From assembly GCF_029223285.1 (NCBI RefSeq), contig NZ_JARHUJ010000009.1:310001-374000 (forward strand): DNA of 64,000 nucleotides, in the 5' to 3' direction. The notes below the pieces were generated by a model, which made no database searches, had not been told where the DNA came from, and worked only from the letters and a program-made list of their open reading frames with translations. Made by a program: the position numbers and the translations under genes. Every line of letters begins with the position of its first letter. Position 1 is the first letter of the stretch. This stretch comes from Paraflavitalea sp. CAU 1676 (GTDB lineage Bacteria > Bacteroidota > Bacteroidia > Chitinophagales > Chitinophagaceae). Positions 1-64,000 of this stretch are shown piece by piece.

Positions 1-2323
1 AGGGCATCAGGATGGCCGCGATCATCGGAGACAATAAACCCTGCACCGCGAAATAGATACCAATGAGGTTATAAAGGATAGATAAGCAAAAGCTGGCAAT
101 GATGATCCGACGGTTGGCCTTGCACAACTGAATGAACCGGTCGAGCAGGGGAAGTTGCTTCGCTTCGAGGATAGCATCGCTCGCCGGTGTAAAATTGTTG
201 GTGTCTTCCGCCAGCGCAATGCCAACATGGCTTTGCTGCAGCGCACCCGCATCGTTCAGGCCGTCTCCGATCATCATCACCGACCGGCCCTGCTCTTGTA
301 ATGATTGTATATGATGTAGTTTGTCAGCCGGTTGTTGCTGGAATAACAGTTCAGCCTTGTTGCCCAGCAAAGCACGTACACGATGTGCTTCCGAATTGTT
401 GTCGCCGCTCACCAGCGATAGCGGATACTTCTTTTGCAAGCGGGTAGCCAAATCCGCAACACCATCCCGGTAACGATTGACAAAAGTGTAATAGCCAACA
501 GGCCTGCGATCATAAGCTACATATACCCGTGTAGCGATGCCCTGGCCCGGTGCCACTCCGCTCACAAAACGCAGCGATCCCAACTGCACCAGCACGCCAT
601 TTACAAATCCTTCAATGCCCAGTCCGGTGTGTTCCCGGTAGCCAGCAACCCGTAGGTCCGATTTCCTGGGCAGTCGGCTTGCCATGATCCTCGTTAACGG
701 ATGGTTGCTTTGTGCAGCCAGTTCCGCTATGCGTTGCTCCTGCTTCAACGTAAGGATGGCGCCTTCAAACTGTACGTCGGTATCCTGCACTGCAGTAAGG
801 GTGCCTGTCTTGTCAAACACAATATGATCAATCTGAGCAATGTCCTCTATCGCCTGCGCATCCCGCAGGTAAAAGCGGTTCCTGCCCAATATGCGAAGGA
901 TATTGCCGTTGGTGAACGTGCCCGATAGCAACAAGGCGCAGGGGCAGGCAACGATCAAAATAGCCGTTACTGCATTCCAGATCACCGAAGCATCGACAAA
1001 GGACCAGTACAAAGCAGTGACACCCGCGATCGAAAAAACGATCCACGTAAAAAACTGGCTCAGCAGGTGAACAAAAGAGTCTTTGTCCTTATCGCTCTTC
1101 TTGCGTTGGGCATCCTGGTTCCACAATTGGGTAAGATAGCTCTGCGCCACCTCCCGCGTAACCAGCACCTCTATATTGGCGCCCTGCTGCCGCCCGCCGG
1201 CATACACCAGTTCACCCATCTCTTTCTCCACCGGTGCCGATTCGCCGGTAACGAAACTATAATCGATCAATCCCGCGCCACGGGTAAGGATGCCATCCGC
1301 AGGGATCAGTTCGCCATGATGTATCAGCATCGTATCACCAGGCTGCACAGCGGGCAATGCCACGGGAACCTCCTGCTCATCTTTCAAAACACTCACCGCC
1401 ACCGGAAACCAGGACGTATAATCCCTGTCAAAAGCCAGCTGCCGGTATGTTTTATCCTGTGCTACCTTGCCCGCCAGCATAAAGAAGACAATACCCGTCA
1501 TTGAATCGAAATACCCCGATCCTGTCCCGGTCACAACCTCATACACACTACGGCCAAAAGTAATGGCAACTGCCAGCGCGATCGGCGCATCGATATTGAG
1601 GAACCGGTGGCGCAGACCCTTCCAGGCAGAAGCATAAAAAGGATAGGCACTGTACAGGAACACCGGCAACGACAACATGAAATTCAGCCACCGGAACATG
1701 CCCTGCAACGACCGGTCGGCACTTTCCAGTCCCAGATATTCCGGAAAGCTCATCAGCATAATGTTCGCAAAACAAAAGCCAGCTACCCCCAGCCGGTAGA
1801 TCAGTGACCGGTCTACCCCGGGCTTAGCGCCTTTCATTGCGGCCAAGCTGATATAAGGCTCATACCCCGTCTCCGTTAATAGCTCAGCAATCCGCCGTAG
1901 CGAAACTATTCTGTGGTCAAAGGCGATCGTAACTTCCTTGCGGGCAAAATCAACCCGTGAAGACAGCACACCCTCCTGCAGCTTTCGAAGATTCTCCAGT
2001 AGGTAAAGGCACGAGCTGCAATGAATATGCGGCAAATAAAAACATATCCGCGTTTGCCCGTCATCACGAAAGTTGATCAGTTGCCGGGCAATAGCATCGT
2101 CATCTAAAAAAGCAAACTTATCCTTGCGTACCGCCACTTTTAGCGTAGCGCCTGGCTGTTCATTCAACTCATAGTAGGCACATAGCCCCTGCTGGTTCAA
2201 TAATTGATAAACCGTCTTACAGCCGGCGCAGCAAAACGCTAAAGACTCGATACGAAAGCTGTGGTCGGTACAATCTTCGCCGCAATGGGCACATTTTAAA
2301 GCGCTGTCGTGGGTAGTAGCCAT
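1..2323 (-). CDS. ccoI: Heavy-metal (Cu) P1B-type ATPase, CcoI/FixI-like, partial at C-terminus
   Basis: Copper-exporting P-type ATPase of the subgroup that supplies copper for cbb3-type cytochrome oxidase assembly in the inner membrane. The frame is open from the ATG at 2323 to the left window edge, 774 codons visible. The N-terminus has the cysteine cluster typical of CcoI/FixI (CAHCGEDC at residues 11-18, FCCAGC at 30-35). A heavy-metal-associated site HCSSC follows near residue 101. The intramembrane CPC motif is near residue 459 and the phosphorylation motif DKTGTLT near 504. The last visible residues (YFAVQGLLSPMIAAILMP) match the end of this family, so only about 25-30 codons should be missing. 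It is divergent from the response regulator-CRP gene at 2464, which fits oxygen-responsive control. Genes for cbb3 oxidase (ccoS, ccoNOP) would be expected just left of the window. Family assignment is firm; the copper and cbb3 role is from family knowledge. Confidence 0.9.
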   Translation of the reverse strand, partial: MATTHDSALKCAHCGEDCTDHSFRIESLAFCCAGCKTVYQLLNQQGLCAYYELNEQPGATLKVAVRKDKFAFLDDDAIARQLINFRDDGQTRICFYLPHIHCSSCLYLLENLRKLQEGVLSSRVDFARKEVTIAFDHRIVSLRRIAELLTETGYEPYISLAAMKGAKPGVDRSLIYRLGVAGFCFANIMLMSFPEYLGLESADRSLQGMFRWLNFMLSLPVFLYSAYPFYASAWKGLRHRFLNIDAPIALAVAITFGRSVYEVVTGTGSGYFDSMTGIVFFMLAGKVAQDKTYRQLAFDRDYTSWFPVAVSVLKDEQEVPVALPAVQPGDTMLIHHGELIPADGILTRGAGLIDYSFVTGESAPVEKEMGELVYAGGRQQGANIEVLVTREVAQSYLTQLWNQDAQRKKSDKDKDSFVHLLSQFFTWIVFSIAGVTALYWSFVDASVIWNAVTAILIVACPCALLLSGTFTNGNILRILGRNRFYLRDAQAIEDIAQIDHIVFDKTGTLTAVQDTDVQFEGAILTLKQEQRIAELAAQSNHPLTRIMASRLPRKSDLRVAGYREHTGLGIEGFVNGVLVQLGSLRFVSGVAPGQGIATRVYVAYDRRPVGYYTFVNRYRDGVADLATRLQKKYPLSLVSGDNNSEAHRVRALLGNKAELLFQQQPADKLHHIQSLQEQGRSVMMIGDGLNDAGALQQSHVGIALAEDTNNFTPASDAILEAKQLPLLDRFIQLCKANRRIIIASFCLSILYNLIGIYFAVQGLLSPMIAAILMP

Positions 2324-2365
2324 AGTTCAGGAATTAAGCAGGCCAAAGTACCCACACACCGGCCC

Positions 2366-2395
2366 GTTGTTAGGTGAGATTGATCAATTAACAAC
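2366..2395. promoter_or_regulatory. Candidate operator in the ccoI / regulator divergent region
   Basis: Between the two divergent starts there is an inverted repeat GTTGTTA (2366-2372) / TAACAAC (2389-2395). A separate perfect palindrome ATTGATCAAT (2379-2388) lies inside it. The TTGAT and ATCAA words resemble CRP/FNR half-sites, although the usual four-base spacer is absent from the palindrome. A site here could serve both ccoI and the CRP-fused regulator, including autoregulation. Inference only. Confidence 0.35.
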
Positions 2396-2463
2396 CTGAT
2401 TCTCATCAAAACCACCCTGATTCTTGCAGAAAGTCATTACTATTGTACCCGAAAACAAGGCCC

Positions 2464-3522
2464 ATGCATACACTGCTCATCATTGACGACCACGACGATA
2501 TCCGCGAGAACATAGCAGAGATACTTTCTTTGGCCGGGTACAAAACACTCACAGCCCCCAATGGTAAACGGGGTGTGGAGATCGCCATCCGCGAAAAGCC
2601 CGACCTCATCGTCTGCGACATCATGATGCCCGAGCTCGATGGCTATGGCGTATTGCACCTGGTGCGCAAGAATCCCGATACCGAGCACATCCCATTTATA
2701 TTCCTCACCGCCAAGACCGAGCGCGGTGATTTCCGCAAAGGCATGGAAATGGGCGCCGATGATTACATCACCAAACCTTTCGATGATATAGAGCTCCTCA
2801 ATGCCATCGAGATCAGGTTGAAGAAAAGCGATATTCTCCAGCGCAAGTACGCCACCGGCGAAAAAGGAGCCACCGAGATGATCAATGACCTGCGTAGTTC
2901 AGGTCTCCTCAATATGCAGCTCGATCAATACGAAACACTCGATCTCGCAAAGAAGACAACCCTTTACGCCGAAGGCAAAAGACCGAAGTATCTATATTAT
3001 CTGAAAACCGGAAAGATTAAAGCGGTTCGTCAGCATGAAGATGGCAAGGAATACATCACCAATCTGTATGCAGCGGGCGATTTCATAGGATACCTGCCCC
3101 TGCTTGAAAGCCGCACCTACGACGATACCGCCGAAGTGCTGGAAGAAGCAGAAGTGGTCCAGGTGCCCAAAGACGAGTTCCTGCAATCGGTGTACAATGA
3201 TATCACCATCGCCAGCCGCTTCATCAAACTCATCGCGCAAAACGTGCAGGACAAAGAAGAGCGCCTGCTCAGCCTGGCCTATGGCTCCTTGCGCAAACGC
3301 GTGGCCAAAGCCCTGGTCGACATTCACCTTAAATTCAACAAAGACAATGGCGACAAAGCCGCCATCAACATATCGCGCGAAGATATTGCCCACTACGTAG
3401 GTACCGCCACCGAATCATTGATCCGCACACTCAGCGATTTCAAGGCAGAGAAGCTCATAACCATAAAAGAGGGGAAGATCAGCATCGCAGATATCGAAAA
3501 GCTGAAGAACCTGTTGTATTAG
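2464..3522 (+). CDS. Response regulator receiver fused to a CRP/FNR-type DNA-binding module
   Basis: 352-residue transcription regulator. Residues 1-120 are a receiver domain with acidic pocket DD at 8-9, phospho-acceptor Asp52 (CDIMMPELDG) and the conserved Lys104 (TKPFDD). Residues ~140-260 form a cyclic-nucleotide-binding-like beta-roll (LYAEGKRPKYLYYLKTG, YAAGDFIGY). The C-terminal ~75 residues are a Crp-type winged helix with recognition region ISREDIAHYVGTATESLIRT. The only cysteine is next to Asp52, so there is no FNR-type iron-sulfur cluster; control must come through phosphorylation or another ligand. The ATG at 2464 is preferred over a TTG seven codons upstream. The gene is divergent from ccoI, suggesting control of respiratory copper/oxidase genes. 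No cognate kinase is adjacent. REC-CRP fusions are known in Bacteroidota; the target is inferred. Confidence 0.85.
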   Translation: MHTLLIIDDHDDIRENIAEILSLAGYKTLTAPNGKRGVEIAIREKPDLIVCDIMMPELDGYGVLHLVRKNPDTEHIPFIFLTAKTERGDFRKGMEMGADDYITKPFDDIELLNAIEIRLKKSDILQRKYATGEKGATEMINDLRSSGLLNMQLDQYETLDLAKKTTLYAEGKRPKYLYYLKTGKIKAVRQHEDGKEYITNLYAAGDFIGYLPLLESRTYDDTAEVLEEAEVVQVPKDEFLQSVYNDITIASRFIKLIAQNVQDKEERLLSLAYGSLRKRVAKALVDIHLKFNKDNGDKAAINISREDIAHYVGTATESLIRTLSDFKAEKLITIKEGKISIADIEKLKNLLY

Positions 3523-3552
3523 GAACGGGTCGCCGCGCTTCGGCCAAAGGGC

Positions 3553-3924
3553 CTAGAGCTTTACCTCCGTCAGTTCGCGCCCGTATTCATTCTGCTGCTT
3601 CAGTGTCCAGCTGTCTGTAACGGTCGTCTCCAACCACAGGTTCCCGCTTCTGCGAAATACCTGCAGGTTGATGCCAAAACGTTCATGGAAGATGTTCTCC
3701 AGCTCAAACACCCGCATGGAATCCGTAAGTTCAATGTCACCCGCCGGAATATCGCGGGCAATGAACTTCATAGGCAACTGCCGCGGCAACTTCCTTTCCA
3801 ATGGAGAAGGTTGTTGATAACCATGCTCACCGGCAAACAATTCGATCTTTAAGAAAGGAAAAAGATCATTAAACTCCTGCTGGATCTCGCTGATCAAACG
3901 CTCTGGATGAATATGAAGGATCAT
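3553..3924 (-). CDS. Small protein of unknown function
   Basis: 124-residue soluble protein starting MILHIHPERLISEIQ, read from the ATG at 3924; an in-frame ATG at 3948 is possible. No signal peptide or membrane segment. It is charged, with an N-terminal stretch LISEIQQEFNDLFPFLKIELF and a C-terminal part around FRRSGNLWLETTVTDSWTLKQQNEYGRE that looks like mixed alpha/beta. It converges on the regulator gene at 2464-3522, with only 30 bases between the stops. I do not recognise the family. The position beside ccoI and its regulator is suggestive but not evidence of function. Confidence 0.6.
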   Translation of the reverse strand: MILHIHPERLISEIQQEFNDLFPFLKIELFAGEHGYQQPSPLERKLPRQLPMKFIARDIPAGDIELTDSMRVFELENIFHERFGINLQVFRRSGNLWLETTVTDSWTLKQQNEYGRELTEVKL

Positions 3925-4171
3925 ATGATTAATTAATGCGACAGTCATTCGGACTATTAACCTCAAATCTAGCACCACCCGCCAGCACCCCGCATGACCT
4001 GCGCTCGCCCCGCAAATGATTTTAGTCAGTACCCACCCCGGCCACCCGGTCCCGCCCCGGGGCTTCGCTCCCAATCCCCTTATGGCTCAATCCCTTCCAG
4101 GGCCTCCAAACAACCTTATGCTAGTCACCTGCTACGGCAACCCATCGCTTTTTTATTAACCCAACCCCCGC

Positions 4172-4179
4172 TATATTTA
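4172..4179 (+). promoter_or_regulatory. Candidate -7 box for the kelch/SARP regulator
   Basis: TATATTTA matches the Bacteroidota -7 consensus TAnnTTTG at seven of eight positions and lies 26 bases before the ATG at 4206. A T-rich run lies about 20 bases upstream. Weak evidence because it rests on one short motif. Confidence 0.3.
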
Positions 4180-4205
4180 CAGTAAATGCTGCCAAACGAA
4201 CTGTA

Positions 4206-6842
4206 ATGAATAAGGGACTGCGTAAGATATTCGTGCTCATACTGCTTGCTGTGCTCCATACCCTTTTGATCACCCAGGTGAAGGCACAGTCCTATGGACT
4301 GGGTTTCGCCAGCCATGAGGTCAACCAGGATAAAAGGACCTCTGTCGAACTGCTACCCGCAAAAGATTTCTGCACCGGTACCGACTTTGAGCTGGCCTTC
4401 GATATAAGCCTGCTACCGGGCCGCCGCGACCTCTTCGGTTATATCCTCCGCATAGTCAAGAACGAAAAAGATTACATCGATCTCCTGTACGATGTGCGGC
4501 CCGAAGGCAACCAGTTTCGACTCGTGATAGGAGGCAACTTCACCAACATCGCATTCGCTATTGATTCCGCCAGCCTCTTCGGTCAATGGAATCATTTCCG
4601 CCTGCAATTCGATCTCAAACACGACAGGTTGCAGCTACACGACGGCAAGCATACCTATACACAGGAAAAGCTGGGCCTCAAAACCGGCGACTGCTACAAG
4701 TTCTTTTTAGGCGCCAGTCTCTACCGGCAGCATAAAGTAACCGATGTGCCGCCCATGAAGATCAGGGATATAAAACTCACCAACGGCGGCGCGGTAAAAT
4801 ACCATTGGCCCCTCGATGAGCGGGAAGGAAATACCGGGCTAGAAACACAGAAAGGCGCCAACGCTACCGTCAACAACCCCGTCTGGATTAAGAATACACA
4901 CTACGAATGGAAGCTCTTGCGCCAGCTCACCGTACGCCGTGCACCGTCCTTTGCATTCAATCCCGCCCAGGAAATACTCTATGTGGTAGGGGCCGATTCG
5001 TTGTACAATATAACCTCCACTTCGGGTGAGGTAAACGCCAGCGCATACCTCTCAGGTCAGCAAACCCTGTTGCGTGGCAACCAATCACTCTATGTAAATA
5101 ACACTGGTGCACTGTACAATATCTACCTCGATCACAACTTTATAACCACTTACAGCTTCGCGAAAAAGGATTGGGAACAGCATTATCAGGCCGGACCCGT
5201 TACCGATTATTGGCATTTTAATAAGTTCTATTGTCAATTTGATACCTCCATCTACGTCCTGAATGGGTATGGCCATTTCCGCTACCGCGACACCATACGC
5301 CGTTATCACCTGCCCACAAAAACCTGGAGCAGGATCGCCACCACCGGCGATCGGTTGCTGCCCCGTTACCTCGCAGCAGCAGCTCCGGCAGCCAATGGAA
5401 AAGGATTGTACATCCTCGGTGGGTACGGAAGCGAATCGGGCCAGCAGATCCTCGCTCCCAAAAGCTATTACGATTTGGTATACTTCGATGCGGAACACCA
5501 CACTTTTAAAAAGCTGTTGGAGATAAAACCCGGTAAAGAAGACGTCGTATTCGCCAACTCATTCGTCGTAGACGAAAAAGCCAACACCTGGTATGGATTG
5601 GTATATCCCAATTACCGCTATAGCAGTCGGCTGCAATTGCTGAAAGGCTCATTGGATAAACCCGGTTATGAGGTAGTTGGGGATAGCATATCCTATTCTT
5701 TCCGCGACGTAAACTCCTTTTCCGATCTCTACTATTGCCCCCGGAGCAAGCAGCTCTTAGCCCTAACCTCACTGCAGGCCACGCCCGATAACAATGGCAC
5801 CTATAATATTAATATATACACACTGGCCGCACCGCCCATCGGTCCGGGTACATTGGTCATCACCAGTCAAAGCGATAAATGGCCGTGGTGGTCCTGGGGC
5901 GTCGTCGCGGCAGTGTTCACCACAATTGCTGCACTACTATACAGCAAACGAAAAAGAAAAGCCGTCTCCAAGGTACAGGCTGCACCAATTGTCGCTAACA
6001 ATTCGCAGCAGCAAATCGGAACCAGTCCAAATCCCGTTACCACAGGTCCGGTACCTGCAACGCCAACACAACAGCCCGCACCCACAGCTTCAACAACACA
6101 GTTGCCGGAAGCTCCGCTCACCAAGGCCATTTACCTCTTTGGTGAAATGCAGGTGCTCGGTCAGGATGGCGCCGATATAACCAAACAGTTCACGCCCCTG
6201 CTCAAAGAACTCTTCCTGATCATCCTGCTTCATTCGTTCCGCAAGGGCAGAGGCGTGCATTCTGATAAACTCACCGAACTACTCTGGTTCGATAAGCCGG
6301 CCCAGAGCGCCCGCAACAACCGCTCCGTCAATATCGCCAAACTCAAAGCAATCCTCGAAAAACTCCCCGGCTGCCAGGTCTCCAACGAAACCGGTGCCTG
6401 GAAAATAGAGATCACCGATCCGTCCATATACCTCGATTACCAGCACTATCTGCAGATTGTGCAGCATAAAACCGCGCTCACCCGCGATAAGATCAACCAG
6501 CTTGCCTCCATCACCGGCCGCGGTGGATTCCTCAGTCAGCTCGAATATCCCTGGATCGCCAGCTACAAAGCCGAAGTCTCCAACGACATCATCGATACCT
6601 ATCTCAACTTCGCCGGTACCATACCCGTATCGCAGGATGCCGAATTCCTCGTTAAGCTCGCCGGCGATATCTTCCATTTCGATCCCGTCAATGAAGATGC
6701 CATGACCATTCAGTGCAAGGCGCTCGTTTACCAGGGTAAGCACTCCCTCGCCAAAAAGGCTTTCGAGAACTTTGCTAGGGAATACAAGACACTCTATGGA
6801 GAAGACTTTAAACACGACTTCCACACCATCATCGGTGAATAA
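4206..6842 (+). CDS. Membrane-spanning kelch-type sensor with cytoplasmic SARP-like DNA-binding domain
   Basis: 878 residues. Residues 1-27 are a signal peptide ending VKAQ. Residues ~28-230 form a LamG/concanavalin-like beta-sandwich (LPGRRDLFGYILRIV, FGQWNHFRLQFDL). Residues ~235-555 are kelch-like blades (RRYHLPTKTWSRIATTGD, GLYILGGYG). A transmembrane helix at ~560-582 (WGVVAAVFTTIAALLY) is followed by KRKRK, giving an outside-to-inside orientation. A Pro/Thr/Gln-rich linker leads to residues ~640-735, a winged-helix like the SARP/OmpR C-terminal domain (IYLFGEMQVLG, LLKELFLIILLHS, SDKLTELLWFDK). Residues ~740-878 form a helical BTAD-like tail. The protein appears to be a one-chain glycan sensor that acts directly on DNA. 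It lies 212 bases upstream of the SusC gene, in the same direction, and is the likely regulator of that PUL. The domain reading is good; ligand and target are inferred. Confidence 0.75.
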   Translation: MNKGLRKIFVLILLAVLHTLLITQVKAQSYGLGFASHEVNQDKRTSVELLPAKDFCTGTDFELAFDISLLPGRRDLFGYILRIVKNEKDYIDLLYDVRPEGNQFRLVIGGNFTNIAFAIDSASLFGQWNHFRLQFDLKHDRLQLHDGKHTYTQEKLGLKTGDCYKFFLGASLYRQHKVTDVPPMKIRDIKLTNGGAVKYHWPLDEREGNTGLETQKGANATVNNPVWIKNTHYEWKLLRQLTVRRAPSFAFNPAQEILYVVGADSLYNITSTSGEVNASAYLSGQQTLLRGNQSLYVNNTGALYNIYLDHNFITTYSFAKKDWEQHYQAGPVTDYWHFNKFYCQFDTSIYVLNGYGHFRYRDTIRRYHLPTKTWSRIATTGDRLLPRYLAAAAPAANGKGLYILGGYGSESGQQILAPKSYYDLVYFDAEHHTFKKLLEIKPGKEDVVFANSFVVDEKANTWYGLVYPNYRYSSRLQLLKGSLDKPGYEVVGDSISYSFRDVNSFSDLYYCPRSKQLLALTSLQATPDNNGTYNINIYTLAAPPIGPGTLVITSQSDKWPWWSWGVVAAVFTTIAALLYSKRKRKAVSKVQAAPIVANNSQQQIGTSPNPVTTGPVPATPTQQPAPTASTTQLPEAPLTKAIYLFGEMQVLGQDGADITKQFTPLLKELFLIILLHSFRKGRGVHSDKLTELLWFDKPAQSARNNRSVNIAKLKAILEKLPGCQVSNETGAWKIEITDPSIYLDYQHYLQIVQHKTALTRDKINQLASITGRGGFLSQLEYPWIASYKAEVSNDIIDTYLNFAGTIPVSQDAEFLVKLAGDIFHFDPVNEDAMTIQCKALVYQGKHSLAKKAFENFAREYKTLYGEDFKHDFHTIIGE

Positions 6843-6932
6843 CCGCCCTTAATGCCAGCATAACAAAGAATTTTTTACGCTCGCACACCCGGTTAATCTT
6901 TTATTAATCATTCATTATTAATGCACTTGCAC

Positions 6933-6988
6933 ATTTGTAGCAGGTACCAGCCCGCATGTTCATCGGTTACTGCAGGGCTGGTACCTGC
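6933..6988 (+). promoter_or_regulatory. susC leader: candidate -7 box and 14-bp inverted repeat
   Basis: A perfect 14-base inverted repeat, GCAGGTACCAGCCC (6940-6953) and its complement (6975-6988), encloses a 21-base loop. ATTTG just before it (6932-6936, in CACATTTG) resembles a TAnnTTTG -7 box. If that is the promoter, transcripts would begin at or inside the left arm, so the stem would sit at the mRNA 5' end. No T-run follows, so it is not a simple terminator. It may be an operator for the upstream SARP-type regulator or an RNA structure. The inverted repeat is directly visible; the role is inferred. Confidence 0.55.
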
Positions 6989-7054
6989 ACATAACGAACG
7001 ATTGCTATATGAAAGAACAAACACCAAACTGCTTTTATATTTAAACTAACGATT

Positions 7055-10000
7055 ATGCGATTTTGCCTCCCCATGCTCATGGCCATCCTGGTCATGTGCA
7101 CCCAAGCCTACGCCCAAAACATTTCCATCCGGGGCATTGTTACCGACGAAGCAAAGAAACCCATGACAGGGGTCAGCGTCCAGGTAAAAGGATCTACCAA
7201 TGGAACCAGTACCAGGACCGATGGGTCCTTTGCAGTGAACATAACCGGCTCCAACGCCATCCTCATCATCACCCATTCCGGCTATGCCAGGAAAGAAGTA
7301 CCGGTATCATCCAACAATCCACTGGTGCAAATTTCCCTGCAGCCCATCGCCGAAAACATGGATGAGGTCGTGGTCATATCAGCCCTCGGTCTCACCCGGA
7401 AAGCAAAATCAGTAACCTATTCATCCCAAAGCGTCGATGCCGATCGCCTTACAGAAGCGCGCGATGTGAATATCGTAAACGGACTGATGGGGAAAGTAGC
7501 CGGCCTGCAGGTAACCACCACCGGGCAGCCGGGTTCTTCCAGCAGGGTCGTCATTCGGGGCGAAGGCTCCATTACGGGCAACAACCAGCCACTCTGGGTG
7601 GTCGATGGCGTACCCATCGCCAACAGCATCTCGGAGAGGAACGGCCTTGACTATGGCAATACAGCAGCCGACCTCAATCCCGACGACATAGAATCCATCG
7701 AAGTGCTCAAGGGGCCCAACGCCGCAGCGCTTTATGGTTCCATGGCTGCCAACGGCGCCATCCTCGTTACCACCAAAAAAGGAAAACCCGGCGATAAGAG
7801 TCTCGGCATATCCGTCAATCAAAACATGATGTGGTATACTATCACCGAGTTTCCCGCCTATCAGAATATATATGGAGAGGGAGGCGGAGGTCGCCTCGTT
7901 GGTGGAGCCAACCAGCTCTTCCCCGGCACAGGCGCCATCAACATGGGCACCAACGAAAGAAGCTGGGGCGCTCCCATGCTCGGCCAGCCTTACAACGATT
8001 TCTCGGGCAAGCCGCTGCCGGGGGGATATAGTCCGCAACCCGGCAATGTCACCGACTTCTATAAATCAAGTCTCACCAATACCTCCAACATCGCCATCAG
8101 CAAGTCCGATGCAGTCTCTTCCTTCAGGCTCTCTTATACTTACACCAAAAGCGATGACGTATTGCAAAACCAGAACATGCGCAACAAGCATAACCTGAAC
8201 CTGTATGCAACACGTAAGCTCGGCAATAAAGTAACGATCGATGCGCGCTTGCTCTACACGATGGATGACATGAAGAACCGCACCTATCGCAACCTCAATC
8301 CCTCCAGTCCCATGGCAGCCTACGTGTACCTCGCCCGCAGCGCCAACCTGTCGGCCTTCACGCCCTGGAAAGATGCGAATGGCAATGCACCCGGACTCGC
8401 CGCCTTCGGTAATACCGAAAATCCTTACTGGATGCTCTATGAGAACGAGAACAGGGACTCTCGCAACCGCTATATCGGTGGCGTAACTACCACCATCGAA
8501 CTGGCTAAAGGATTGCGTCTCCGTGGACAGGCAACCGGCGATATCGGCACCTTCTCAGGATACGAATACCGCGAGCTTGGTTCCCTGAAACTAAAAGATG
8601 GCTTCTTCTCCAACCGCATGCAGGATGAGCGCAACTGGAACTTCGAAGCCATGCTCCAGTTCAATAAAAAGGTAGGAGAAGATTTCTCGGTCACCGCCAA
8701 TGCAGCCACCAACCTCGCCACCTTCAATTCGGTGATCCGCGAAGCCTGGATTGATAAGCTGCTCGTCCATGATAAACCCAGTATCCTTAATGCCAACACA
8801 ACCCCCAAAGCATCCGAAGGCATTATGAAGCGGCAGATCGGTTCAGTGTATGGCAACGCAACCATTGGCTTCCGCGACCTCATTTACTTCGACGCTACCG
8901 CGCGTGCCGATAAATCATCCACCTTGCCCAAAGGAAGTAATACCTATTTCTATCCCTCAGTAGGGCTTAGCTTCATATTTAGTCAGCTGCTCAAGAACAA
9001 AGACATCATCAGTTATGGTAAACTGCGCGGCTCCTGGGCCAAAGTGGGTAACTCCGCACCACCCAACTTCCTTACCACCAACTGGTCCAACGCTGGCCTC
9101 TTCCTCGGCAACCCTACTTTCAATTATTCAACTCGTCTCAATAATTTCACCCTCAAGCCCGAGCAAACAATTTCCAGGGAGATTGGTCTTGAGCTGGGCT
9201 TGTTTAAACAGCGTGTAAACTTAACCGCCACCATTTACCAATCCAACAGTACCAACCAGATCATAACAGCCAACACACCCAACGAAACGGGCTTTCAATC
9301 AAGGGTGGTCAATGCCGGCGAAATGCGTAACAAAGGCATCGAGCTCACCGCCAGTGTTAACGTGATCAGGAAAAAGAACTTCAGCTGGGACCTGCGGGCC
9401 AACTGGTCTAAAAATGATAACCTCGTCATGTCGTTGGTAGATGGCGTACCCACACTCAGTCTCGGCAACAACCTCGGGGCAACCGTGAGTGCTGTAGTTG
9501 GCAAGCCCTATGGCGTAATCACCGGTACTACTCCCTACTACATTGGCGATACCATCCTCGTGCAGGCCAACGGACGCCTCTATCCCGATGTTAATAAGTA
9601 TGTGGGTGTCTATCGTCCTGATTGGTTGGGTTCCATCGGATCTACCATGCGGTACAAAGCCTTCGATCTCTCCTTCCTCTTTAATGTGAAATGGGGTGGT
9701 AGCCTCTATTCAGCATCCTATGGCCGCGCCAACGGTCAGGGCAATACCATCGAATCGCTCGAGGGGCGCGAAGAATGGTTCTTCAGTAATTTCATCCTGG
9801 GTGAAAATGGCGATGAGCGTATGGGCATCGGCCAGCAGGTAGGTACGGTACGCGTGCCTTATGCCGATGGCCGGCAGAAGGGTCGCAGGTACGCGCTTTC
9901 TTATTTCCCACTGTTGGATGCTAATGGCAATGCTGTGTTGGATAAGAACGGCCGTATGACCCCAGGCAAACCCAACACCGTCTGGGCCGAACCGCAGCTG

Positions 10001-10294
10001 CTTGCCGGCGACTATACCCTCAATAATGTAAACTCCATCACCTACGATGCCAGCGCCATTCGCCTTACCGAACTGGTGATCGGCTATACTGTTCCGAATA
10101 AGGTATTTAAGAATGGCTTTGTAAAAGGCGTGCGCGCCGCCATGGTAGGGCGCAACCTCTGGCTCCTGTACCGCAATACGCCACGCGGCATCGATCCCGA
10201 ATCGGCCAATACTTCAGGCAACGCCCAGGGCATAGAGTCAGGTGGTTCCTTCCCCTACGCACAGTATGGCTTTGATGTAAAAGTTAACTTCTAA
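7055..10294 (+). CDS. SusC/RagA family TonB-dependent outer-membrane transporter (mannoside PUL)
   Basis: 1079-residue outer-membrane porin-like transporter that imports oligosaccharides with its SusD partner, using TonB energy. Signal peptide residues 1-21 (ending AYAQ). Residues 22-105 form a carboxypeptidase-regulatory-like domain ([20 protein letters not shown]). The TonB-box-like [11 protein letters not shown] is near 105-115, and the plug domain spans ~120-240 ([51 protein letters not shown]). The rest is the beta-barrel, ending in FDVKVNF with a terminal aromatic. There is no STN domain, so control by a FecR/ECF system is not expected; the upstream membrane SARP-like regulator is the better candidate. 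The SusD gene starts 12 bases after its stop. Confidence 0.95.
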   Translation: [1079 protein letters not shown]

Positions 10295-10306
10295 AACGCC
10301 GCAACA

Positions 10307-12103
10307 ATGAGAAAACTAATAATAGCGATAGCACTAGTCAGTACAATGTTGACCTGGAGTTCCTGCGCCAAGAACTTCGAAGACATGAACGTCGATCTCA
10401 CCCAGTTCACCGAAGTAAGTCCCGAAGCTGCCCTCCAGGGATCATTCAAACGGCTCAACGATTTCATGGGCAATGCCAACTATTCCCGCTATTGGGATAT
10501 GGCCAACCTCGTCAATGCCACCAGCCGTTACGGAGGCGAAGAAGGAGGCATGTGGCAGAATGCCTATGTATTTGTATTGGAACCTATCAATCAAATAAAG
10601 CTCACATTCGGAGCCGATCCCGGTTTCAACAACCGCATACAGATAGCCCGTATCTGGGAAGCATACACGTATTCCTACCTCGTAGCCACCTTCGGCCCCA
10701 TACCGTGCTCCCAGGCCAACAACAGGGATTACCTCGCTACGGTGAAGTTCGATGATGAAGATTCGGTGTATGCTTTTATACTCAATACCCTCAAAGACGC
10801 GGCATCGAAGATCGATGTAGCCAAAACGCAGGACAGGCTCACCTACGATGCCATCTATGGTGCAAGCGCAACCTCCATCGTGAACTGGAAGAAGTTCGCC
10901 AATACCCTGCGGTTAAAGATTGCGCTGCGTTGTAGCAAGAACCTGCCACAGTTGGCTGAGCAGCACGCCCGTGAGGTAATGAGCGATGAAGCCAATACCA
11001 TCATCGCCGAAAGCGAAACCACCAAAATGCTCTACGAAAATGTTATAGGCAATGAAAATCCACACTTCCTGCGCTTCAAACGCAACTCCTATACCCTCGA
11101 CCCACCCACGCTGAACGATTACCTGTTTGTAAACTTCCGTTCCTATAAAGATCCCCGGCTCGACGCCTACTACGATTCAGTACCACTCGCCAACGCTGCC
11201 GATCGCTACCTCCTGCGCGATACCATGCCCAGCCGCAACGACGATTCTCTGCGGGTGGTCGATTACAGGATACCGCACTTTGGCCGTCCCAAATCACCGG
11301 CAAAATTACCGGGCTGGTCGGCCCTCAACGGATTGATCGATCCCCTTGGCCAAAACGTGAAGATCACCAGCTATTCCCGGCTTAAAGGCTATGGGTGGAC
11401 GCAGCAGGCCAGCGGCGAAGGATTGACCGCCCCCGACAGGCCATTCATCATCCTCTCTTACGCAGAGTCTCAGTTGTTGAAAGCCGAAGCCGCAGCCCTC
11501 GGATTTGGAGGCTCCAAAACGGCTGAACAATACTACAATGAAGGTATCGATGCCAACTTCGCCTACTGGAAGATCAGCAATGCACAACGCGATGCCTACA
11601 AACAAAGAGATGGCATCAAATGGGGCACCGCTGGCATAGGCTTCATCGACTATGTAAGCATCGTAAAAGCAGATATACCCGCCGACCCCTTATCCAAGAT
11701 CTACATACAGCAATGGATCAACTATTTCCCCGACCAGGCCTTTGATGTATGGTGCCTGCAGCGCAGAACACGCACCTTCGATTTCTCGCCCCACACCAAT
11801 CCGGGCAGTGGAGTAGTGGCCACCCCCTGGATGGAAATACCCATGCGCGCCAGCTATCCCACCAATGTCATCAACCTCAACCCTGATGGTTACCAGGATG
11901 GCTTGCAAAAGCTCGGTGGCCTGCAGAACGACATCAACCCGCTCATACCATTGAAGTTTACGAAGGCGCATGAGTCGAAGAACTGGAACAACGTGCCGGT
12001 AGCCTACAGTACCCGCTACATGCAAAAATGGTACGGAGACTATGTCGAAGACCTCAAGACGGCTGGCATCACCTACACCCTGATCTCAACATTCAAACCC
12101 TGA
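10307..12103 (+). CDS. SusD/RagB-like glycan-binding lipoprotein (mannoside PUL)
   Basis: 598-residue surface lipoprotein that forms the lid of the SusC transporter and binds glycan. The signal peptide ends in a lipobox before Cys20 (TWSSC), with acidic residues a few positions on. The body is helical with TPR-like segments; FIILSYAESQLLKAEAAALG near residue 390 and the C-terminal region around NWNNVPVAYSTRYMQKWYGDY are typical of the SusD-like_2 branch. It lies 12 bases after susC and 17 bases before the next enzyme gene, so it is co-transcribed. Ligand is inferred as a mannose-containing oligosaccharide from the neighbouring GH92/GH130/GH99-like enzymes. Confidence 0.93.
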   Translation: MRKLIIAIALVSTMLTWSSCAKNFEDMNVDLTQFTEVSPEAALQGSFKRLNDFMGNANYSRYWDMANLVNATSRYGGEEGGMWQNAYVFVLEPINQIKLTFGADPGFNNRIQIARIWEAYTYSYLVATFGPIPCSQANNRDYLATVKFDDEDSVYAFILNTLKDAASKIDVAKTQDRLTYDAIYGASATSIVNWKKFANTLRLKIALRCSKNLPQLAEQHAREVMSDEANTIIAESETTKMLYENVIGNENPHFLRFKRNSYTLDPPTLNDYLFVNFRSYKDPRLDAYYDSVPLANAADRYLLRDTMPSRNDDSLRVVDYRIPHFGRPKSPAKLPGWSALNGLIDPLGQNVKITSYSRLKGYGWTQQASGEGLTAPDRPFIILSYAESQLLKAEAAALGFGGSKTAEQYYNEGIDANFAYWKISNAQRDAYKQRDGIKWGTAGIGFIDYVSIVKADIPADPLSKIYIQQWINYFPDQAFDVWCLQRRTRTFDFSPHTNPGSGVVATPWMEIPMRASYPTNVINLNPDGYQDGLQKLGGLQNDINPLIPLKFTKAHESKNWNNVPVAYSTRYMQKWYGDYVEDLKTAGITYTLISTFKP

Positions 12104-12120
12104 TTCAAATTGCTGCAAAA

Positions 12121-13230
12121 ATGAAAAAGTACATTCAACATATAATAACACTGGCCATCCTGGCAAGCGTGGCCTATTCCTGTAAAAAGAACGATGGCCC
12201 CTCCGTAGATGATTACTTTCTCAATTATGAGATAAAAGAAATACCGGTTACGGCCGATTATACGGTAGGCACATTCTACTATTCCTTCGGCGCCTTCAAT
12301 GCCAATATCAAGGAAATGCCCACCGTTGGTAAATATGCATCACCCAATGGGAACATACCGGTCGATATCATGAAGAAACACATCGACACGGCCAGTACCG
12401 GCGGACTTGATTACTTTGTATTCCAGGTGCGCTCCGTAAGCCGCGACCTCAACAACTTCCGGTTCGATTCAGTCCTCGTGCGCCGTTTCCTCGAAGCCAA
12501 CACCGAAAACAAGATGAAGTTTGCGCTGGCTTACAATTTCTCACCAGGCAGTTACAGCCTCAGCGCTACCAATATGCTCGATACTGCTGCCGCCCGACTC
12601 GATCAGTGGTGTAAAGATGTGGAGAAGTTCGCCACCTGGTTCCAGGATGCCAACTACATGAAGGTAAATGGCAAAATACTGCTCTACATCATGAATGCCC
12701 ATCAGCTCTATACCATCGATGCTAAAGTGGTATACAACAACCTGCGTACACGCCTCAAGTCCCTGGGCTTTGAGTTGTACATCGGAGGCATGCAAGATCG
12801 TTGGACACCTCCCGCCCGCTACATCTTCCGTTACCGCGGCGGTGTAGATGCCATCTTCCATCAGTCGTACGTCTCTAACCTCAACCAGTACGATCGCTAC
12901 TACCTGTTGCCACAGATGATGGATCAAAACTGGCAGTACTCCCGCAAATACTTTAAAGACTCGGCGAGTATTGATTATATCCCAACCATCAGCCCCGCCT
13001 ACAATGGTACCATTACCAACCCGGCCAATACCAACCCCATCGTGGGGCGCACCGATAATGGCGACATGTATAAGAAACTCTGCAACGTAGCCAAGATGAA
13101 TGCCAGCGAAAACACACGGCTCATATTGATCGATTCATGGAATAAGTGGGATGAAGACCTGCAGCTCGAACCTGCACAGAGCTATGGCAAACGCTACCTG
13201 GAATTAACCCGTTCACAATTCAAGAAATAA
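12121..13230 (+). CDS. GH99/WbsX-like lipoprotein, putative endo-acting mannosidase
   Basis: 369-residue lipoprotein (signal peptide then LASVAYSC lipobox). The ATG at 12121 was chosen because it gives a proper signal peptide and clears the SusD stop; an upstream in-frame ATG at 12028 overlaps SusD. The body looks like a TIM-barrel of the GH99/glycosyltransferase-WbsX clan: FYYSFGAFNANI early, HIDTASTGGLDYFVFQVRS, KVNGKILLYIMNAHQLYT in the middle, and ILIDSWNKWDEDLQLEPAQ near the end, which resembles the WbsX/GH99 W-N-E-W region but with Lys in place of the first Glu. GH99 enzymes are endo-alpha-mannosidases, which would fit with the GH92 exo-mannosidases downstream. Substrate is inferred. 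A small relative of unknown specificity is the alternative. Confidence 0.65.
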   Translation: MKKYIQHIITLAILASVAYSCKKNDGPSVDDYFLNYEIKEIPVTADYTVGTFYYSFGAFNANIKEMPTVGKYASPNGNIPVDIMKKHIDTASTGGLDYFVFQVRSVSRDLNNFRFDSVLVRRFLEANTENKMKFALAYNFSPGSYSLSATNMLDTAAARLDQWCKDVEKFATWFQDANYMKVNGKILLYIMNAHQLYTIDAKVVYNNLRTRLKSLGFELYIGGMQDRWTPPARYIFRYRGGVDAIFHQSYVSNLNQYDRYYLLPQMMDQNWQYSRKYFKDSASIDYIPTISPAYNGTITNPANTNPIVGRTDNGDMYKKLCNVAKMNASENTRLILIDSWNKWDEDLQLEPAQSYGKRYLELTRSQFKK

Positions 13231-13244
13231 TCACAAGTACCCGG

Positions 13245-15494
13245 ATGATCACAATAAAAAGAAACCGTACCTGGTGGCAGGCCTGCCTGATGCTCCTTTT
13301 AAGCACACAGGTAAGGGCACAACAATCCAATCTCAGTTACATCGATCCTGCAATTGGCAACGTGGGTACCTTGTTGCAGCCAACAAGGCCCACAGTTCAA
13401 TTGCCCAACCAGATCATGCGCATGCACCCCATCAGGGCCGATCACCTCGACGATCAGATCAGCAGTTTTCCCATGCTCGTCGTATCTCATCGCCTCGGTG
13501 AGGCATTTTCCATCAAACCATGGAGCCGCCCGCTAACGGTAGACAGTTGGAAGGAAAGGCTTACCTACGATCACGACCTCGAAGTAACACGTCCCTGGTA
13601 TTATACCACCTACCTTGTCGATGAAGAGATCAGGGTGGAATTTGCGCCCGGTAAAAAGGCGGGCATCTTCCGCTTTGAGTTTCCCCGACAGGCAACACAA
13701 AAAGCCTTGCTGCTCGATCGGTTTAACAAGGGAGCAGGAGGGTGGCAACTCATCGATGGTAACAAGATACAGGCAACAGAAACTTATCACGACGATATTA
13801 CTATTTACCTCTATGGAGAGTTGAGCCAAAGCGGCCGGGCACAAACAATCGTAAGCAGTCAGTTAGGTCCGGTGCCGGCCGCGGCCACCTCCCCGGGTAA
13901 AACAGCCATTCAGTTTTCCGGCGCCGCCAGCAATAAAGTAGAGTTGAGATATGCGGTATCATTCGTAAGTGCCGAACAGGCGAAGAAGAATTACCAACAG
14001 GAACTAAGCAACACCAGCTTCGAACAATTGAAAGCGGCCGGCGAAAAATCCTGGGCAAGCGTCATTAACCAGATACAGGTGCAGGGCGGCACACCCGCAC
14101 AGCGGAGAACCTTCTATTCAGCCCTCTATCGTTGCTACGAACGCATGGTCGATATCACCGAAGGCAATCAATATTACAGCGGCTACGATAAACAGGTGCA
14201 CACCACACAGCGTCCCTTTTATGTCGACGACTGGTCGTGGGATACCTACCTCGCACACCATCCCCTGCGTACCATCCTGAATCCTGCACAGGAAGAAGAC
14301 ATGCTCAACTCATACGTGCACATGTACAACCAAAGCGGGTGGATGCCCACCTTCCCCGTGTTGTTTGGTGACCACGCCTGCATGAATGGCTTTCACTCCT
14401 CCATCACCTTTCTCGATGCCTATCGCAAGGGACTTCGAAACTTCGATATACCCAAAGCATACGAAGGCATGCGAAAGAACGCCACCGAAGCCTCCCTCGT
14501 ACCCTGGCGCAACGGCCCTAAGTGTGAGCTCGATGATGTTTACCACACCAAAGGCTATTTCCCCGCGCTCCATCCCGGCGAAAAAGAAACGGTAGCAATA
14601 GTACATCCATTCGAGAAAAGGCAGGCCGTTGCCGTAACACTGGGCGCAGCCTACGACGATTGGGCAGTAGGAGAGATGGCCAAAGAACTCGGTAAAAACG
14701 ATGATCACCAGCTATTCAATGCGCGCGGCAACAATTACAAAAACCTGTGGAGCGAAAAAGAGCAACTCTTCATGCCCAAAGATTCAGCTGGTAATTGGGT
14801 CAACATCAACCCCAAGATCGATGGAGGAAAAGGAGGCAGAGACTATTATGATGAGAACAATGGGTGGACCTACCTATGGCAGGTTCAGCACGATGTGGAA
14901 GGATTGAAGAAGCTGCTGGGAGGCACGGCAGCCTTCGAACAAAAGCTGGATCAACTATTCCGCGAAAACCTCGGTAGCAGCCGTTATGTGTTTTGGTACA
15001 GCTTTCCCGATGCAACCGGCAATGTGGGTCAGTATTCTATGGGCAACGAACCCAGCTTTCACATTCCCTACCTGTACAATTACACGCAAAGCCCCTGGAA
15101 AACGCAGAAGCGCATTCGCTTCCTGCTCGATACCTGGTTTAAGGACAATATCTTCGGCATACCGGGTGATGAAGATGGCGGCGGCATGACGGCCTTCGTA
15201 GTCTTTTCATCCATGGGCTTTTATCCCGTAACACCCGGATTGCCCGTGTATACCATCGGCAGCCCGCTGTTCGAAAGAACGACCATCAACCTGAAAAATG
15301 GGAAAAAGTTTACACTCATCGCCAATAAAGCATCCACTGTCAATAAGTATATACAACAAGCAAAGCTCGATGGAAAATCGCTCGATACACCCTGGTTTAC
15401 ACATAAGCAATTAATGGCCGGCGGAACCCTTGAGCTCGAAATGGGCCCGCTGCCCAACAAAAAATGGGGCATCACAACACAACAAGGGTTTTGA
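13245..15494 (+). CDS. GH92 family alpha-mannosidase (divergent N-terminus)
   Basis: 749-residue exported enzyme; signal peptide residues 1-25 (ending VRAQ). GH92 enzymes are calcium-dependent exo-alpha-mannosidases. Hallmarks: DDWSWDTYLAHHPLRTILNP near 325-345, GNEPSFHIPYLYNY near 600-613 (catalytic region), PGDEDGGGMTAFVVFSSMGFYP near 640-660 and PVYTIGSPLFE after it. The N-terminal beta-sandwich begins YIDPAIGNVGTLLQPTRPT instead of the usual YVxPxIGTGGxGHxFPGA, so the glycine/histidine-rich loop that lines the active site in typical members is replaced. That suggests a different linkage preference from the second GH92 in this operon. It lies 14 bases after the GH99-like gene. Confidence 0.88.
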   Translation: MITIKRNRTWWQACLMLLLSTQVRAQQSNLSYIDPAIGNVGTLLQPTRPTVQLPNQIMRMHPIRADHLDDQISSFPMLVVSHRLGEAFSIKPWSRPLTVDSWKERLTYDHDLEVTRPWYYTTYLVDEEIRVEFAPGKKAGIFRFEFPRQATQKALLLDRFNKGAGGWQLIDGNKIQATETYHDDITIYLYGELSQSGRAQTIVSSQLGPVPAAATSPGKTAIQFSGAASNKVELRYAVSFVSAEQAKKNYQQELSNTSFEQLKAAGEKSWASVINQIQVQGGTPAQRRTFYSALYRCYERMVDITEGNQYYSGYDKQVHTTQRPFYVDDWSWDTYLAHHPLRTILNPAQEEDMLNSYVHMYNQSGWMPTFPVLFGDHACMNGFHSSITFLDAYRKGLRNFDIPKAYEGMRKNATEASLVPWRNGPKCELDDVYHTKGYFPALHPGEKETVAIVHPFEKRQAVAVTLGAAYDDWAVGEMAKELGKNDDHQLFNARGNNYKNLWSEKEQLFMPKDSAGNWVNINPKIDGGKGGRDYYDENNGWTYLWQVQHDVEGLKKLLGGTAAFEQKLDQLFRENLGSSRYVFWYSFPDATGNVGQYSMGNEPSFHIPYLYNYTQSPWKTQKRIRFLLDTWFKDNIFGIPGDEDGGGMTAFVVFSSMGFYPVTPGLPVYTIGSPLFERTTINLKNGKKFTLIANKASTVNKYIQQAKLDGKSLDTPWFTHKQLMAGGTLELEMGPLPNKKWGITTQQGF

Positions 15495-15588
15495 CACCAT
15501 CATGAACGGCCGGCAGCAACCATACCCGCAAGTTGATAATTGTAGTAAATTCGGGAACACCGAATTCTTCACTACTCAACCTGCTAAT

Positions 15589-16746
15589 ATGCCAACGATT
15601 GCAAGCCGGTTCCGTACTGCCGTATGGATGCTGCTGACCATGACAGCCACGGGCACCCTTTCATCGCAAAACAAAAAGGAGACCAAAGAGAACGATTGGC
15701 CATTGGGAACCTTCGTCAGGCCTGCTGGCGTTAATCCGGTCATCTCCCCCGATTCCAATTCGCGGTTCAACTGTCCTATGAACAAGCGCTCGGTCGATTG
15801 GGAATCCAACGATACCTTCAATCCGGCAGCCATCGCCAAAGACGGAAAGCTGTATGTCCTGTATCGGGCAGAAGATAAATACGGAGTAGGCATCGGATTT
15901 CGTACATCCCGCATCGGATTGGCATCCAGCAGTGACGGCCTCACATTTACCCGTCGACCGGCTCCCGTATTATACCCGGCGGAAGATAGCCAGAAAGAAA
16001 TGGAATGGCCCGGAGGCTGCGAAGATCCCCGCATTGCCGTAACGGAAGAGGGTACCTACGTTATCCTCTACACGCAATGGAATCGGAAAGTGCCACGCAT
16101 CGGAGTGGCTACCTCACGCGATCTGGTCAGCTGGACCAAACATGGCCCGGCTTTCAAAAAAGCCCATGGTGGCAGGTTCTTTGAAATGCCCACCAAGTCT
16201 GCATCTATAGTAACAACCTTAAAGAATGGAAAACTTGTCATTGCGAAGATTAATGGCAAGTACCAGATGTATTGGGGCGAGCAACAGGTCAGCATGGCCA
16301 CCTCCACCGATCTCATCAATTGGGAGCCTGTACTCGATGAAAGCGGCAACCTGAAAGCAGTCATCAAAACCAGGAAAGGCTATTTCGATAGCGACCTCAC
16401 CGAATGCGGACCACCCGCCCTGCTTACCGAAAAAGGGATACTGCTCTTATACAATGGAAAGAATAGCGCCGGCGCCAATGGCGATCAGCGATACACCCCC
16501 AATAGTTATTGTGCCGGCCGCGTGCTGATGGATCCCAGCGATCCTTTTAAAGTGATCGCCCGGGCTGATGAACCTTTTCTGGTTCCTTCCGAGAGTTTCG
16601 AAAAGAGTGGACAATATCCTGCCGGTACAGTGTTCATTGAGGGGCTCGTCTATTTCAACAACAAATGGTTTCTCTATTACGGCTGTGCCGATTCCCGGGT
16701 AGCGGTCGCTGTATATGATCCGGCAGCCCCCCGGCCCAATCAATGA
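15589..16746 (+). CDS. GH130 family beta-mannoside phosphorylase/hydrolase, exported
   Basis: 386 residues from the ATG at 15589, which gives a plausible signal peptide (RFRTAVWMLLTMTATGTLSSQ). An in-frame ATG at 15502 would leave only 7 bases to the upstream stop but would bury the signal sequence. The body is a five-bladed propeller of GH130: FNPAAIAKDGKLYVLYRAEDK, the acid motif GGCEDPRIAV (Asp is the proton donor in the family), and EGLVYFNNKWFLYYGCADSRVAVAVYDP at the end. GH130 includes intracellular phosphorylases that cleave Man-beta-1,4-GlcNAc and exported hydrolases that cleave beta-1,2-mannosides. An exported form beside GH92 and GH99-like enzymes favours a role on beta-mannosidic caps or cores of mannans or N-glycans. 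Family firm, reaction type open. Confidence 0.85.
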   Translation: MPTIASRFRTAVWMLLTMTATGTLSSQNKKETKENDWPLGTFVRPAGVNPVISPDSNSRFNCPMNKRSVDWESNDTFNPAAIAKDGKLYVLYRAEDKYGVGIGFRTSRIGLASSSDGLTFTRRPAPVLYPAEDSQKEMEWPGGCEDPRIAVTEEGTYVILYTQWNRKVPRIGVATSRDLVSWTKHGPAFKKAHGGRFFEMPTKSASIVTTLKNGKLVIAKINGKYQMYWGEQQVSMATSTDLINWEPVLDESGNLKAVIKTRKGYFDSDLTECGPPALLTEKGILLLYNGKNSAGANGDQRYTPNSYCAGRVLMDPSDPFKVIARADEPFLVPSESFEKSGQYPAGTVFIEGLVYFNNKWFLYYGCADSRVAVAVYDPAAPRPNQ

Positions 16747-16756
16747 TCTCAATAAC

Positions 16757-18982
16757 ATGATGAAGTATAAATCGACAATACGCAAAACGATCTTTGGTAT
16801 ATTATTCATAAGTGCGATCGGCCAGGCAATGGCCCAGTCCTATACGCAATATGTCTATCCGCTCATTGGATCCGGTGGTCATGGTCACGTATTCGTAGGG
16901 GCCAGTGTACCTTTCGGAGCCATCCAGCCCGGACCTAATAATTTCTATAAAGGATGGGATTGGTGTTCCGGATACAATTACGGCGATAGCGTATTGATCG
17001 GCTTCTCCCAAACCCACCTCAGCGGCACAGGCATTGGCGACCTTGCCGATGTACTCATGATGCCTTTCACCGGTGCCATTAAAACCGACAAGGGAAAAGA
17101 AAAAGAACCCGGTAGCGGTTATGCTTCCCGGTACAGGCATAGCACCGAAAAGGTGCGCCCGGGCTATTACACCGTACAGCTCGACGACTACAACGTTAAG
17201 GTCGAACTCACCGCCACTGAACATGTTGCCTTTCACCAATACCATTTTCCCGCAGGTTCTAACGGTCATGTTATCATCGATCTCAAAGAAGGGATCAATG
17301 ATCAAACGACAGATAGTTATATCAGGAAAATAGACGAGTACACACTGGTAGGTCGTCGTTTTTCCAAAGGATGGGCCAAAGACCAATGGCTGTATTTTGC
17401 CATACGGTCTGCCATTCCTTTAAAGCAGTTCAGCGTATACGACAATGCACAACTCCTGCAATCCGATAGTGCAACAGGAAAAGCCATCAAAGGACTCATC
17501 AGTTTCGATAAGGCGCCTACTACACTTCAGTTGAAAGTAAGTATATCACCGGTCAGCGCCGAAAACGCATTGGCCAATATCACGGCAGAGCTGCCGCATT
17601 GGAACTTTCAACAGGTGGTAAAACAGGCCGATAGCAAATGGAACAGCGAGCTGGCCCGCATCCAAATACAAACCAATAGCCTCAGGGATAGGAAGATATT
17701 CTATACGGCCCTCTTTCATACCATGATCAATCCATCCCTGTTCAATGATCACGATGGAGCATACCGGGGTGCCGATAAGAAGGTGTACACCAAACCGGCA
17801 TTTCAAAACTACTCGGTCTTCTCCCTGTGGGATACCTATCGGGCTACCAATCCCTTGTTTACAATCACCCATCCGCATCGGGTAAGCGATATGGTAAACA
17901 GCATGATCGCCATACATCAGCAACAGGGGCGCCTGCCCATCTGGCACCTCATGGGCAACGAAACCGGTACCATGGTAGGCATCAGCAGCCTGCAGGTAAT
18001 AGCAGAAGCATACCTCAAAGGGATTCGTGGGTACGATGTCGATAAGATGTACGAAGCCATCAGGGCCACAGCCATGTCCGACTCGCTCGGCATGAAATAT
18101 GTAAAGAACCTGGAAGCCATCCCTTCCGATAAGTCGTCGCGCGCCGTAGCAAGGGCATTGGAGTATTGCATCAGCGATGCCTCGATAGCCCTGCTCGCGA
18201 AGGCGCTCAACAAACAGGATGATTACGAATACTTTTCCAAAAGGTCGCAGAACTATCGCCTGTATTATGACCCTGCCTTCCAATTCTTCAAAGGCCGCCT
18301 GTCAGACGGAACCTGGAAACCCGCCTTCGATGCCGTTAAAAGTTACAAGCCCTGGGCCGATGACTATGCCGAAGGCAATGCCTGGCAATACCTTTGGCTC
18401 GCTCCGCACGATGTAGATGGGCTGCAACAATTGTTGGGTGGCCGCGAAACATTCATCAAAAGGCTTGATACCTTCTTTACCCTTGTGCCTCCCCACGATC
18501 CCAATGCCCTGGTCGATCTCACGGGGCTCATGGGGCAGTATGCACACGGCAACGAACCCAGCCATCATATCACCTACCTATACACCATGGTGGGGCAACC
18601 ACACAAAACAGCCGAAAAAGTGCGCTACATCATGAAAGAAATGTACCACGACCAACCCGACGGGATCATCGGCAATGAAGACTGCGGACAAATGTCGGCC
18701 TGGTACATCTTCTCATCATTAGGCTTCTATCCGGTATATCCTGCCTCAGGGAAATATGTTTTTGGCAGTCCGTTGTTCAATAAGGCAACGATCAGCCTGC
18801 CGGGTGGAAAGAAGTTTAGTGTAGAAACAAGTAACAATACCCCGGAGAATATCTACATCCAAAGCATTACCTGGAACGGGAAGCCATATACACATACATG
18901 GTTTCAACACAGTGACCTGCTCAAAGGGGGAGTGCTCAAAATAATTATGGGTAATAAACCATCCACGCAGTGGGGGCAATGA
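16757..18982 (+). CDS. GH92 family alpha-mannosidase (canonical)
   Basis: 741 residues from the ATG at 16757; a second ATG follows immediately at 16760. The start at 16757 gives a clean signal peptide (ending GQAMAQ). The canonical GH92 N-terminus is present: YVYPLIGSGGHGHVFVGASVPFGAIQPGP, then GFSQTHLSGTGIGD. The catalytic half carries SLWDTYRATNPLFTITHP, GNEPSHHITYLYTM and GNEDCGQMSAWYIFSSLGFYPVYP, which is the usual calcium and acid/base region. The protein should remove terminal alpha-mannose from outer-chain mannan or N-glycan fragments in the periplasm. The start is 10 bases after the GH130 stop, so the two are co-transcribed. No unusual residues seen. Confidence 0.93.
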   Translation: MMKYKSTIRKTIFGILFISAIGQAMAQSYTQYVYPLIGSGGHGHVFVGASVPFGAIQPGPNNFYKGWDWCSGYNYGDSVLIGFSQTHLSGTGIGDLADVLMMPFTGAIKTDKGKEKEPGSGYASRYRHSTEKVRPGYYTVQLDDYNVKVELTATEHVAFHQYHFPAGSNGHVIIDLKEGINDQTTDSYIRKIDEYTLVGRRFSKGWAKDQWLYFAIRSAIPLKQFSVYDNAQLLQSDSATGKAIKGLISFDKAPTTLQLKVSISPVSAENALANITAELPHWNFQQVVKQADSKWNSELARIQIQTNSLRDRKIFYTALFHTMINPSLFNDHDGAYRGADKKVYTKPAFQNYSVFSLWDTYRATNPLFTITHPHRVSDMVNSMIAIHQQQGRLPIWHLMGNETGTMVGISSLQVIAEAYLKGIRGYDVDKMYEAIRATAMSDSLGMKYVKNLEAIPSDKSSRAVARALEYCISDASIALLAKALNKQDDYEYFSKRSQNYRLYYDPAFQFFKGRLSDGTWKPAFDAVKSYKPWADDYAEGNAWQYLWLAPHDVDGLQQLLGGRETFIKRLDTFFTLVPPHDPNALVDLTGLMGQYAHGNEPSHHITYLYTMVGQPHKTAEKVRYIMKEMYHDQPDGIIGNEDCGQMSAWYIFSSLGFYPVYPASGKYVFGSPLFNKATISLPGGKKFSVETSNNTPENIYIQSITWNGKPYTHTWFQHSDLLKGGVLKIIMGNKPSTQWGQ

Positions 18983-19017
18983 AGGTAAAGCGTGACATAA
19001 AACAATTACCTTAGCAA

Positions 19018-20613
19018 ATGCACCAAGCCTCAAAGATCATGTACCGTCACATTATTGCTATTTGCCTGGCTGTAGCCTCCTTCGCAGCGCCGGTCCGTAC
19101 CATCGCCAACACGATCGATACCACCCGAAAGGATCAATACACCAACGCAGTAATACCCGGCGACTTTGCCGATCCTTCTATCATTAAAGTGGGCAATACT
19201 TACTATGCAACAGGTACATCGTCCGAATGGGCGCCGCATTTCCCCTTGTTTACCTCCGCCGATCTGGTCAACTGGAAACAGGTAGGGTATGTGTTTAATA
19301 AAACGCCTGCCTGGACAGTAGGATCCTTTTGGGCGCCGGAACTCTATTACCACAACAACACATTCTACGTGTACTATGTGGCAAGGAGAAAAAGCGATAA
19401 CCAGTCCTTTATCGGCGTGGCCACCACCAAAGATCCTTTGAAAGGTTTCACCGATCATGGTATCATCATCGAACACGGAAAAGAAGCTATCGATGCCCAT
19501 GTGCTCAATGACAACGGTACACTCTACCTCACGTTCAAAGCCTATGGGCTCGAAAAGCGCCCCATCGAAATACTCGGTTGTAAGCTCACGCCCGACGGTC
19601 TGAAAAGAGACAGTGATTATTTTATGCTCCTGCGCGATGAACCACGTAAAGGGATGGAAGGCCAGGTACTCATGAAATGGAACAACCATTATTACCTGTT
19701 CTATTCGGCAGGTGGTTGCTGTGGACTCCGTTGCGATTACAACGTACGCGTGGCAAGGGCGTCAACGATAGAAGGTCCTTATACCAACTTCGAAGAGAAT
19801 CCCATACTGGCCGAAAATGAAACCTGGAAATGCCCCGGTCACGGAACATTTGTAGAAGTAGCGCCCAATAAATATTTTTACCTCTACCATGCTTACAGCA
19901 AAAAGGACGATGTGTTCACTGGTCGTCAGGGCATGCTCGACGAGCTCAACTGGAAAGAATACACCGGCTGGCCCTACTTCACGCAGGGCAAATCGCCATC
20001 AGTTACCAACAAGCTGCCCAATTTTGCCAAATCACAAAAACTCAACAGCAACATTCACGACGATTTCAATACAGCAAAGCTGGCCCTCTACTGGCAATGG
20101 GATTTCAGGCACACAAGTCCCATATTGAATACACAAAAGGGCACGCTTTACCTGGCTGGCAATACCACCGCCAACAATCCAACGGGCACAGCGCTCACCG
20201 TTCGTCCGGTATCCGGCAATTATGAGCTGAATACCGAAGTGGTCAACAAAAATGCTTCCTTAAAAGGGGTCACGCTATATGGAGATGCCAATCAGGCCGT
20301 AGGTATCGGCATAGCAGGCGATACCGTACAACTCTGGGAAGTGAAAGACAATAAAAGAAAAATACTGTCACATCAGATAGTTTTACAATCCCCGGTACGC
20401 CTGCGGATGCAGGTAGAAAAGGGATATCAGCTTCGCTTTTATTGGTCTGCAGAAAAGGATCAATGGAACGAACTCAAAGCCGGCGATCAATTGTATTATG
20501 ATGGCCGCCATCTGCCACCCTGGGATCGTAGCCCACGCCCCGGTATCCTGCAATATGGAGATGCAAATGCACCCGCTGCCTTCTCCTGGTTCAACATCAC
20601 TTACAAGAAATAA
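19018..20613 (+). CDS. GH43 family glycosidase with C-terminal beta-sandwich
   Basis: 531 residues, exported (signal peptide ending near residue 30; an ATG at 19039 would give a shorter but equally good one). Residues ~40-340 are a five-bladed GH43 propeller with the expected acidic triad: Asp52 in GDFADPSIIKV (general base), Asp159 in EAIDAHVL (pKa modulator) and Glu214 in GMEGQVLMKW (general acid). A CysCys pair in SAGGCCGLRCDYNV is unusual and could form disulfides or bind metal. Residues ~345-531 are a beta-sandwich of the GH43_C2 / DUF1349-like type. GH43 enzymes act on alpha-arabinosides, beta-xylosides or beta-galactosides, so the substrate may contain a non-mannose branch. It starts 35 bases after the GH92 stop. 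Confidence 0.88.
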   Translation: MHQASKIMYRHIIAICLAVASFAAPVRTIANTIDTTRKDQYTNAVIPGDFADPSIIKVGNTYYATGTSSEWAPHFPLFTSADLVNWKQVGYVFNKTPAWTVGSFWAPELYYHNNTFYVYYVARRKSDNQSFIGVATTKDPLKGFTDHGIIIEHGKEAIDAHVLNDNGTLYLTFKAYGLEKRPIEILGCKLTPDGLKRDSDYFMLLRDEPRKGMEGQVLMKWNNHYYLFYSAGGCCGLRCDYNVRVARASTIEGPYTNFEENPILAENETWKCPGHGTFVEVAPNKYFYLYHAYSKKDDVFTGRQGMLDELNWKEYTGWPYFTQGKSPSVTNKLPNFAKSQKLNSNIHDDFNTAKLALYWQWDFRHTSPILNTQKGTLYLAGNTTANNPTGTALTVRPVSGNYELNTEVVNKNASLKGVTLYGDANQAVGIGIAGDTVQLWEVKDNKRKILSHQIVLQSPVRLRMQVEKGYQLRFYWSAEKDQWNELKAGDQLYYDGRHLPPWDRSPRPGILQYGDANAPAAFSWFNITYKK

Positions 20614-20662
20614 GCCGCACAAGATCACCTTACTAATAGAAAAGTTTCATCTTTCTTCCTGG

Positions 20663-20704
20663 TTAAGCCTTAATTAATGCTCCTGTTAAGCCTGGCAGGC
20701 TTAA
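20663..20704. promoter_or_regulatory. Palindromic operator candidate upstream of the GH2 gene
   Basis: A perfect 19-base palindrome with 9-base arms, TTAAGCCTG G CAGGCTTAA (20686-20704), lies 35 bases before the GH2 start. An extra direct half-site TTAAGCCT lies at 20663-20670. Repeated half-sites with dyad symmetry are what a dimeric regulator would bind. No T-run follows, so termination is unlikely. Which regulator binds is unknown. Confidence 0.5.
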
Positions 20705-20738
20705 TTGCACATTGCCATTTTGAAAAGGCGTTCAACCC

Positions 20739-23700
20739 ATGAAGAAAAACGAGATCTTGAAGAAGCTGGTCCTGGCATTCCTGGTCATGCCACCGCTCCT
20801 TACCCTTGCACAACGAACGGAATACAAGCAACCATTTGCTCCCTCGGAGGTCTATGTAAAACCAGTCGAAAAAAACTATCGTCAGGAGATATGCCTCAAC
20901 GGGCACTGGCAATTTCAGCCGGCCAGCTTGCCGGTTGGTTTTAGAGAGGGCGTCGATCCTGTACCCGCCCTACCGGCAGTTACCGCCAATTGGGAAAGCA
21001 TTCCCATTCGAATACCCTCACCCTGGAATGTCAACAGCTTTGCTGATAAGGATGGACTCGGGGGCGACTTCCGCACCTATCCCAGTTATCCTGCAGCCTG
21101 GGAGAAATACAAAATGGGATGGCTCAAAAAGAAATTCAGTGTGCCAGCCAATTGGAAAGGTCAGCGTATTCAGCTGCATTTCGAAGCAGTAGCAGGCGAA
21201 GCGGAGATCGTCGTGAATGGCAAAACGGTAGGCAGCCACTTCGGAATATTTCTTCCATTCAATGTTGATATAACCGAAGCAATAATACCAGGCAGCGAAA
21301 ATGAATTACTGATAGGCATTCGGAAGCCTTCACTCTTCGATAAGCGCAGCGATTACGGCAGGCGTACGTACCAGGCCGGGTCTTTCTGGGGGCAGCACAT
21401 CGTTGGCATCTGGCAGGATGTTTATGTCCTGGCACTATCGCCCGTACATGTGTCCGATGTGTATGTCAACCCGCGTCTCGCCGCCGATAAACTGGAAGCA
21501 ACCGTCACGCTTACTAATAATACCGATCAGGAAGCCAACCTAACCCTCACAGCAAAAGCATTCCCTTGGTTGAAAGCAACCAACAATATATCATCCACAG
21601 CCTCTCTGTCTATGCAGTCCGTCACGGTTAAAGTGCCAGCCTATGCGCAGGCCACCGCCGTCATCAGCGCTGAAGTAAAAGGCCGGCTGAAGTATTGGTC
21701 GCCCGAGTCGCCCAACCTGTACGGACTGGTGGTGCAGGCCAGCGCCAATGGTAAACCGATCGATCAGAAATACACCCGCTTCGGTTGGCGCCAGCTCACG
21801 TTGGAGGGCGAAAACGTAATGCTCAACGGAAAAGAGATCGTTATGCGGGGCGACTCCTGGCATTTCCTCGGCATACCGCAAATGACACGCCGGTACGCCA
21901 CAGCCTGGTACAAAGCCATGCGCGATGCAAAGCTGAATGCAGTACGTCTGCATGCGCAACCCTATCCATCCTTTTACCTCGATGTGGCCGATGAAATGGG
22001 AATACTCGTGTTGGATGAAACAGCCGTATGGGCCAGCGACGGCGGTACCAAATTGAATGATCCTGCCTATTGGCAGGATAGCCGCACGCACCTCGCCGAA
22101 CTCATCCTGCGCGATCGCAACCACCCCAGTGTATTTGGTTGGAGTGTATCCAATGAAGTAATGCCCATCGTAAGGGGCGTCATGCGCAATCCGCGGGGCA
22201 TGAAAGATACCCTGGTGAAATATTACGGAATATGGGCCGGCATCTGCCGCGAACTCGATCCCAGCCGTCAATGGGTCTCCGCCGATGGAGAAGATGATGG
22301 TGAAGGAAACCTGCCAACATACATCGTTCATTACGGAGGATTCGATGCCATGAACCGTGCCCGCAAAACCGGGAAGCCCTGGGGTGTTGGCGAAGCGGGT
22401 AGCGCTTACTATGGAACACCCGAGCAGGTAGCTGCCACCAATGGAGATCGTGCCTATGAGTCTTTTCTCGGTCGCATGGAAGGGGTGGCCGCGTCCTCCT
22501 ACCAATCACTTCGTGCGCAAAAGGAGCGCAAGGGCATCTACCAAAGTGTGTTCAATATGGTGTGGTATGGCCTCAGGCCACAGCCATTTGGTATGACAGA
22601 TAAAGCAAAAGCGCCCACCCTGCAGGATGGAATACATTTTACTTATTTTAAGGAGGGGCAACCCGGCGTACAACCCGAAAGGCTAGGCCCCTACAGCTCT
22701 ACCCTCAATCCTGGCTATGATTCTAAACTACCTGTATACACGACCTGGCCCTTATTCGATGCTATCCGCGATGCGGGCGAAGAACAGGAAATAAAGAAGT
22801 GGACAACCGCTAAACCTGAAGCTCCCGTGCTGCCCTCGATAACACCCGCAAAAACAGTACAGGTATTAGCTGGCCCCGGAGGTACATTGGCCGCTGAGCT
22901 CAAGCAAACCGGTGTGTTGTTTACAAAAGGATCCAGCACGACGCCCGATCTCCTGTTCATCGATGGAGCGCATCCGCCGGCCGCCGAAACCAAAGCCTTA
23001 GTTGAAAATGTTACATCAAAAGGAGGTACTGTAGTAATATGGGGCGTTGATCAAAACAAACAGGAAGCCCTCAATCATTTGTTGCCTGCCCCTGTCAGCA
23101 TTACCAATCGTGTCTCAACATCCCTGGTGAAGCCAAACAAAAGATCACAACTACCATCGGCCTCAAACGGTCTTGATGGCATCGTAGCAGGTATATCCCT
23201 CGCCGATCTGTACTTTTCCGAATTGCGCCCGGCCGAGATCACTACACAGGGGCTCGAAGGCCCCATCGTAAAGCAAAGCCGTGTATTGCTTGCTGCCTGC
23301 GAAACAGACTGGTTGAAATGGAATAAACAACCCGAATACGCCAAAACAGGCATGATAGCCCGCTCCGAAGCGGAAGCCAAACCGGCAGGGGCCGTGCTCA
23401 TCGCCACACCAATGAACAAGGGACGCTTGCTGCTAACCACCCTGCCCGCAGCGCCCCGCCTGGCGAAAGCGGAGAAAACAATACGCATGATACTGGCCAA
23501 CCTCGGTGCGCCGCTGGGTACAGGCAGCGATGCAGGCAAGCCATTGCTCAAAGGAGGCACGATCGTTCGCACGCTGATGGCTGGAGCTTATCCTGTCAAC
23601 ACGTTGCAGGAAGCAGCCAACACAAATTTTATCGACCCCACCAATTGCGAAACCATTAAGCAGTCTTCGAGTCAGCATGGAAAGACCTGGAATCTCTTGT

Positions 23701-24089
23701 ATGAAGAGAGTGGTCTGGTCGATTTCACCAAAGCCAAACTCGACGGACCCAAAAACAATGCAGTGGCTTACCTCAGCTTTTGGGTGTCTAGTCCGCGGGC
23801 GTTGGACGATCTCCTGATCGAGCCCAACATACCCGTCGTCGATTTGGAAGTAGCGGCCGACGATGCCGTGCAGGTTTGGCTCAACGGAAAGCAGATCATC
23901 AACAATATCCGCACCGGCGATCTCGACAACGGAAAAGCAAAAGCGGAAGCACTCAAGCTGCACCAGGGCTGGAATCATTTCCTGATAAAAGTGATACAGC
24001 TTGGAGGGGAATGGAAGTTTGCCGGCAGGCTCAGCTGCAATCAACCCGACTTCCTGGCCGAACTCGAGTCCGCCCTGCAAAAACCATAG
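20739..24089 (+). CDS. GH2 family glycoside hydrolase, multidomain, exported
   Basis: 1116 residues with an N-terminal signal peptide (ending LTLAQ). Residues ~45-225 form the GH2 sugar-binding jelly roll (NGHWQFQP, GWLKKKFSVPANWKGQRIQLHFEAV). An immunoglobulin-like domain follows to ~345, then the TIM barrel to ~670 with acid/base Glu473 (FGWSVSNEVMP) and probable nucleophile Glu552 (WGVGEAGSAYYG). Residues ~700-930 resemble a class I amidotransferase-like domain (DLLFIDGAHPP, GGTVVIWGVD, GRLLLTTLPAAPR). A C-terminal beta-sandwich (~975-1116, VQVWLNGKQIINN) may bind carbohydrate. GH2 covers beta-galactosidases, beta-mannosidases and beta-glucuronidases; I cannot decide among them from sequence alone, though beta-mannosidase would fit the locus. 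It has its own 125-base upstream region with a palindrome and is followed by a strong terminator. Confidence 0.9.
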   Translation: MKKNEILKKLVLAFLVMPPLLTLAQRTEYKQPFAPSEVYVKPVEKNYRQEICLNGHWQFQPASLPVGFREGVDPVPALPAVTANWESIPIRIPSPWNVNSFADKDGLGGDFRTYPSYPAAWEKYKMGWLKKKFSVPANWKGQRIQLHFEAVAGEAEIVVNGKTVGSHFGIFLPFNVDITEAIIPGSENELLIGIRKPSLFDKRSDYGRRTYQAGSFWGQHIVGIWQDVYVLALSPVHVSDVYVNPRLAADKLEATVTLTNNTDQEANLTLTAKAFPWLKATNNISSTASLSMQSVTVKVPAYAQATAVISAEVKGRLKYWSPESPNLYGLVVQASANGKPIDQKYTRFGWRQLTLEGENVMLNGKEIVMRGDSWHFLGIPQMTRRYATAWYKAMRDAKLNAVRLHAQPYPSFYLDVADEMGILVLDETAVWASDGGTKLNDPAYWQDSRTHLAELILRDRNHPSVFGWSVSNEVMPIVRGVMRNPRGMKDTLVKYYGIWAGICRELDPSRQWVSADGEDDGEGNLPTYIVHYGGFDAMNRARKTGKPWGVGEAGSAYYGTPEQVAATNGDRAYESFLGRMEGVAASSYQSLRAQKERKGIYQSVFNMVWYGLRPQPFGMTDKAKAPTLQDGIHFTYFKEGQPGVQPERLGPYSSTLNPGYDSKLPVYTTWPLFDAIRDAGEEQEIKKWTTAKPEAPVLPSITPAKTVQVLAGPGGTLAAELKQTGVLFTKGSSTTPDLLFIDGAHPPAAETKALVENVTSKGGTVVIWGVDQNKQEALNHLLPAPVSITNRVSTSLVKPNKRSQLPSASNGLDGIVAGISLADLYFSELRPAEITTQGLEGPIVKQSRVLLAACETDWLKWNKQPEYAKTGMIARSEAEAKPAGAVLIATPMNKGRLLLTTLPAAPRLAKAEKTIRMILANLGAPLGTGSDAGKPLLKGGTIVRTLMAGAYPVNTLQEAANTNFIDPTNCETIKQSSSQHGKTWNLLYEESGLVDFTKAKLDGPKNNAVAYLSFWVSSPRALDDLLIEPNIPVVDLEVAADDAVQVWLNGKQIINNIRTGDLDNGKAKAEALKLHQGWNHFLIKVIQLGGEWKFAGRLSCNQPDFLAELESALQKP

Positions 24090-24112
24090 TCTCCAACAAA
24101 ACAACACAATAG

Positions 24113-24143
24113 AAAAGGCGGATAAGCAATTATCCGCCTTTTT
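24113..24143. terminator. Bidirectional Rho-independent terminator
   Basis: A 13-base perfect inverted repeat AAAAGGCGGATAA / TTATCCGCCTTTT with loop GCAA, flanked by A-run and T-run. It sits between the GH2 gene (+) and the convergent SusD gene (-) and would stop transcription from both sides. Confidence 0.9.
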
Positions 24144-24224
24144 ACATTTGTAGATAACTCCCGTAATTCGTGGCTATCGTTTCAATAACTCCGCAGCAGC
24201 TTAATTACGAACTAATACCGCATG

Positions 24225-25781
24225 CTATGGTGTATCCCACCACAACGGGGTCAGCAAACGATACTTCTCAGAGTTATCGCCAACCGCCTGCGGATTCCGG
24301 TTCTGCTCATTCGTTTCATACACCATGCCTCTTATCCACTGGTTCGGATTGCCAACATCGAAGATCACATTGTTGATATTGGCTGGCCTCCGCAACGAGG
24401 GACCATAAATCGCCGTACTGTAATCCATCCGCCGCATGTCCACCCAGGTTTCCGGGTTCAGGCACTGCGTAATGTATTTCTGCCGGAAGATATGGCTCAA
24501 CCCCTGCGTCTGATTGTCAAAGTGAGCAGTCAGGCCATCTGCGTCCTGGGCAGTCCAGTAGGCGGCGATCTCAACAGCGCCAACACCCAGTTTGCGCATA
24601 TTGGCACTCACGCCTTCGCGGTAAGCAGCCAAAGCATCTGCCTTGTTGCCCGAACGTAAGCTCGCTTCGGCCTGTATCAGCTTCACTTCCGAATAAGTAA
24701 TGAAGGGGAACGGTGAGGTGACGTTCGTATAATAACCACTTTTGCTGAATGGGCCATAGTCGGCTTCATTGGTAAACGTACCACCGCCATCCATGCCGCC
24801 GGCCAGCCCTGCACCGGGTCGCAAGCCACGATATTGTCCATCAGAAGCCGCGGGTTTCATAATGCGGCTGATGCGGGGATCCTGGTAACTGGTTTCAGTA
24901 ACCGGAAACTTGGTAAGGATGTTCACAAAGAACTGCGACCAGGTAAAGTACCGGGGGTTGGTAGCATCTGTAAAACCTCCCCAGCTCGCCCAGGGATTCT
25001 CATCCGTTTGCTGACCGCCCGCTAGGTAGGCAAACTGAGCATCCATACCATCCGCATTGAAACCATTCTGGCAGGCAGCCAGGATATTGGCCGCATTATA
25101 AAGGTTGCCCTTCTTAGATAGGTGATTCAGGTAGCGCGCCCGCAAACTGGAAGCAAACCGTTTCCATTTGTTCACATCGCCCTGATAGATGATATCACCG
25201 CCGCTATAGTTTAGCGGGGTTGTATTTGCACCATCGAATTTTAGAATGGCATCCGCCAGCAACGAATCTACATACGCATAAGCCGATTGCTGATCTTCCA
25301 TCTTGGGCAACAGGTTGATCTGCGCCTCCCCATCATAAAAGTCACGGGCAACGATAGAGCCGTACTGGTCGGCCAGCATGCCCAGGTTCAAAGCCAGCAA
25401 TACCTGGCCGGCGCCGGCAAAATGAAGATTGTTTTCCTTCTTGCCCAGCACGATCAGGTCTGCGCTGTTGGGCATGGTGAACACATAAGCATTTTGCCAG
25501 AAGAAGTAACTGGCCGTAAAACGCCAGGTCTCTGCATTTCGGTTGGTGCCCGTCAATAGTTTTGTTACACCATATTGCGTAACGCCTGCAATCTCCCGTT
25601 CTCCCCGCCACATCGACGAGCCACTGGTGGTCGTGATGGCACCGATCAACCGGTTGTGGGCTGGCATCGTTGTGGGATTATTAGGATCCGTGTTCACGTC
25701 CAGGAATTTTTCGCACGAAGAGGCTGCCAGTAAGCCAACTCCTAAAAGGCTATATAGAAAAGCATATTTGATATTGTTCAT
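24225..25781 (-). CDS. SusD/RagB-like lipoprotein (second pair)
   Basis: 518-residue surface lipoprotein; the signal peptide ends at a lipobox (LLAASSC, Cys23). Characteristic SusD-like_2 features: FLDVNTDPNNPTTMP just after the lipid cysteine, a helical repeat body, FITYSEVKLIQAEASLRSGNKADALAAYREGV near 370-400, and ETWVDMRRMDYS near the C-terminus. It follows the minus-strand SusC gene by 11 bases and forms the lid of that transporter. No glycosidase gene is attached to this pair, so the ligand cannot be guessed; it converges on the GH2 gene but is separated by a terminator. Confidence 0.93.
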   Translation of the reverse strand: MNNIKYAFLYSLLGVGLLAASSCEKFLDVNTDPNNPTTMPAHNRLIGAITTTSGSSMWRGEREIAGVTQYGVTKLLTGTNRNAETWRFTASYFFWQNAYVFTMPNSADLIVLGKKENNLHFAGAGQVLLALNLGMLADQYGSIVARDFYDGEAQINLLPKMEDQQSAYAYVDSLLADAILKFDGANTTPLNYSGGDIIYQGDVNKWKRFASSLRARYLNHLSKKGNLYNAANILAACQNGFNADGMDAQFAYLAGGQQTDENPWASWGGFTDATNPRYFTWSQFFVNILTKFPVTETSYQDPRISRIMKPAASDGQYRGLRPGAGLAGGMDGGGTFTNEADYGPFSKSGYYTNVTSPFPFITYSEVKLIQAEASLRSGNKADALAAYREGVSANMRKLGVGAVEIAAYWTAQDADGLTAHFDNQTQGLSHIFRQKYITQCLNPETWVDMRRMDYSTAIYGPSLRRPANINNVIFDVGNPNQWIRGMVYETNEQNRNPQAVGDNSEKYRLLTPLWWDTP

Positions 25782-25792
25782 GATGCAACGAT

Positions 25793-28700
25793 TTAAAGAG
25801 TTATTTTCAAACTAATGTCCACACCGCGCGTAGCAGGTATGCCGAGGTTGTCAAAACCAAACGAGCCAGTACCGCCTACGCCGGCGCCACTGCCCGATAC
25901 TTCAGGATCAACACCCGAATAATCGGTGATCAGTATCAGGTTGCGACCCGTTACGGAAACCTGTGCATTCGTGAAAGGCGTTCTTCCAAGCAGCTTCCGG
26001 GGGAAATTGTAGGTCAGTGTTGCATACCGCAGCCGGTACCAGCTGCCGTCTTCTACAAAATCATAACCGTGGAAGGGATAAATAGTCTGATAATAGTTCT
26101 GGTCAAGAAGTACGGATTGCGTATTCTTCGCGCCGGTCGATTCTATGATGCCATCAAAAACCATCGAGCTGCCGCGGTTAAGGGTCTTGGGACTCTGACC
26201 TGAGCGCACGAGATAGTTTTCTGTAGCATTATAGATGTCGCCGCCAATGCGCACATCCCACATAAACGCCAGCGAAAGGCTTTTATACGTAAAAGTATTC
26301 GTAATGCCACCCACCCAATCAGGGTTGCGGTCGCCGATGTTTTGGTAAGTACTTTGAACCTGAGGGTATCCGTTATTGGCCAACAACAATTGTCCCTTGG
26401 CATCGCGTTTCCAAACGTTGCCATTAATACCAAACAAACTTCCATAAAGGAAAGCCGCACCTTGAGCCACATTACCAGCAGCCCAGGCATCAGAAAGTTC
26501 AACCCGGTCGAGGCTTCCCGGCAACGACTCCACTGTTGCCGTATTCTTTGCCAGGTTCAGGTCGATCTGCCAGCTGAAATTAGTGTGCCTTATAGCAGTA
26601 CCATTCACCATCAGCTCAACACCCTTGTTCCTGATTGAACCGCCATTCAGGTAAGCCAGGAAGGAGCCGGAAGAGGGTGGAGTACGGGTCGCCAGGATCT
26701 GATCGTCCGACAACGTGCGGTAATAGGTGAGATCAAAACCCAACCGGTTGTCCAGGAAACGAACCTCGCCACCCAGCTCAATGGAGTTGGTGAACTCAGG
26801 CCGCAAGGAAGGATTACCAAAGTAGTCGTTGGAGTTGAGGATAAAGCCGCGCGGGTTGATCGTAAAAGTATTGGTAACGTTCGATAGGGTAGTAGCCAGC
26901 ACATGCGGAGGCGCATCTTTACCCACGCGTGCCCAGGAGGCCCGTATCTTGGCATAGGAGAAAGTTTTACCGGTAACCTTGGTACCCAGCTCTTCCAATA
27001 GATCGGTCACTACTATCGAAGTGCTCACCGCCGGATAAAAGAAGGAACGATTTGTTACAGGCAACGTCGATGACCAGTCATTACGGCCACGCACATTCAC
27101 AAACACGATCCCTTTCCAGTCAGCACTGAAATCACCAAACACGCCAACGATGCGCCGCTTCTGGATGCTTTGCGAAATGGTACGGTCATTGGTGTTGGTA
27201 TTGTTGATGCTGGGGAAAGTGGGGTTGATGAAGTTCCGGCCATACCAATACTCCGTTTGTGATCTATACACTTCTATGTTGTTGCCAAGGGTCAGGCTCA
27301 GGTTAAAATCATTGGCAATTGTATGCTTACCGGTCACCAGCAGGGTAGAAGTGGTGATCTGGCTGTTCCGGGTCGATTGAGAGATCGCCCCTTTTTCTTC
27401 CCCAATGATCTTGGTGCCCGCAGCACGGACGCTGCTGAAATTGTCGGTGTAATAATCGGTACCCAGTCGATAGGTAATGTTTAAGAACTTCCAGGGATCA
27501 TAGATCGCATTGCCCACAAAAATGAAACGGTCCACGTCATCGGTGATCGGGTTGTTCTTGATACCCCAGTAAGGATTATCAGTGCCCACGATCGTACGTT
27601 GCGAACCATCCGGGTTCAGGTAGTTGCGCATGTCATCATTCTTGGGCCAGAAGATCACACCCAGCATGGTGCCGCCACCGCTGGTCGTGGTAGAGGAGGC
27701 TTCTGCAACGCCCTTACCTTGTAAAACATAACGCCGGTCAGTACGTGCATAGGTAGCGCCGCCGCCAACCCTGAACTTGTCGCTCAGCCGCGAGTCGGCC
27801 GATACTCTAAACGATTTGCGGGTAAAATCTGTTCCCTCCACAATGCCGTCCTGGTCGAAGTACGAACCGGAAGCGTAGAAGGTGGTACGATCGTTACCGC
27901 CGCTAAAAGAAACATCATGTCGCTGCGTAAAGCCGCTCTTGAAGAAATTGCCCAGGTTATCATAGATGGTTTCGCCCGAGTTGAATTGCGGTCCCCACGA
28001 GCCAATGGCAGCGGGGTCGTACACGCCTTGCTCACCTTGTTTATAGGTGCTTTGCATATCGGGCAGCTGGTTCACGTGATCGAAGGAAACGGTACCGGAA
28101 TAGCTGATGGCCGATTTGCCGGCAGCGCCTTTTTTAGTAGTGATGATCACCGCACCCGAAGCGGCCCGCAACCCGTACAGGGCAGCTGCAGCAGGTCCTT
28201 TTAACACCGTTACACTTTGAACATCCTCCGGATTGAGGTCGATAGCTCTGTTGGAAGGGGGAGCCGATTGACCCACCAGGTTAGTGCCCTGCGTAACAGC
28301 TGTGCTATTATCCATCGGAATACCATCTATCACATATAGCGGCTGGTTATTACTGCTCAATGACGTACCGCCGCGGATCAGCATGATAGAGGAAGCCCCC
28401 GGCGCGCCACCGCTATTGGTGATCTGTACCCCAGCCACTTTACCTTGTAAAGCATTCACCAGGTTGGGCTGGTGCGATTCGGTGATGGCCTGCGCTTTTA
28501 CTTCCTGTAAAGAATAGCCCAGCGATCGCTTTTGTTGCGTTACCCCAAAAGCTGTCACCACCACAGCTGCTTCGGTTTTCGTTTCGCTCGCTTTGAGTGA
28601 AAAGCTAATGGTTGCAACACCGCTGGCCCCTACGGTTACTGCTTTGGTTTGCGACTCGAATCCGATAAAGGAAACTTCCACGCTGTAGGAACCCGGCGAA

Positions 28701-28942
28701 AGCTGGCTATAAGTAAATTTGCCATCCTTATTGGTAACAGTTCCCCTGTTGCCGGGAGTTAAAACCGCAGAAGCACCTTCAATTGGCGCATTCTTGTCGT
28801 CGACAACCGTACCCTGAATGCTTTGTGCCGTAGCCACGGAGCCACCGGCCAGTAGGAGGATAATGGTCAAAAGAACATACTGTAGCAGCCTGTCAGGGCG
28901 CCATCTGGCATAAGCATGCCTGCTTGCGTTAAATTGTTGCAT
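25793..28942 (-). CDS. SusC/RagA family TonB-dependent outer-membrane transporter (second pair)
   Basis: 1049-residue outer-membrane transporter. A long N-region precedes the signal-peptide core (residues ~20-39, ending VATAQ). Residues 40-125 are a carboxypeptidase-regulatory-like domain (QGTVVDDKNAPIEGASAVL). The TonB-box-like AAVVVTAFG is near 127 and the plug runs ~135-270 (NALQGKVAGVQITNSG, PLYVIDGIPMDNS, LKGPAAAALYGLRAASGAVIITTKKG). The beta-barrel ends VDISLKITL. There is no STN domain. SusC and SusD form a two-gene operon reading leftwards. Other members of this branch import peptides or oligosaccharides, so the substrate is open. Confidence 0.94.
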   Translation of the reverse strand: MQQFNASRHAYARWRPDRLLQYVLLTIILLLAGGSVATAQSIQGTVVDDKNAPIEGASAVLTPGNRGTVTNKDGKFTYSQLSPGSYSVEVSFIGFESQTKAVTVGASGVATISFSLKASETKTEAAVVVTAFGVTQQKRSLGYSLQEVKAQAITESHQPNLVNALQGKVAGVQITNSGGAPGASSIMLIRGGTSLSSNNQPLYVIDGIPMDNSTAVTQGTNLVGQSAPPSNRAIDLNPEDVQSVTVLKGPAAAALYGLRAASGAVIITTKKGAAGKSAISYSGTVSFDHVNQLPDMQSTYKQGEQGVYDPAAIGSWGPQFNSGETIYDNLGNFFKSGFTQRHDVSFSGGNDRTTFYASGSYFDQDGIVEGTDFTRKSFRVSADSRLSDKFRVGGGATYARTDRRYVLQGKGVAEASSTTTSGGGTMLGVIFWPKNDDMRNYLNPDGSQRTIVGTDNPYWGIKNNPITDDVDRFIFVGNAIYDPWKFLNITYRLGTDYYTDNFSSVRAAGTKIIGEEKGAISQSTRNSQITTSTLLVTGKHTIANDFNLSLTLGNNIEVYRSQTEYWYGRNFINPTFPSINNTNTNDRTISQSIQKRRIVGVFGDFSADWKGIVFVNVRGRNDWSSTLPVTNRSFFYPAVSTSIVVTDLLEELGTKVTGKTFSYAKIRASWARVGKDAPPHVLATTLSNVTNTFTINPRGFILNSNDYFGNPSLRPEFTNSIELGGEVRFLDNRLGFDLTYYRTLSDDQILATRTPPSSGSFLAYLNGGSIRNKGVELMVNGTAIRHTNFSWQIDLNLAKNTATVESLPGSLDRVELSDAWAAGNVAQGAAFLYGSLFGINGNVWKRDAKGQLLLANNGYPQVQSTYQNIGDRNPDWVGGITNTFTYKSLSLAFMWDVRIGGDIYNATENYLVRSGQSPKTLNRGSSMVFDGIIESTGAKNTQSVLLDQNYYQTIYPFHGYDFVEDGSWYRLRYATLTYNFPRKLLGRTPFTNAQVSVTGRNLILITDYSGVDPEVSGSGAGVGGTGSFGFDNLGIPATRGVDISLKITL

Positions 28943-29036
28943 ACCTGTATAGTGGTTTATTGATAAATAAACGATCTACGGTAGGCAGAGCGGGGCGATA
29001 TGAATAAGACGGAACAGTGAGGTCGATTGCTGCACA

Positions 29037-29075
29037 GGCGGACAACAAACTATGTCCGCCGGGATGTAAAAGCAA
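29037..29075 (-). promoter_or_regulatory. Candidate promoter with hairpin upstream of the second SusC gene
   Basis: Read on the minus strand, TTTG of a T-run (about 29068-29072) is followed about 20 bases later by ATAGTTTG, similar to the Bacteroidota -33/-7 layout. A GGCGGAC (29037-29043) / GTCCGCC (29054-29060) inverted repeat overlaps the -7 region and could be an operator. It lies about 100 bases before the SusC start. Weak motif evidence. Confidence 0.3.
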
Positions 29076-29114
29076 AAAAAGGGAAAAAATACAATTAAAA
29101 CAACGTAGAGTAGA

Positions 29115-30224
29115 CTACGAGGCAGGAAAAGTCAGCAAAGCGTGCTGACTCGCCGTATGAAGATCGCGCCATACGCGGCTGATCGAAGTAGTTGGGTCAG
29201 CAGCAGCAATGCCGCAAAAGGGATACAATGCATCCACTTTCTCTCTGGCAATAGTGGCCATATGGCGGCTTGTGTGACTCATGTCGGCCAGCATACCGGC
29301 GGGTACCGAACCCGTCGCGGTCATTGAGTCCCAGGCTTTGTCGATGGCGGTATAAAAATGTAGTCTCGCAGTTTCCAGTTCCCCCACAGCGTTATGCAAC
29401 ATCTTGCGCAATGGCGCCTCAGCAAGGAATCTGTGAGATGGGCGCTGAAGTTTTTCTTCAAAAATAACAGCGCACAGGTCGAGAAAGCGCACGGCCATGC
29501 CGCTGTAGTTAACGGCCAGCGTAGCTTCGGCAAATTGCAGAAAGGGAAAGTGGAATACCGGGTCAGGCAACACCGCCTTGCCGGGCTCCAGTACAAAGCT
29601 CCGGTCAAAAGGCACCAGCACATCCTTAATGGAAAACCCATGACTGCCCGTTGCGATCATGCCGATCGTGTGCCAGTTCTTGCGAAGGGAAACTTCGTCA
29701 GTATAAAACCAGAAAGACTGGATCAGTGGATTTCCTGCAGCATCTTGCAGGGGTGTGCCATCTTTTTCTATAATGCAGTTGGTAGTAAACGCAGTAGCGT
29801 GCATTGCGCCGGTCGCGTAATTCCATTCGCCGCTCACCAGATAACCAGCGTCGGTTATCTGCGCTACGCCCGATGGTTTGCCACTGCCTGCCAGGCAAGC
29901 CTTACGATTATCAAAAAGCACGTTCCGTGCAGAATCGGCCAGGAATCCGGCAAACCAATTAGCGCCACTGCACAACGTTACCGTCCACCCCACACTGCCA
30001 TCTGTCCAGGCAAGGGCTTCTTCCAGTCGCAGAGCTTCTGGCAGCGACAAACCTAACCCGCCGAAACGTTCTGGTACAAAGAAATTGAACCAACGCTGCT
30101 GGTAAATAATGGAAAGTTGATCATCGTGCAACCGTCCCAGCAATTCTGCATCGGCTGCAAATTCGCGCAAGGTACCATACAGCACAGGTTCAATGATCGT
30201 CGATGGGTGATGGATATTCGTCAT
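29115..30224 (-). CDS. Acyl-CoA-dehydrogenase-fold flavoprotein, possibly a group D flavin monooxygenase
   Basis: 369 residues from the ATG at 30224 (a TTG three codons upstream is less likely). The N-terminal helical domain carries FFVPERFGGLGLSLPEALRLEEALAWTDGSVGW. The central beta domain carries YLVSGEWNYATGAMHATAF and IGMIATGSHGFSIKDVLVP. The C-terminal helical bundle ends VWRDLHTASQHALL. The whole matches the acyl-CoA dehydrogenase fold; the C-terminal RDLHTASQH pattern is closer to the Acyl-CoA_dh_2 / HsaA-DszC branch, which are reduced-flavin-dependent monooxygenases, than to true dehydrogenases. It begins 15 bases after the stop of the PnuC-family gene and both follow a TPP riboswitch, so a role in thiamine or thiamine-precursor metabolism is possible. 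Fold assignment is good; reaction unknown. Confidence 0.75.
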   Translation of the reverse strand: MTNIHHPSTIIEPVLYGTLREFAADAELLGRLHDDQLSIIYQQRWFNFFVPERFGGLGLSLPEALRLEEALAWTDGSVGWTVTLCSGANWFAGFLADSARNVLFDNRKACLAGSGKPSGVAQITDAGYLVSGEWNYATGAMHATAFTTNCIIEKDGTPLQDAAGNPLIQSFWFYTDEVSLRKNWHTIGMIATGSHGFSIKDVLVPFDRSFVLEPGKAVLPDPVFHFPFLQFAEATLAVNYSGMAVRFLDLCAVIFEEKLQRPSHRFLAEAPLRKMLHNAVGELETARLHFYTAIDKAWDSMTATGSVPAGMLADMSHTSRHMATIAREKVDALYPFCGIAAADPTTSISRVWRDLHTASQHALLTFPAS

Positions 30225-30239
30225 GGTAAACAAAGAGAA

Positions 30240-30872
30240 TTAAGTAAAAGACACGTTTTGTTCAGCCTCCTCAGCACGGAGGATCTTATTCCATTTAATA
30301 TACCCAAACACAGCAACGATAAACAGGAATAAGGTCAGGGCAGCATACAATGGCAGGTCTTTGTGGAGTAACAAGGGAATAGCAAATGCATTCGACAAGT
30401 TTAATAAGATCCAATTCTCGATCTTACGTTTGGCCAGCAACCACATGCCCGCCCAGGCAGTGGCGCTCACCCAGGCATCCCAGTAAGGTACAGTAGAAGG
30501 GGTGAACCGCTGTAAGCAAAACGACAGCAATACAAAGCCAACTACAACGATCAATAGAACCGTGATCCAGTCCTGGCGGCTGCTGCGGGTGATCTTTACA
30601 GGAGGCTCATTTTTCTTTTTCACCCAATACCACCAGCCATAAACACTCATCACTATATAATACAGGTTCAAAAGGCATTCAGCAAATAAACCTGCTTCAA
30701 AGAGGATGAAGATCGAAAGCGCAGTGGCTGCAATGCCGGTAGGGTATAGCCATATCTTGTTGGCTTTGGCAAACAACACTTCCGAAACACCGAGTGCCAG
30801 TGCCAGCCATTGAATAGGGGGCGTTTCCGCCAGTTGCTGGCCCAAAAGAATAAACCATTCCGTTAAGGTCAT
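30240..30872 (-). CDS. pnuT: PnuC-family transporter, probable thiamine transporter PnuT
   Basis: 210-residue inner-membrane protein starting MTLTEWFILLGQQL at the ATG 30872; a GTG 16 codons upstream was rejected. Seven or so hydrophobic helices are visible. Family landmarks are NKIWLYPTGIAATALSIFILFEAGLFAECLLN in the first half and the repeat-like KIENWILLNLSNAFAIPLLL in the second (the paired W/N-rich helices of PnuC proteins). PnuC proteins take up nicotinamide riboside, riboflavin or thiamine by facilitated diffusion with trapping by phosphorylation. The TPP riboswitch directly upstream assigns this one to thiamine (PnuT). The flavoprotein gene follows 15 bases downstream. Confidence 0.9.
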   Translation of the reverse strand: MTLTEWFILLGQQLAETPPIQWLALALGVSEVLFAKANKIWLYPTGIAATALSIFILFEAGLFAECLLNLYYIVMSVYGWWYWVKKKNEPPVKITRSSRQDWITVLLIVVVGFVLLSFCLQRFTPSTVPYWDAWVSATAWAGMWLLAKRKIENWILLNLSNAFAIPLLLHKDLPLYAALTLFLFIVAVFGYIKWNKILRAEEAEQNVSFT

Positions 30873-30944
30873 ACACAGTAAATTAAAAATGATCCAACAA
30901 GCCCAAAGGGAGCAACGCACACGTAATGCGCCGGAAGTTGTTAT

Positions 30945-31080
30945 GCCTCGTCCCTACGCCGGTATTATCCGGATCAGGTGCTTGAAAGAAATCATTGATA
31001 TTCAACAAATCCTTTCAATGGGTATAATCTCAGCCTTGATTTCAGTTTCGCCCGGAAGGCGAAACAAGGCACCCCTTGAG
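30945..31080 (-). ncRNA. TPP riboswitch (THI element)
   Basis: Read on the minus strand, all conserved THI blocks are present in order: AGGGGTGCC (complement of 31068-31076), CTGAGA (31028-31033), ACCTGATCCGGATAATACC (30961-30979) and CGTAGGGACGAGG (30946-30958). The variable P3 region lies between the second and third blocks. It sits about 70 bases before the pnuT start and should lower expression when thiamine pyrophosphate is plentiful. No clear terminator hairpin follows, so control of translation start is the more likely mode. Confidence 0.95.
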
Positions 31081-31234
31081 TTGTAGAGCGCAAAGATAAC
31101 ACCTGCCACCCAAACCCTTCTCAAAAAAAATCTTCCCCCTGCGTATGGAAATTATTCATTCCTGCATCATAGGCAGTCAAAACGGAAAAAGTAACGGTGA
31201 AGAAGGGCAGAGGAAAAACCATAATTGATCAATC

Positions 31235-32398
31235 ATGCAGCGCAAAACTATCTTGCTTACAGCCATCGTTGGGTTGACATCCCTTGTAGTCAGGTCTCAA
31301 ACCGGCAGCTTCGATAAGAACAGGGTGCAGGACCATTTTCAGGAGCAGCAATACGAAGAAGCTATCACTTATCTGCAACCAATTGTGGCAGCCGATTCTA
31401 CCGATCAGCAAACATTGCGCTTACTCGGCTATGCGCTGTATATGTCCGACAATGTCCGGGACGCAAAACAATGCTACCAACGCATGTTCAGTAACGACAC
31501 GGCAAACATTACGGCCAATCATTACCTCGCCACCATATATTATAATCGCGATCCCGATGTTGCCATAGAGTATTATACCCGTTTAATCACGCTCCAACCC
31601 CAAACTGCCAATTATTATCGTAGCCTCGGTGAATTGTTAAGTCGCAAGAAGCTGAAAGATACAGCCCTGCTGTTCCTGCACGAAGCGTACCGCCTCTCAC
31701 CGAGGGATCCGCGTAACCTTGTTTCGCTGGCGGAAGTGTTGATCGATACGAAAGATTACCGGCAGGCCGATAGCTTGTTGGAAACAGGGCTCGGGCGCGA
31801 CTCCCTCAATATATCCTTTCTGCGCACGCGCATACGAAGCGCTTATGAGGAAAAAGACTACATCAGTGTAATAGTGCCGGGCGAGCGTCTTTTGCGGTTG
31901 GCCGAGATCAATATGGGACCGTTGATCAAGTTGACACTCGCCTACTACAATTTGCAGCACTATGAAGAAAGTATCCGGGTTTGCGAATACATGTTTGCTG
32001 CCGGATTGGAAACCGAAGCTGTTTACTACTATGCTACGAAGTCATATGCCAAGCTGAAAGATTACGGAAAGAGTAATGAATACCTGGAGCAATGTCTGGG
32101 AAAGGCCATCAGTAAAACCGCTGAAATGTATTACTTCACCTATGGTGAAAACTATGAAGCCACTAAACAATACAAAAAAGCAGTAGCTGCTTACGATACA
32201 GCTTACTACCTGTTCAAAAGCCCGCTTGCATTATACAATTGCGGCCGCATCTGTGAGGTAGAGCTCAAAAATCCCACCCTGGCCCGGCAGTACTATACCC
32301 GCTACCTGCAAACCGCCCAACCCGTTGAAGCCGACGAAAAGAAAGCCTACGCCTACGTAAAAGAACGCTGGGGGAGGAAAACTGGTGCAAAAAAATAA
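31235..32398 (+). CDS. Exported TPR-repeat protein
   Basis: 387 residues with a signal peptide (residues 1-21, ending VVRSQ). Almost the whole mature protein is tetratricopeptide-like helical repeats: YEEAITYLQPIVAADSTDQQTLRLLGYALYMSD, DVAIEYYTRLITLQPQTANYYRSLGELL, LHEAYRLSPRDPRNLVSLAEVLIDTKDY and a C-terminal YKKAVAAYDTAYYLFKSPLALYNCG. TPR proteins act as scaffolds; no catalytic motif is visible. It is divergent from the pnuT operon and is followed after 213 bases by the haem lipoprotein gene. No partner can be named. Confidence 0.8.
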   Translation: MQRKTILLTAIVGLTSLVVRSQTGSFDKNRVQDHFQEQQYEEAITYLQPIVAADSTDQQTLRLLGYALYMSDNVRDAKQCYQRMFSNDTANITANHYLATIYYNRDPDVAIEYYTRLITLQPQTANYYRSLGELLSRKKLKDTALLFLHEAYRLSPRDPRNLVSLAEVLIDTKDYRQADSLLETGLGRDSLNISFLRTRIRSAYEEKDYISVIVPGERLLRLAEINMGPLIKLTLAYYNLQHYEESIRVCEYMFAAGLETEAVYYYATKSYAKLKDYGKSNEYLEQCLGKAISKTAEMYYFTYGENYEATKQYKKAVAAYDTAYYLFKSPLALYNCGRICEVELKNPTLARQYYTRYLQTAQPVEADEKKAYAYVKERWGRKTGAKK

Positions 32399-32455
32399 TG
32401 GACTGAAATTCAATCCCCACTATCATTAATCGCCATTAATCTTTATCAATAAAAG

Positions 32456-32463
32456 TAGTTTTG
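32456..32463 (+). promoter_or_regulatory. Candidate -7 box for the CxxCH lipoprotein gene
   Basis: TAGTTTTG is an exact match to TAnnTTTG and lies 148 bases before the ATG at 32612, implying a leader of about 140 bases. CTTTATC about 15-20 bases upstream may be the -33 element. I found no recognisable riboswitch in the leader. Confidence 0.4.
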
Positions 32464-32611
32464 CGTAATAATCGGTCAAGGAACAACGTAATACTGCTTA
32501 TTAACAAAGTTACGTTAAGGAAAGCTACAATATGTTTTGCCTGCCTGATGAAAGGTTGATACCTTAGGATAGTAATAACCGTTAATCAGACTACAGACTA
32601 AAACAACTGCA

Positions 32612-34084
32612 ATGAGAACCAGAAAAGCAATCATCACTATGATGGCATTGTCAGGCGTTGTCGTATTAGCAACGCTTTGCAATCCAAAACCAACACCCGA
32701 CGTAACAGTCAACACCATCACACCCGTTGAATTACCCATCGTGGTACCGGGCTTCAACTTTCCCGAAGATTCCAACACCATCTACAGTTGGTTGAACAAC
32801 AAAAACTTTCCGGGTAATTACGACTCTGCCAGTGTCTACAACCACGTATGGGGCATCTGGGCAGGGCTCACCGCGCAATCGGGACAGGTGTACCAGGGAG
32901 ATTCCCTGCGCACCTTCGAAACCTGGCTCGGTATTACCGACATCCGCAACCTTATCATCAACGACAGCAGCGGCTGTGCCGGTGCGGCTACCAAAACGAT
33001 GCGAGCACAGTTGCACTTCCCGCATCAGTTCGAGCATGGTTTTCACACTACCGGCAACATCATGGCAAAGGGAGCTATGAGCCGCGAAAAGATCGATTCT
33101 GCCGAAGAGTTTTGGGTAACCGTAGCCTACGATCCCAACGCAGCCTGTTATGCCACCACCAACAAGATCCTCAAGCAATCAGTACTCGATTCATTCAAAG
33201 TGCAGGGTGCCATTGGGTCAGTTCCTAAATTCCCGCAAAAGGCCATCACTGTCAAGCCCACTTATTTCGTTGGTAAAGAAAAAGGTGGATTGGTGAAAAT
33301 ACCGGTATGGACCGGCCCGCGCGATTCCGCACAAGGTTATGGATTCAATATCTGGCCCAAAGTCGTGTATGTTGATGTGAAGAACACCCAAAAGCCGGGA
33401 AAGAAAGTAATCCCGGTCGATACCACCGCTACCGATATCGAGTCGGCGAAAGTCAACCTCAACGACTTCATTCACTTTAAGCTCGATTCGGCCATGGCCG
33501 CCTATATGAATGCCTCCGACAGCACCGAAGGGGTTAACAATGCAGAAGCAGGCAATATCGCCATACTCGTAGCCATGCACGTAACCACCAAAGAGATCAG
33601 CAACTGGACCTGGCAAACATTCTATTGGGCGCCCGATCCCGATACCCCTTACTCGCCAAGTTCCTTCCTTGCACGCAAACTGAGGCCCTTACAGATCACC
33701 GGTGCGGCCGCACACTACGCAGCGGTGAGTGCCTATACCATGGTACTGCCCAATCAGCCCATCAACGGCGGCACCAATACAGGGGTCAAACCAATGATAG
33801 GATACAATCCTTATCTCGAAGCAGGATTTGCAGGACTTGGTCCGGTGGGAGATCCAAATGTGGATTTCAACATACGCAGTGTACTCATACCCGGAAAACC
33901 ACTCGGCATTCAAACGAATTGCATGACCTGCCACAGCCTTGCCACCGAAGATGGCCTCATCGGTTACTCCAGCGATCAATACATCAGCATGGACTCATCC
34001 TTCTTTAAAGGAAGGGTACAGCTCGACTTTGCCTGGTCTATCCAGGGAAACAAGATCAGGGATAAAGACTTGAAGAAAAAATAA
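32612..34084 (+). CDS. Lipoprotein with one c-type haem motif, function unknown
   Basis: 490 residues. The N-terminal signal ends in a lipobox-like VVLATLC (Cys23), so the protein is probably lipid-anchored. Only one CxxCH is present (NCMTCHSLA, near residue 436), so one covalently bound haem c is expected. The long N-terminal part has no known catalytic motif but includes conserved-looking blocks: FETWLGITDIRNL, LHFPHQFEHGFHTTGNIMAKGAM and IAILVAMHVTTKEISNWTWQTFYWAPDPD. The last resembles uncharacterised proteins associated with haem enzymes. It may be an electron-transfer or dehydrogenase subunit. It is followed by a strong terminator and has its own candidate promoter. Confidence 0.7.
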   Translation: MRTRKAIITMMALSGVVVLATLCNPKPTPDVTVNTITPVELPIVVPGFNFPEDSNTIYSWLNNKNFPGNYDSASVYNHVWGIWAGLTAQSGQVYQGDSLRTFETWLGITDIRNLIINDSSGCAGAATKTMRAQLHFPHQFEHGFHTTGNIMAKGAMSREKIDSAEEFWVTVAYDPNAACYATTNKILKQSVLDSFKVQGAIGSVPKFPQKAITVKPTYFVGKEKGGLVKIPVWTGPRDSAQGYGFNIWPKVVYVDVKNTQKPGKKVIPVDTTATDIESAKVNLNDFIHFKLDSAMAAYMNASDSTEGVNNAEAGNIAILVAMHVTTKEISNWTWQTFYWAPDPDTPYSPSSFLARKLRPLQITGAAAHYAAVSAYTMVLPNQPINGGTNTGVKPMIGYNPYLEAGFAGLGPVGDPNVDFNIRSVLIPGKPLGIQTNCMTCHSLATEDGLIGYSSDQYISMDSSFFKGRVQLDFAWSIQGNKIRDKDLKKK

Positions 34085-34105
34085 CCAACATAACAAAGCA
34101 TCAAA

Positions 34106-34142
34106 ACAAAAAGGCGCCTCCACTCCCGGAGACGCCTTTGGT
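34106..34142. terminator. Bidirectional Rho-independent terminator
   Basis: AAAGGCG-C-CTCC (34110-34121) pairs with GGAG-A-CGCCTTT (34128-34139) with one mismatch and a short loop, flanked by an A-run and a T-run. It separates the haem lipoprotein gene (+) from the convergent repeat protein gene (-). Confidence 0.85.
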
Positions 34143-34161
34143 TTATGAGCAGAGAAAACAA

Positions 34162-37100
34162 CTATTCTTTTACAAACCGGCTATTGAACACCTGGCCATC
34201 GATCACGGCATGGATTACGTAGATGCCTTGGTTCAGGCCCGCAACATCCACCATCACCAGGTTGGTGCCTTTCTGAATATCACGCTGTTCGCGTTTCGTC
34301 AGGCGGCCATTCACATCGAATATCTCCAGGGAAATGCGCTCTTTCACCTGGCTTTGGATCGATACATTTACCTTGGCCGAAGCACGGGTCGGATACAAGG
34401 ACAACGAAGTCGCACCCGCACCATTCAGCGAAAGTTTGATCACCTTGCTCAATTCAGTGCGGCCATCCTCATCCACCATCCGCAGGCGGTAATAGCTGGT
34501 AGAAAGGGGAGCCTTGTCTTCGAATGAGTATGTCTTTACCAGATCTGTGTTCCCGCTTGCAGCAACTTTACCGATTTCAGTGTAGTTGGCACCGTTGGCA
34601 GATCTTTCGATAACAAACTCCTTGCTGCTGATCTCGGATGAAGTTTTCCAGGTCAGTTGCGCACCGCCGTTCACCACACTGCCCGAAAAGGACACCAGTC
34701 GCACAGGAAGGGCAAAACCGGCAAACACGGCACGGGCCGGATCGGTTTGCATATACAATGGACCGGTAGGGAATTGGTTGAATTCGTAAATGGCAACGTG
34801 GTAAGTCTTGCCTGCATCCAGGTTGGTGATAGTAACACTGTTTCCGGTACCACTGTGCACAGCGAAATTACCATTACCCAGTTGGGCGCCGCTGCCAAAG
34901 AAGGTGTTGGGAATATAAGGCGTGTTGTTCACTGGTGCAGCATCAACAGCACTACCTTCTTTTACCAGTACCAGTCGCTGCTGGCCGCTTCCATTGCCCC
35001 ATTCAATACTTAAAGCAGTGCCAATGCCGGCGTTCTTGAACTTGATCCCTGTTGCAGGGTCGGTGGGCGGTCCAAGGGTCGTAACGCCATTGAAGGCGCT
35101 CAGTTGTGTATTGTACACAGGACCCATAAAGCCGTTGTACTCAAACACCGCAAAATGGTAGGTAGTGCCAGGGGTAAGATTAGTGACCGTTACATTGTTT
35201 TGAGATCCTTTGTACACGACATAATTGTCGGTGCCGATCTTTGAATTGGTAGTGCCAAAGGAGGCATTGTTACTGTAAGAGATCAGGTCTTGCGGCGTCA
35301 CGTTTACCGGACCATCCTTGCGTCCAATCACGATCCTGCTATCACCATTGCCGCTTGTCCAGTTAACATTAACAGTGTTGCTGCCGATAGAAGAAAATTG
35401 CACAGTCTTCGCCTGGTCTGTGGGCTTGGTCAGCGTAGCGTGCTGACCTTTGGCGAAGCCGCTGGTGAGGTAACGGGTATTGGAGCCGGTACCATCATAT
35501 TCAAAAACAGCAAAGTGGTAGGTTTTGTCAGGTTGCAGGCCGGTAACCGAAATTTCATTGGTCGGGCCGTTGTAAAGGATAAATTCACCATCTGCGATCT
35601 TGGGCCCACTGCCGAAAGCAGCATTGGCGGTATAGGTTTCGCCATCTATTGGCTGGGAAAGTACTTCCGATCCCAGTTTGCCGATCACGATCCGCTTGGT
35701 GCCGTTGCCCGAAGTCCAGGTCACGGTCATCTTATTCCCTTCAATGCTTTCAAAATTGACGGCACTCGAAGGGGTGCTGGGGCGTTCGAGGGTAGTCTTG
35801 CTGCCGGTGATGGCGCCACTGGTTAGGTACACCGGGGCCGAGCTTCCATTGTATTCAAAGATCTTGAAGTAATAAGTAGTACCCGGCAACAGGTCATAAA
35901 CAGTGGTAGAATTACCGCTGTTGCTGTATACCACGAAGTTGTTGTTGCCGATTTTTGTACCTGCACCAAAACTACCGTTGGCAGCATAGGCGGTAAAATC
36001 AGCCGGTGTAGCATCCACGGGGCTGCCGGCTTTCGCCAGGATCAACCGGTCATTACCTGTTCCTTTCGTCCAGGTGAGGGCGATGGAGTTGCCGGTAACC
36101 GTGGGGAATCCTAAGGACGAACTATTGCCTGTTGGCGCACTCAGCGTGCTACGTTGTCCACTTAAATAAGCGCTCGTGAGATAGAAATTCTCAGCGCCGA
36201 TAGCGTTATAATCAAACACGGTAAAATGATAAGTAGTGCCAGGCAATAATTTAGTCACGGAAACTTCTGCCCCGGATGCGCTATTGAAAATTACAAATTC
36301 ACCATCTGCCACCGATTGACCATCGCCAAAAGCAGCGTTCGGCAGGTAAGTCTCATTATCGGTTGGTTTAAAAGTAACAGGACTTCCTGCTTTCGCAACC
36401 ACAAGTCGACGATTGCCATTCCCCAGGTTCCACGATACTTTCAGGCGATTACCCTCTACATAGCTAAACTGCATGTTCGTAGAGGCCTGCGTTGGTGCCT
36501 GCACGGTGGTAAAAGAGGCCGTTGGATGATTACCGGTCAGGTACACAGGCTGGCTACTGCCATTGTATTCGAAGACGGCAACATGATACGTGGCGCCGCC
36601 GGCTAAGCCGGTTACAGTGATTGAGCTTCCTGTATTGGAGAAGACGGAGAAGCCGCCACCAACAGACACACCACTGCCATAGGTTGAGTTGCCGCTATAA
36701 AGTTTGTAGTCTACGGGCAGTCCATTCAAAGGATCAGTTTTCCTTAACACTACAAGCCGTTTGTCGCCATCTCCATTTTCCCAGGAGATCGTCACCGCAT
36801 TCGACTGAGGATTGCTAAAAAAGATATTTTTAGCAGCGGTAGTGGGAGCACTCACCGTGCTTTTGAATCCTGTCAGGGCGCCTGCATTAAAATAGCGGAT
36901 GCCGGTACCGGAACCATCGTATTCAATCACGGAGAAGTAATAGGTCTCGCCTTTGCTTAATCCGGTTAAATTAATAGAATTGGAAGTGCCGGTCGATAAC
37001 ACATATTCGCCATCGGCGATCATATCACCTTGCGTAAATACGGTTTTGCCAGTATAGGTAACGCCATCTTGTGGCTGGGCAGTAACAGGGCTGCCTTTCT

Positions 37101-38001
37101 TTGCAATGATGATGCGGCCAACACCATTGCCGCGGTCCATGCCAATCGTCATCCTGTCTCCTTCTACATTCGTAAATGTGTATTTGGTAGCCGGTACCGA
37201 TGGTCTGGGCAAAGTAGTACCCGTTGTAACCGTAGGGTTCGTTGTGGCATACACATATCCCTGGTTGCCGGCATATTCAAAAACAGAAAAGTGGTAAGTA
37301 GTTTCAGGTTTCAGGTTGTCGACCGTGGTCGATTCGGCACTGCCTTCATAAACAACATAGTTGCCATTGCCGATCTGCGAACCCTTTTCAAAAGAGGCAT
37401 TGGCAGTATAATTGACCAGGTCAATGGGATTAACGTTTACAGAAGCGCCCTCGCGTGCTAAAACGAGACGGCCGCTGCCATTTCCTTTTTTCCAGCTCAC
37501 CTTCATGGCATGGCCAATGATCTCGCCAACACCCGCCAGGGTTGCTTGTCCGGTAGGGGCCGATAAGGTAGGCTTGCTGTTACGCGCCGGGTCGGTACGG
37601 AGAAATTCGATCGCAGCACCAGCGCCATTGTATTCAAAAACCGCAACATGGTAGGTGTTGTTGGGCGTAAGGCCGGTAAGCGTAAAGCTGTTGCCGCTGC
37701 CATTGAACACTACAAATTCACCATCCGCAATTTCAAAACCGTCGGTAAGCTTGGCGCCCGGCGTATAATAGATGCCGTCTTGTGGCAATGCCGTAACAGG
37801 GGCGCCTTTGCGGGCAATAACGATACGGTTAAGGCCGTCGCCTTTTTGCCACAACACGGCCATCCGGTCGCCATCCACCGAAGAGAAGGTAACGTTCGTG
37901 GCCGGTTTGGTAGGGGCAGCTAATACGCCGGGACCATTATAGGCCAGCAGCTTGCCCGCTACGCATATCAACAATAAAAAGCAGGTAAAAATAGATTTCA
38001 T
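34162..38001 (-). CDS. Large FN3-like repeat protein exported by the type IX secretion system
   Basis: 1279 residues from the ATG at 38001 (MKSIFTCFLLLICVAGKLLA signal peptide). The upstream in-frame ATG at 38070 would bury the signal. Nine tandem repeats of about 110-120 residues fill residues ~30-1070. Each begins (A/R/K/P)P(T/S), has W-x-x-GNG-x-R-(I/L)V(I/L), then GSPV, (I/V)ADG-FV(V/I)(Y/F)N and a closing TGLxPGTTYHFAVFEYNG, so each is a fibronectin III-like fold. The C-terminus has a T9SS type A sorting domain: SLYPTRASAKVNVSI, IFDVNGRLTKREQ, GIYVIHAVIDGQ. The protein is therefore secreted or surface-attached, probably for adhesion or glycan contact. A candidate promoter lies about 45-80 bases upstream. 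Confidence 0.9.
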   Translation of the reverse strand: MKSIFTCFLLLICVAGKLLAYNGPGVLAAPTKPATNVTFSSVDGDRMAVLWQKGDGLNRIVIARKGAPVTALPQDGIYYTPGAKLTDGFEIADGEFVVFNGSGNSFTLTGLTPNNTYHVAVFEYNGAGAAIEFLRTDPARNSKPTLSAPTGQATLAGVGEIIGHAMKVSWKKGNGSGRLVLAREGASVNVNPIDLVNYTANASFEKGSQIGNGNYVVYEGSAESTTVDNLKPETTYHFSVFEYAGNQGYVYATTNPTVTTGTTLPRPSVPATKYTFTNVEGDRMTIGMDRGNGVGRIIIAKKGSPVTAQPQDGVTYTGKTVFTQGDMIADGEYVLSTGTSNSINLTGLSKGETYYFSVIEYDGSGTGIRYFNAGALTGFKSTVSAPTTAAKNIFFSNPQSNAVTISWENGDGDKRLVVLRKTDPLNGLPVDYKLYSGNSTYGSGVSVGGGFSVFSNTGSSITVTGLAGGATYHVAVFEYNGSSQPVYLTGNHPTASFTTVQAPTQASTNMQFSYVEGNRLKVSWNLGNGNRRLVVAKAGSPVTFKPTDNETYLPNAAFGDGQSVADGEFVIFNSASGAEVSVTKLLPGTTYHFTVFDYNAIGAENFYLTSAYLSGQRSTLSAPTGNSSSLGFPTVTGNSIALTWTKGTGNDRLILAKAGSPVDATPADFTAYAANGSFGAGTKIGNNNFVVYSNSGNSTTVYDLLPGTTYYFKIFEYNGSSAPVYLTSGAITGSKTTLERPSTPSSAVNFESIEGNKMTVTWTSGNGTKRIVIGKLGSEVLSQPIDGETYTANAAFGSGPKIADGEFILYNGPTNEISVTGLQPDKTYHFAVFEYDGTGSNTRYLTSGFAKGQHATLTKPTDQAKTVQFSSIGSNTVNVNWTSGNGDSRIVIGRKDGPVNVTPQDLISYSNNASFGTTNSKIGTDNYVVYKGSQNNVTVTNLTPGTTYHFAVFEYNGFMGPVYNTQLSAFNGVTTLGPPTDPATGIKFKNAGIGTALSIEWGNGSGQQRLVLVKEGSAVDAAPVNNTPYIPNTFFGSGAQLGNGNFAVHSGTGNSVTITNLDAGKTYHVAIYEFNQFPTGPLYMQTDPARAVFAGFALPVRLVSFSGSVVNGGAQLTWKTSSEISSKEFVIERSANGANYTEIGKVAASGNTDLVKTYSFEDKAPLSTSYYRLRMVDEDGRTELSKVIKLSLNGAGATSLSLYPTRASAKVNVSIQSQVKERISLEIFDVNGRLTKREQRDIQKGTNLVMVDVAGLNQGIYVIHAVIDGQVFNSRFVKE

Positions 38002-38051
38002 AAAATAACTTGATAGAAAAAGGTTGTAAAAGAAAAAGTCCAATTCGCCCG

Positions 38052-38082
38052 CAAAAGAACTTGAAACCACCGCGTCAAAAAA
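38052..38082 (-). promoter_or_regulatory. Candidate promoter of the T9SS repeat protein gene
   Basis: Read on the minus strand, TTTTTTG (38076-38082) is followed after 16 bases by TTCTTTTG (38052-38059), close to the -33 TTTG / -7 TAnnTTTG layout. The start codon is about 50 bases further on. One mismatch in the -7 box. Confidence 0.35.
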
Positions 38083-38179
38083 CGCACCCGTGCATGAACT
38101 GGAGTAATGCAGGAATGATTTGAGAAAGCCTTGCCATGTCTTGTAAGCCTAACCGCCATCCGAAGCAGGTTGACCGTTT

Positions 38180-38205
38180 TAGGCAGCCTTTTTGTATTTT
38201 TAGGT
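38180..38205 (+). promoter_or_regulatory. Candidate promoter of the small lipoprotein gene
   Basis: TTGACC at about 38168-38173 is followed about 20 bases later by TATTTTTA, similar to the -33/-7 pattern, about 30 bases before the ATG at 38229. Weak motif evidence. Confidence 0.3.
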
Positions 38206-38228
38206 ATCCCTTTACTCAACTCAAACAG

Positions 38229-38774
38229 ATGCAAACCCCACGAAATCTGATCATTGTTGCCATTGTAATCATCGCCTCCGTTGCTTGCGGCGACGGACCT
38301 GCCGGTAAACAGGCTACGCAGGACTGTTCAGCAACACCAAAAGAGTTCTTAACCTGGTACAAGGCAAACTATGATCCCGTCAATCATATTCAATTCGCTC
38401 CATTAACGGCCAACGATATTTCGGGCTATTACCGGGTAAACTTTGATAGTGTGGCGAAATACCAGCAGCACCTCAAAGCATCAGGATACTTCAGTGATAA
38501 ATTTTTGGCTGATCAATTGCAGTATTTCAAAACGGTGAGCCATGAGTTGGAGCAAAGCCATCAGAACGATGGCCCGCCCGAAGGACTGGAGTATGATCTG
38601 CTGCTCTATACGCAGGAGCCGGAGCTTTGGTTAACAGACACGCTGCAGTGTAAGCCGGTCGATGGACAAAAAGGAACCTTTCAGGCAGTCTCACTGGCGG
38701 GCACGCTCCGGTTTTATACTGCGAACAAATCGGGCAAATGTCAAATTGATAGCATAGCACCTATAACAGAGTAG
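38229..38774 (+). CDS. Small lipoprotein of unknown function (DUF3828-like)
   Basis: 181 residues from the ATG at 38229; an upstream in-frame ATG at 38136 lacks support and would hide the signal peptide. The signal peptide ends IIASVAC, a lipobox. The mature part starts GDGPAGKQ and carries ATPKEFLTWYKANYDPV and YFSDKFLADQLQYFKTVSHELEQ, reminiscent of DUF3828 exported proteins, and ends with a beta-rich segment (TFQAVSLAGTLRFYTANKSG). It is divergent from the T9SS repeat protein and precedes a tiny membrane protein gene by 53 bases. No function known. Confidence 0.7.
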   Translation: MQTPRNLIIVAIVIIASVACGDGPAGKQATQDCSATPKEFLTWYKANYDPVNHIQFAPLTANDISGYYRVNFDSVAKYQQHLKASGYFSDKFLADQLQYFKTVSHELEQSHQNDGPPEGLEYDLLLYTQEPELWLTDTLQCKPVDGQKGTFQAVSLAGTLRFYTANKSGKCQIDSIAPITE

Positions 38775-38827
38775 GAGATTCAGCAGCCAACCCAAATGTT
38801 CTCCAGAAAATTCTTTAAGAGTAAACT

Positions 38828-39034
38828 ATGCGATTGTTATTTCTCGTGCTTCAGGTCTTATGCATTGTAGCCTTTTTGTTTCTCCTGTTCTTTTTTTTGC
38901 TGGCAATTGCCAGTAGTCACGTTATTCCCCCAAAAACATATCTGCTCGTCCTTGTGAACTTGTTGGGGATAGCCATCCTTTGGATCATATTTAACTGGTT
39001 GCGTCGAAAGGTGGAAAGTAAGCCAACGAAGTAG
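38828..39034 (+). CDS. Small two-helix membrane protein
   Basis: 68 residues with two hydrophobic segments (residues ~3-28 and ~36-57) and a basic C-terminal tail (WLRRKVESKPTK), so both ends are probably cytoplasmic with a short outside loop around SSHVIPPK. No family recognised. It lies between the small lipoprotein gene and the molybdopterin protein gene on the same strand. Coding status rests on the clean hydrophobic pattern and strand agreement only. Confidence 0.5.
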   Translation: MRLLFLVLQVLCIVAFLFLLFFFLLAIASSHVIPPKTYLLVLVNLLGIAILWIIFNWLRRKVESKPTK

Positions 39035-39190
39035 TGCTGGTATTTATTTGTATTTCTCATGGATTCTCTTGTCGCAATCATGTATGGCATTGAACAAAAG
39101 ACGGGTGAATCAAAAAATGACAGTAAATTTAATAGGAGTGTTCCAGCTACGGCAACACTAGCCATTTGGTCTACCATCAAAACCGCAGTC

Positions 39191-39883
39191 ATGGAAGAGA
39201 ACGAAAAACTGAAGAGAGTAGTAGAGGCGCGCATGAAGCTCAAAGCCCGCTTTGAAGACAAGATGCAGAACACGCCTTCCGTGTCCGACAATAAGCCGCT
39301 CGGCAAAGGCAATCCCAACCGCCATGGCATGCCCGTAGTACCGGTAGGTCAGGTGGTCACCCACAAATGGCCCGTCCTCGATCTCGGCATTCAGCCCGAA
39401 ATATCCCTTAGCGATTGGCGCCTTACCCTGGATGGTGAAGTAGAGCATCCCGTTACCCTCAATTGGGATGAGTTCATGGCACTTCCCCAAACCGACGACC
39501 TCTCCGATTTTCATTGCGTCACTACCTGGTCAAAGCTCGATATGGACTGGCGCGGTGTTCGCCTGCTCGACCTGGCAGCCCTGGTACAACCCAAAGAAAC
39601 AGCCTCACACATCCTCTGTTATGGCTACGATGATTACACGACCAACCTCTCGCTCGAAGAAGCACTCAAGCCCGATGTGTTGCTGGTACATACATTCGAA
39701 GGCAAGCCCTTGCCCAAAGAACATGGAGGACCCGTTAGGATGATCACGCCGCAGTTATATGCCTGGAAAGGATCGAAATGGATTAACCGTATAGAATTTC
39801 TTCCACACAATGTCCTCGGTTTTTGGGAAGAAAGGGGGTACTCCAGTACGGCCTACCCCTGGCGTAATGACCGCTATTCCTGA
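39191..39883 (+). CDS. Sulfite-oxidase-fold molybdopterin-dependent oxidoreductase, cytoplasmic
   Basis: 230 residues from the ATG at 39191 (MEENEKLKRVVEARMKLKARFEDKM). The frame extends to 39059 but that extension looks non-coding. No signal peptide or TAT motif, so it is cytoplasmic. The molybdenum cofactor domain is clear: LDGEVEHPVTLNWDEFMALPQ, the metal-ligand cysteine in DFHCVTTWSKLDMDWRGV, and GGPVRMITPQLYAWKGSKWI followed by FWEERGYSS at the C-terminus. It lacks the dimerisation domain of true sulfite oxidase, like the YuiH/MsrP-type short members. The flavin reductase encoded at 41082 might be its electron partner, since such genes are often neighbours. Substrate unknown. Confidence 0.88.
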   Translation: MEENEKLKRVVEARMKLKARFEDKMQNTPSVSDNKPLGKGNPNRHGMPVVPVGQVVTHKWPVLDLGIQPEISLSDWRLTLDGEVEHPVTLNWDEFMALPQTDDLSDFHCVTTWSKLDMDWRGVRLLDLAALVQPKETASHILCYGYDDYTTNLSLEEALKPDVLLVHTFEGKPLPKEHGGPVRMITPQLYAWKGSKWINRIEFLPHNVLGFWEERGYSSTAYPWRNDRYS

Positions 39884-39957
39884 AAAGTGACGCCAAAAAA
39901 GATTGACGAAAGTCATTTATTTGCCATTTTTCGTGGCTCTGTTAGCTTCATGAATCG

Positions 39958-39988
39958 TTGTAGCATAAAAACCGTAGCTCTACGTTTG
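39958..39988 (+). promoter_or_regulatory. Candidate promoter of the NarL-type kinase gene
   Basis: TTG (39958-39960) and TACGTTTG (39981-39988), an exact TAnnTTTG, are separated by 20 bases, the expected -33/-7 spacing in Bacteroidota. The transcript would have a leader of about 180 bases before the ATG at 40175. I see nothing else recognisable in 39884-40174. Confidence 0.45.
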
Positions 39989-40174
39989 GAATGTATAGTA
40001 ATAACGTCTTATATTAGAGTAGAAATTACTTCGGCTCTGTATTAGTATCACCTTCCTTTTTTGGTTTCCATTTTTCCTGCGAAAACGTATCGCTGCCTAC
40101 CCATGTGCATGAGTGTATGCCTGTAACAAGGTTTACATGTTAACACAAAAAGAGCTGTTAACTATTAAACGCCT

Positions 40175-41023
40175 ATGCCCAGTAAAGATATCGTTGAGGT
40201 ATTGCTTGCTGCTGCACTACTTATTGTCAGTGTAACAGTCAGCCTCATATTACTCCTCAAACACTTCCGGAAAAACAAGACACGCCCATTTTCGATCACT
40301 CCGCCTTCCGAAACAGAAAGGGAAGCGCAGTTACTCAAAACCCAGCTCGAATTGCAGGAGCAAACCTTTCAGCACATCAGTCAGGAGATACACGACAATA
40401 TTGGACAGGCGCTAACGTTTGTCAAACTCAATATGCACACCATCGATCTCCACAAGCCTGAGGAGACTGAAAATAAACTGTCTGAATCCAAAGCCCTGAT
40501 TGCAAAAGCTATACAGGATCTCCGCTACATCGCCAAGTCGCTTAATACCGATTTTATTAATGAAGCGGGTCTTGCAGCCTGTATAGAGCACCAGTTGCAT
40601 TTCCTGGAAAAGACAGGCCTGTATACCACCAGCTTGAGCATCGATGATCGTTGGACCAAAAATACTCCTGAAATAGAATTGGTCCTCTTCAGGGTGATCC
40701 AGGAACTGCTCAACAATATCGTCAAGCATGCCGAAGCCAGTCATATTGCCATCGAGCTTCACCATCCACCGCAATCGCTTTCCATCACCGTGCGCGACAA
40801 CGGAAAGGGATTTATACCGCAGCCACAGGTATTGCATGAATGTGAAAAGGGGCTTGGGCTTAGTAGTATGAACAAGCGGCTGGCCATGATCCACGGGCAG
40901 ATCATAATTGAAAGCACACCGGGCGCAGGCACCATCGTGCACATAGAAGTGCCGCAGCAAGGCGAAGAAAGTCGTGTAACAGCTAACAAAAGCAGTGATA
41001 TGTACAACTATCTGCCGGTTTAA
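40175..41023 (+). CDS. NarL-type (HisKA_3) sensor histidine kinase, orphan
   Basis: 282 residues. One N-terminal transmembrane helix (residues ~9-30) is followed by a coiled-coil (REAQLLKTQLELQEQTFQ). The HisKA_3 dimerisation domain has phospho-acceptor His73 in QEIHDNIGQAL. The ATPase domain shows the N-box ELLNNIVKHAEASHI and the G-box VRDNGKGF, then GLGLSSMNKRLAMIHG. There is no extracellular sensor domain, so it probably reads a membrane or cytosolic signal. No LuxR-type response regulator gene is adjacent, so the partner must lie elsewhere. It sits between a molybdopterin oxidoreductase and a flavin reductase gene, hinting at a redox cue. Confidence 0.9.
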   Translation: MPSKDIVEVLLAAALLIVSVTVSLILLLKHFRKNKTRPFSITPPSETEREAQLLKTQLELQEQTFQHISQEIHDNIGQALTFVKLNMHTIDLHKPEETENKLSESKALIAKAIQDLRYIAKSLNTDFINEAGLAACIEHQLHFLEKTGLYTTSLSIDDRWTKNTPEIELVLFRVIQELLNNIVKHAEASHIAIELHHPPQSLSITVRDNGKGFIPQPQVLHECEKGLGLSSMNKRLAMIHGQIIIESTPGAGTIVHIEVPQQGEESRVTANKSSDMYNYLPV

Positions 41024-41029
41024 GTAGCC

Positions 41030-41037
41030 TACCTTTG
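41030..41037 (+). promoter_or_regulatory. Candidate -7 box for the flavin reductase gene
   Basis: TACCTTTG is an exact TAnnTTTG match, 45 bases before the ATG at 41082 and just after the kinase stop, so the reductase probably has its own promoter. No clear -33 element was seen. Confidence 0.45.
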
Positions 41038-41081
41038 TAGCTCGAAATCAAACTACGACACCAACCTGTAAAAGCATACCT

Positions 41082-41759
41082 ATGGCAGCAGAAGAGCATA
41101 TCGTTAAAATACTGGCAGCTGAATATGTAACCCACAACGTTCGCCGGTTTACGCTCGAAAAGCCGCAAGGGTATAAATTCAACCCCGGACAGGCAACGGA
41201 GATCAGCATCAACAAGCCCGATTGGAAGAGTGAGCGCCGGCCTTTTACCTTCACAAGCCTCAATGAATGGCCCACGCTCGAGTTTACGATTAAGATTTAC
41301 ACCGATCATGATGGGGTCACGAATCAACTAGGCAAGCTGCAGCCGGGCGATGAATTGCTGCTGCACGATGTATGGGGCGCCATTCATTACAAGGGGCCGG
41401 GCACGTTTATTGCCGGTGGGGCCGGGGTTACGCCATTTATTGCCATACTCAGGCAGCTTCACAAAACGAATCAGCTCGGCGACAATCAGCTAATATTCTC
41501 CAATCGTACGGTGAAGGATATCATCCTCAAGGAAGAGTTTACGGAGATGCTGGGCAGCCGGTTTATCAATACGCTCACGCAGGAAGCAGCCGCTGGTTAT
41601 GATAACCACAAGGTGGATGAAGTGTACCTGAAAGAGAAAGTAGCCGACTTCAATCAATACTTCTATATCTGCGGGCCCGATCCCATGGTCGAAGGCCTGG
41701 AAGCCCTGCTCATACAACTTGGCGCACCGAAAGAGAAGGTGGTCCGGGAGCAGTTCTAA
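41082..41759 (+). CDS. FAD/NAD(P)H ferredoxin-reductase-type flavoprotein
   Basis: 225-residue soluble reductase. Residues 1-95 are the FAD-binding beta-barrel with ERRPFTFTSLN (R-x-Y/F-T/S flavin motif). Residues ~100-225 are the nucleotide-binding domain with GTFIAGGAGVTPFIAILRQL (Gly-rich phosphate loop) and FYICGPDPMVEGLEALL. It should pass electrons from NAD(P)H to a small redox protein or enzyme. No ferredoxin domain is fused to it. The nearby molybdopterin oxidoreductase (39191-39883) is a plausible client. An exact -7 box just upstream suggests separate transcription from the kinase gene. Confidence 0.88.
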   Translation: MAAEEHIVKILAAEYVTHNVRRFTLEKPQGYKFNPGQATEISINKPDWKSERRPFTFTSLNEWPTLEFTIKIYTDHDGVTNQLGKLQPGDELLLHDVWGAIHYKGPGTFIAGGAGVTPFIAILRQLHKTNQLGDNQLIFSNRTVKDIILKEEFTEMLGSRFINTLTQEAAAGYDNHKVDEVYLKEKVADFNQYFYICGPDPMVEGLEALLIQLGAPKEKVVREQF

Positions 41760-41873
41760 GGGTACTTTCCATTGTAGCTACCTTCCCAATTGCATCCACA
41801 CATATTTACCGCTCCTGCTAGCTGCATTCAGGTGCCGGGCAAAAGCGGTATACTTCGCTGATGATTAAAAGCT

Positions 41874-41908
41874 GACTCTATGCTCACCCGAAGATAGAGC
41901 ATAGAGTC
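41874..41908. repeat. 12-bp perfect hairpin in the 41760-42115 intergenic region
   Basis: GACTCTATGCTC (41874-41885) and its exact complement GAGCATAGAGTC (41897-41908) enclose an 11-base loop. No T-run follows on the plus strand, so it is not an ordinary terminator for the reductase gene. It may be part of a structured RNA or a protein-binding site, together with the repeats just downstream. Confidence 0.6.
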
Positions 41909-41930
41909 TTATGGGTTGGAGGTAAGATAT

Positions 41931-42006
41931 CCCGGAGATATACCACAGATAATAGGGAGATTAGCCGGAGATATACCACAACTTATTGATCCGGAATATC
42001 TCCGGG
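41931..42006. repeat. Direct and inverted repeats with mutually exclusive pairings
   Basis: CCGGAGATATACCACA occurs twice (41932-41947 and 41965-41980, 33 bases apart). A single complement ATATCTCCGGG (41996-42006) can pair with either copy: 11 bases with copy 1 (41931-41941) or 10 bases with copy 2 (41965-41974). The arrangement resembles an RNA switch with alternative stems, or a set of operator sites. It lies 110 bases before the unknown gene at 42116. The rest of the 356-base gap is A+T-rich and holds nothing recognised. Confidence 0.6.
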
Positions 42007-42115
42007 ATTATTGCATAATAATATTTTTATATTAGTATTAAATATTTTAACTTGATATTGAAGTAGTATGGAGGGTCTGTGAGATTGCTATTCACTAACC
42101 TAAAAAGTTTCCATT

Positions 42116-42976
42116 ATGGCAAAGCTGAATGGTCCCCATGAGCTGGATGGCTCATTAGGCGGACTCTCGTATTACAAAATGCGTGGAGTGGATGGTGTCG
42201 TCGTGCGGGAGAAAGGTGGGCCCTCCAAGGAAAAGATCAAAACCCACCCCAATTTACACCTGGTCCGGCGGAGCAATGCGGAGTTTGGTGGGCGGTCAAC
42301 GGCAGGCAAATGGATCCGCAAAGTGCTCGACGCACAGCTGCCGATGGCCGATTATAATATTTCGGGGCCACTGGCGGCTTTGCTAAAAGCAGTTCAGGTG
42401 CTCGATACTAAGGGCAATCTTGGAAAGCGTTGTGTGAGGTTGTCGGTCAATCCGGTTATCATTAAAGGTTTCCCGCTCAACCGGAAGAATTTCTTCGATT
42501 CCGTGGTGCGTATACCGGTTGACTATGCCATAAGCCGGGAAACGGGTTCGGCGAGGGTGCAGATCCCGGCGCTGCTGCCTGCCATCAATTTATTTACGCC
42601 ACATAATTATGCGATGTTCCAGTTGGTGGTGGCCTGGGGTATGGTGCCTGATCTCTACCCCGACGGCAGGAAAGACCAATCGTATAATATCTCACATGAT
42701 ACGGCAACGGATCAGACTTTCTTCGATAAGATCAGGTATTTTCCTTCTCAACAGGGTTACGACAAAATTCCCAACGAAGTATTCAAGTCCGATTGGTACC
42801 CGATAACGAAAGGTTCTCCGGCTATCGATACTGAACTTACCCTGCGCGTACTTCCACCCGATACAGATTTTACTTTGGTCCTGTCCATAGGCATTTGCTA
42901 TGGGATCATGGAAGCGGCCGATTATGTGCGGCAGGCGCCGTATGTAGGGAGTGCGAAAATTCTGGCGGTGGGGTAA
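42116..42976 (+). CDS. Bacteroidota-specific protein of unknown function
   Basis: 286 residues, no signal peptide or membrane segment. The N-terminus MAKLNGPHELDGSLGGLSYYKMRGVDGVVVREKGGPSKEKI is Gly-rich and basic, and resembles in style the DUF6266-type proteins of Bacteroidota (short Gly-rich lead, then KxG and R/K-rich strand), but I cannot confirm membership. Then NAEFGGRSTAGKWIRKVL and a long beta-rich body (VRLSVNPVIIKGFPLNRK, IDTELTLRVLPPDTDFTLVLSIGICYG). Possibly a structural or phage-tail-like beta protein. The upstream region has unusual repeats. Genes around it are unrelated, so context does not help. Confidence 0.6.
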   Translation: MAKLNGPHELDGSLGGLSYYKMRGVDGVVVREKGGPSKEKIKTHPNLHLVRRSNAEFGGRSTAGKWIRKVLDAQLPMADYNISGPLAALLKAVQVLDTKGNLGKRCVRLSVNPVIIKGFPLNRKNFFDSVVRIPVDYAISRETGSARVQIPALLPAINLFTPHNYAMFQLVVAWGMVPDLYPDGRKDQSYNISHDTATDQTFFDKIRYFPSQQGYDKIPNEVFKSDWYPITKGSPAIDTELTLRVLPPDTDFTLVLSIGICYGIMEAADYVRQAPYVGSAKILAVG

Positions 42977-42999
42977 GGCTTTCAAATGGTAGAGGTCTA

Positions 43000-43956
43000 T
43001 TATAATTTTTCCACCAGTTCTTGCAAGGCCTTTTTTATTGAAGGTATATGGGTGCACACTCTTGGGTCCATTATATTACCACCAAACCCATCAGCTTCAT
43101 CTGAAGCAGTTTCTTTTATTTTTTGGAACTGCGCTTTAAGTTCTACGGGATGGAGGTCGGCTAATCCCCAAACACACATTACCCGAACGAATGGTTTTAT
43201 TGTCGTGTCGGCCACAACGCTCGTGAGTTCCTTCTTGCTTATTTCAGAATTAATAGTACCTAAGGCCCTTGCTGCAGATATCTGATTGTGGAAATTGGTT
43301 TTGTCCTTTAAAAAGGGTAATATCAATTGCTCTTGAATGGAAAGCTTTAAATGACAAATACTTTCCAATGCCACGTGTTGCAAAAAGAATGTATTTAATT
43401 CATCCGGGCCAAAACCTGCAGGCTTTTTAGTGAGGTATTCCTGTGCAAAATGCAGCATATAAGGTTGGTCGTATGAAAGCCCGTGGTAGTTGTTGAAAAT
43501 AGCTGTCATTACCTTTTCATAGATTGGCACAGGCACTGAAGCCTGATGATAGCTATGCCGGAAGGTAGCTGCTACGCTGCTGTCATAGACATAGTCGAAG
43601 CCGGTGGTCGGCGTTGCAATGCAATATTCTCCTTTATTATTTTGTTTGATGAAGAAATAGCAGCTATCTAAAGCTAAGGTTTGGAATTCTGCACCATGCC
43701 CACCCGAAGTACTGCAAATTGTAAGCAGGTAAAAATTAGTGATCGTGATTGAGCCTTTTAGCTCGTTGCCGCCAAGTGTTTTGATGATCTGAATACTGAT
43801 TCCCTTTTCTTCATCGGTTGAATTGACCTTTGCCAGTACGAAGGAGGAGGCTTGCTTAATAACCTGATTGGCCCATGGCTCATCCCAGGTGGTGGCAAAA
43901 ACACTTTTCAAAGTGAGCAGGAAGACAAAAATGAACAGTCCGAGACGCTTTTTCAT
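43000..43956 (-). CDS. Exported HEAT-like repeat protein of unknown function
   Basis: 318 residues with a signal peptide (MKKRLGLFIFVFLLTLKSVFA). Residues ~25-160 look beta-rich, with a CysTyr-containing segment (TICSTSGGHGAEFQTLALDSCYFFIKQ) resembling exported proteins whose N-terminal domain monitors cost or activity terms. The C-terminal half has helical HEAT-like repeats (LPFLKDKTNFHNQISAARALGTIN, FVRVMCVWGLADL). Base composition is A+T-richer than the neighbours. It converges on the gene at 42116 with only 23 bases between the stops. Function unknown. Confidence 0.6.
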   Translation of the reverse strand: MKKRLGLFIFVFLLTLKSVFATTWDEPWANQVIKQASSFVLAKVNSTDEEKGISIQIIKTLGGNELKGSITITNFYLLTICSTSGGHGAEFQTLALDSCYFFIKQNNKGEYCIATPTTGFDYVYDSSVAATFRHSYHQASVPVPIYEKVMTAIFNNYHGLSYDQPYMLHFAQEYLTKKPAGFGPDELNTFFLQHVALESICHLKLSIQEQLILPFLKDKTNFHNQISAARALGTINSEISKKELTSVVADTTIKPFVRVMCVWGLADLHPVELKAQFQKIKETASDEADGFGGNIMDPRVCTHIPSIKKALQELVEKL

Positions 43957-44048
43957 GTTGGTGGTTTAGGATGGGGGAGAGGTTGTGTATATGGATCGAT
44001 TCACGGGTTACCCGGAATAGTAACGAAAAGCTCCGCCTTTTGTTTTTG

Positions 44049-44657
44049 TTATTTCTTTTTACTTTGGTCTTTGGGGTTCGTTACATCCCTGATGGGGCCA
44101 TCCGCCTTAATGATTGCAATTTTTTTCTGCTGTTGTTTTGAAAGCGTTTTCTTTTTAACAGGAACCAAACCACTATTAATGCGGTCAAGAGTTTCACGTG
44201 CTGCATTTGCCAAATCCGGATTTGTAAGGGAATCTTTATTTATTTGGTGTTGCACGTATGTCCGCATGTATGAATGATGATTTCTTACTTCTTCAACCAG
44301 CATGTTGCTGGCCAAGACTTCGCCCGACTTGTAGGCAAGATAGTCTGTGTCCGGAGCTTTCTTTCTGAAATACTCATGTACCCATTTTTGAAACTCCAGG
44401 TATTGCCATAATGCTTTTATTGTTTCTTCTTTGGGTTCAGTGAGCAGGTTTGTGTTGTTGCGAAGCGAGCCGGCATTGCAGCCGACAGCGGCTGAGGCTG
44501 CAGCCAGCGTCAATCCCAGATCTTTTAATTGCTGTTGAATTTCGACAAGCTCCTTTAGTAGAGGCTTGTCGTCTGGAATCTCCTTCTTTTTGCTTGTTCT
44601 TTTGCCCAAGGGCCTAATAAGTTTAAAAAATATAATTGAAATGACGAAAGATGTCAT
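44049..44657 (-). CDS. Helical protein with possible HTH motif, unknown function
   Basis: 202 residues. A hydrophobic N-terminus (MTSFVISIIFFKLI) is followed by RPLGKRTSKKKEI, so it could be a short anchor, or the true start could be further in. The middle holds LGLTLAAASAAVGCNAGSLRNNTNLLTEPKEET, which reads like a helix-turn-helix, then ALWQYLEFQKWVHEYFRKK. The C-terminus is strongly basic (KKKTLSKQQQKK). A small inverted repeat ATGAC...GTCAT (44641-44657) overlaps the start codon, as expected for a self-regulating DNA-binding protein. The region is A+T-rich, and I do not recognise the family. Confidence 0.5.
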   Translation of the reverse strand: MTSFVISIIFFKLIRPLGKRTSKKKEIPDDKPLLKELVEIQQQLKDLGLTLAAASAAVGCNAGSLRNNTNLLTEPKEETIKALWQYLEFQKWVHEYFRKKAPDTDYLAYKSGEVLASNMLVEEVRNHHSYMRTYVQHQINKDSLTNPDLANAARETLDRINSGLVPVKKKTLSKQQQKKIAIIKADGPIRDVTNPKDQSKKK

Positions 44658-44930
44658 ATTTGACCTATATTTGCTCTGCGTTCAACCTCTCCAGGCACCT
44701 GTGGTGGGTTGGGCAAAATAGATACTATCCAACCACAGCACACGCGCCAAGGCAATGACTCCTGGTCAATGACCTGGCATTAGGCAAATAAAGGTCTATG
44801 TATAATGGCAATAACAATATGGCCAGCTCGTCATCGCCGGGCAAGGCAGAGTATTGCAAGTATACATGGCTAACATACGAATAATTCAGGTAAAACGACT
44901 CGTTTGTCGGGTCGGTGCCCGTTAGTATGC
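44658..44930. other. Intergenic region without a supported gene
   Basis: No gene is convincing here. TATATTTG (44666-44673) is an exact TAnnTTTG on the plus strand but nothing codable follows it. An 82-codon minus-strand frame over 44725-44973 runs through the terminator at 44931-44957 and is rejected. Confidence 0.5.
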
Positions 44931-44957
44931 AAAAAAAGCCGGTACAATTACCGGCTT
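44931..44957 (-). terminator. Rho-independent terminator reading leftwards
   Basis: AAGCCGGTA (44936-44944) and TACCGGCTT (44949-44957) pair perfectly around loop CAAT. The A-run on the left becomes a T-run on the minus strand. It implies a transcript arriving from the right, over 44979-45206 or further. Confidence 0.8.
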
Positions 44958-44978
44958 CGTGTAGGATAAACATAAAGG

Positions 44979-45206
44979 TTAAGGAGTGAAATACCCGAAT
45001 AAGGTCAAAAATGATTCAGTAATGACCCGCGGGTTACCGAAAGCCGCAAAGCGGATACAATACAACGCTTCCGTAACCGCCTGAAGAATCTCACCGACAC
45101 CGTCAGGTTTACAGTAAATTCTTTCATAGTTGATAGATGGCTGGCTTTTAATGAAGGTTCCCGCTTCGTGGCCAGCCAATATTTGATGGTACTGGCAATA
45201 AGCCAA
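44979..45206 (-). pseudogene. Possible small gene or gene remnant
   Basis: A 75-codon minus-strand frame ending GYFTP 22 bases before a good terminator. It has only a TTG start; a nearby ATG (45219) is out of frame, and a stop lies six codons upstream. The protein has no recognised motif (INYERIYCKPDGVGEILQAVTEALYCIRF). The terminator is the only support that it is transcribed; it could be the 3' remnant of a decayed gene or a non-coding RNA. Confidence 0.25.
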
Positions 45207-45618
45207 TAACCCGTACCATGTTCAGGATAACATACTTCGATTGATCACACAGAATCCTGTGCGCAAACATTTGCTATTCTTTATCGGGGGAAATGTCACT
45301 ACCGTTCACTCGCGGTAGGCTCGTTGCCGTTCTTGTATACTACCATGCAGGCCAGGGAAGCGCTGTTGGGCCTTGCGGTAGCAAGATAGGGAAATAAGGC
45401 AATTCAGTAAAAAATAAATAGGTCATAATTGACCTTTTGTATTTTCTGGCCGCCAGTGGCCAATAAGAACAATCCTCAATCTGCCTGTACACTCAACTTT
45501 GTTTTTTCCAATTCCAAAGAGTTCCTCACGCTTCATCCACTTCATTTAACGTTTCACAACAGTTCACTGCATACGCAAATGCTTGTCATCGTTTTTGTTC
45601 TTCAACAGCATTCAAACT
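45207..45618. other. Intergenic region upstream of the NHL lipoprotein gene
   Basis: No gene supported. A short hairpin CTACCG / CGGTAG lies at 45299-45318 and CACAG / CTGTG near 45250-45265. GGTCATAATTGACC (45421-45434) is a perfect 14-base palindrome about 190 bases before the ATG at 45619 and could be an operator. Confidence 0.45.
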
Positions 45619-47361
45619 ATGAAGTTCAACCGACTATTTTCTCTACTCAGTATTTGCATCCTGCTTTTAGCAGCCTGTAATAAGAAAGATGCACCTCCGT
45701 CCACATTAACGGCCGACAAATCAGCCATCAACCTCACCGCCGCAGCTGGCAAAGAGTATTTGCAGGTTACTGCCAATGTTGAATGGTCATTGAGTGGGTT
45801 GCCCACTGGCGTTACCGCTACACCTGCCAGCGGGAAAGGAGACACGAAAGTGGAGATCGTTTACCCCGCCAACACGTCTGTCGAACCAGTTACCGGCACA
45901 ATATCTTTAACAGCTACAGGGGTTCCAACGGTAACAATTCTCTATAAGCAATTGGGTTCAGCACCTTCTATTTTGTCCGATAAAACAACAGTAACCGCCG
46001 ATCCAGCCGGAAAGACGGAAACAGTTGTCATCACTTCGAACGTGGCCTGGAAGCTAACTCTTCCGGCAGGTATGAACTGGATTGCCGCCGACAAAACTGC
46101 AGGCGCCGCTGGTTCAACTACCATTACCTTTACCATCATCGAAAACCAAATTGGAAAGGAACGCGAAGCAGCCGTTTCATTTACTGAAGCGCTTGGCACT
46201 ACCGCCCTTGCCAATATCGGTTTTAAACAACTTCAACCCGATGTCGTCATTACCTCCAGAACAGCGGGCGCTAAAGGCGGTGGACTGGTCGTTATCGACG
46301 GCCTCGGCTTTTCACCCGTTAAAGAAGAAAATATCGTTACCATCAATGGTCAGCCGGCAACCATAACGAAGGCTGAACACAATCACCTCGAACTTACGGT
46401 GCCTGCAAAGGCTGGCAGCGGCAATATAGTGGTTAAGGTCAACGCTAAAACTGCAGCGCCAGTCAGCTTTACTTATCAATGGGTTTGGCGGTCAACCACC
46501 TTTGCAGGAACCGGCGATGCTGCTGTTTTAGATGCACCCGGCGCACTGGTTGTAGATTCCGACAACAACCTGTTTGTTGCAGAAATGGCGAAATACAGGA
46601 TTAAGAAGATAAGCTCAGGCGGTTCAATTGAATTGTTTGCAGGTAGTGGGGTAGAGGGAAACAGTGATGACGATATCGCAGCCAACGCTACGTTTGGTAG
46701 GATAGTTGGTCTGACAATGGATAAAAATAAGAACCTGTATGCCGTGCATTATACGGCGGCTGCCCTACGTAAAATCACGCCGGCAGGTAAAGTTACTACG
46801 ATAGAAAGGTACGGTTACCTTGGAAACCCTTTTTCTGTAGCAGTAGATGGAGATGACAATGTATTTGTAACACAGGCTGATTTGGACAACGTGCGGAAAA
46901 TTACACCCGGAGGAGCATTCTACGATTTTCCGGTAGCACCTGGTTCTCCGATAGGTATAGCAGTTGATAAGAATAATATTCCTTACATATTCTCAAATGA
47001 TAATGGTAAGTTTTATAAAAAGTCATCAACCGGAGCGTTTGTTCACTTTACCGGAAAAGGTTACGGAGCAGAGGATGGACCTGCCGATCAGGCAACCTTC
47101 AATAGTCCGGATAACATCGTGTTTGATGCTGATAATAATATGTATGTGGCTGACGAAAACAATAGCACTATCAGAATGGTGACACCAGCTGGAGAAGTAA
47201 CTACCATAGCAGGGAATGCCTTCCAGACCAGGGCCGATGTGGACGGCGTTGGGTCTGCAGCCCGTTTTAGTGGAGCGGTTGGCATAGCCATCGATAAAAA
47301 TGGAAATCTTTATGTGGCCGACACAGGCAACAACAAGATCAAAAAACTCACCAAAGAATAA
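45619..47361 (+). CDS. Lipoprotein with BACON, IPT/TIG and NHL-repeat domains
   Basis: 580 residues from the ATG at 45619 (an in-frame ATG at 45583 is less likely). Signal peptide with lipobox LLLAAC. Two BACON-like immunoglobulin folds follow (NLTAAAGKEYLQVTANVEWSLSG; VTADPAGKTETVVITSNVAWKLTLP), then an IPT/TIG domain (DGLGFSPVKEENIVTINGQPATITK). The C-terminal half is an NHL six-bladed propeller (NNLFVAEMAKYRIKKI, FNSPDNIVFDADNNMYVADENNSTIRMV, IDKNGNLYVADTGNNKIKKL). BACON domains are typical of Bacteroidota surface proteins that bind mucin or glycans. It is a surface-exposed binding protein with no catalytic motif. Followed by a terminator; the neighbours are unrelated. Confidence 0.85.
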   Translation: MKFNRLFSLLSICILLLAACNKKDAPPSTLTADKSAINLTAAAGKEYLQVTANVEWSLSGLPTGVTATPASGKGDTKVEIVYPANTSVEPVTGTISLTATGVPTVTILYKQLGSAPSILSDKTTVTADPAGKTETVVITSNVAWKLTLPAGMNWIAADKTAGAAGSTTITFTIIENQIGKEREAAVSFTEALGTTALANIGFKQLQPDVVITSRTAGAKGGGLVVIDGLGFSPVKEENIVTINGQPATITKAEHNHLELTVPAKAGSGNIVVKVNAKTAAPVSFTYQWVWRSTTFAGTGDAAVLDAPGALVVDSDNNLFVAEMAKYRIKKISSGGSIELFAGSGVEGNSDDDIAANATFGRIVGLTMDKNKNLYAVHYTAAALRKITPAGKVTTIERYGYLGNPFSVAVDGDDNVFVTQADLDNVRKITPGGAFYDFPVAPGSPIGIAVDKNNIPYIFSNDNGKFYKKSSTGAFVHFTGKGYGAEDGPADQATFNSPDNIVFDADNNMYVADENNSTIRMVTPAGEVTTIAGNAFQTRADVDGVGSAARFSGAVGIAIDKNGNLYVADTGNNKIKKLTKE

Positions 47362-47421
47362 ACGTATTTAAAGAAGGTTTCAAGCTTAGGGGTAAGCTGT
47401 TATCATTGCGATGTCTCATAT

Positions 47422-47450
47422 GCGTCAACCTTAGCGGTTGGCGCATTTTT
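47422..47450 (+). terminator. Rho-independent terminator of the NHL lipoprotein gene
   Basis: GCGTCAACC (47422-47430) pairs with GGTTGGCGC (47436-47444), one G-U pair, loop TTAGC, followed by ATTTTT. Confidence 0.75.
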
Positions 47451-47546
47451 GTTGTGAAGGGGCGCCGATTTTTGGTGGAAGAAAGAATGGTGGGTGAAGT
47501 CGGAATTGGTTTGCATAAGTCCTGCGATAAGCGCTCCTCAAGACCG

Positions 47547-47635
47547 TAAACTGAACACATGCTCGCCACTGCCACCAAGTGTTAGGTGTATAAACATGGG
47601 CTTCTTTAAAATTGTAAACTGAACACATGTTCGCC
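47547..47635. repeat. Duplicated 22-bp end of the histidine kinase gene
   Basis: GTAAACTGAACACATGcTCGCC at 47547-47568 recurs at 47614-47635 with one base different, 67 bases apart. The second copy encodes (minus strand) the last residues of the kinase (GEHVFSLQF); the first lies beyond the stop and reads GEHVFSLR before a stop. It looks like a remnant of a partial gene duplication or of recombination at the 3' end. Confidence 0.6.
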
Positions 47636-48841
47636 GCCCTCATACCGGTAGCCGATCGTCCAGCCGTTCAGCTCGCAGATCTGCTGCACAATTGCGAGCC
47701 CCAATCCTGTCGATTGCACATGGCGCGAACTCTTGCGGAACCGGTCAAATAAGAACTCGGCTGGAAAATCCAGCGCCTCACCGCTATTGCTGATCGTCAG
47801 TTCGCTGGGTTGCAGCGTCACGCCAACTTTGCCTCCTTGCTCCGTATAACGTAAGGTATTTGACAGCAGGTTCGACACCAGCACCTCACACAGGTAGCGG
47901 TCCGAGGTTACCGTCGTTTCCGACAACTGGCTCAGGACCGCAATGCCCTTGGCTGCAAATAGATCCTCCATCATATGCAGGTGCTCCGCTACCACGAGCC
48001 GCAGATCGATCGTCTGCTTGCTTTCAAAAGCCTTATTGTCCAGCTTCGCCAATAGCAGCAGGCTCTTATTCATTTTATTCAGCCGCTCCACGCCGCTTTT
48101 GGCCTCCACGATATACCGGGCCATCTCTTCACTCACCTCCAGCTGGCTCAGCCGGTCGAGTTTCGATTGAATGATACCCAAGGGCGTCTGCATCTCATGC
48201 GAAGCGTTCTCTGTAAACTCCCGCATCGCCATATACTCCCGGTGGCTCCGTGTTGTAAGATCCTCTACAGCTACCTGCAGCTCTTTAAATTCCGTGATGG
48301 GGGAGTCGATCAGTTGCAGTGGGGCAGGGGAGGTAACTGAATGCTGCTTCAGCCTTTCCAAATTGATAAAGAACGGCCGCCAGATCTTCCGGTTCGAAAA
48401 GTAATTAATCACCACCCCCGAAACAGCCAGTAACAGGATGGCCGATAGCAATAAATAGAAGATGGTTTTTGAGTACTGCCCCCAGCCAATATAGGTGGTC
48501 ATCACTTTGATATGGTAGTTCTCGCCTCCGATATGCTTCACTTCATCCAGATAGTGATAGTCTTCCTGCTTTTGCTGAACCTTATCATAAAGCACCGTAT
48601 CTCCATATACCGGCCTGGTAGTAACCGGGTCCTGCGTCTTGTTCACCTGCGCAAAGGGATAGCCGGGGGTTTGTCCCGTGGCCACCTGCTCACTCACCAG
48701 CGAAGCCTGGAAGGCAAGCTGCTCATTCATCTCGTCGGTAACTTCCTTCTGCAGCAACAGGTAAAGCCCCACACCGGTGATCAGCAAAATGATGATCGTT
48801 GCCGATAGAAAGTCGCGCGTTGTGCGGTGTAGCAGTTTCAT
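47606..48841 (-). CDS. OmpR-family sensor histidine kinase
   Basis: 411 residues. Two transmembrane helices (residues ~12-31 and ~125-148) flank a periplasmic sensor region (VTDEMNEQLAFQASLVSEQV). Then a short linker, a HisKA domain with phospho-acceptor His215 (NASHEMQTPLG) and an HATPase domain (N-box NLLSNTLRYTEQGG, STGLGLAIVQQICELNGW). The C-terminus GYRYEGGEHVFSLQF is duplicated just downstream. Its ATG overlaps the response regulator stop by four bases (ATGA), so the two are translationally coupled partners. The signal is unknown; no metal- or antibiotic-specific gene lies next to it. Confidence 0.92.
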   Translation of the reverse strand: MKLLHRTTRDFLSATIIILLITGVGLYLLLQKEVTDEMNEQLAFQASLVSEQVATGQTPGYPFAQVNKTQDPVTTRPVYGDTVLYDKVQQKQEDYHYLDEVKHIGGENYHIKVMTTYIGWGQYSKTIFYLLLSAILLLAVSGVVINYFSNRKIWRPFFINLERLKQHSVTSPAPLQLIDSPITEFKELQVAVEDLTTRSHREYMAMREFTENASHEMQTPLGIIQSKLDRLSQLEVSEEMARYIVEAKSGVERLNKMNKSLLLLAKLDNKAFESKQTIDLRLVVAEHLHMMEDLFAAKGIAVLSQLSETTVTSDRYLCEVLVSNLLSNTLRYTEQGGKVGVTLQPSELTISNSGEALDFPAEFLFDRFRKSSRHVQSTGLGLAIVQQICELNGWTIGYRYEGGEHVFSLQF

Positions 48842-49515
48842 GGTGCTGTAAATTTATACCCCATGCCATATACGGTTTTGATATAGTCTATGCCCGATAA
48901 GGCGGTGATCTTCTTACGGAGATTCATCGTGTGCACATAAACAGTATCGTAATTATCTGCCATGTCATAGTGGTCGCCCCACAAATGCTCGGCAATCGAC
49001 TGTTTACTGACCACCCGGTTCTTATTTACGATAAAATAGAGCAATAATTCATATTCCTTGCGGGTAAGCGCAATGACGGCATCCTGCCAACGTACTTCCT
49101 GCGCTGTAGTATCGATCACCAGGTCATCGATGAGGATGCGGTTATGACCACTGAAAGATTTGCGGCGAAGGATGGCATTCACCCGGGCGTTCAGCTCTTC
49201 GAGGTGAAAAGGTTTGGTGATGTAATCATCGGCGCCCAACCCCAGTCCGGCGAGCTTATCGGTCAGCGAGTCTCTGGCCGATACGATCAGCACTCCGGCC
49301 TCTTTGTGCTGCTTTTTCAACAGTTCAAGCAGCTTCAGTCCATTGCCACCGGGCAGCGTGATGTCGAGCACAATGGCATCGTACTCGTATAAGGCAATCT
49401 TCTCCTCGCCTTCGGCAAAATTGGTGGCCTTCTCACAGCGATACCCCTGCTCCGAAAGGTAGCGCTCCATTTCCTCCATCAATAAAGGCTCGTCTTCAAC
49501 CAGTAGTAGTTTCAT
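48838..49515 (-). CDS. OmpR-family response regulator
   Basis: 225 residues. The receiver domain has EDE at 7-9, phospho-acceptor Asp51 (IVLDITLPGG) and Lys101-region KPFHLEEL. The C-terminal winged helix carries LTRKEYELLLYFIVNKNRVVSKQSIAEHLWG and TVYVHTMNLRKKI, then VYGMGYKF, all standard OmpR/PhoB signatures. It overlaps the kinase start and begins 3 bases after the stop of the EamA transporter gene, so all three form one operon reading leftwards. Its targets may include that operon. Confidence 0.93.
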   Translation of the reverse strand: MKLLLVEDEPLLMEEMERYLSEQGYRCEKATNFAEGEEKIALYEYDAIVLDITLPGGNGLKLLELLKKQHKEAGVLIVSARDSLTDKLAGLGLGADDYITKPFHLEELNARVNAILRRKSFSGHNRILIDDLVIDTTAQEVRWQDAVIALTRKEYELLLYFIVNKNRVVSKQSIAEHLWGDHYDMADNYDTVYVHTMNLRKKITALSGIDYIKTVYGMGYKFTAP

Positions 49516-49518
49516 GCG

Positions 49519-49938
49519 CTAACGTATCAGGATAAAAGTGCCTGCTACGATCAGCAGGGCACCCGTTACAGTTTTCCAGTCTATCGTTTCTTTCAATAGT
49601 AATACCGATAGTCCGATGGCGATCGGCACACTCAATTTATCGATCGGGGCTACCTTCGATACCGGGCCCGTTTCCAGCGCCTTGAAGTAAAAGATCCACG
49701 ACAGGCCCGTAGCCACCCCACTCAATATCAGGAACAGCAGGTTGTTGCGCGAAAGGTGCTTTACCTCTTTCAATTCTCCAGCAGCCAGCACGATACCCCA
49801 GGAAATGAATACGATCACAACCGTCCGGATGGCTGTCGCCACATTACCGCTGATCCCCTTCAAACCCATCTTGGCCAGAATTGCTGTCAATGCGGCAAAA
49901 ACCGCCGATAGAACTGCGTAATATTTCCACATACACAT
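49519..49938 (-). CDS. EamA-family (DMT) small membrane transporter
   Basis: 139 residues with four transmembrane helices, a half-size drug/metabolite transporter that would work as a dimer. Landmarks are YYAVLSAVFAALTAILAKMGL at the start, LSWIFYFKALETGPVSKVAPIDKLSVPIAI and a final helix VTGALLIVAGTFILI. An internal ATG at 49932 is an alternative start. It is the first gene of the operon with the two-component system, which suggests that the transported compound or membrane state is sensed by the kinase. Family members of this size include spermidine and unknown exporters; the substrate is unknown. Confidence 0.85.
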   Translation of the reverse strand: MCMWKYYAVLSAVFAALTAILAKMGLKGISGNVATAIRTVVIVFISWGIVLAAGELKEVKHLSRNNLLFLILSGVATGLSWIFYFKALETGPVSKVAPIDKLSVPIAIGLSVLLLKETIDWKTVTGALLIVAGTFILIR

Positions 49939-50108
49939 GAAGTTTAAGTTCGGAATGGGCAGGCGGTCGCAAAAAAAAGCATCAATACCAAAGACATTCT
50001 AAAGTTCTGCAATCCCTCCCGCAGCTACAATAAAAATTTTTACGGCCTTTGGTATAGGGGAAATACCTATTTATACGTTTTCTTTAAAATTCCTACAGAT
50101 TTACCTGT

Positions 50109-50116
50109 TAAGTTTG
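50109..50116 (+). promoter_or_regulatory. Candidate -7 box for the LTA-synthase-like gene
   Basis: TAAGTTTG is an exact TAnnTTTG, 56 bases before the ATG at 50172. A T-rich stretch lies about 25-30 bases upstream. Moderate evidence. Confidence 0.4.
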
Positions 50117-50171
50117 TGGTGATAACCCCTAAACAACCAACTGCGCCCGTCAACAGCGCAAATTCGATTGC

Positions 50172-52259
50172 ATGTATAACAAGCTATTCCGTAATCGTTA
50201 CTCGATTATTTGGGTAACCATTGGGCTGTACCTCATTTTGTCAGCCGTAACCCGTCTCGGACTTCTGATGATCACCAAGTCCTCCGGCATCACCCTTGGT
50301 CAGTTTACCGGACTCTTTTTCATCGGTTTCCTGTACGACCTGGCGGTGGCCAGCTTCATCGTCATCCCGTTTTTATTACACCTGTGGTTCCAGAACGACT
50401 TTATCTACAAAAAGAAGTTATTACTGCCAACCAGTCTGTTCTTCGCGGTACTGATCAGTTTACTCCTTTTCACGAACATCGTTCCAAAAGACTTTAGCCC
50501 CCAGCTGCACATGGCTGTAGTCATCTACATCGCCTTGCGCTGGGCTATATACGTGTTCCTGTACTTCATGCCGGTGCGTATCCGCCAGCGTTGGCGCACA
50601 GGTACCCTCTTCGTTGGGTTTACCTTCTTAACCTTTCTCCTCCTGATCAACGCAGTGAGTGAATGGGTCTTCTGGCAGGAATTTTCCTCCCGCTACAATT
50701 TCATTGCCGTCGATTACCTCGTGTACACCACCGAGGTATTGGGCAATATCATGGAGTCGTACCCCATGGGTAAAATATTGTCGGTGATCGTGCTCACCGC
50801 CATCGGCATCGCCTTTATGAGCCGGCACCTGGTCCGCAATAGCGTGGGCCAATCGCTTTCCTTCAAAAAGCGATCGATCCTGGCGGCATCCCTGCTTACC
50901 CTCCCTGTGCTCGTAGCAATTGGGCTGCCCCAGAAGTGGCGGCAGTTCAGCAAAAACGAATACGCCAATTCCCTCGCCGGGAACGGCATGTTCGAGTTTG
51001 CCATCGCCTTTACCCAAAACGAACTCAACTTCTACCAGTTCTACCAAACCCTGCCCGACGAAACAGCCTTCAACATCCTTCGCGGGCAATTGCAACTGCC
51101 CAATACCCGCTTTACGTCCAACGATCCCTTTAGCATCGAGCGGGAGATTACACATAGCGAGCCCGAGCGCAAACTGAATGTAGTGCTCATCAGTGTCGAA
51201 AGCCTCAGTGGTTCATTCATGAAGGCATTCGGCAACCAGGCAGTCATTACGCCTTATCTCGACTCGCTGGCAGCACACAGCCTTTTCTTCAATAACCTGT
51301 ATGCATCTGGCACCCGCACCGTCCGGGGCCTCGAAGCCCTTTCGTTGTCGATACCACCTACCCCCGGGCAAAGTATTGTTAAAAGGCCCGATAATGGCAA
51401 GATGTTCTCCCTCGGCAGTGTTCTCCGCTCAAAAGGCTATACTACCCAATACATCTATGGCGGGTACAGCTATTTCGACAACATGCAAACCTTCTTCAGT
51501 GGCAACGGCTACACGGTCATAGACCGCTCTGCTATCAAACCCAAAGATGTGCACTATGAGAATATCTGGGGCGTGGCCGATGAAGACCTCTTCACGCTGG
51601 CCCTGCATACCCTCGATAGCAATGCTGCCACCGGTAAGCCATTCTTTACCCAGGTAATGACGGTATCCAACCACCGCCCCTATACCTATCCCGATGGCCG
51701 CATCGATATACCGCCCACCACCCAGTCACGGGAAGGGGCCGTCAAGTATACCGACTACGCCATCAATAAATTCCTGAAAGAAGCACAAACCAAGCCCTGG
51801 TTCGATAACACCGTATTCGTTATCGTGTCCGACCACTGCGCCGGCAGTGCCGGAAGTGTGGAGTTGCCAGTAACCGGTTACCACATACCCATGCTCATCT
51901 ACGCACCGAAGATCCTGCAGCCCCGGATGGTCAACGACCTCACGGCCCAGATCGATGTGGCGCCCACCATACTCGGTATCCTGCGCTTGAATTATAAGAG
52001 TAAATTCTTCGGACAGGATGTGTTGAACACGCCCGTCGATCGGCAAAGGGCCTTCATCAGCACCTACCAGGGCCTCGGCTATTTGCGCAACGGAAAGCTC
52101 GTCATACAATCGCCGGTCAAAACGATCCGACAGTTCACGCCCGATTTTGCGACCGGCAATGCCAATGCTACCCCGCAGGAAGATAGCCTCGTAAAGCAGG
52201 CCATCGCCTATTACCAGTGTACGAGCTGGCTATTGAAACATAAAAAGCAATCAGAATAA
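50172..52259 (+). CDS. LTA-synthase-like membrane sulfatase-fold enzyme
   Basis: 695 residues. Five N-terminal transmembrane helices (residues ~12-220) are followed by an extracellular alkaline-phosphatase-fold domain. Metal and catalytic landmarks: VVLISVESLSGSFM (Glu, metal), AHSLFFNNLYASGTRTVRGLEAL with the probable nucleophile Thr (381 or 383), MTVSNHRPYTYP, and VIVSDHCAGSAGSVELPVTGYHIPMLIYAP (Asp-His metal site). Such enzymes transfer phosphoglycerol or phosphoethanolamine to cell-envelope glycans or lipids; Gram-negative Bacteroidota have no teichoic acid, so modification of lipid A, capsule or glycolipid is more likely. It is followed by a terminator and then a PAP2 phosphatase gene. 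Confidence 0.9.
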   Translation: MYNKLFRNRYSIIWVTIGLYLILSAVTRLGLLMITKSSGITLGQFTGLFFIGFLYDLAVASFIVIPFLLHLWFQNDFIYKKKLLLPTSLFFAVLISLLLFTNIVPKDFSPQLHMAVVIYIALRWAIYVFLYFMPVRIRQRWRTGTLFVGFTFLTFLLLINAVSEWVFWQEFSSRYNFIAVDYLVYTTEVLGNIMESYPMGKILSVIVLTAIGIAFMSRHLVRNSVGQSLSFKKRSILAASLLTLPVLVAIGLPQKWRQFSKNEYANSLAGNGMFEFAIAFTQNELNFYQFYQTLPDETAFNILRGQLQLPNTRFTSNDPFSIEREITHSEPERKLNVVLISVESLSGSFMKAFGNQAVITPYLDSLAAHSLFFNNLYASGTRTVRGLEALSLSIPPTPGQSIVKRPDNGKMFSLGSVLRSKGYTTQYIYGGYSYFDNMQTFFSGNGYTVIDRSAIKPKDVHYENIWGVADEDLFTLALHTLDSNAATGKPFFTQVMTVSNHRPYTYPDGRIDIPPTTQSREGAVKYTDYAINKFLKEAQTKPWFDNTVFVIVSDHCAGSAGSVELPVTGYHIPMLIYAPKILQPRMVNDLTAQIDVAPTILGILRLNYKSKFFGQDVLNTPVDRQRAFISTYQGLGYLRNGKLVIQSPVKTIRQFTPDFATGNANATPQEDSLVKQAIAYYQCTSWLLKHKKQSE

Positions 52260-52278
52260 TACTGCCTCATTCGATAAG

Positions 52279-52326
52279 TCCCCTGAAAGAAGATCCTACA
52301 GGTTTTCTTTCAGGGGATTTTCTTTT
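52279..52326 (+). terminator. Rho-independent terminator of the LTA-synthase-like gene
   Basis: TCCCCTGAAAGA (52279-52290) and TCTTTCAGGGGA (52306-52317) form a perfect 12-base stem with a 15-base loop, followed by TTTTCTTTT. Confidence 0.85.
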
Positions 52327-52442
52327 ACTGCTTATGTACTGATAATTCATTGTTAACGATCCACTGTACAGCCCATACTTTAAAAAGTCTACAGATTCCC
52401 GCTCGAACTTAGCCTGCATACATACCTTAATAATAGCAACCC

Positions 52443-53285
52443 ATGAATGGAAGGATAGTAGCAGGCATGCTCGCCTTGATGTTCCTGTATGCACAGGTGG
52501 AGGGGCAAACGATGGACAGCCTCAGTAGCATGAATCAAAACCTTCCCTCCTCATCGTTGTCTGCAGGCATCCCCCTGGATTCTACAACCGGTAATCAACA
52601 GCCGCCCCGGCCGGCCGTGTCTGTCCGTCGGCCCTTTCCGGCAACCATGCTGATCCTGCCCGCAACGCTCATTACATATGGTATTACCTCTCTCGGTAAT
52701 CCCGAACTAAAATCCATCAATTACCAAATTCGGGAGGAGCTTTGGCAGGAAGCGCCACACAGTCCATTGCATATTGATAATTACTTGCAGTTTGTACCGG
52801 CAGCAGCCGTCTACGGGCTAAATGCATTCGGTATAAAAGGCGAACACAACTTCCGCGATCGGACCATTATATATGGATTGTCGACCGCCATCATGGCTAC
52901 TACCGTACATGGCATCAAGTCTATGAGTGGTCAATGGAGGCCCGATGAGTCGGACAGATCATCATTCCCTTCCGGACATACCGCAACAGCCTTTGCTGCC
53001 GCCGAATTCCTGCGCAAGGAATATTGGCATACCTCACCCTGGTATGGCGTAGCAGGATATGCAGTGGCCGCTACCACCGGTTATTTAAGAATGTACAACA
53101 ATAAACACTGGTTGAGTGATGTGGTTGCCGGAGCAGGTATAGGAATACTTTCTACCGACCTGGCTTATTACCTGTATCCTACTGTGAAGAGATTATTCGG
53201 GAGGCATAAGGAAGCCACAACAGTAGCATTGCCGTTTTACCAGAACGGAGTAGGGGGTATCTCCTTCATTCACCACTTTAAATAG
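52443..53285 (+). CDS. PAP2-family membrane-associated phosphatase
   Basis: 280 residues with a signal peptide (ending VEGQ) and several hydrophobic helices. The three PAP2 motifs are present: KSMSGQWRP (K-x6-RP), FPSGHTATAFAAAEF (PSGH) and GYLRMYNNKHWLSDVVAG (R-x5-H-x3-D, with Leu before Arg rather than Ser). The protein should remove phosphate from a lipid on the outer face of the inner membrane, for example undecaprenyl pyrophosphate, lipid A or phosphatidate. It has a Pro/Ser-rich exported N-terminal tail of about 45 residues that is not part of the core family. It follows the LTA-synthase-like gene but a terminator separates them. Confidence 0.88.
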   Translation: MNGRIVAGMLALMFLYAQVEGQTMDSLSSMNQNLPSSSLSAGIPLDSTTGNQQPPRPAVSVRRPFPATMLILPATLITYGITSLGNPELKSINYQIREELWQEAPHSPLHIDNYLQFVPAAAVYGLNAFGIKGEHNFRDRTIIYGLSTAIMATTVHGIKSMSGQWRPDESDRSSFPSGHTATAFAAAEFLRKEYWHTSPWYGVAGYAVAATTGYLRMYNNKHWLSDVVAGAGIGILSTDLAYYLYPTVKRLFGRHKEATTVALPFYQNGVGGISFIHHFK

Positions 53286-53434
53286 TAACAAAATATTTTC
53301 TGACTATTCTTATAACAATTGGCAAATTGATCAGCTATATGAACAGCACTAATTATTGGTGAACCATTGAAGAAGCAAAGCAAGACTTAAAGTAAACTTA
53401 TTATGAAAATAATTTCTACCTTCATCAGGATTAC

Positions 53435-53442
53435 TACATTTG
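53435..53442 (+). promoter_or_regulatory. Candidate -7 box close to the ECF sigma start
   Basis: TACATTTG is an exact TAnnTTTG and ends 10 bases before the ATG at 53452, with TTTC about 18 bases upstream as a -33 candidate. If used, the mRNA would be nearly leaderless. Inference from motif and spacing only. Confidence 0.3.
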
Positions 53443-53451
53443 GGTCGCTCC

Positions 53452-54003
53452 ATGCTAAACACCCAACCATACAACGACTGCTGGCTTGCTTTTAAGAACG
53501 GAGATCAGGAGGCTTTCAATAGCTTGTTCAATAGCTTTTGGGAACCCTTGTTCCAGTTTGCCTATCGTGGTTTGAACGATATCGATGAAGCCAAAGAAGC
53601 TGTACAGGAATTGTTTATTTACCTCTGGACCAATAAGGAAAATCTCGCTATACCAGCCTCGGTCGAAGCCTACCTGTTTACTGCCCTCAAGAACAGGATG
53701 CTGAATCTTATCAGCAAACGGAAAACCTACCAGCAAAAGCTACAGGTTGTAACCGCGGCCCGCGAAACCAATGAGGTGTGGGAGAAGATGAATGCCAAAG
53801 ACAATGAAAAGCAGGTCAGGCGCGAAGTAGAACAGTTGCCCGACCGTATGAAGCAGGTAGTCTATCTCTCCGAATATTCCGGCCTCACCATTCCCGAAAT
53901 AGCCGCCGTGACCGGCACCTCCGAACAAACAGTGCGCAATCAACTCAGCCAGGCAATGAAAAAGCTGAAAGCACAATGTGCGCGCCTCCTCCACCTGTTC
54001 TAA
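53452..54003 (+). CDS. ECF-type RNA polymerase sigma factor
   Basis: 183 residues from the ATG at 53452 (a TTG at 53440 is less likely). Sigma region 2: AFNSLFNSFWEPLFQFAYRGLNDIDEAKEAVQELFIYLW, with the EAVQELFIYLW segment that contacts polymerase. Region 4: LPDRMKQVVYLSEYSGLTIPEIAAVTGTSEQTVRNQLSQAMKKLK, a helix-turn-helix for the -35 element. No anti-sigma fusion. The FecR gene follows 71 bases downstream, then an STN-bearing SusC, the classical transenvelope signalling arrangement: substrate at SusC releases sigma through FecR to turn on the SusC/SusD genes. Confidence 0.93.
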   Translation: MLNTQPYNDCWLAFKNGDQEAFNSLFNSFWEPLFQFAYRGLNDIDEAKEAVQELFIYLWTNKENLAIPASVEAYLFTALKNRMLNLISKRKTYQQKLQVVTAARETNEVWEKMNAKDNEKQVRREVEQLPDRMKQVVYLSEYSGLTIPEIAAVTGTSEQTVRNQLSQAMKKLKAQCARLLHLF

Positions 54004-54074
54004 AATATTCTTAAAAAAAGTCGACGGGCAGATAGTTAAACGGCCCGCCACAGCTGTCATATATAAAAAAGGTA

Positions 54075-55022
54075 GTGGATACACCCGAACAGTTGCTGGA
54101 AAAATTCAGGCGCAATGCGTGCACCGAAGCAGAGTTGCAGGCCCTGCACCGCTGGCTCGAAGGAGAAGCAGCCAAAGGTCATCCATATGCCTTTCAGTCC
54201 GAAGCAGAAAGAGAAGCCCTTAAGCGATCGATCAGGAGCAACATTGAAAAGGCGCTCAAGCCAGCAGCGCCTGTAAGACGAATGTCCCGTAACTGGTGGC
54301 GCTATGCTGCGGTGCTCTTTATAGTAATAACCGGTGCAGCCATATTCTACAATATCAACACCAAAGAAAAAATGCCGTTGGCCAGTGGCATTCGCGAAAC
54401 ACGGCAATTTACCCTACCTGATGGCAGTAAAGTATGGCTCAATGCCAATACCCGTTTGCAGTACGCAAAAAACTTTGCCGCCAACAGGTCGGTGTATCTC
54501 GAACAGGGAGAAGCATTCTTCGAAGTACAGCACGATACATTGCATCCCTTCCGGGTGTATTGTAACGAAGTATATACACAGGTATTGGGAACCTCATTTT
54601 CCGTTAAGCGGCTCGCCGGTAACGATGTAAAAGTGAGTGTCGTCACGGGCAAAGTAAAGGTTTTCAACAAAGCTGCTGCGTTGGCTGTCCTTACGCCGGG
54701 CATGGGCATACACTACTCAGCAATGGCCGATAGCTCCACCGGTACAAAAATTACCAGTCAGGAAGCAAAAGGATGGATAGAAGGCGATATCATACTCTCG
54801 GGGGCGTCCATTCAGGATATCAGCCAGTTGCTTACCAATAACTATAATGTTCAAGTGGCTATCGAAACCACCAGACATACTTCCCATAATATCTATTTAC
54901 ACATCAATAAAGACATCCCCTTATCCGGGTTACTCGAAATACTTAACCTTATCGGAGCAGAGCACCAGCTGCAATTCACGCAATCCGACAATACCATTCA
55001 TATCACGGATAAGCTAAACTAA
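54075..55022 (+). CDS. FecR-family anti-sigma factor
   Basis: 315 residues from a GTG at 54075 (MDTPEQLLEKFRRNACTEAEL); a stop codon upstream in frame leaves no ATG. The N-terminal ~75 residues are the cytoplasmic anti-sigma part (CTEAELQALHRWLEGEAAK). One transmembrane helix (NWWRYAAVLFIVITGAAIFY) follows, then the periplasmic FecR domain with the family signature TLPDGSKVWLNANTRLQY and RSVYLEQGEAFFEV, VLGTSFSVKRL. The C-terminal domain (ITSQEAKGWIEGDIILSGASIQDI) meets the STN domain of the SusC partner. The SusC start is 7 bases after this stop, so they are co-transcribed. Confidence 0.92.
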   Translation: MDTPEQLLEKFRRNACTEAELQALHRWLEGEAAKGHPYAFQSEAEREALKRSIRSNIEKALKPAAPVRRMSRNWWRYAAVLFIVITGAAIFYNINTKEKMPLASGIRETRQFTLPDGSKVWLNANTRLQYAKNFAANRSVYLEQGEAFFEVQHDTLHPFRVYCNEVYTQVLGTSFSVKRLAGNDVKVSVVTGKVKVFNKAAALAVLTPGMGIHYSAMADSSTGTKITSQEAKGWIEGDIILSGASIQDISQLLTNNYNVQVAIETTRHTSHNIYLHINKDIPLSGLLEILNLIGAEHQLQFTQSDNTIHITDKLN

Positions 55023-55029
55023 ACATCAT

Positions 55030-58000
55030 ATGAACCTTAGAAAGCGATTGGCGAAAGCACCACAAGTGCTTTCGGTAGGGCTCTTATTGTCCTGTACGGG
55101 CATAGCTGGCATCATCATGCCATTGCACTCACATGCCCAGTCTTCTGCCGCGACGACCAGTCAGAAAGTACCCCTGAAGAAATTGCTGGACTCTCTATCC
55201 GGCAAATCGCCCGTCAGGTTTGCCTACGACCGGGAGTTGATCGAAAAGTACAGCCTCCGCGTTCCCGCTGGCTTTAAGCTGGAGGTAAACGAACTCTTAG
55301 GGCTCATCAGGTCGCAGACCGATCTTGGGGTAGAACAGAAACACAATACCATCGTACTCTTCAGCAAGGGAAACGACGACCGGTCCGGGCAGGCAGAAGA
55401 CCCGGGAACATCCACGGCCGGTGATCAGCAACATAAAGTGACCGGTACCGTGAGAGCTGGCAACGATCCTCTCGAGGGAGTCTCGGTATCTGTACAAGGC
55501 CAACCCGGTGGCGTGCTCACCAATGCGTCCGGTGTATTCACGATAGCAGTGCCCAACAACAGTGCCGTGCTGCTGTTCTCCATAGTGGGTTATCAATCGC
55601 GCCAGCTGGTGGTTGGCAACGATCTGCAACTGGAAGTGCAGCTTGAAAAAGCCAGCACTTACCTGGATCAGGTGGTCGTGGTAGGATACGGAACCCAGAA
55701 AAGAACACACCTTACCGGCGCCGTGTCGCAAGTGCCGCTCGATAAAGCCGAATCAAGGTCATTCAACAATCCCGCCGAAATGTTGCAGGGCAAAGTGCCC
55801 GGGGTTGTCGTGCAGAACGAGGGCGGCGATCCTACGGTCGCTCCGCGCATCAATATCCGTGGTCTTGGTGGTATCAACGGAGAATCTGTATTGTGGGTAG
55901 TGGATGGAGTCATTACCCCCGGCGGTCCCCCCAACCCGGCCGATGTAGAATCCATGACCGTATTGAAGGATGCCTCTGCTGCCATCTATGGAGCTCGCGC
56001 CTCCGGCGGCGTTATACTCGTCACAACCCGCAAAGGCCGCGCCAACAGGAGCCAGGTCAATGTGGATGTGAAGTATGGAATTCAGTCGCCCTGGAAAAAG
56101 CTCCAACCGCTTAATGCCAGCGACTATGCCGATATCAGCAATCTGGCTGCAGACAATGCCGGCCAGCCACGCAAAGATGTATTCGACGCCACCAAAAACC
56201 CCGATGGGCGCATCACCCGCACCAACTGGATGGATGAAGTGTTCCGTACAGGCTACATCCAGGACTACAACGTGAGCGTAAGTGGTGGCAGCGATAAATC
56301 TGTACACTACATGTCATTCGGTTATCGCCACAACGATGCCATCCTGCTCAATACCCAAACCGACCGTTTCAACTTCAGGTTGAACAGCTCTTTCACCGTC
56401 AATAAATGGTTGAAGATCGGTGAGAACCTTTCGTATCAATATACCAAAGGCAATGGCGCCAATACCAACAGCGCCTATGAAGGAGCCATCATCTCGGCCA
56501 TATTTTATCCACCCAACGTTACGCCCTACAAGGCAGATGGGTCCTTCAACGGACTTCCCGAAGCCTGGGCTGGTTCCTACGGTGATGTGATCAACCCGGT
56601 CGCTTATCTCCAACGGATCGATATTCATAACCCTACCCACGTATTCGTGATCAACCCCTATCTCGAAATAGGTATCCTCCGGGGTTTGAATTTCCGCTCC
56701 AACCTGGGTATCACTAAAAGGTTCTCGACCTGGAAAGAGTTCAGGCCCAAAGTGCTCGAGCCCGGCAAACGCAACCTGAGCAACGAACTGTTTCAAAGCG
56801 GTGGCCCCGGCTCTACCATCCTTGCCGAGCAAACACTTAATTACAATACCAGCATAGCAGGTGAACACAATATCACTGCGGTAGCCGGCTATACTTATCA
56901 GAAAGACGTGGATGAATCCTATTCCATCAACGTAAAGAATTTCGATGACGAGCGCGAAGAACTTCGCTATTTCCAGAACGCCGTGGATTATTTTAAGCCC
57001 GGTAGCGGCAAAAGCGAATCGGCCCTCATATCCTACTTAGCGAGAATAACCTATGATTACCAGGATAAATACCTCCTTACTGCCATCGTGCGCCGCGACG
57101 GAACATCCAAACTCGGGGCCGACAACCGGTGGGAGGTATACCCTTCTGTTTCAGCAGGCTGGCGCATCAGCCAGGAGAAATTCATGAGCAACATCAAATG
57201 GCTCAGCGACCTCAAACTGCGCGGCAGCTATGGCGTATTGGGTAACCTCGGCAGTCTCGATAACGTAGCCATCAATGTACCGCTGTCGACCGTGTCGGCT
57301 TACCTCGGACAAAATCCCGTACAGGTATTCGGCCTGGCACAAAATGGCCTGTCCAATCCCAACCTCCGTTGGGCAAAGTCCAAACAAACCAATATCGGGA
57401 TAGACATGGCTGCACTGAACAACCGCATCACCTTCTCGGCCGACTATTTCATCAAGCGCACCCAGGATATGCTGCTGAAGCCTGCTCCTACTGTTACGCT
57501 TGGTGTATCAGACGGCGCCTGGAAGAATGCGGGAGAAGCTGAAGACAAAGGCATCGAACTCAACCTGGGCTACAACAGCGCACCCGGTAAAGCCTTCCAG
57601 TATTCAGTGAACGTGAGTGCCACCCGCATCAGCAATAAACTGCTCTCCCTTTCCAACGACCTGCCAGTCATCACTGGGTATTCCAATGTGCGTGCCACCC
57701 TCGATCCCGTACGTTCTGCACCCGGCGAAGCATTGTACAGCTATTATGTGGTCCGCACCAACGGCCTTTTCAAATCGCAGGAAGAAGTGAATGCCTATAA
57801 GAACAAGGACGGCAACCTCATACAGCCCAATGCAAAACCCGGCGATCTCCGTTTCATCGATAAAGATGGCGACGGCACCATCGACAACGACGATAAAGAA
57901 TACATTGGCAATGCCTATCCCGATTTCAGCTATGGCATCAGCTTCAACGCTTCCTACAAGAATTTCGACCTTAACCTGTTTGCACAAGGGGTACAAGGCA

Positions 58001-58410
58001 ACAAGCTGTTCAATGGTCTGAAGTTTACCGGCCTCAATGCCGCCATACAGGGTTACAATATGCTCGATGACATCAAAGGAGCCTGGACCCCGCAGAATCC
58101 CAATGCTGATATACCCCGCGTATCGTACAGCGATGCCAATGGCAACTTTGGGACAACCTCCGATTGGTACATAGAAAAGGGATCTTATCTCCGTATCAAG
58201 AACATTACCCTCGGTTACACACTGCCGGCCCGCCTGTCCGAAAAAATGCAGGTACGGTCAGTGCGCCTGTACGTAACCGGCAACAACGTACTCACGATCA
58301 CCAAGTATACCGGGTTCGATCCCGAAGTGGGGATGGATGAGTTTGGCATCGATAAAGGCCGCTATCCGCAGGCCCGCGCCGTATTCTTTGGCCTCAATGT
58401 AAATTTCTAA
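55030..58410 (+). CDS. SusC family TonB-dependent transporter with N-terminal STN domain
   Basis: 1126-residue outer-membrane transporter and signal transducer. Signal peptide to about residue 37 (HSHAQ). Residues ~45-110 form the STN domain (VPLKKLLDSLSGKSPVRFAYDRELIEKY, VEQKHNTIVLF), which relays substrate binding to FecR. Residues ~135-215 are the carboxypeptidase-regulatory-like domain (VTGTVRAGNDPLEGVSVSV), then QVVVVGYGTQKR and a plug (MLQGKVPGVVVQNEGG, LWVVDGVI, LKDASAAIYGARASGGVILVTTRKG). The barrel includes a calcium-loop-like DKDGDGTIDNDD near 945-956 and ends VFFGLNVNF. It belongs to the ECF/FecR-controlled class of PULs and pairs with the SusD gene 19 bases on. Confidence 0.95.
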   Translation: MNLRKRLAKAPQVLSVGLLLSCTGIAGIIMPLHSHAQSSAATTSQKVPLKKLLDSLSGKSPVRFAYDRELIEKYSLRVPAGFKLEVNELLGLIRSQTDLGVEQKHNTIVLFSKGNDDRSGQAEDPGTSTAGDQQHKVTGTVRAGNDPLEGVSVSVQGQPGGVLTNASGVFTIAVPNNSAVLLFSIVGYQSRQLVVGNDLQLEVQLEKASTYLDQVVVVGYGTQKRTHLTGAVSQVPLDKAESRSFNNPAEMLQGKVPGVVVQNEGGDPTVAPRINIRGLGGINGESVLWVVDGVITPGGPPNPADVESMTVLKDASAAIYGARASGGVILVTTRKGRANRSQVNVDVKYGIQSPWKKLQPLNASDYADISNLAADNAGQPRKDVFDATKNPDGRITRTNWMDEVFRTGYIQDYNVSVSGGSDKSVHYMSFGYRHNDAILLNTQTDRFNFRLNSSFTVNKWLKIGENLSYQYTKGNGANTNSAYEGAIISAIFYPPNVTPYKADGSFNGLPEAWAGSYGDVINPVAYLQRIDIHNPTHVFVINPYLEIGILRGLNFRSNLGITKRFSTWKEFRPKVLEPGKRNLSNELFQSGGPGSTILAEQTLNYNTSIAGEHNITAVAGYTYQKDVDESYSINVKNFDDEREELRYFQNAVDYFKPGSGKSESALISYLARITYDYQDKYLLTAIVRRDGTSKLGADNRWEVYPSVSAGWRISQEKFMSNIKWLSDLKLRGSYGVLGNLGSLDNVAINVPLSTVSAYLGQNPVQVFGLAQNGLSNPNLRWAKSKQTNIGIDMAALNNRITFSADYFIKRTQDMLLKPAPTVTLGVSDGAWKNAGEAEDKGIELNLGYNSAPGKAFQYSVNVSATRISNKLLSLSNDLPVITGYSNVRATLDPVRSAPGEALYSYYVVRTNGLFKSQEEVNAYKNKDGNLIQPNAKPGDLRFIDKDGDGTIDNDDKEYIGNAYPDFSYGISFNASYKNFDLNLFAQGVQGNKLFNGLKFTGLNAAIQGYNMLDDIKGAWTPQNPNADIPRVSYSDANGNFGTTSDWYIEKGSYLRIKNITLGYTLPARLSEKMQVRSVRLYVTGNNVLTITKYTGFDPEVGMDEFGIDKGRYPQARAVFFGLNVNF

Positions 58411-58429
58411 ACCAGCACAAAAAAGAACC

Positions 58430-59926
58430 ATGCGTAACAGAAATATAGTAATGTCGGCCCTGCTGATAAGTTTGCTGGGAGCCGGTTGTAGCAAAACTGC
58501 CCTCGACATAACGCCCGAAGGAACACCCACCAGTGGTAACTTCTGGAAAACCGAAGCCGATGCCGTAAAGGCGGCCAATGCCCTATATGAACAGTTTGAT
58601 GGAGAAGAGTTCTACGGCAGGGGATACATGTGGTATATCAATGCCAGCGACGATATGGTCACCGGTCGCAGCAATGCACAGGCAGAAAATATCAAGAACT
58701 TCAATAAGGCATTCAATGGCGGATCATACACCCGCGATCAATGGAAAATGCGTTACATCGTGATCAAACGCGCCAACGATATCATATTGAATGTGCCAAA
58801 GATCACCATGAACGAAGACCTCAGAAAGCGCATCCTCGGCGAGGCTTATTTCCTCAGCGGGCTGATGTACTTTCAATTGGCCTACAACTATGGCGATGAT
58901 AAAATGGGCGTGCCCATCGTAGATCGCACTAAGCCCGAAGAAACCCTCATACCAAGAGCTGCCAACGTTGCCGCCAATTATGCGTACATCGAACAGGAAC
59001 TTCTCAAAGCAGCCGACCTGCTCCCTTACTTCAACGAACTTAAGCCCGAAGATTATGGCCGCGCCCACAAAACCGCTGCCTGGGCCTTCCTGGCTAAGAC
59101 GGCCTTGTACAAAAAGGATTGGGCCAATGCCGAAAAATATGCCGCGCTGGTCATAGCCAGTAATAAGCACGACCTGGTAAAGCCATTCAAGCAGGCGTTT
59201 ACCATCGCCAATAACTGGTCGCCCGAATACATCTGGTCGGCCCTGTCCAATACCCGTTGGGGAAGTATCCTGCCGGGCGTAATGCTCGAAAACAAAGGTT
59301 GGGGCAAATACAATGGATGGGGATACTATCAACCCACCAAAGAACTGTACGATTCCTATGAGCCGGGCGATCAACGCCGGGAGGTGACCATCCTTAAAAC
59401 GGGCGATAAGTTCCTCTTCTGGGGCGATAGCGTCGTGTATGGCTCAGCCAACAGTCTCACCGGTTATCAGTTCAATAAATACATGGAGCCATTTGGTTAT
59501 AAAGACGGCACGCAGCTGAATCCCGATGGAAACCATCCCACTACCAACCTCAATGTGCCGCTCATGCGTTATGCAGAGGTGTTGCTGATCATGGCCGAAG
59601 CAAAGCTCATGCAAAACAAGAATGCCGATGCCGAGATCAATAAAGTAAGGGCGCGTGCCGGGTTAACACCGCTCACCAATGCCACCATGGCCAATCTTAA
59701 ACGCGAAAGAAGAAGTGAACTGGCAGGCGAATGGTCCAATCGTCATTTCGACCTGGTACGATGGGGAGATGCGAAAGCAGCTTATGCGCAGCCGCTCCAT
59801 CATTTGAACGGGTCGATCGTGTGGCCCGCCCGGAATTTTGATCCTGCTATCCACCATATCTGGCCGGTGCCTCAGTCGGCCATCGACAACGGGGGAGGCA
59901 TCATCAAGCAAAACTTTGGCTGGTAA
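58430..59926 (+). CDS. SusD family lipoprotein (ECF-controlled pair)
   Basis: 498-residue surface lipoprotein with lipobox LLGAGC (Cys20). Canonical SusD features: SKTALDITPEGTPTSGNFWKTEADAVKAANALYEQF at the N-terminus, AYFLSGLMYFQLAYNYGD, VPLMRYAEVLLIMAEAKLMQNKNADAEINKVRARAGL and the C-terminal RRSELAGEWSNRHFDLVRWGDA followed by IHHIWPVPQSAIDNGGGIIKQNFGW. It forms the lid of the preceding SusC. No glycosidase genes follow; the cassette ends in a terminator, so the ligand must be handled by enzymes encoded elsewhere or may be a non-polysaccharide. Confidence 0.95.
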   Translation: MRNRNIVMSALLISLLGAGCSKTALDITPEGTPTSGNFWKTEADAVKAANALYEQFDGEEFYGRGYMWYINASDDMVTGRSNAQAENIKNFNKAFNGGSYTRDQWKMRYIVIKRANDIILNVPKITMNEDLRKRILGEAYFLSGLMYFQLAYNYGDDKMGVPIVDRTKPEETLIPRAANVAANYAYIEQELLKAADLLPYFNELKPEDYGRAHKTAAWAFLAKTALYKKDWANAEKYAALVIASNKHDLVKPFKQAFTIANNWSPEYIWSALSNTRWGSILPGVMLENKGWGKYNGWGYYQPTKELYDSYEPGDQRREVTILKTGDKFLFWGDSVVYGSANSLTGYQFNKYMEPFGYKDGTQLNPDGNHPTTNLNVPLMRYAEVLLIMAEAKLMQNKNADAEINKVRARAGLTPLTNATMANLKRERRSELAGEWSNRHFDLVRWGDAKAAYAQPLHHLNGSIVWPARNFDPAIHHIWPVPQSAIDNGGGIIKQNFGW

Positions 59927-59948
59927 TAGAACGTCGCATCCGTACATG

Positions 59949-59988
59949 AAAGCGCCGGTGAGCAGAAGTGCCACCGGCGTTTGTTTTA
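59949..59988 (+). terminator. Rho-independent terminator after the SusD gene
   Basis: CGCCGGTG (59953-59960) pairs with CACCGGCG (59972-59979), 11-base loop, followed by TTTGTTTTA. It lies between the SusD gene (+) and the convergent helicase gene (-). Confidence 0.8.
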
Positions 59989-60013
59989 TGTAACAATGGA
60001 TAGTTGTCAGCTG

Positions 60014-61921
60014 CTATTCATCCACAAACTCCCAGGCACTTTGCCAGGAGTCGTGCTGTTCCGCATAGGAGATAAAGTCAGCATAGAACGGTAGCTGTGA
60101 AAGGGTAGCACTGTCGCCGATCACCACCAGCTTTTTGCGGGCCCTGGTCATCGCCACGTTCATACGTCTCGTATCTGACAGGAAGCCGATCTTGTTGTCG
60201 GAATTGCTTCGCGTCATACCGATATAGACAATATCCCGCTCCTGGCCTTGGAAGCTGTCGATGGTGTTGACCGAAATGCGTCCGTTCAATTCCTTGAGGG
60301 TAGGAGAGTGGATCAGCTGCTCCTTCAGTAGTTCCACTTGTTGTTTATAGGGAGAGATCACTGCAATGCTGGGGAAACTTGCCACTTCATATTGCTTGGA
60401 AAGTTCACCCACCAGTTGGGTAAGATGCCTGAACAGGAAAGCAGCTTCTTCCGGGTTGGTCGTGCTGGTGCCGTCCTGCTTTTCATCAAACCCGCAGCCT
60501 GCCGTATCGATAAAGGCAAGTGGTTTGTCTGCATCGAACAGCACGTGTTTCGCTACCGAACCATGTGCCCTCAGCTTATTGCCATAAAATACCTGCGACG
60601 AATAGCCCATGATGGTTTCGTGCATCCGGTATTGCTCTTCCAGCAGCACTACCGCTTCGGGATGCAGCTGCACACATTTCTCCAGCAGGGTATTGGCCAA
60701 TCCTTTGCGGGCCGCTTCTTCCGATTTAATGGTGGGCGGTAATTGACAATGGTCGCCCGCCAGCACCAGTTTCTGCCCTTTCAGGATAGGTATCCAGCAG
60801 GCTGGCTCCAACGCCTGGCCAGCTTCATCGATCACTACCGTACGGTATTTCAGGTGGCGCACCGTGTAGTGGTTGGCACCTACCAGCGTGGCTGTCACCA
60901 CTTGTGCCTTCGACAACAGATCGGTAGTGATGTATTGTTCGGTGTTCTCCACCTCTTTCATGATCTTGTGCGCCTCATCGAAGAGCGCCTTGCGCTGCTC
61001 CCGTTCCGCCTTCCCAAAGCTGCGCTTGTACTTATGCGCCATATCCTTGTATTGAGAAGCCTGCTTCTTCAGCCGCTTGATCTCCTTCATACTGGGGTGC
61101 TCTGCTGCCTTGCTGTCCAGGGTCAACGAAGCCAGTTTCTCTGATACCCGTGCCGGATTGCCCACCCGTAAAACATTCAAGCCCTCATCGGAGAGCTTCT
61201 CACTCAGCAGATCCACCGCGGCATTGCTGGGAGCCACTACCAATATCTGCTGGGGTTCGTGTTTGATGAGGGCCTTGATGGCCTGTACCAGCGTAGTCGT
61301 TTTACCGGTGCCGGGAGGTCCGTGCACGATGGCGAGATCAGTAGCCGATACTATCTTATGAACTGCCGCCTGTTGCGAAGCATTCAGCGAAGCAATAGGG
61401 TAGGGAAAGAATTCTTTATCGAAAGCGGGGGCGCTTGCACCTGTCAATACCTGGATCAGGCGGCCTTCTTCTTTTTTCTCGCTACGCGCCATAGCGAGTT
61501 TCAAAGCCTGCTGCATTTCATCGTAGCTGTTGTCGTCAAACAGCAGGTCAATGCCGAGTTTGCCATCACGTGCCCAGTCGGGCAACTCATCAGCTCGCAA
61601 AGTGATCTTCAGCTTATTGCCACCCTGAAAAGTGACCACACCTTCTACACGATCCTGTTTGGGATCGTGGTTCGAGAAAAGAGCGGCCGCTGCGCCAAAA
61701 CGCAGCTGGTGTACGATATCCTGGTGGGTAGTGCGCTCCACCTCAACCGATATATAGTCTCCCCGCGTCATTTCCGTATCACGGATAGCGATGGGATACC
61801 AGGTCAGGCCATAGGCCCTGCGCTCGTTTACCGATAAGGTAGCTGCCTGTTGCTGATACAATTGTTTGTCTGCTTCCTGCTCGATCTTCAATAATTCCTG
61901 CAGGCGCTTGAAATATTCCAT
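60014..61921 (-). CDS. IGHMBP2/UPF1-like superfamily 1 helicase
   Basis: 635 residues. An N-terminal beta-barrel-like domain (RGDYISVEVERTTHQDIVHQLRFGAAAALFS) is typical of the IGHMBP2 group. Motifs of SF1B helicases in order: LNASQQAAV, Walker A HGPPGTGKTTTL near residue 200, ILVVAPSNAAVDLLSEKL, TLVGANHYTVRHLKYRTVVIDEAGQALEPACWIPI (DEAG box), LAGDHCQLPPTI, EEQYRMHETIMGYSS, ISVNTIDSFQGQERDIVYIGMTRSN and RRMNVAMTRARKKLVVIGD. Probably a 5'-3' DNA/RNA helicase for nucleic-acid repair or RNA handling. A coiled-coil insertion (KRLKKQASQYKDMAHKYKRSFGKAEREQ) lies between motifs Ia and II. The substrate is not predictable. Confidence 0.93.
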   Translation of the reverse strand: MEYFKRLQELLKIEQEADKQLYQQQAATLSVNERRAYGLTWYPIAIRDTEMTRGDYISVEVERTTHQDIVHQLRFGAAAALFSNHDPKQDRVEGVVTFQGGNKLKITLRADELPDWARDGKLGIDLLFDDNSYDEMQQALKLAMARSEKKEEGRLIQVLTGASAPAFDKEFFPYPIASLNASQQAAVHKIVSATDLAIVHGPPGTGKTTTLVQAIKALIKHEPQQILVVAPSNAAVDLLSEKLSDEGLNVLRVGNPARVSEKLASLTLDSKAAEHPSMKEIKRLKKQASQYKDMAHKYKRSFGKAEREQRKALFDEAHKIMKEVENTEQYITTDLLSKAQVVTATLVGANHYTVRHLKYRTVVIDEAGQALEPACWIPILKGQKLVLAGDHCQLPPTIKSEEAARKGLANTLLEKCVQLHPEAVVLLEEQYRMHETIMGYSSQVFYGNKLRAHGSVAKHVLFDADKPLAFIDTAGCGFDEKQDGTSTTNPEEAAFLFRHLTQLVGELSKQYEVASFPSIAVISPYKQQVELLKEQLIHSPTLKELNGRISVNTIDSFQGQERDIVYIGMTRSNSDNKIGFLSDTRRMNVAMTRARKKLVVIGDSATLSQLPFYADFISYAEQHDSWQSAWEFVDE

Positions 61922-61990
61922 GGGCGCAAAGGTACAATCTTCGGCCTTAAAGGGCTCATTCCGCCCTTTGCGGCTAATTGATTGACGGCC

Positions 61991-62027
61991 ATAGAAAAAG
62001 GGCTTCCCCGCAAGCGGGGAGGCCCTT
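61991..62027 (-). terminator. Rho-independent terminator of the gene at 62049-62651
   Basis: AAGGGCTTCCCCGC (61998-62011) pairs with GCGGGGAGGCCCTT (62014-62027) with a G-U pair and tiny loop AA; an A-run on its left gives a T-run on the minus strand. Confidence 0.8.
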
Positions 62028-62048
62028 ACCGTCTATATCCGTCCCTGA

Positions 62049-62651
62049 TTATTTAAGTGTAGTGAAATAGAAAACCGAGCCGCTGGAGTCTACGCGCACA
62101 ATGATCTGCTTGTTATCCTTTTGCAGTTCTACAAAATAGTTGTCCGCATCGTCAAAAGGTTCGCCAAACAACAACATGTCGGTCTCGTTGGCCTCGTTGT
62201 CGTCGAACAGGATCACTTTTTCGATGGTATAGTCCTTGTATTTCTTTTGGATATAATGTTGCCCGGCTACCGGTACGTCGGAGAATGTCTTCACCGCAGT
62301 AGTACCTACCAGGTTGTTCATGATGTCATAGTAGGCCGTCGTCGTTTGACCGTCTTTCTCGAAAGTCGCTTCATCAAAATATTTGGTGCGCGACCAGGTC
62401 ACGTCTGGCAGCACGCCAAAGTCGATGGCAAACTGCTCTTTCGATTGGTAGCTTACAGCAGGGCCTTCGAGCTTACGAAGTTCCCTGCGCGCTTCCCGTT
62501 TCTCCTCGCGTTTTTCTTTTCGGGTTTCAACAGTATTATGAGTAGTGGAAGAAGGATCCTTGCTTAAACTTGCCAAATCTTCAGTAGGTTGGGCGAGAGC
62601 TGCACTTGTTGTGCTTATGAATGCCAGAGCGGCAATAACCAGCGTTCTCAT
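62049..62651 (-). CDS. Exported protein of unknown function with a charged KR/E-rich segment
   Basis: 200 residues. Signal peptide residues 1-20 (ending AALAQ). Residues ~43-60 are an unusually charged stretch (TRKEKREEKREARRELRKL), probably a single long helix. The rest is beta-rich and PepSY/BLIP-like (FAIDFGVLPDVTWSRTKYFDEATFEKDGQTTTAYYDIMN, IEKVILFDDNE, VELQKDNKQIIVRVDSSGSVFYFTTL), resembling small periplasmic proteins of Bacteroidota. No catalytic motif. It is transcribed alone, followed by a strong terminator. Confidence 0.7.
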   Translation of the reverse strand: MRTLVIAALAFISTTSAALAQPTEDLASLSKDPSSTTHNTVETRKEKREEKREARRELRKLEGPAVSYQSKEQFAIDFGVLPDVTWSRTKYFDEATFEKDGQTTTAYYDIMNNLVGTTAVKTFSDVPVAGQHYIQKKYKDYTIEKVILFDDNEANETDMLLFGEPFDDADNYFVELQKDNKQIIVRVDSSGSVFYFTTLK

Positions 62652-62837
62652 TGTTCTAAAATTTTAATGGTAATAATGAATTGCTGGAATAAAGCTACAG
62701 CTGTTGAATAGCCCGGAAAAGCGGGAGTCGGCTAACAGGCAAAAACGATCGGCGACAGGAGGAATACGAAAGATTGCAATAGACCGGGCTGCTTTCCGAA
62801 TGACTGTTTAGCTGTCTGGTATAAAATAAACGAAGTG

Positions 62838-64000
62838 CTACAGCGTAGAATAAAAATGGCGGGCTTCTTTTAGCGCAGGGATGCAGATATGCTGCACCGC
62901 TTTGATGTTTTGCAGTATGGCTCCCTCCTCCCGGTCGTCCCGTTCCAGCTCATCCAGGAAAGGTTGCAGCTTTTCGGTAAGGCCCATCACCGACACCGAG
63001 GTCTTCATATTGTGCGCCAGCACCCGGATCATGATGAAGTCCTTACGGGAGTACGCAAGTTCCAGGCTCTTCAGGTCTTCCGGGATCATTTCCAGGAATT
63101 GTTCTGTAACTGTCTTTTCATAATCTTTATTGCCATTGCTTACGGCCTGCATATAGCCAAGATCGATATGCCGGTAGTTGTTTTGAGAAGCCGGGTACAT
63201 GGCTTTATTGCCCGGTGCTGGCAATTCACCCCCGCCGGTAAATTTATTGATCAGCCGGTATAGCTCTTCTTCCTGTATCGGTTTGGAAATGTATTCATTC
63301 ATCCCGGCAGCCAGGCATTTTTCCCGTTCGCCGGCCAGGGCATGTGCCGTCATTGCAATGATGGGAGTGGTAAGGTGTAAGCTGTCCCTGATGCGCGCGG
63401 TAGCCGTATATCCATCCATGCCGGGCATCTGGATATCCATGAGAATAAGATCGTAAGCCTGTGCCTCCAGCCGTTCAATGGCTTCCTTCCCATTGCTGGC
63501 CAAATCGAATGGCAGTTGCCAATAGCCCAGCAAGTGCCGCATGAGCTGCTGGTTGATCTCATTGTCCTCTACTACCAGGATGCGGACATGTGAAGGCACC
63601 GTGGTCCTGGATAACGGAGAGTTCCATTTTCCATTGGTGGCAATCGATTCGGTGGTGATCTTGTAGGGGATCATCAATTGAAAGCAACTGCCTTTATCCG
63701 GCTCACTGCTCACTTCGATCCTTCCTCCCTGCAATTCCACCAGGTCCTTCACGATCGAAAGACCCAGGCCCGTGCCTCCATACTTGCGTGTAATGGAATC
63801 TTCCGCCTGCCTGAAGCGCTCAAAGATGCCAGGCAGCTTGTCTTTTTCAATACCGATACCGGTATCGGTTACCTTGATGCTGAGCGCGATCGTATTGTCC
63901 TTGATGCCTTCATTGGTAATATCCACTGAAATAGAGCCATATTGGGTAAACTTCACCGCATTGGCGATCAGGTTCACCAGTACCTGCGTTAGCCGTGTGG
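62838..64000 (-). CDS. Hybrid histidine kinase, C-terminal part (HATPase, receiver, Hpt), partial
   Basis: 387 codons to the right window edge; the N-terminal sensor and HisKA parts lie outside. Visible domains: an HATPase (N-box NLIANAVKFTQYG, G-box VTDTGIGIEKDKL, FERFRQAEDSITRKYGGTGLGLSIVKDLVELQGG), a receiver domain with VVEDNEINQQLMRHLL, phospho-acceptor Asp in LILMDIQMPGMDG and the Lys in YISKPIQEEEL, and a C-terminal Hpt domain with phospho-acceptor His in VRVLAHNMKTSVSVMG. This is a tripartite phosphorelay protein of the BarA/ArcB architecture; the output regulator and signal are unknown. No gene follows within the window on that strand before a 186-base gap. Confidence 0.92.
   Translation of the reverse strand, partial: TRLTQVLVNLIANAVKFTQYGSISVDITNEGIKDNTIALSIKVTDTGIGIEKDKLPGIFERFRQAEDSITRKYGGTGLGLSIVKDLVELQGGRIEVSSEPDKGSCFQLMIPYKITTESIATNGKWNSPLSRTTVPSHVRILVVEDNEINQQLMRHLLGYWQLPFDLASNGKEAIERLEAQAYDLILMDIQMPGMDGYTATARIRDSLHLTTPIIAMTAHALAGEREKCLAAGMNEYISKPIQEEELYRLINKFTGGGELPAPGNKAMYPASQNNYRHIDLGYMQAVSNGNKDYEKTVTEQFLEMIPEDLKSLELAYSRKDFIMIRVLAHNMKTSVSVMGLTEKLQPFLDELERDDREEGAILQNIKAVQHICIPALKEARHFYSTL

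Follow-up and report, generated by a model that had tools for sequence, protein, structure and literature searches.

The window analysed here, a stretch of 64,000 nucleotides of Paraflavitalea sp. DNA, carries on its minus strand a TPP riboswitch, a gene of the PnuC transporter family and a flavoprotein gene, and the question that it raises is what the flavoprotein does in such company. An earlier note on this DNA had proposed that it acts on thiamine or on a degraded thiamine moiety, perhaps in salvage. Our reading is that the flavoprotein is an oxygenase in a TPP-controlled uptake operon and would act on a thiamine-related compound, most likely in salvage; taken as a whole, we consider this reading evenly poised between right and wrong.

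Architecture of the operon and its riboswitch

Read along the minus strand, the riboswitch (THI element; 30934..31086) lies at the high-coordinate end and is followed by the pnuT-type gene (30240..30872; 210 aa) and the flavoprotein gene (29115..30224; 369 aa). The riboswitch matched RF00059 over positions 1-105, the full length of the model, with 49.7 bits; its E value was 6.8e-9 when 441 bases were searched and 3.2e-8 against the whole genome. The conserved core and the paired arms are present, and the alignment places long insertions in two of the stem arms. A default Rfam scan of the window returned no match, and the element surfaced under a permissive setting only; its score is below the Rfam gathering score of 54.3 bits, a threshold that is a filing rule and not a structural feature. 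The pnuT-type product matched PF04973 (E 1.4e-50) and TIGR01528 (75.1 bits). These results confirmed the THI element that had been claimed ahead of a PnuC-family gene, and the riboswitch points to thiamine as the cargo of the transporter. A consensus scan found no terminator between the aptamer and pnuT, which makes translational control more likely, and the stretch between them folds no better than shuffles. TPP would be expected to lower expression of the operon (OFF-control).

The stop of pnuT and the start of the flavoprotein gene are 15 bases apart (30225-30239), as the earlier note had stated. A terminator or promoter between the two genes, which that note held would speak against its proposal, has no room in so short a gap, and the two genes are presumably transcribed as one operon. 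Where the flavoprotein gene ends, a weak terminator-like hairpin (29104..29119, minus strand) overlaps the stop codon; it came from the consensus scan alone, in which 5 such sites were found against 2.9 expected in shuffles. A SusC/SusD-type pair lies directly downstream of the flavoprotein gene (24225-28942). It was considered as a part of the operon and rejected, since of four same-genus relatives two (L049 and L050) have it in that position and two (L047 and L048) do not. The source genome (8.84 Mb, 99.97% complete) holds one match to the flavoprotein and three TPP elements. The second of these lies ahead of a TonB receptor gene that is followed by a DUF6807 gene (L120); the third precedes a four-gene operon (L121).

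Identity of the flavoprotein

The flavoprotein matched PF08028 (Acyl-CoA_dh_2; E 5.7e-12), and among solved structures its sequence is closest to Rv3094c and HsaA. Its AlphaFold2 model (mean pLDDT 90.4) matched Rv3094c with a Z score of 44.3 and HsaA with about 44, against 33-35 for acyl-CoA dehydrogenases. Acyl-CoA dehydrogenases proper are thus not its closest kin, either by predicted fold or by sequence, and both the fold and the catalytic His of group D two-component flavin monooxygenases were found. Sequence and model together place the flavoprotein with the two-component flavin monooxygenases rather than with the acyl-CoA dehydrogenases.

With Rv3094c of Mycobacterium tuberculosis (7f70, 7f72, 7f74) it has the fold and the catalytic His in common at 24-26% identity. 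With HsaA, the oxygenase subunit of 3-HSA monooxygenase (2rfq, 3afe), it has the fold and the C-terminal RD-H---H pattern in common, although it fails the NCBIfam equivalog cut-off for HsaA (110.1 against 450 bits). The dibenzothiophene monooxygenase DszC belongs to the same superfamily, but the flavoprotein scores 19.4 bits against the DszC cut-off of 850, and in fold DszC (Z about 33) is no closer than the acyl-CoA dehydrogenases. The assignment to an HsaA/DszC-like oxygenase branch in the earlier note therefore holds for the HsaA type, with the catalytic His kept, and is weaker for the likeness to DszC.

The FMN contacts of Rv3094c, as given in excerpts of PMC9904262, are G113, W115, S138, W80, V114, F136, W174, L179, S184, T347, H351 and F352, with H351 as the proposed proton donor. 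Their equivalents in the flavoprotein are, in the same order, G113, G115, T138, W80, S114, Y136, W184, M189, S194, T357, H361 and A362, so that by comparison with this excerpted list six of the 12 are identical, three are conservative (T138, Y136, M189) and three are changed (G115, S114, A362). The incomplete agreement of these contacts was counted against the preferred reading, as was the lack of a flavin reductase gene in the window operon. With both sides considered, monooxygenase chemistry appears to us quite likely.

Spread of the linkage with thiamine uptake genes

Within the family Chitinophagaceae, 294 genomes were searched at E 1e-10; 74 of them, the source genome included, carry the flavoprotein, and they are distributed over 37 of 101 genus codes. 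A search of 395 genomes of the phylum (E 1e-20) found it in 31, six of them shared with the family set. Loci from the 73 other family genomes, 25 further phylum genomes and nine out of 13 additional loci gave 107 for comparison besides the window. A locus was taken as linked if it had a same-strand TPP element at most 4.5 kb upstream or a pnuT gene at most 800 bases upstream. For classification we used a covariance model, R1, built from 21 TPP elements; it gives the window element 104 bits by construction, because that element is one of its training members. By this rule 47 of the 107 loci were linked to a TPP element, pnuT or both, and 60 were unlinked, with the proviso that R1, trained mostly on elements preceding pnuT, may miss divergent elements ahead of unlinked copies, and that some of these copies may have a thiamine link of another kind.

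Among the linked loci, 39 had both a TPP element and pnuT, three had pnuT with no TPP element found, and five had a TPP element and no pnuT. In 44 of the 47 a TPP element lies upstream of pnuT, a receptor gene or the flavoprotein gene; homologues behind TPP riboswitches in other Bacteroidota, which the earlier note had suggested looking for, thus make up 44 of the 107 loci. The same note held that homologues mostly in unrelated operons would count against its proposal. On the widest set this was the case, with 60 of 107 loci unlinked; among homologues at least 45% identical to the window protein it was not, 24 of 30 being linked, against 23 of 77 below 45%. By narrower bins, linkage was seen in 4/4 loci at 60% identity or more, 6/7 at 50-60%, 14/19 at 45-50%, 13/32 at 40-45%, 5/20 at 35-40% and 5/25 below 35%.

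The linked loci show four arrangements: TPP-pnuT-flavoprotein, TPP-receptor-pnuT-flavoprotein (L149-L152, family code f3), TPP-receptor-flavoprotein and TPP-flavoprotein. The third was found at four loci of genus code g2, where a TonB receptor follows the TPP element and pnuT is absent; these receptors share 49-51% identity with the TPP-controlled receptor of the window genome. The fourth is L080, with a weak TPP element (34.7 bits) directly ahead of the flavoprotein gene. Relative to the pnuT stop, the flavoprotein gene starts between -32 and +91 bases in 41 of 42 pnuT-linked loci, the remaining one, L163, being at 592. Linked copies were found in family codes f1, f3, f4 and f8. Within the family itself, 18 of the 37 carrier genus codes show the link, three of these through pnuT alone, and it recurs in three other family codes. 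In a quick tree of 108 proteins, with SH-aLRT support only, linked rows are scattered across several clades and at least nine changes between the linked and unlinked states are needed. A 23-row clade (support 88) contains no linked copy at all and, like the other unlinked loci, was counted against the thiamine reading. On this evidence we regard membership of the flavoprotein in the thiamine (TPP-riboswitch) regulon as very probable.

Linked and unlinked copies were also compared in their active sites, in counts that left out 11 short or distant rows. W80, G113, W184 and H361 are present in 48 of 48 linked rows; among 49 unlinked rows W80, W184 and H361 are present in all and G113 in 47. G115 and A232, which replace W115 and the gate residue F221 of Rv3094c, occur in 48/48 linked rows and in 96% of the unlinked ones. 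Because the active-site residues, G115 and A232 are shared by both sets, the two kinds of copy probably catalyse the same reaction, on a substrate that probably differs from that of Rv3094c. Acidic candidates for holding a thiazolium in the pocket are few: only E69 and D75 reach 85% conservation among linked rows, which was counted against a thiamine-type substrate.

Several further loci were inspected around this linkage. The genes flanking the unlinked copies were grouped into clusters and compared with nine TPP-controlled TonB receptors; within the fetched flanks only L169 had such a receptor. There a flavoprotein gene (28% identical; not counted as linked) immediately precedes a TPP element, with a TonB receptor gene of the same type behind the element. 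An apparent pnuT-flavoprotein fusion in G035, a 591-aa open frame, was rejected since the reading frames of its two tblastn matches differ. In eleven loci that have TPP-pnuT but no flavoprotein, annotated mostly by eye (Pfam was used for the genes of L178 and for two in L185), there was no kinase and no common partner. One of them, L185 (2498-5463, plus strand), has three more genes on the same strand behind TPP-pnuT, which encode in turn a small membrane protein, a transporter of the Vut_1 family and a flavin monooxygenase of the luciferase-like type (PF00296, 80 bits), and its genome has an HsaA-type flavoprotein that is unlinked. L176 and L177 carry tandem pnuT-like genes, two behind one TPP element. 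In L149 and L151 the flavoprotein gene is followed by genes for a secreted-alkaline-phosphatase-like protein of about 570 aa and a ThiE-like protein, both named by eye.

Thiamine genes of the carriers and the proposed role of the oxygenase

ThiC was found in 48 of the 294 family genomes (the match in G262 being partial) and was not found in the window's genome. Among the 30 pnuT-linked family genomes, the window's included, one has ThiC, two have full-length ThiD (cut at E 1e-38, weaker matches being mostly partial) and one has TenA; the ThiD match of the window genome is partial and, at 24.2 bits, below the cut-off. The 39 unlinked carriers comprise ten with ThiC, 12 with full-length ThiD and five with TenA. 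The difference between linked and unlinked carriers gave p 0.018 for ThiC and p 0.016 for ThiD by Fisher's test with kinship ignored, and the shortage of ThiC against 220 genomes without the flavoprotein was not significant (p 0.09). Since ThiC, ThiD and TenA are mostly missing from them, most pnuT-linked carriers seem, from their gene content, to depend on imported thiamine. This dependence is not general: of the five carriers that are TPP-linked without pnuT, four have ThiC and four have ThiD, with TenA in none.

To our knowledge, no route rebuilds thiamine from its pyrimidine fragment without ThiC, ThiD and TenA. Their scarcity argues that the oxygenase would work on an intact thiamine-type compound, and salvage of the broken-off pyrimidine is disfavoured in most pnuT-linked carriers. 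The degraded moiety that had been offered as an alternative substrate to thiamine is therefore unlikely there (ThiD 2/30, ThiC 1/30, TenA 1/30); in the five TPP-linked carriers without pnuT, action on such a moiety is possible.

The PF04263 thiamine pyrophosphokinase was found in 0 of the 30 pnuT-linked family genomes and in 0 of all 74 carriers, even though uptake genes under TPP control are common among them; of 14 control genomes, 7 gave a match. Carriers seem to need a thiamine-to-TPP kinase of another family. In gut Bacteroidetes the last position of the corresponding operon is held by tnr3, presumably a thiamine pyrophosphokinase. As far as that operon, OMthi-pnuT-tnr3, is described in excerpts of PMC5613172, it shares the TPP riboswitch and the PnuC-family gene with the window operon, while the flavoprotein here takes the position of tnr3. 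By the same excerpts it includes the receptor gene, unlike the window operon, whose genome has its TPP-controlled TonB receptor elsewhere (L120). L149-L152 do share with it an in-operon TPP-controlled TonB receptor, to judge from receptors compared with one another and not with the Bacteroides OMthi.

A mechanism consistent with these findings would start from low cellular TPP, at which the riboswitch would permit expression, likely at translation, so that transporter and oxygenase would be made together. An outer-membrane receptor would take up thiamine or a close relative, which the PnuC-family transporter would then import. A reductase encoded elsewhere would supply reduced flavin to the oxygenase, and the oxygenase would oxidise a thiamine-related compound arriving by the same route, the most likely outcome being that an intact thiamine derivative of no use to the cell is made usable. 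That the substrate is thiamine-related, whether for salvage or for clearing, we judge somewhat likely, and salvage in particular a plausible but doubtful choice.

Clearing would mean that the oxygenase inactivates toxic thiamine analogues entering through the up-regulated transporters. The linkage (47/107) fits this equally well, and so does the nearest solved relative, Rv3094c, which according to excerpts of PMC9904262 oxidises the drug ethionamide at sulfur. Bacimethrin is described in excerpts of PMC12637900 as a microbial antagonist of thiamine auxotrophs without HMP synthesis, and most pnuT-linked carriers are without ThiC. The same excerpts, however, attribute bacimethrin toxicity to its incorporation into thiamine through the pyrimidine branch, and 28 of the 30 pnuT-linked carriers are without full-length ThiD, so that the target would have to be a ready-made analogue such as methoxythiamine. 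We lean to salvage because the branch that bacimethrin needs is missing from most pnuT-linked carriers and because the linkage includes receptor and transporter in several arrangements; clearing of antivitamins seems unlikely.

A second alternative leaves thiamine untouched and has the flavoprotein replace a TPP-dependent step during thiamine shortage, much as metE replaces metH under B12 riboswitches. Regulation by TPP alone, as in L080 with its gene directly behind the TPP element, would fit this, as would the existence of unlinked copies with the same active site. Against it, 46 of the 47 linked copies do not stand alone but follow a gene for a receptor or transporter, mostly starting near the stop of pnuT where there is one, and we consider it quite improbable. 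That an oxygenase of unrelated function was placed behind pnuT by history would fit the 60 unlinked loci but is very unlikely, given that linked copies from four family codes are combined with thiamine-uptake parts in four different ways, that 24 of 30 close homologues are linked and that the state changed repeatedly on the tree.

The preferred reading would in its strongest form imply a new O2-dependent reaction on an intact thiamine vitamer, by the first oxygenase in a vitamin B1 uptake operon, in carriers that mostly lack the known pyrimidine-branch genes and in which no PF04263 kinase was found; we put this forward tentatively, as somewhat less than an even prospect. Taken singly, the riboswitch and the families of the transporter and the oxygenase are known; their repeated pairing appears undescribed in the literature searched. 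The one 'acyl-CoA dehydrogenase' in the excerpts of PMC12637900 is mentioned there in connection with the oxidation of fatty acids. Should a thiamine vitamer prove to be the substrate, the oxygenase would extend vitamin B1 metabolism by an enzyme activity and would tell which B1-like compounds import-dependent bacteria encounter. Given the breadth of the linkage, results from one cultured member would bear on a large group.

The third TPP element of the source genome heads an operon of its own (L121:4804-7446, minus strand, contig C20) that encodes a methyltransferase, a ThiL-like AIRS kinase, a ThiE-like protein and a Trm112-like protein. Among the 294 genomes searched, 18 matched the ThiL-like protein (L121 and L199-L215), and 17 of these have all four genes with a TPP element; the 18th, G271, has a weak ThiL-like match and is missing the other three genes. 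The source genome's own ThiL-like (65.8 against 184.2) and ThiE-like (100 against 145.1) proteins score below the NCBIfam cut-offs. ThiC is present in 0 of the 17 genomes, and the four-gene operon is possibly an undescribed route of TPP supply. The same-genus genomes G085 and G259 have the flavoprotein operon and are without the four-gene operon, and 9 of the 17 genomes carry a pnuT-linked flavoprotein (p 5e-6, kinship ignored). The methyltransferase is the most conserved of the four proteins, at 67-91% identity to that of the window genome, against 48-68% for the ThiL-like protein.
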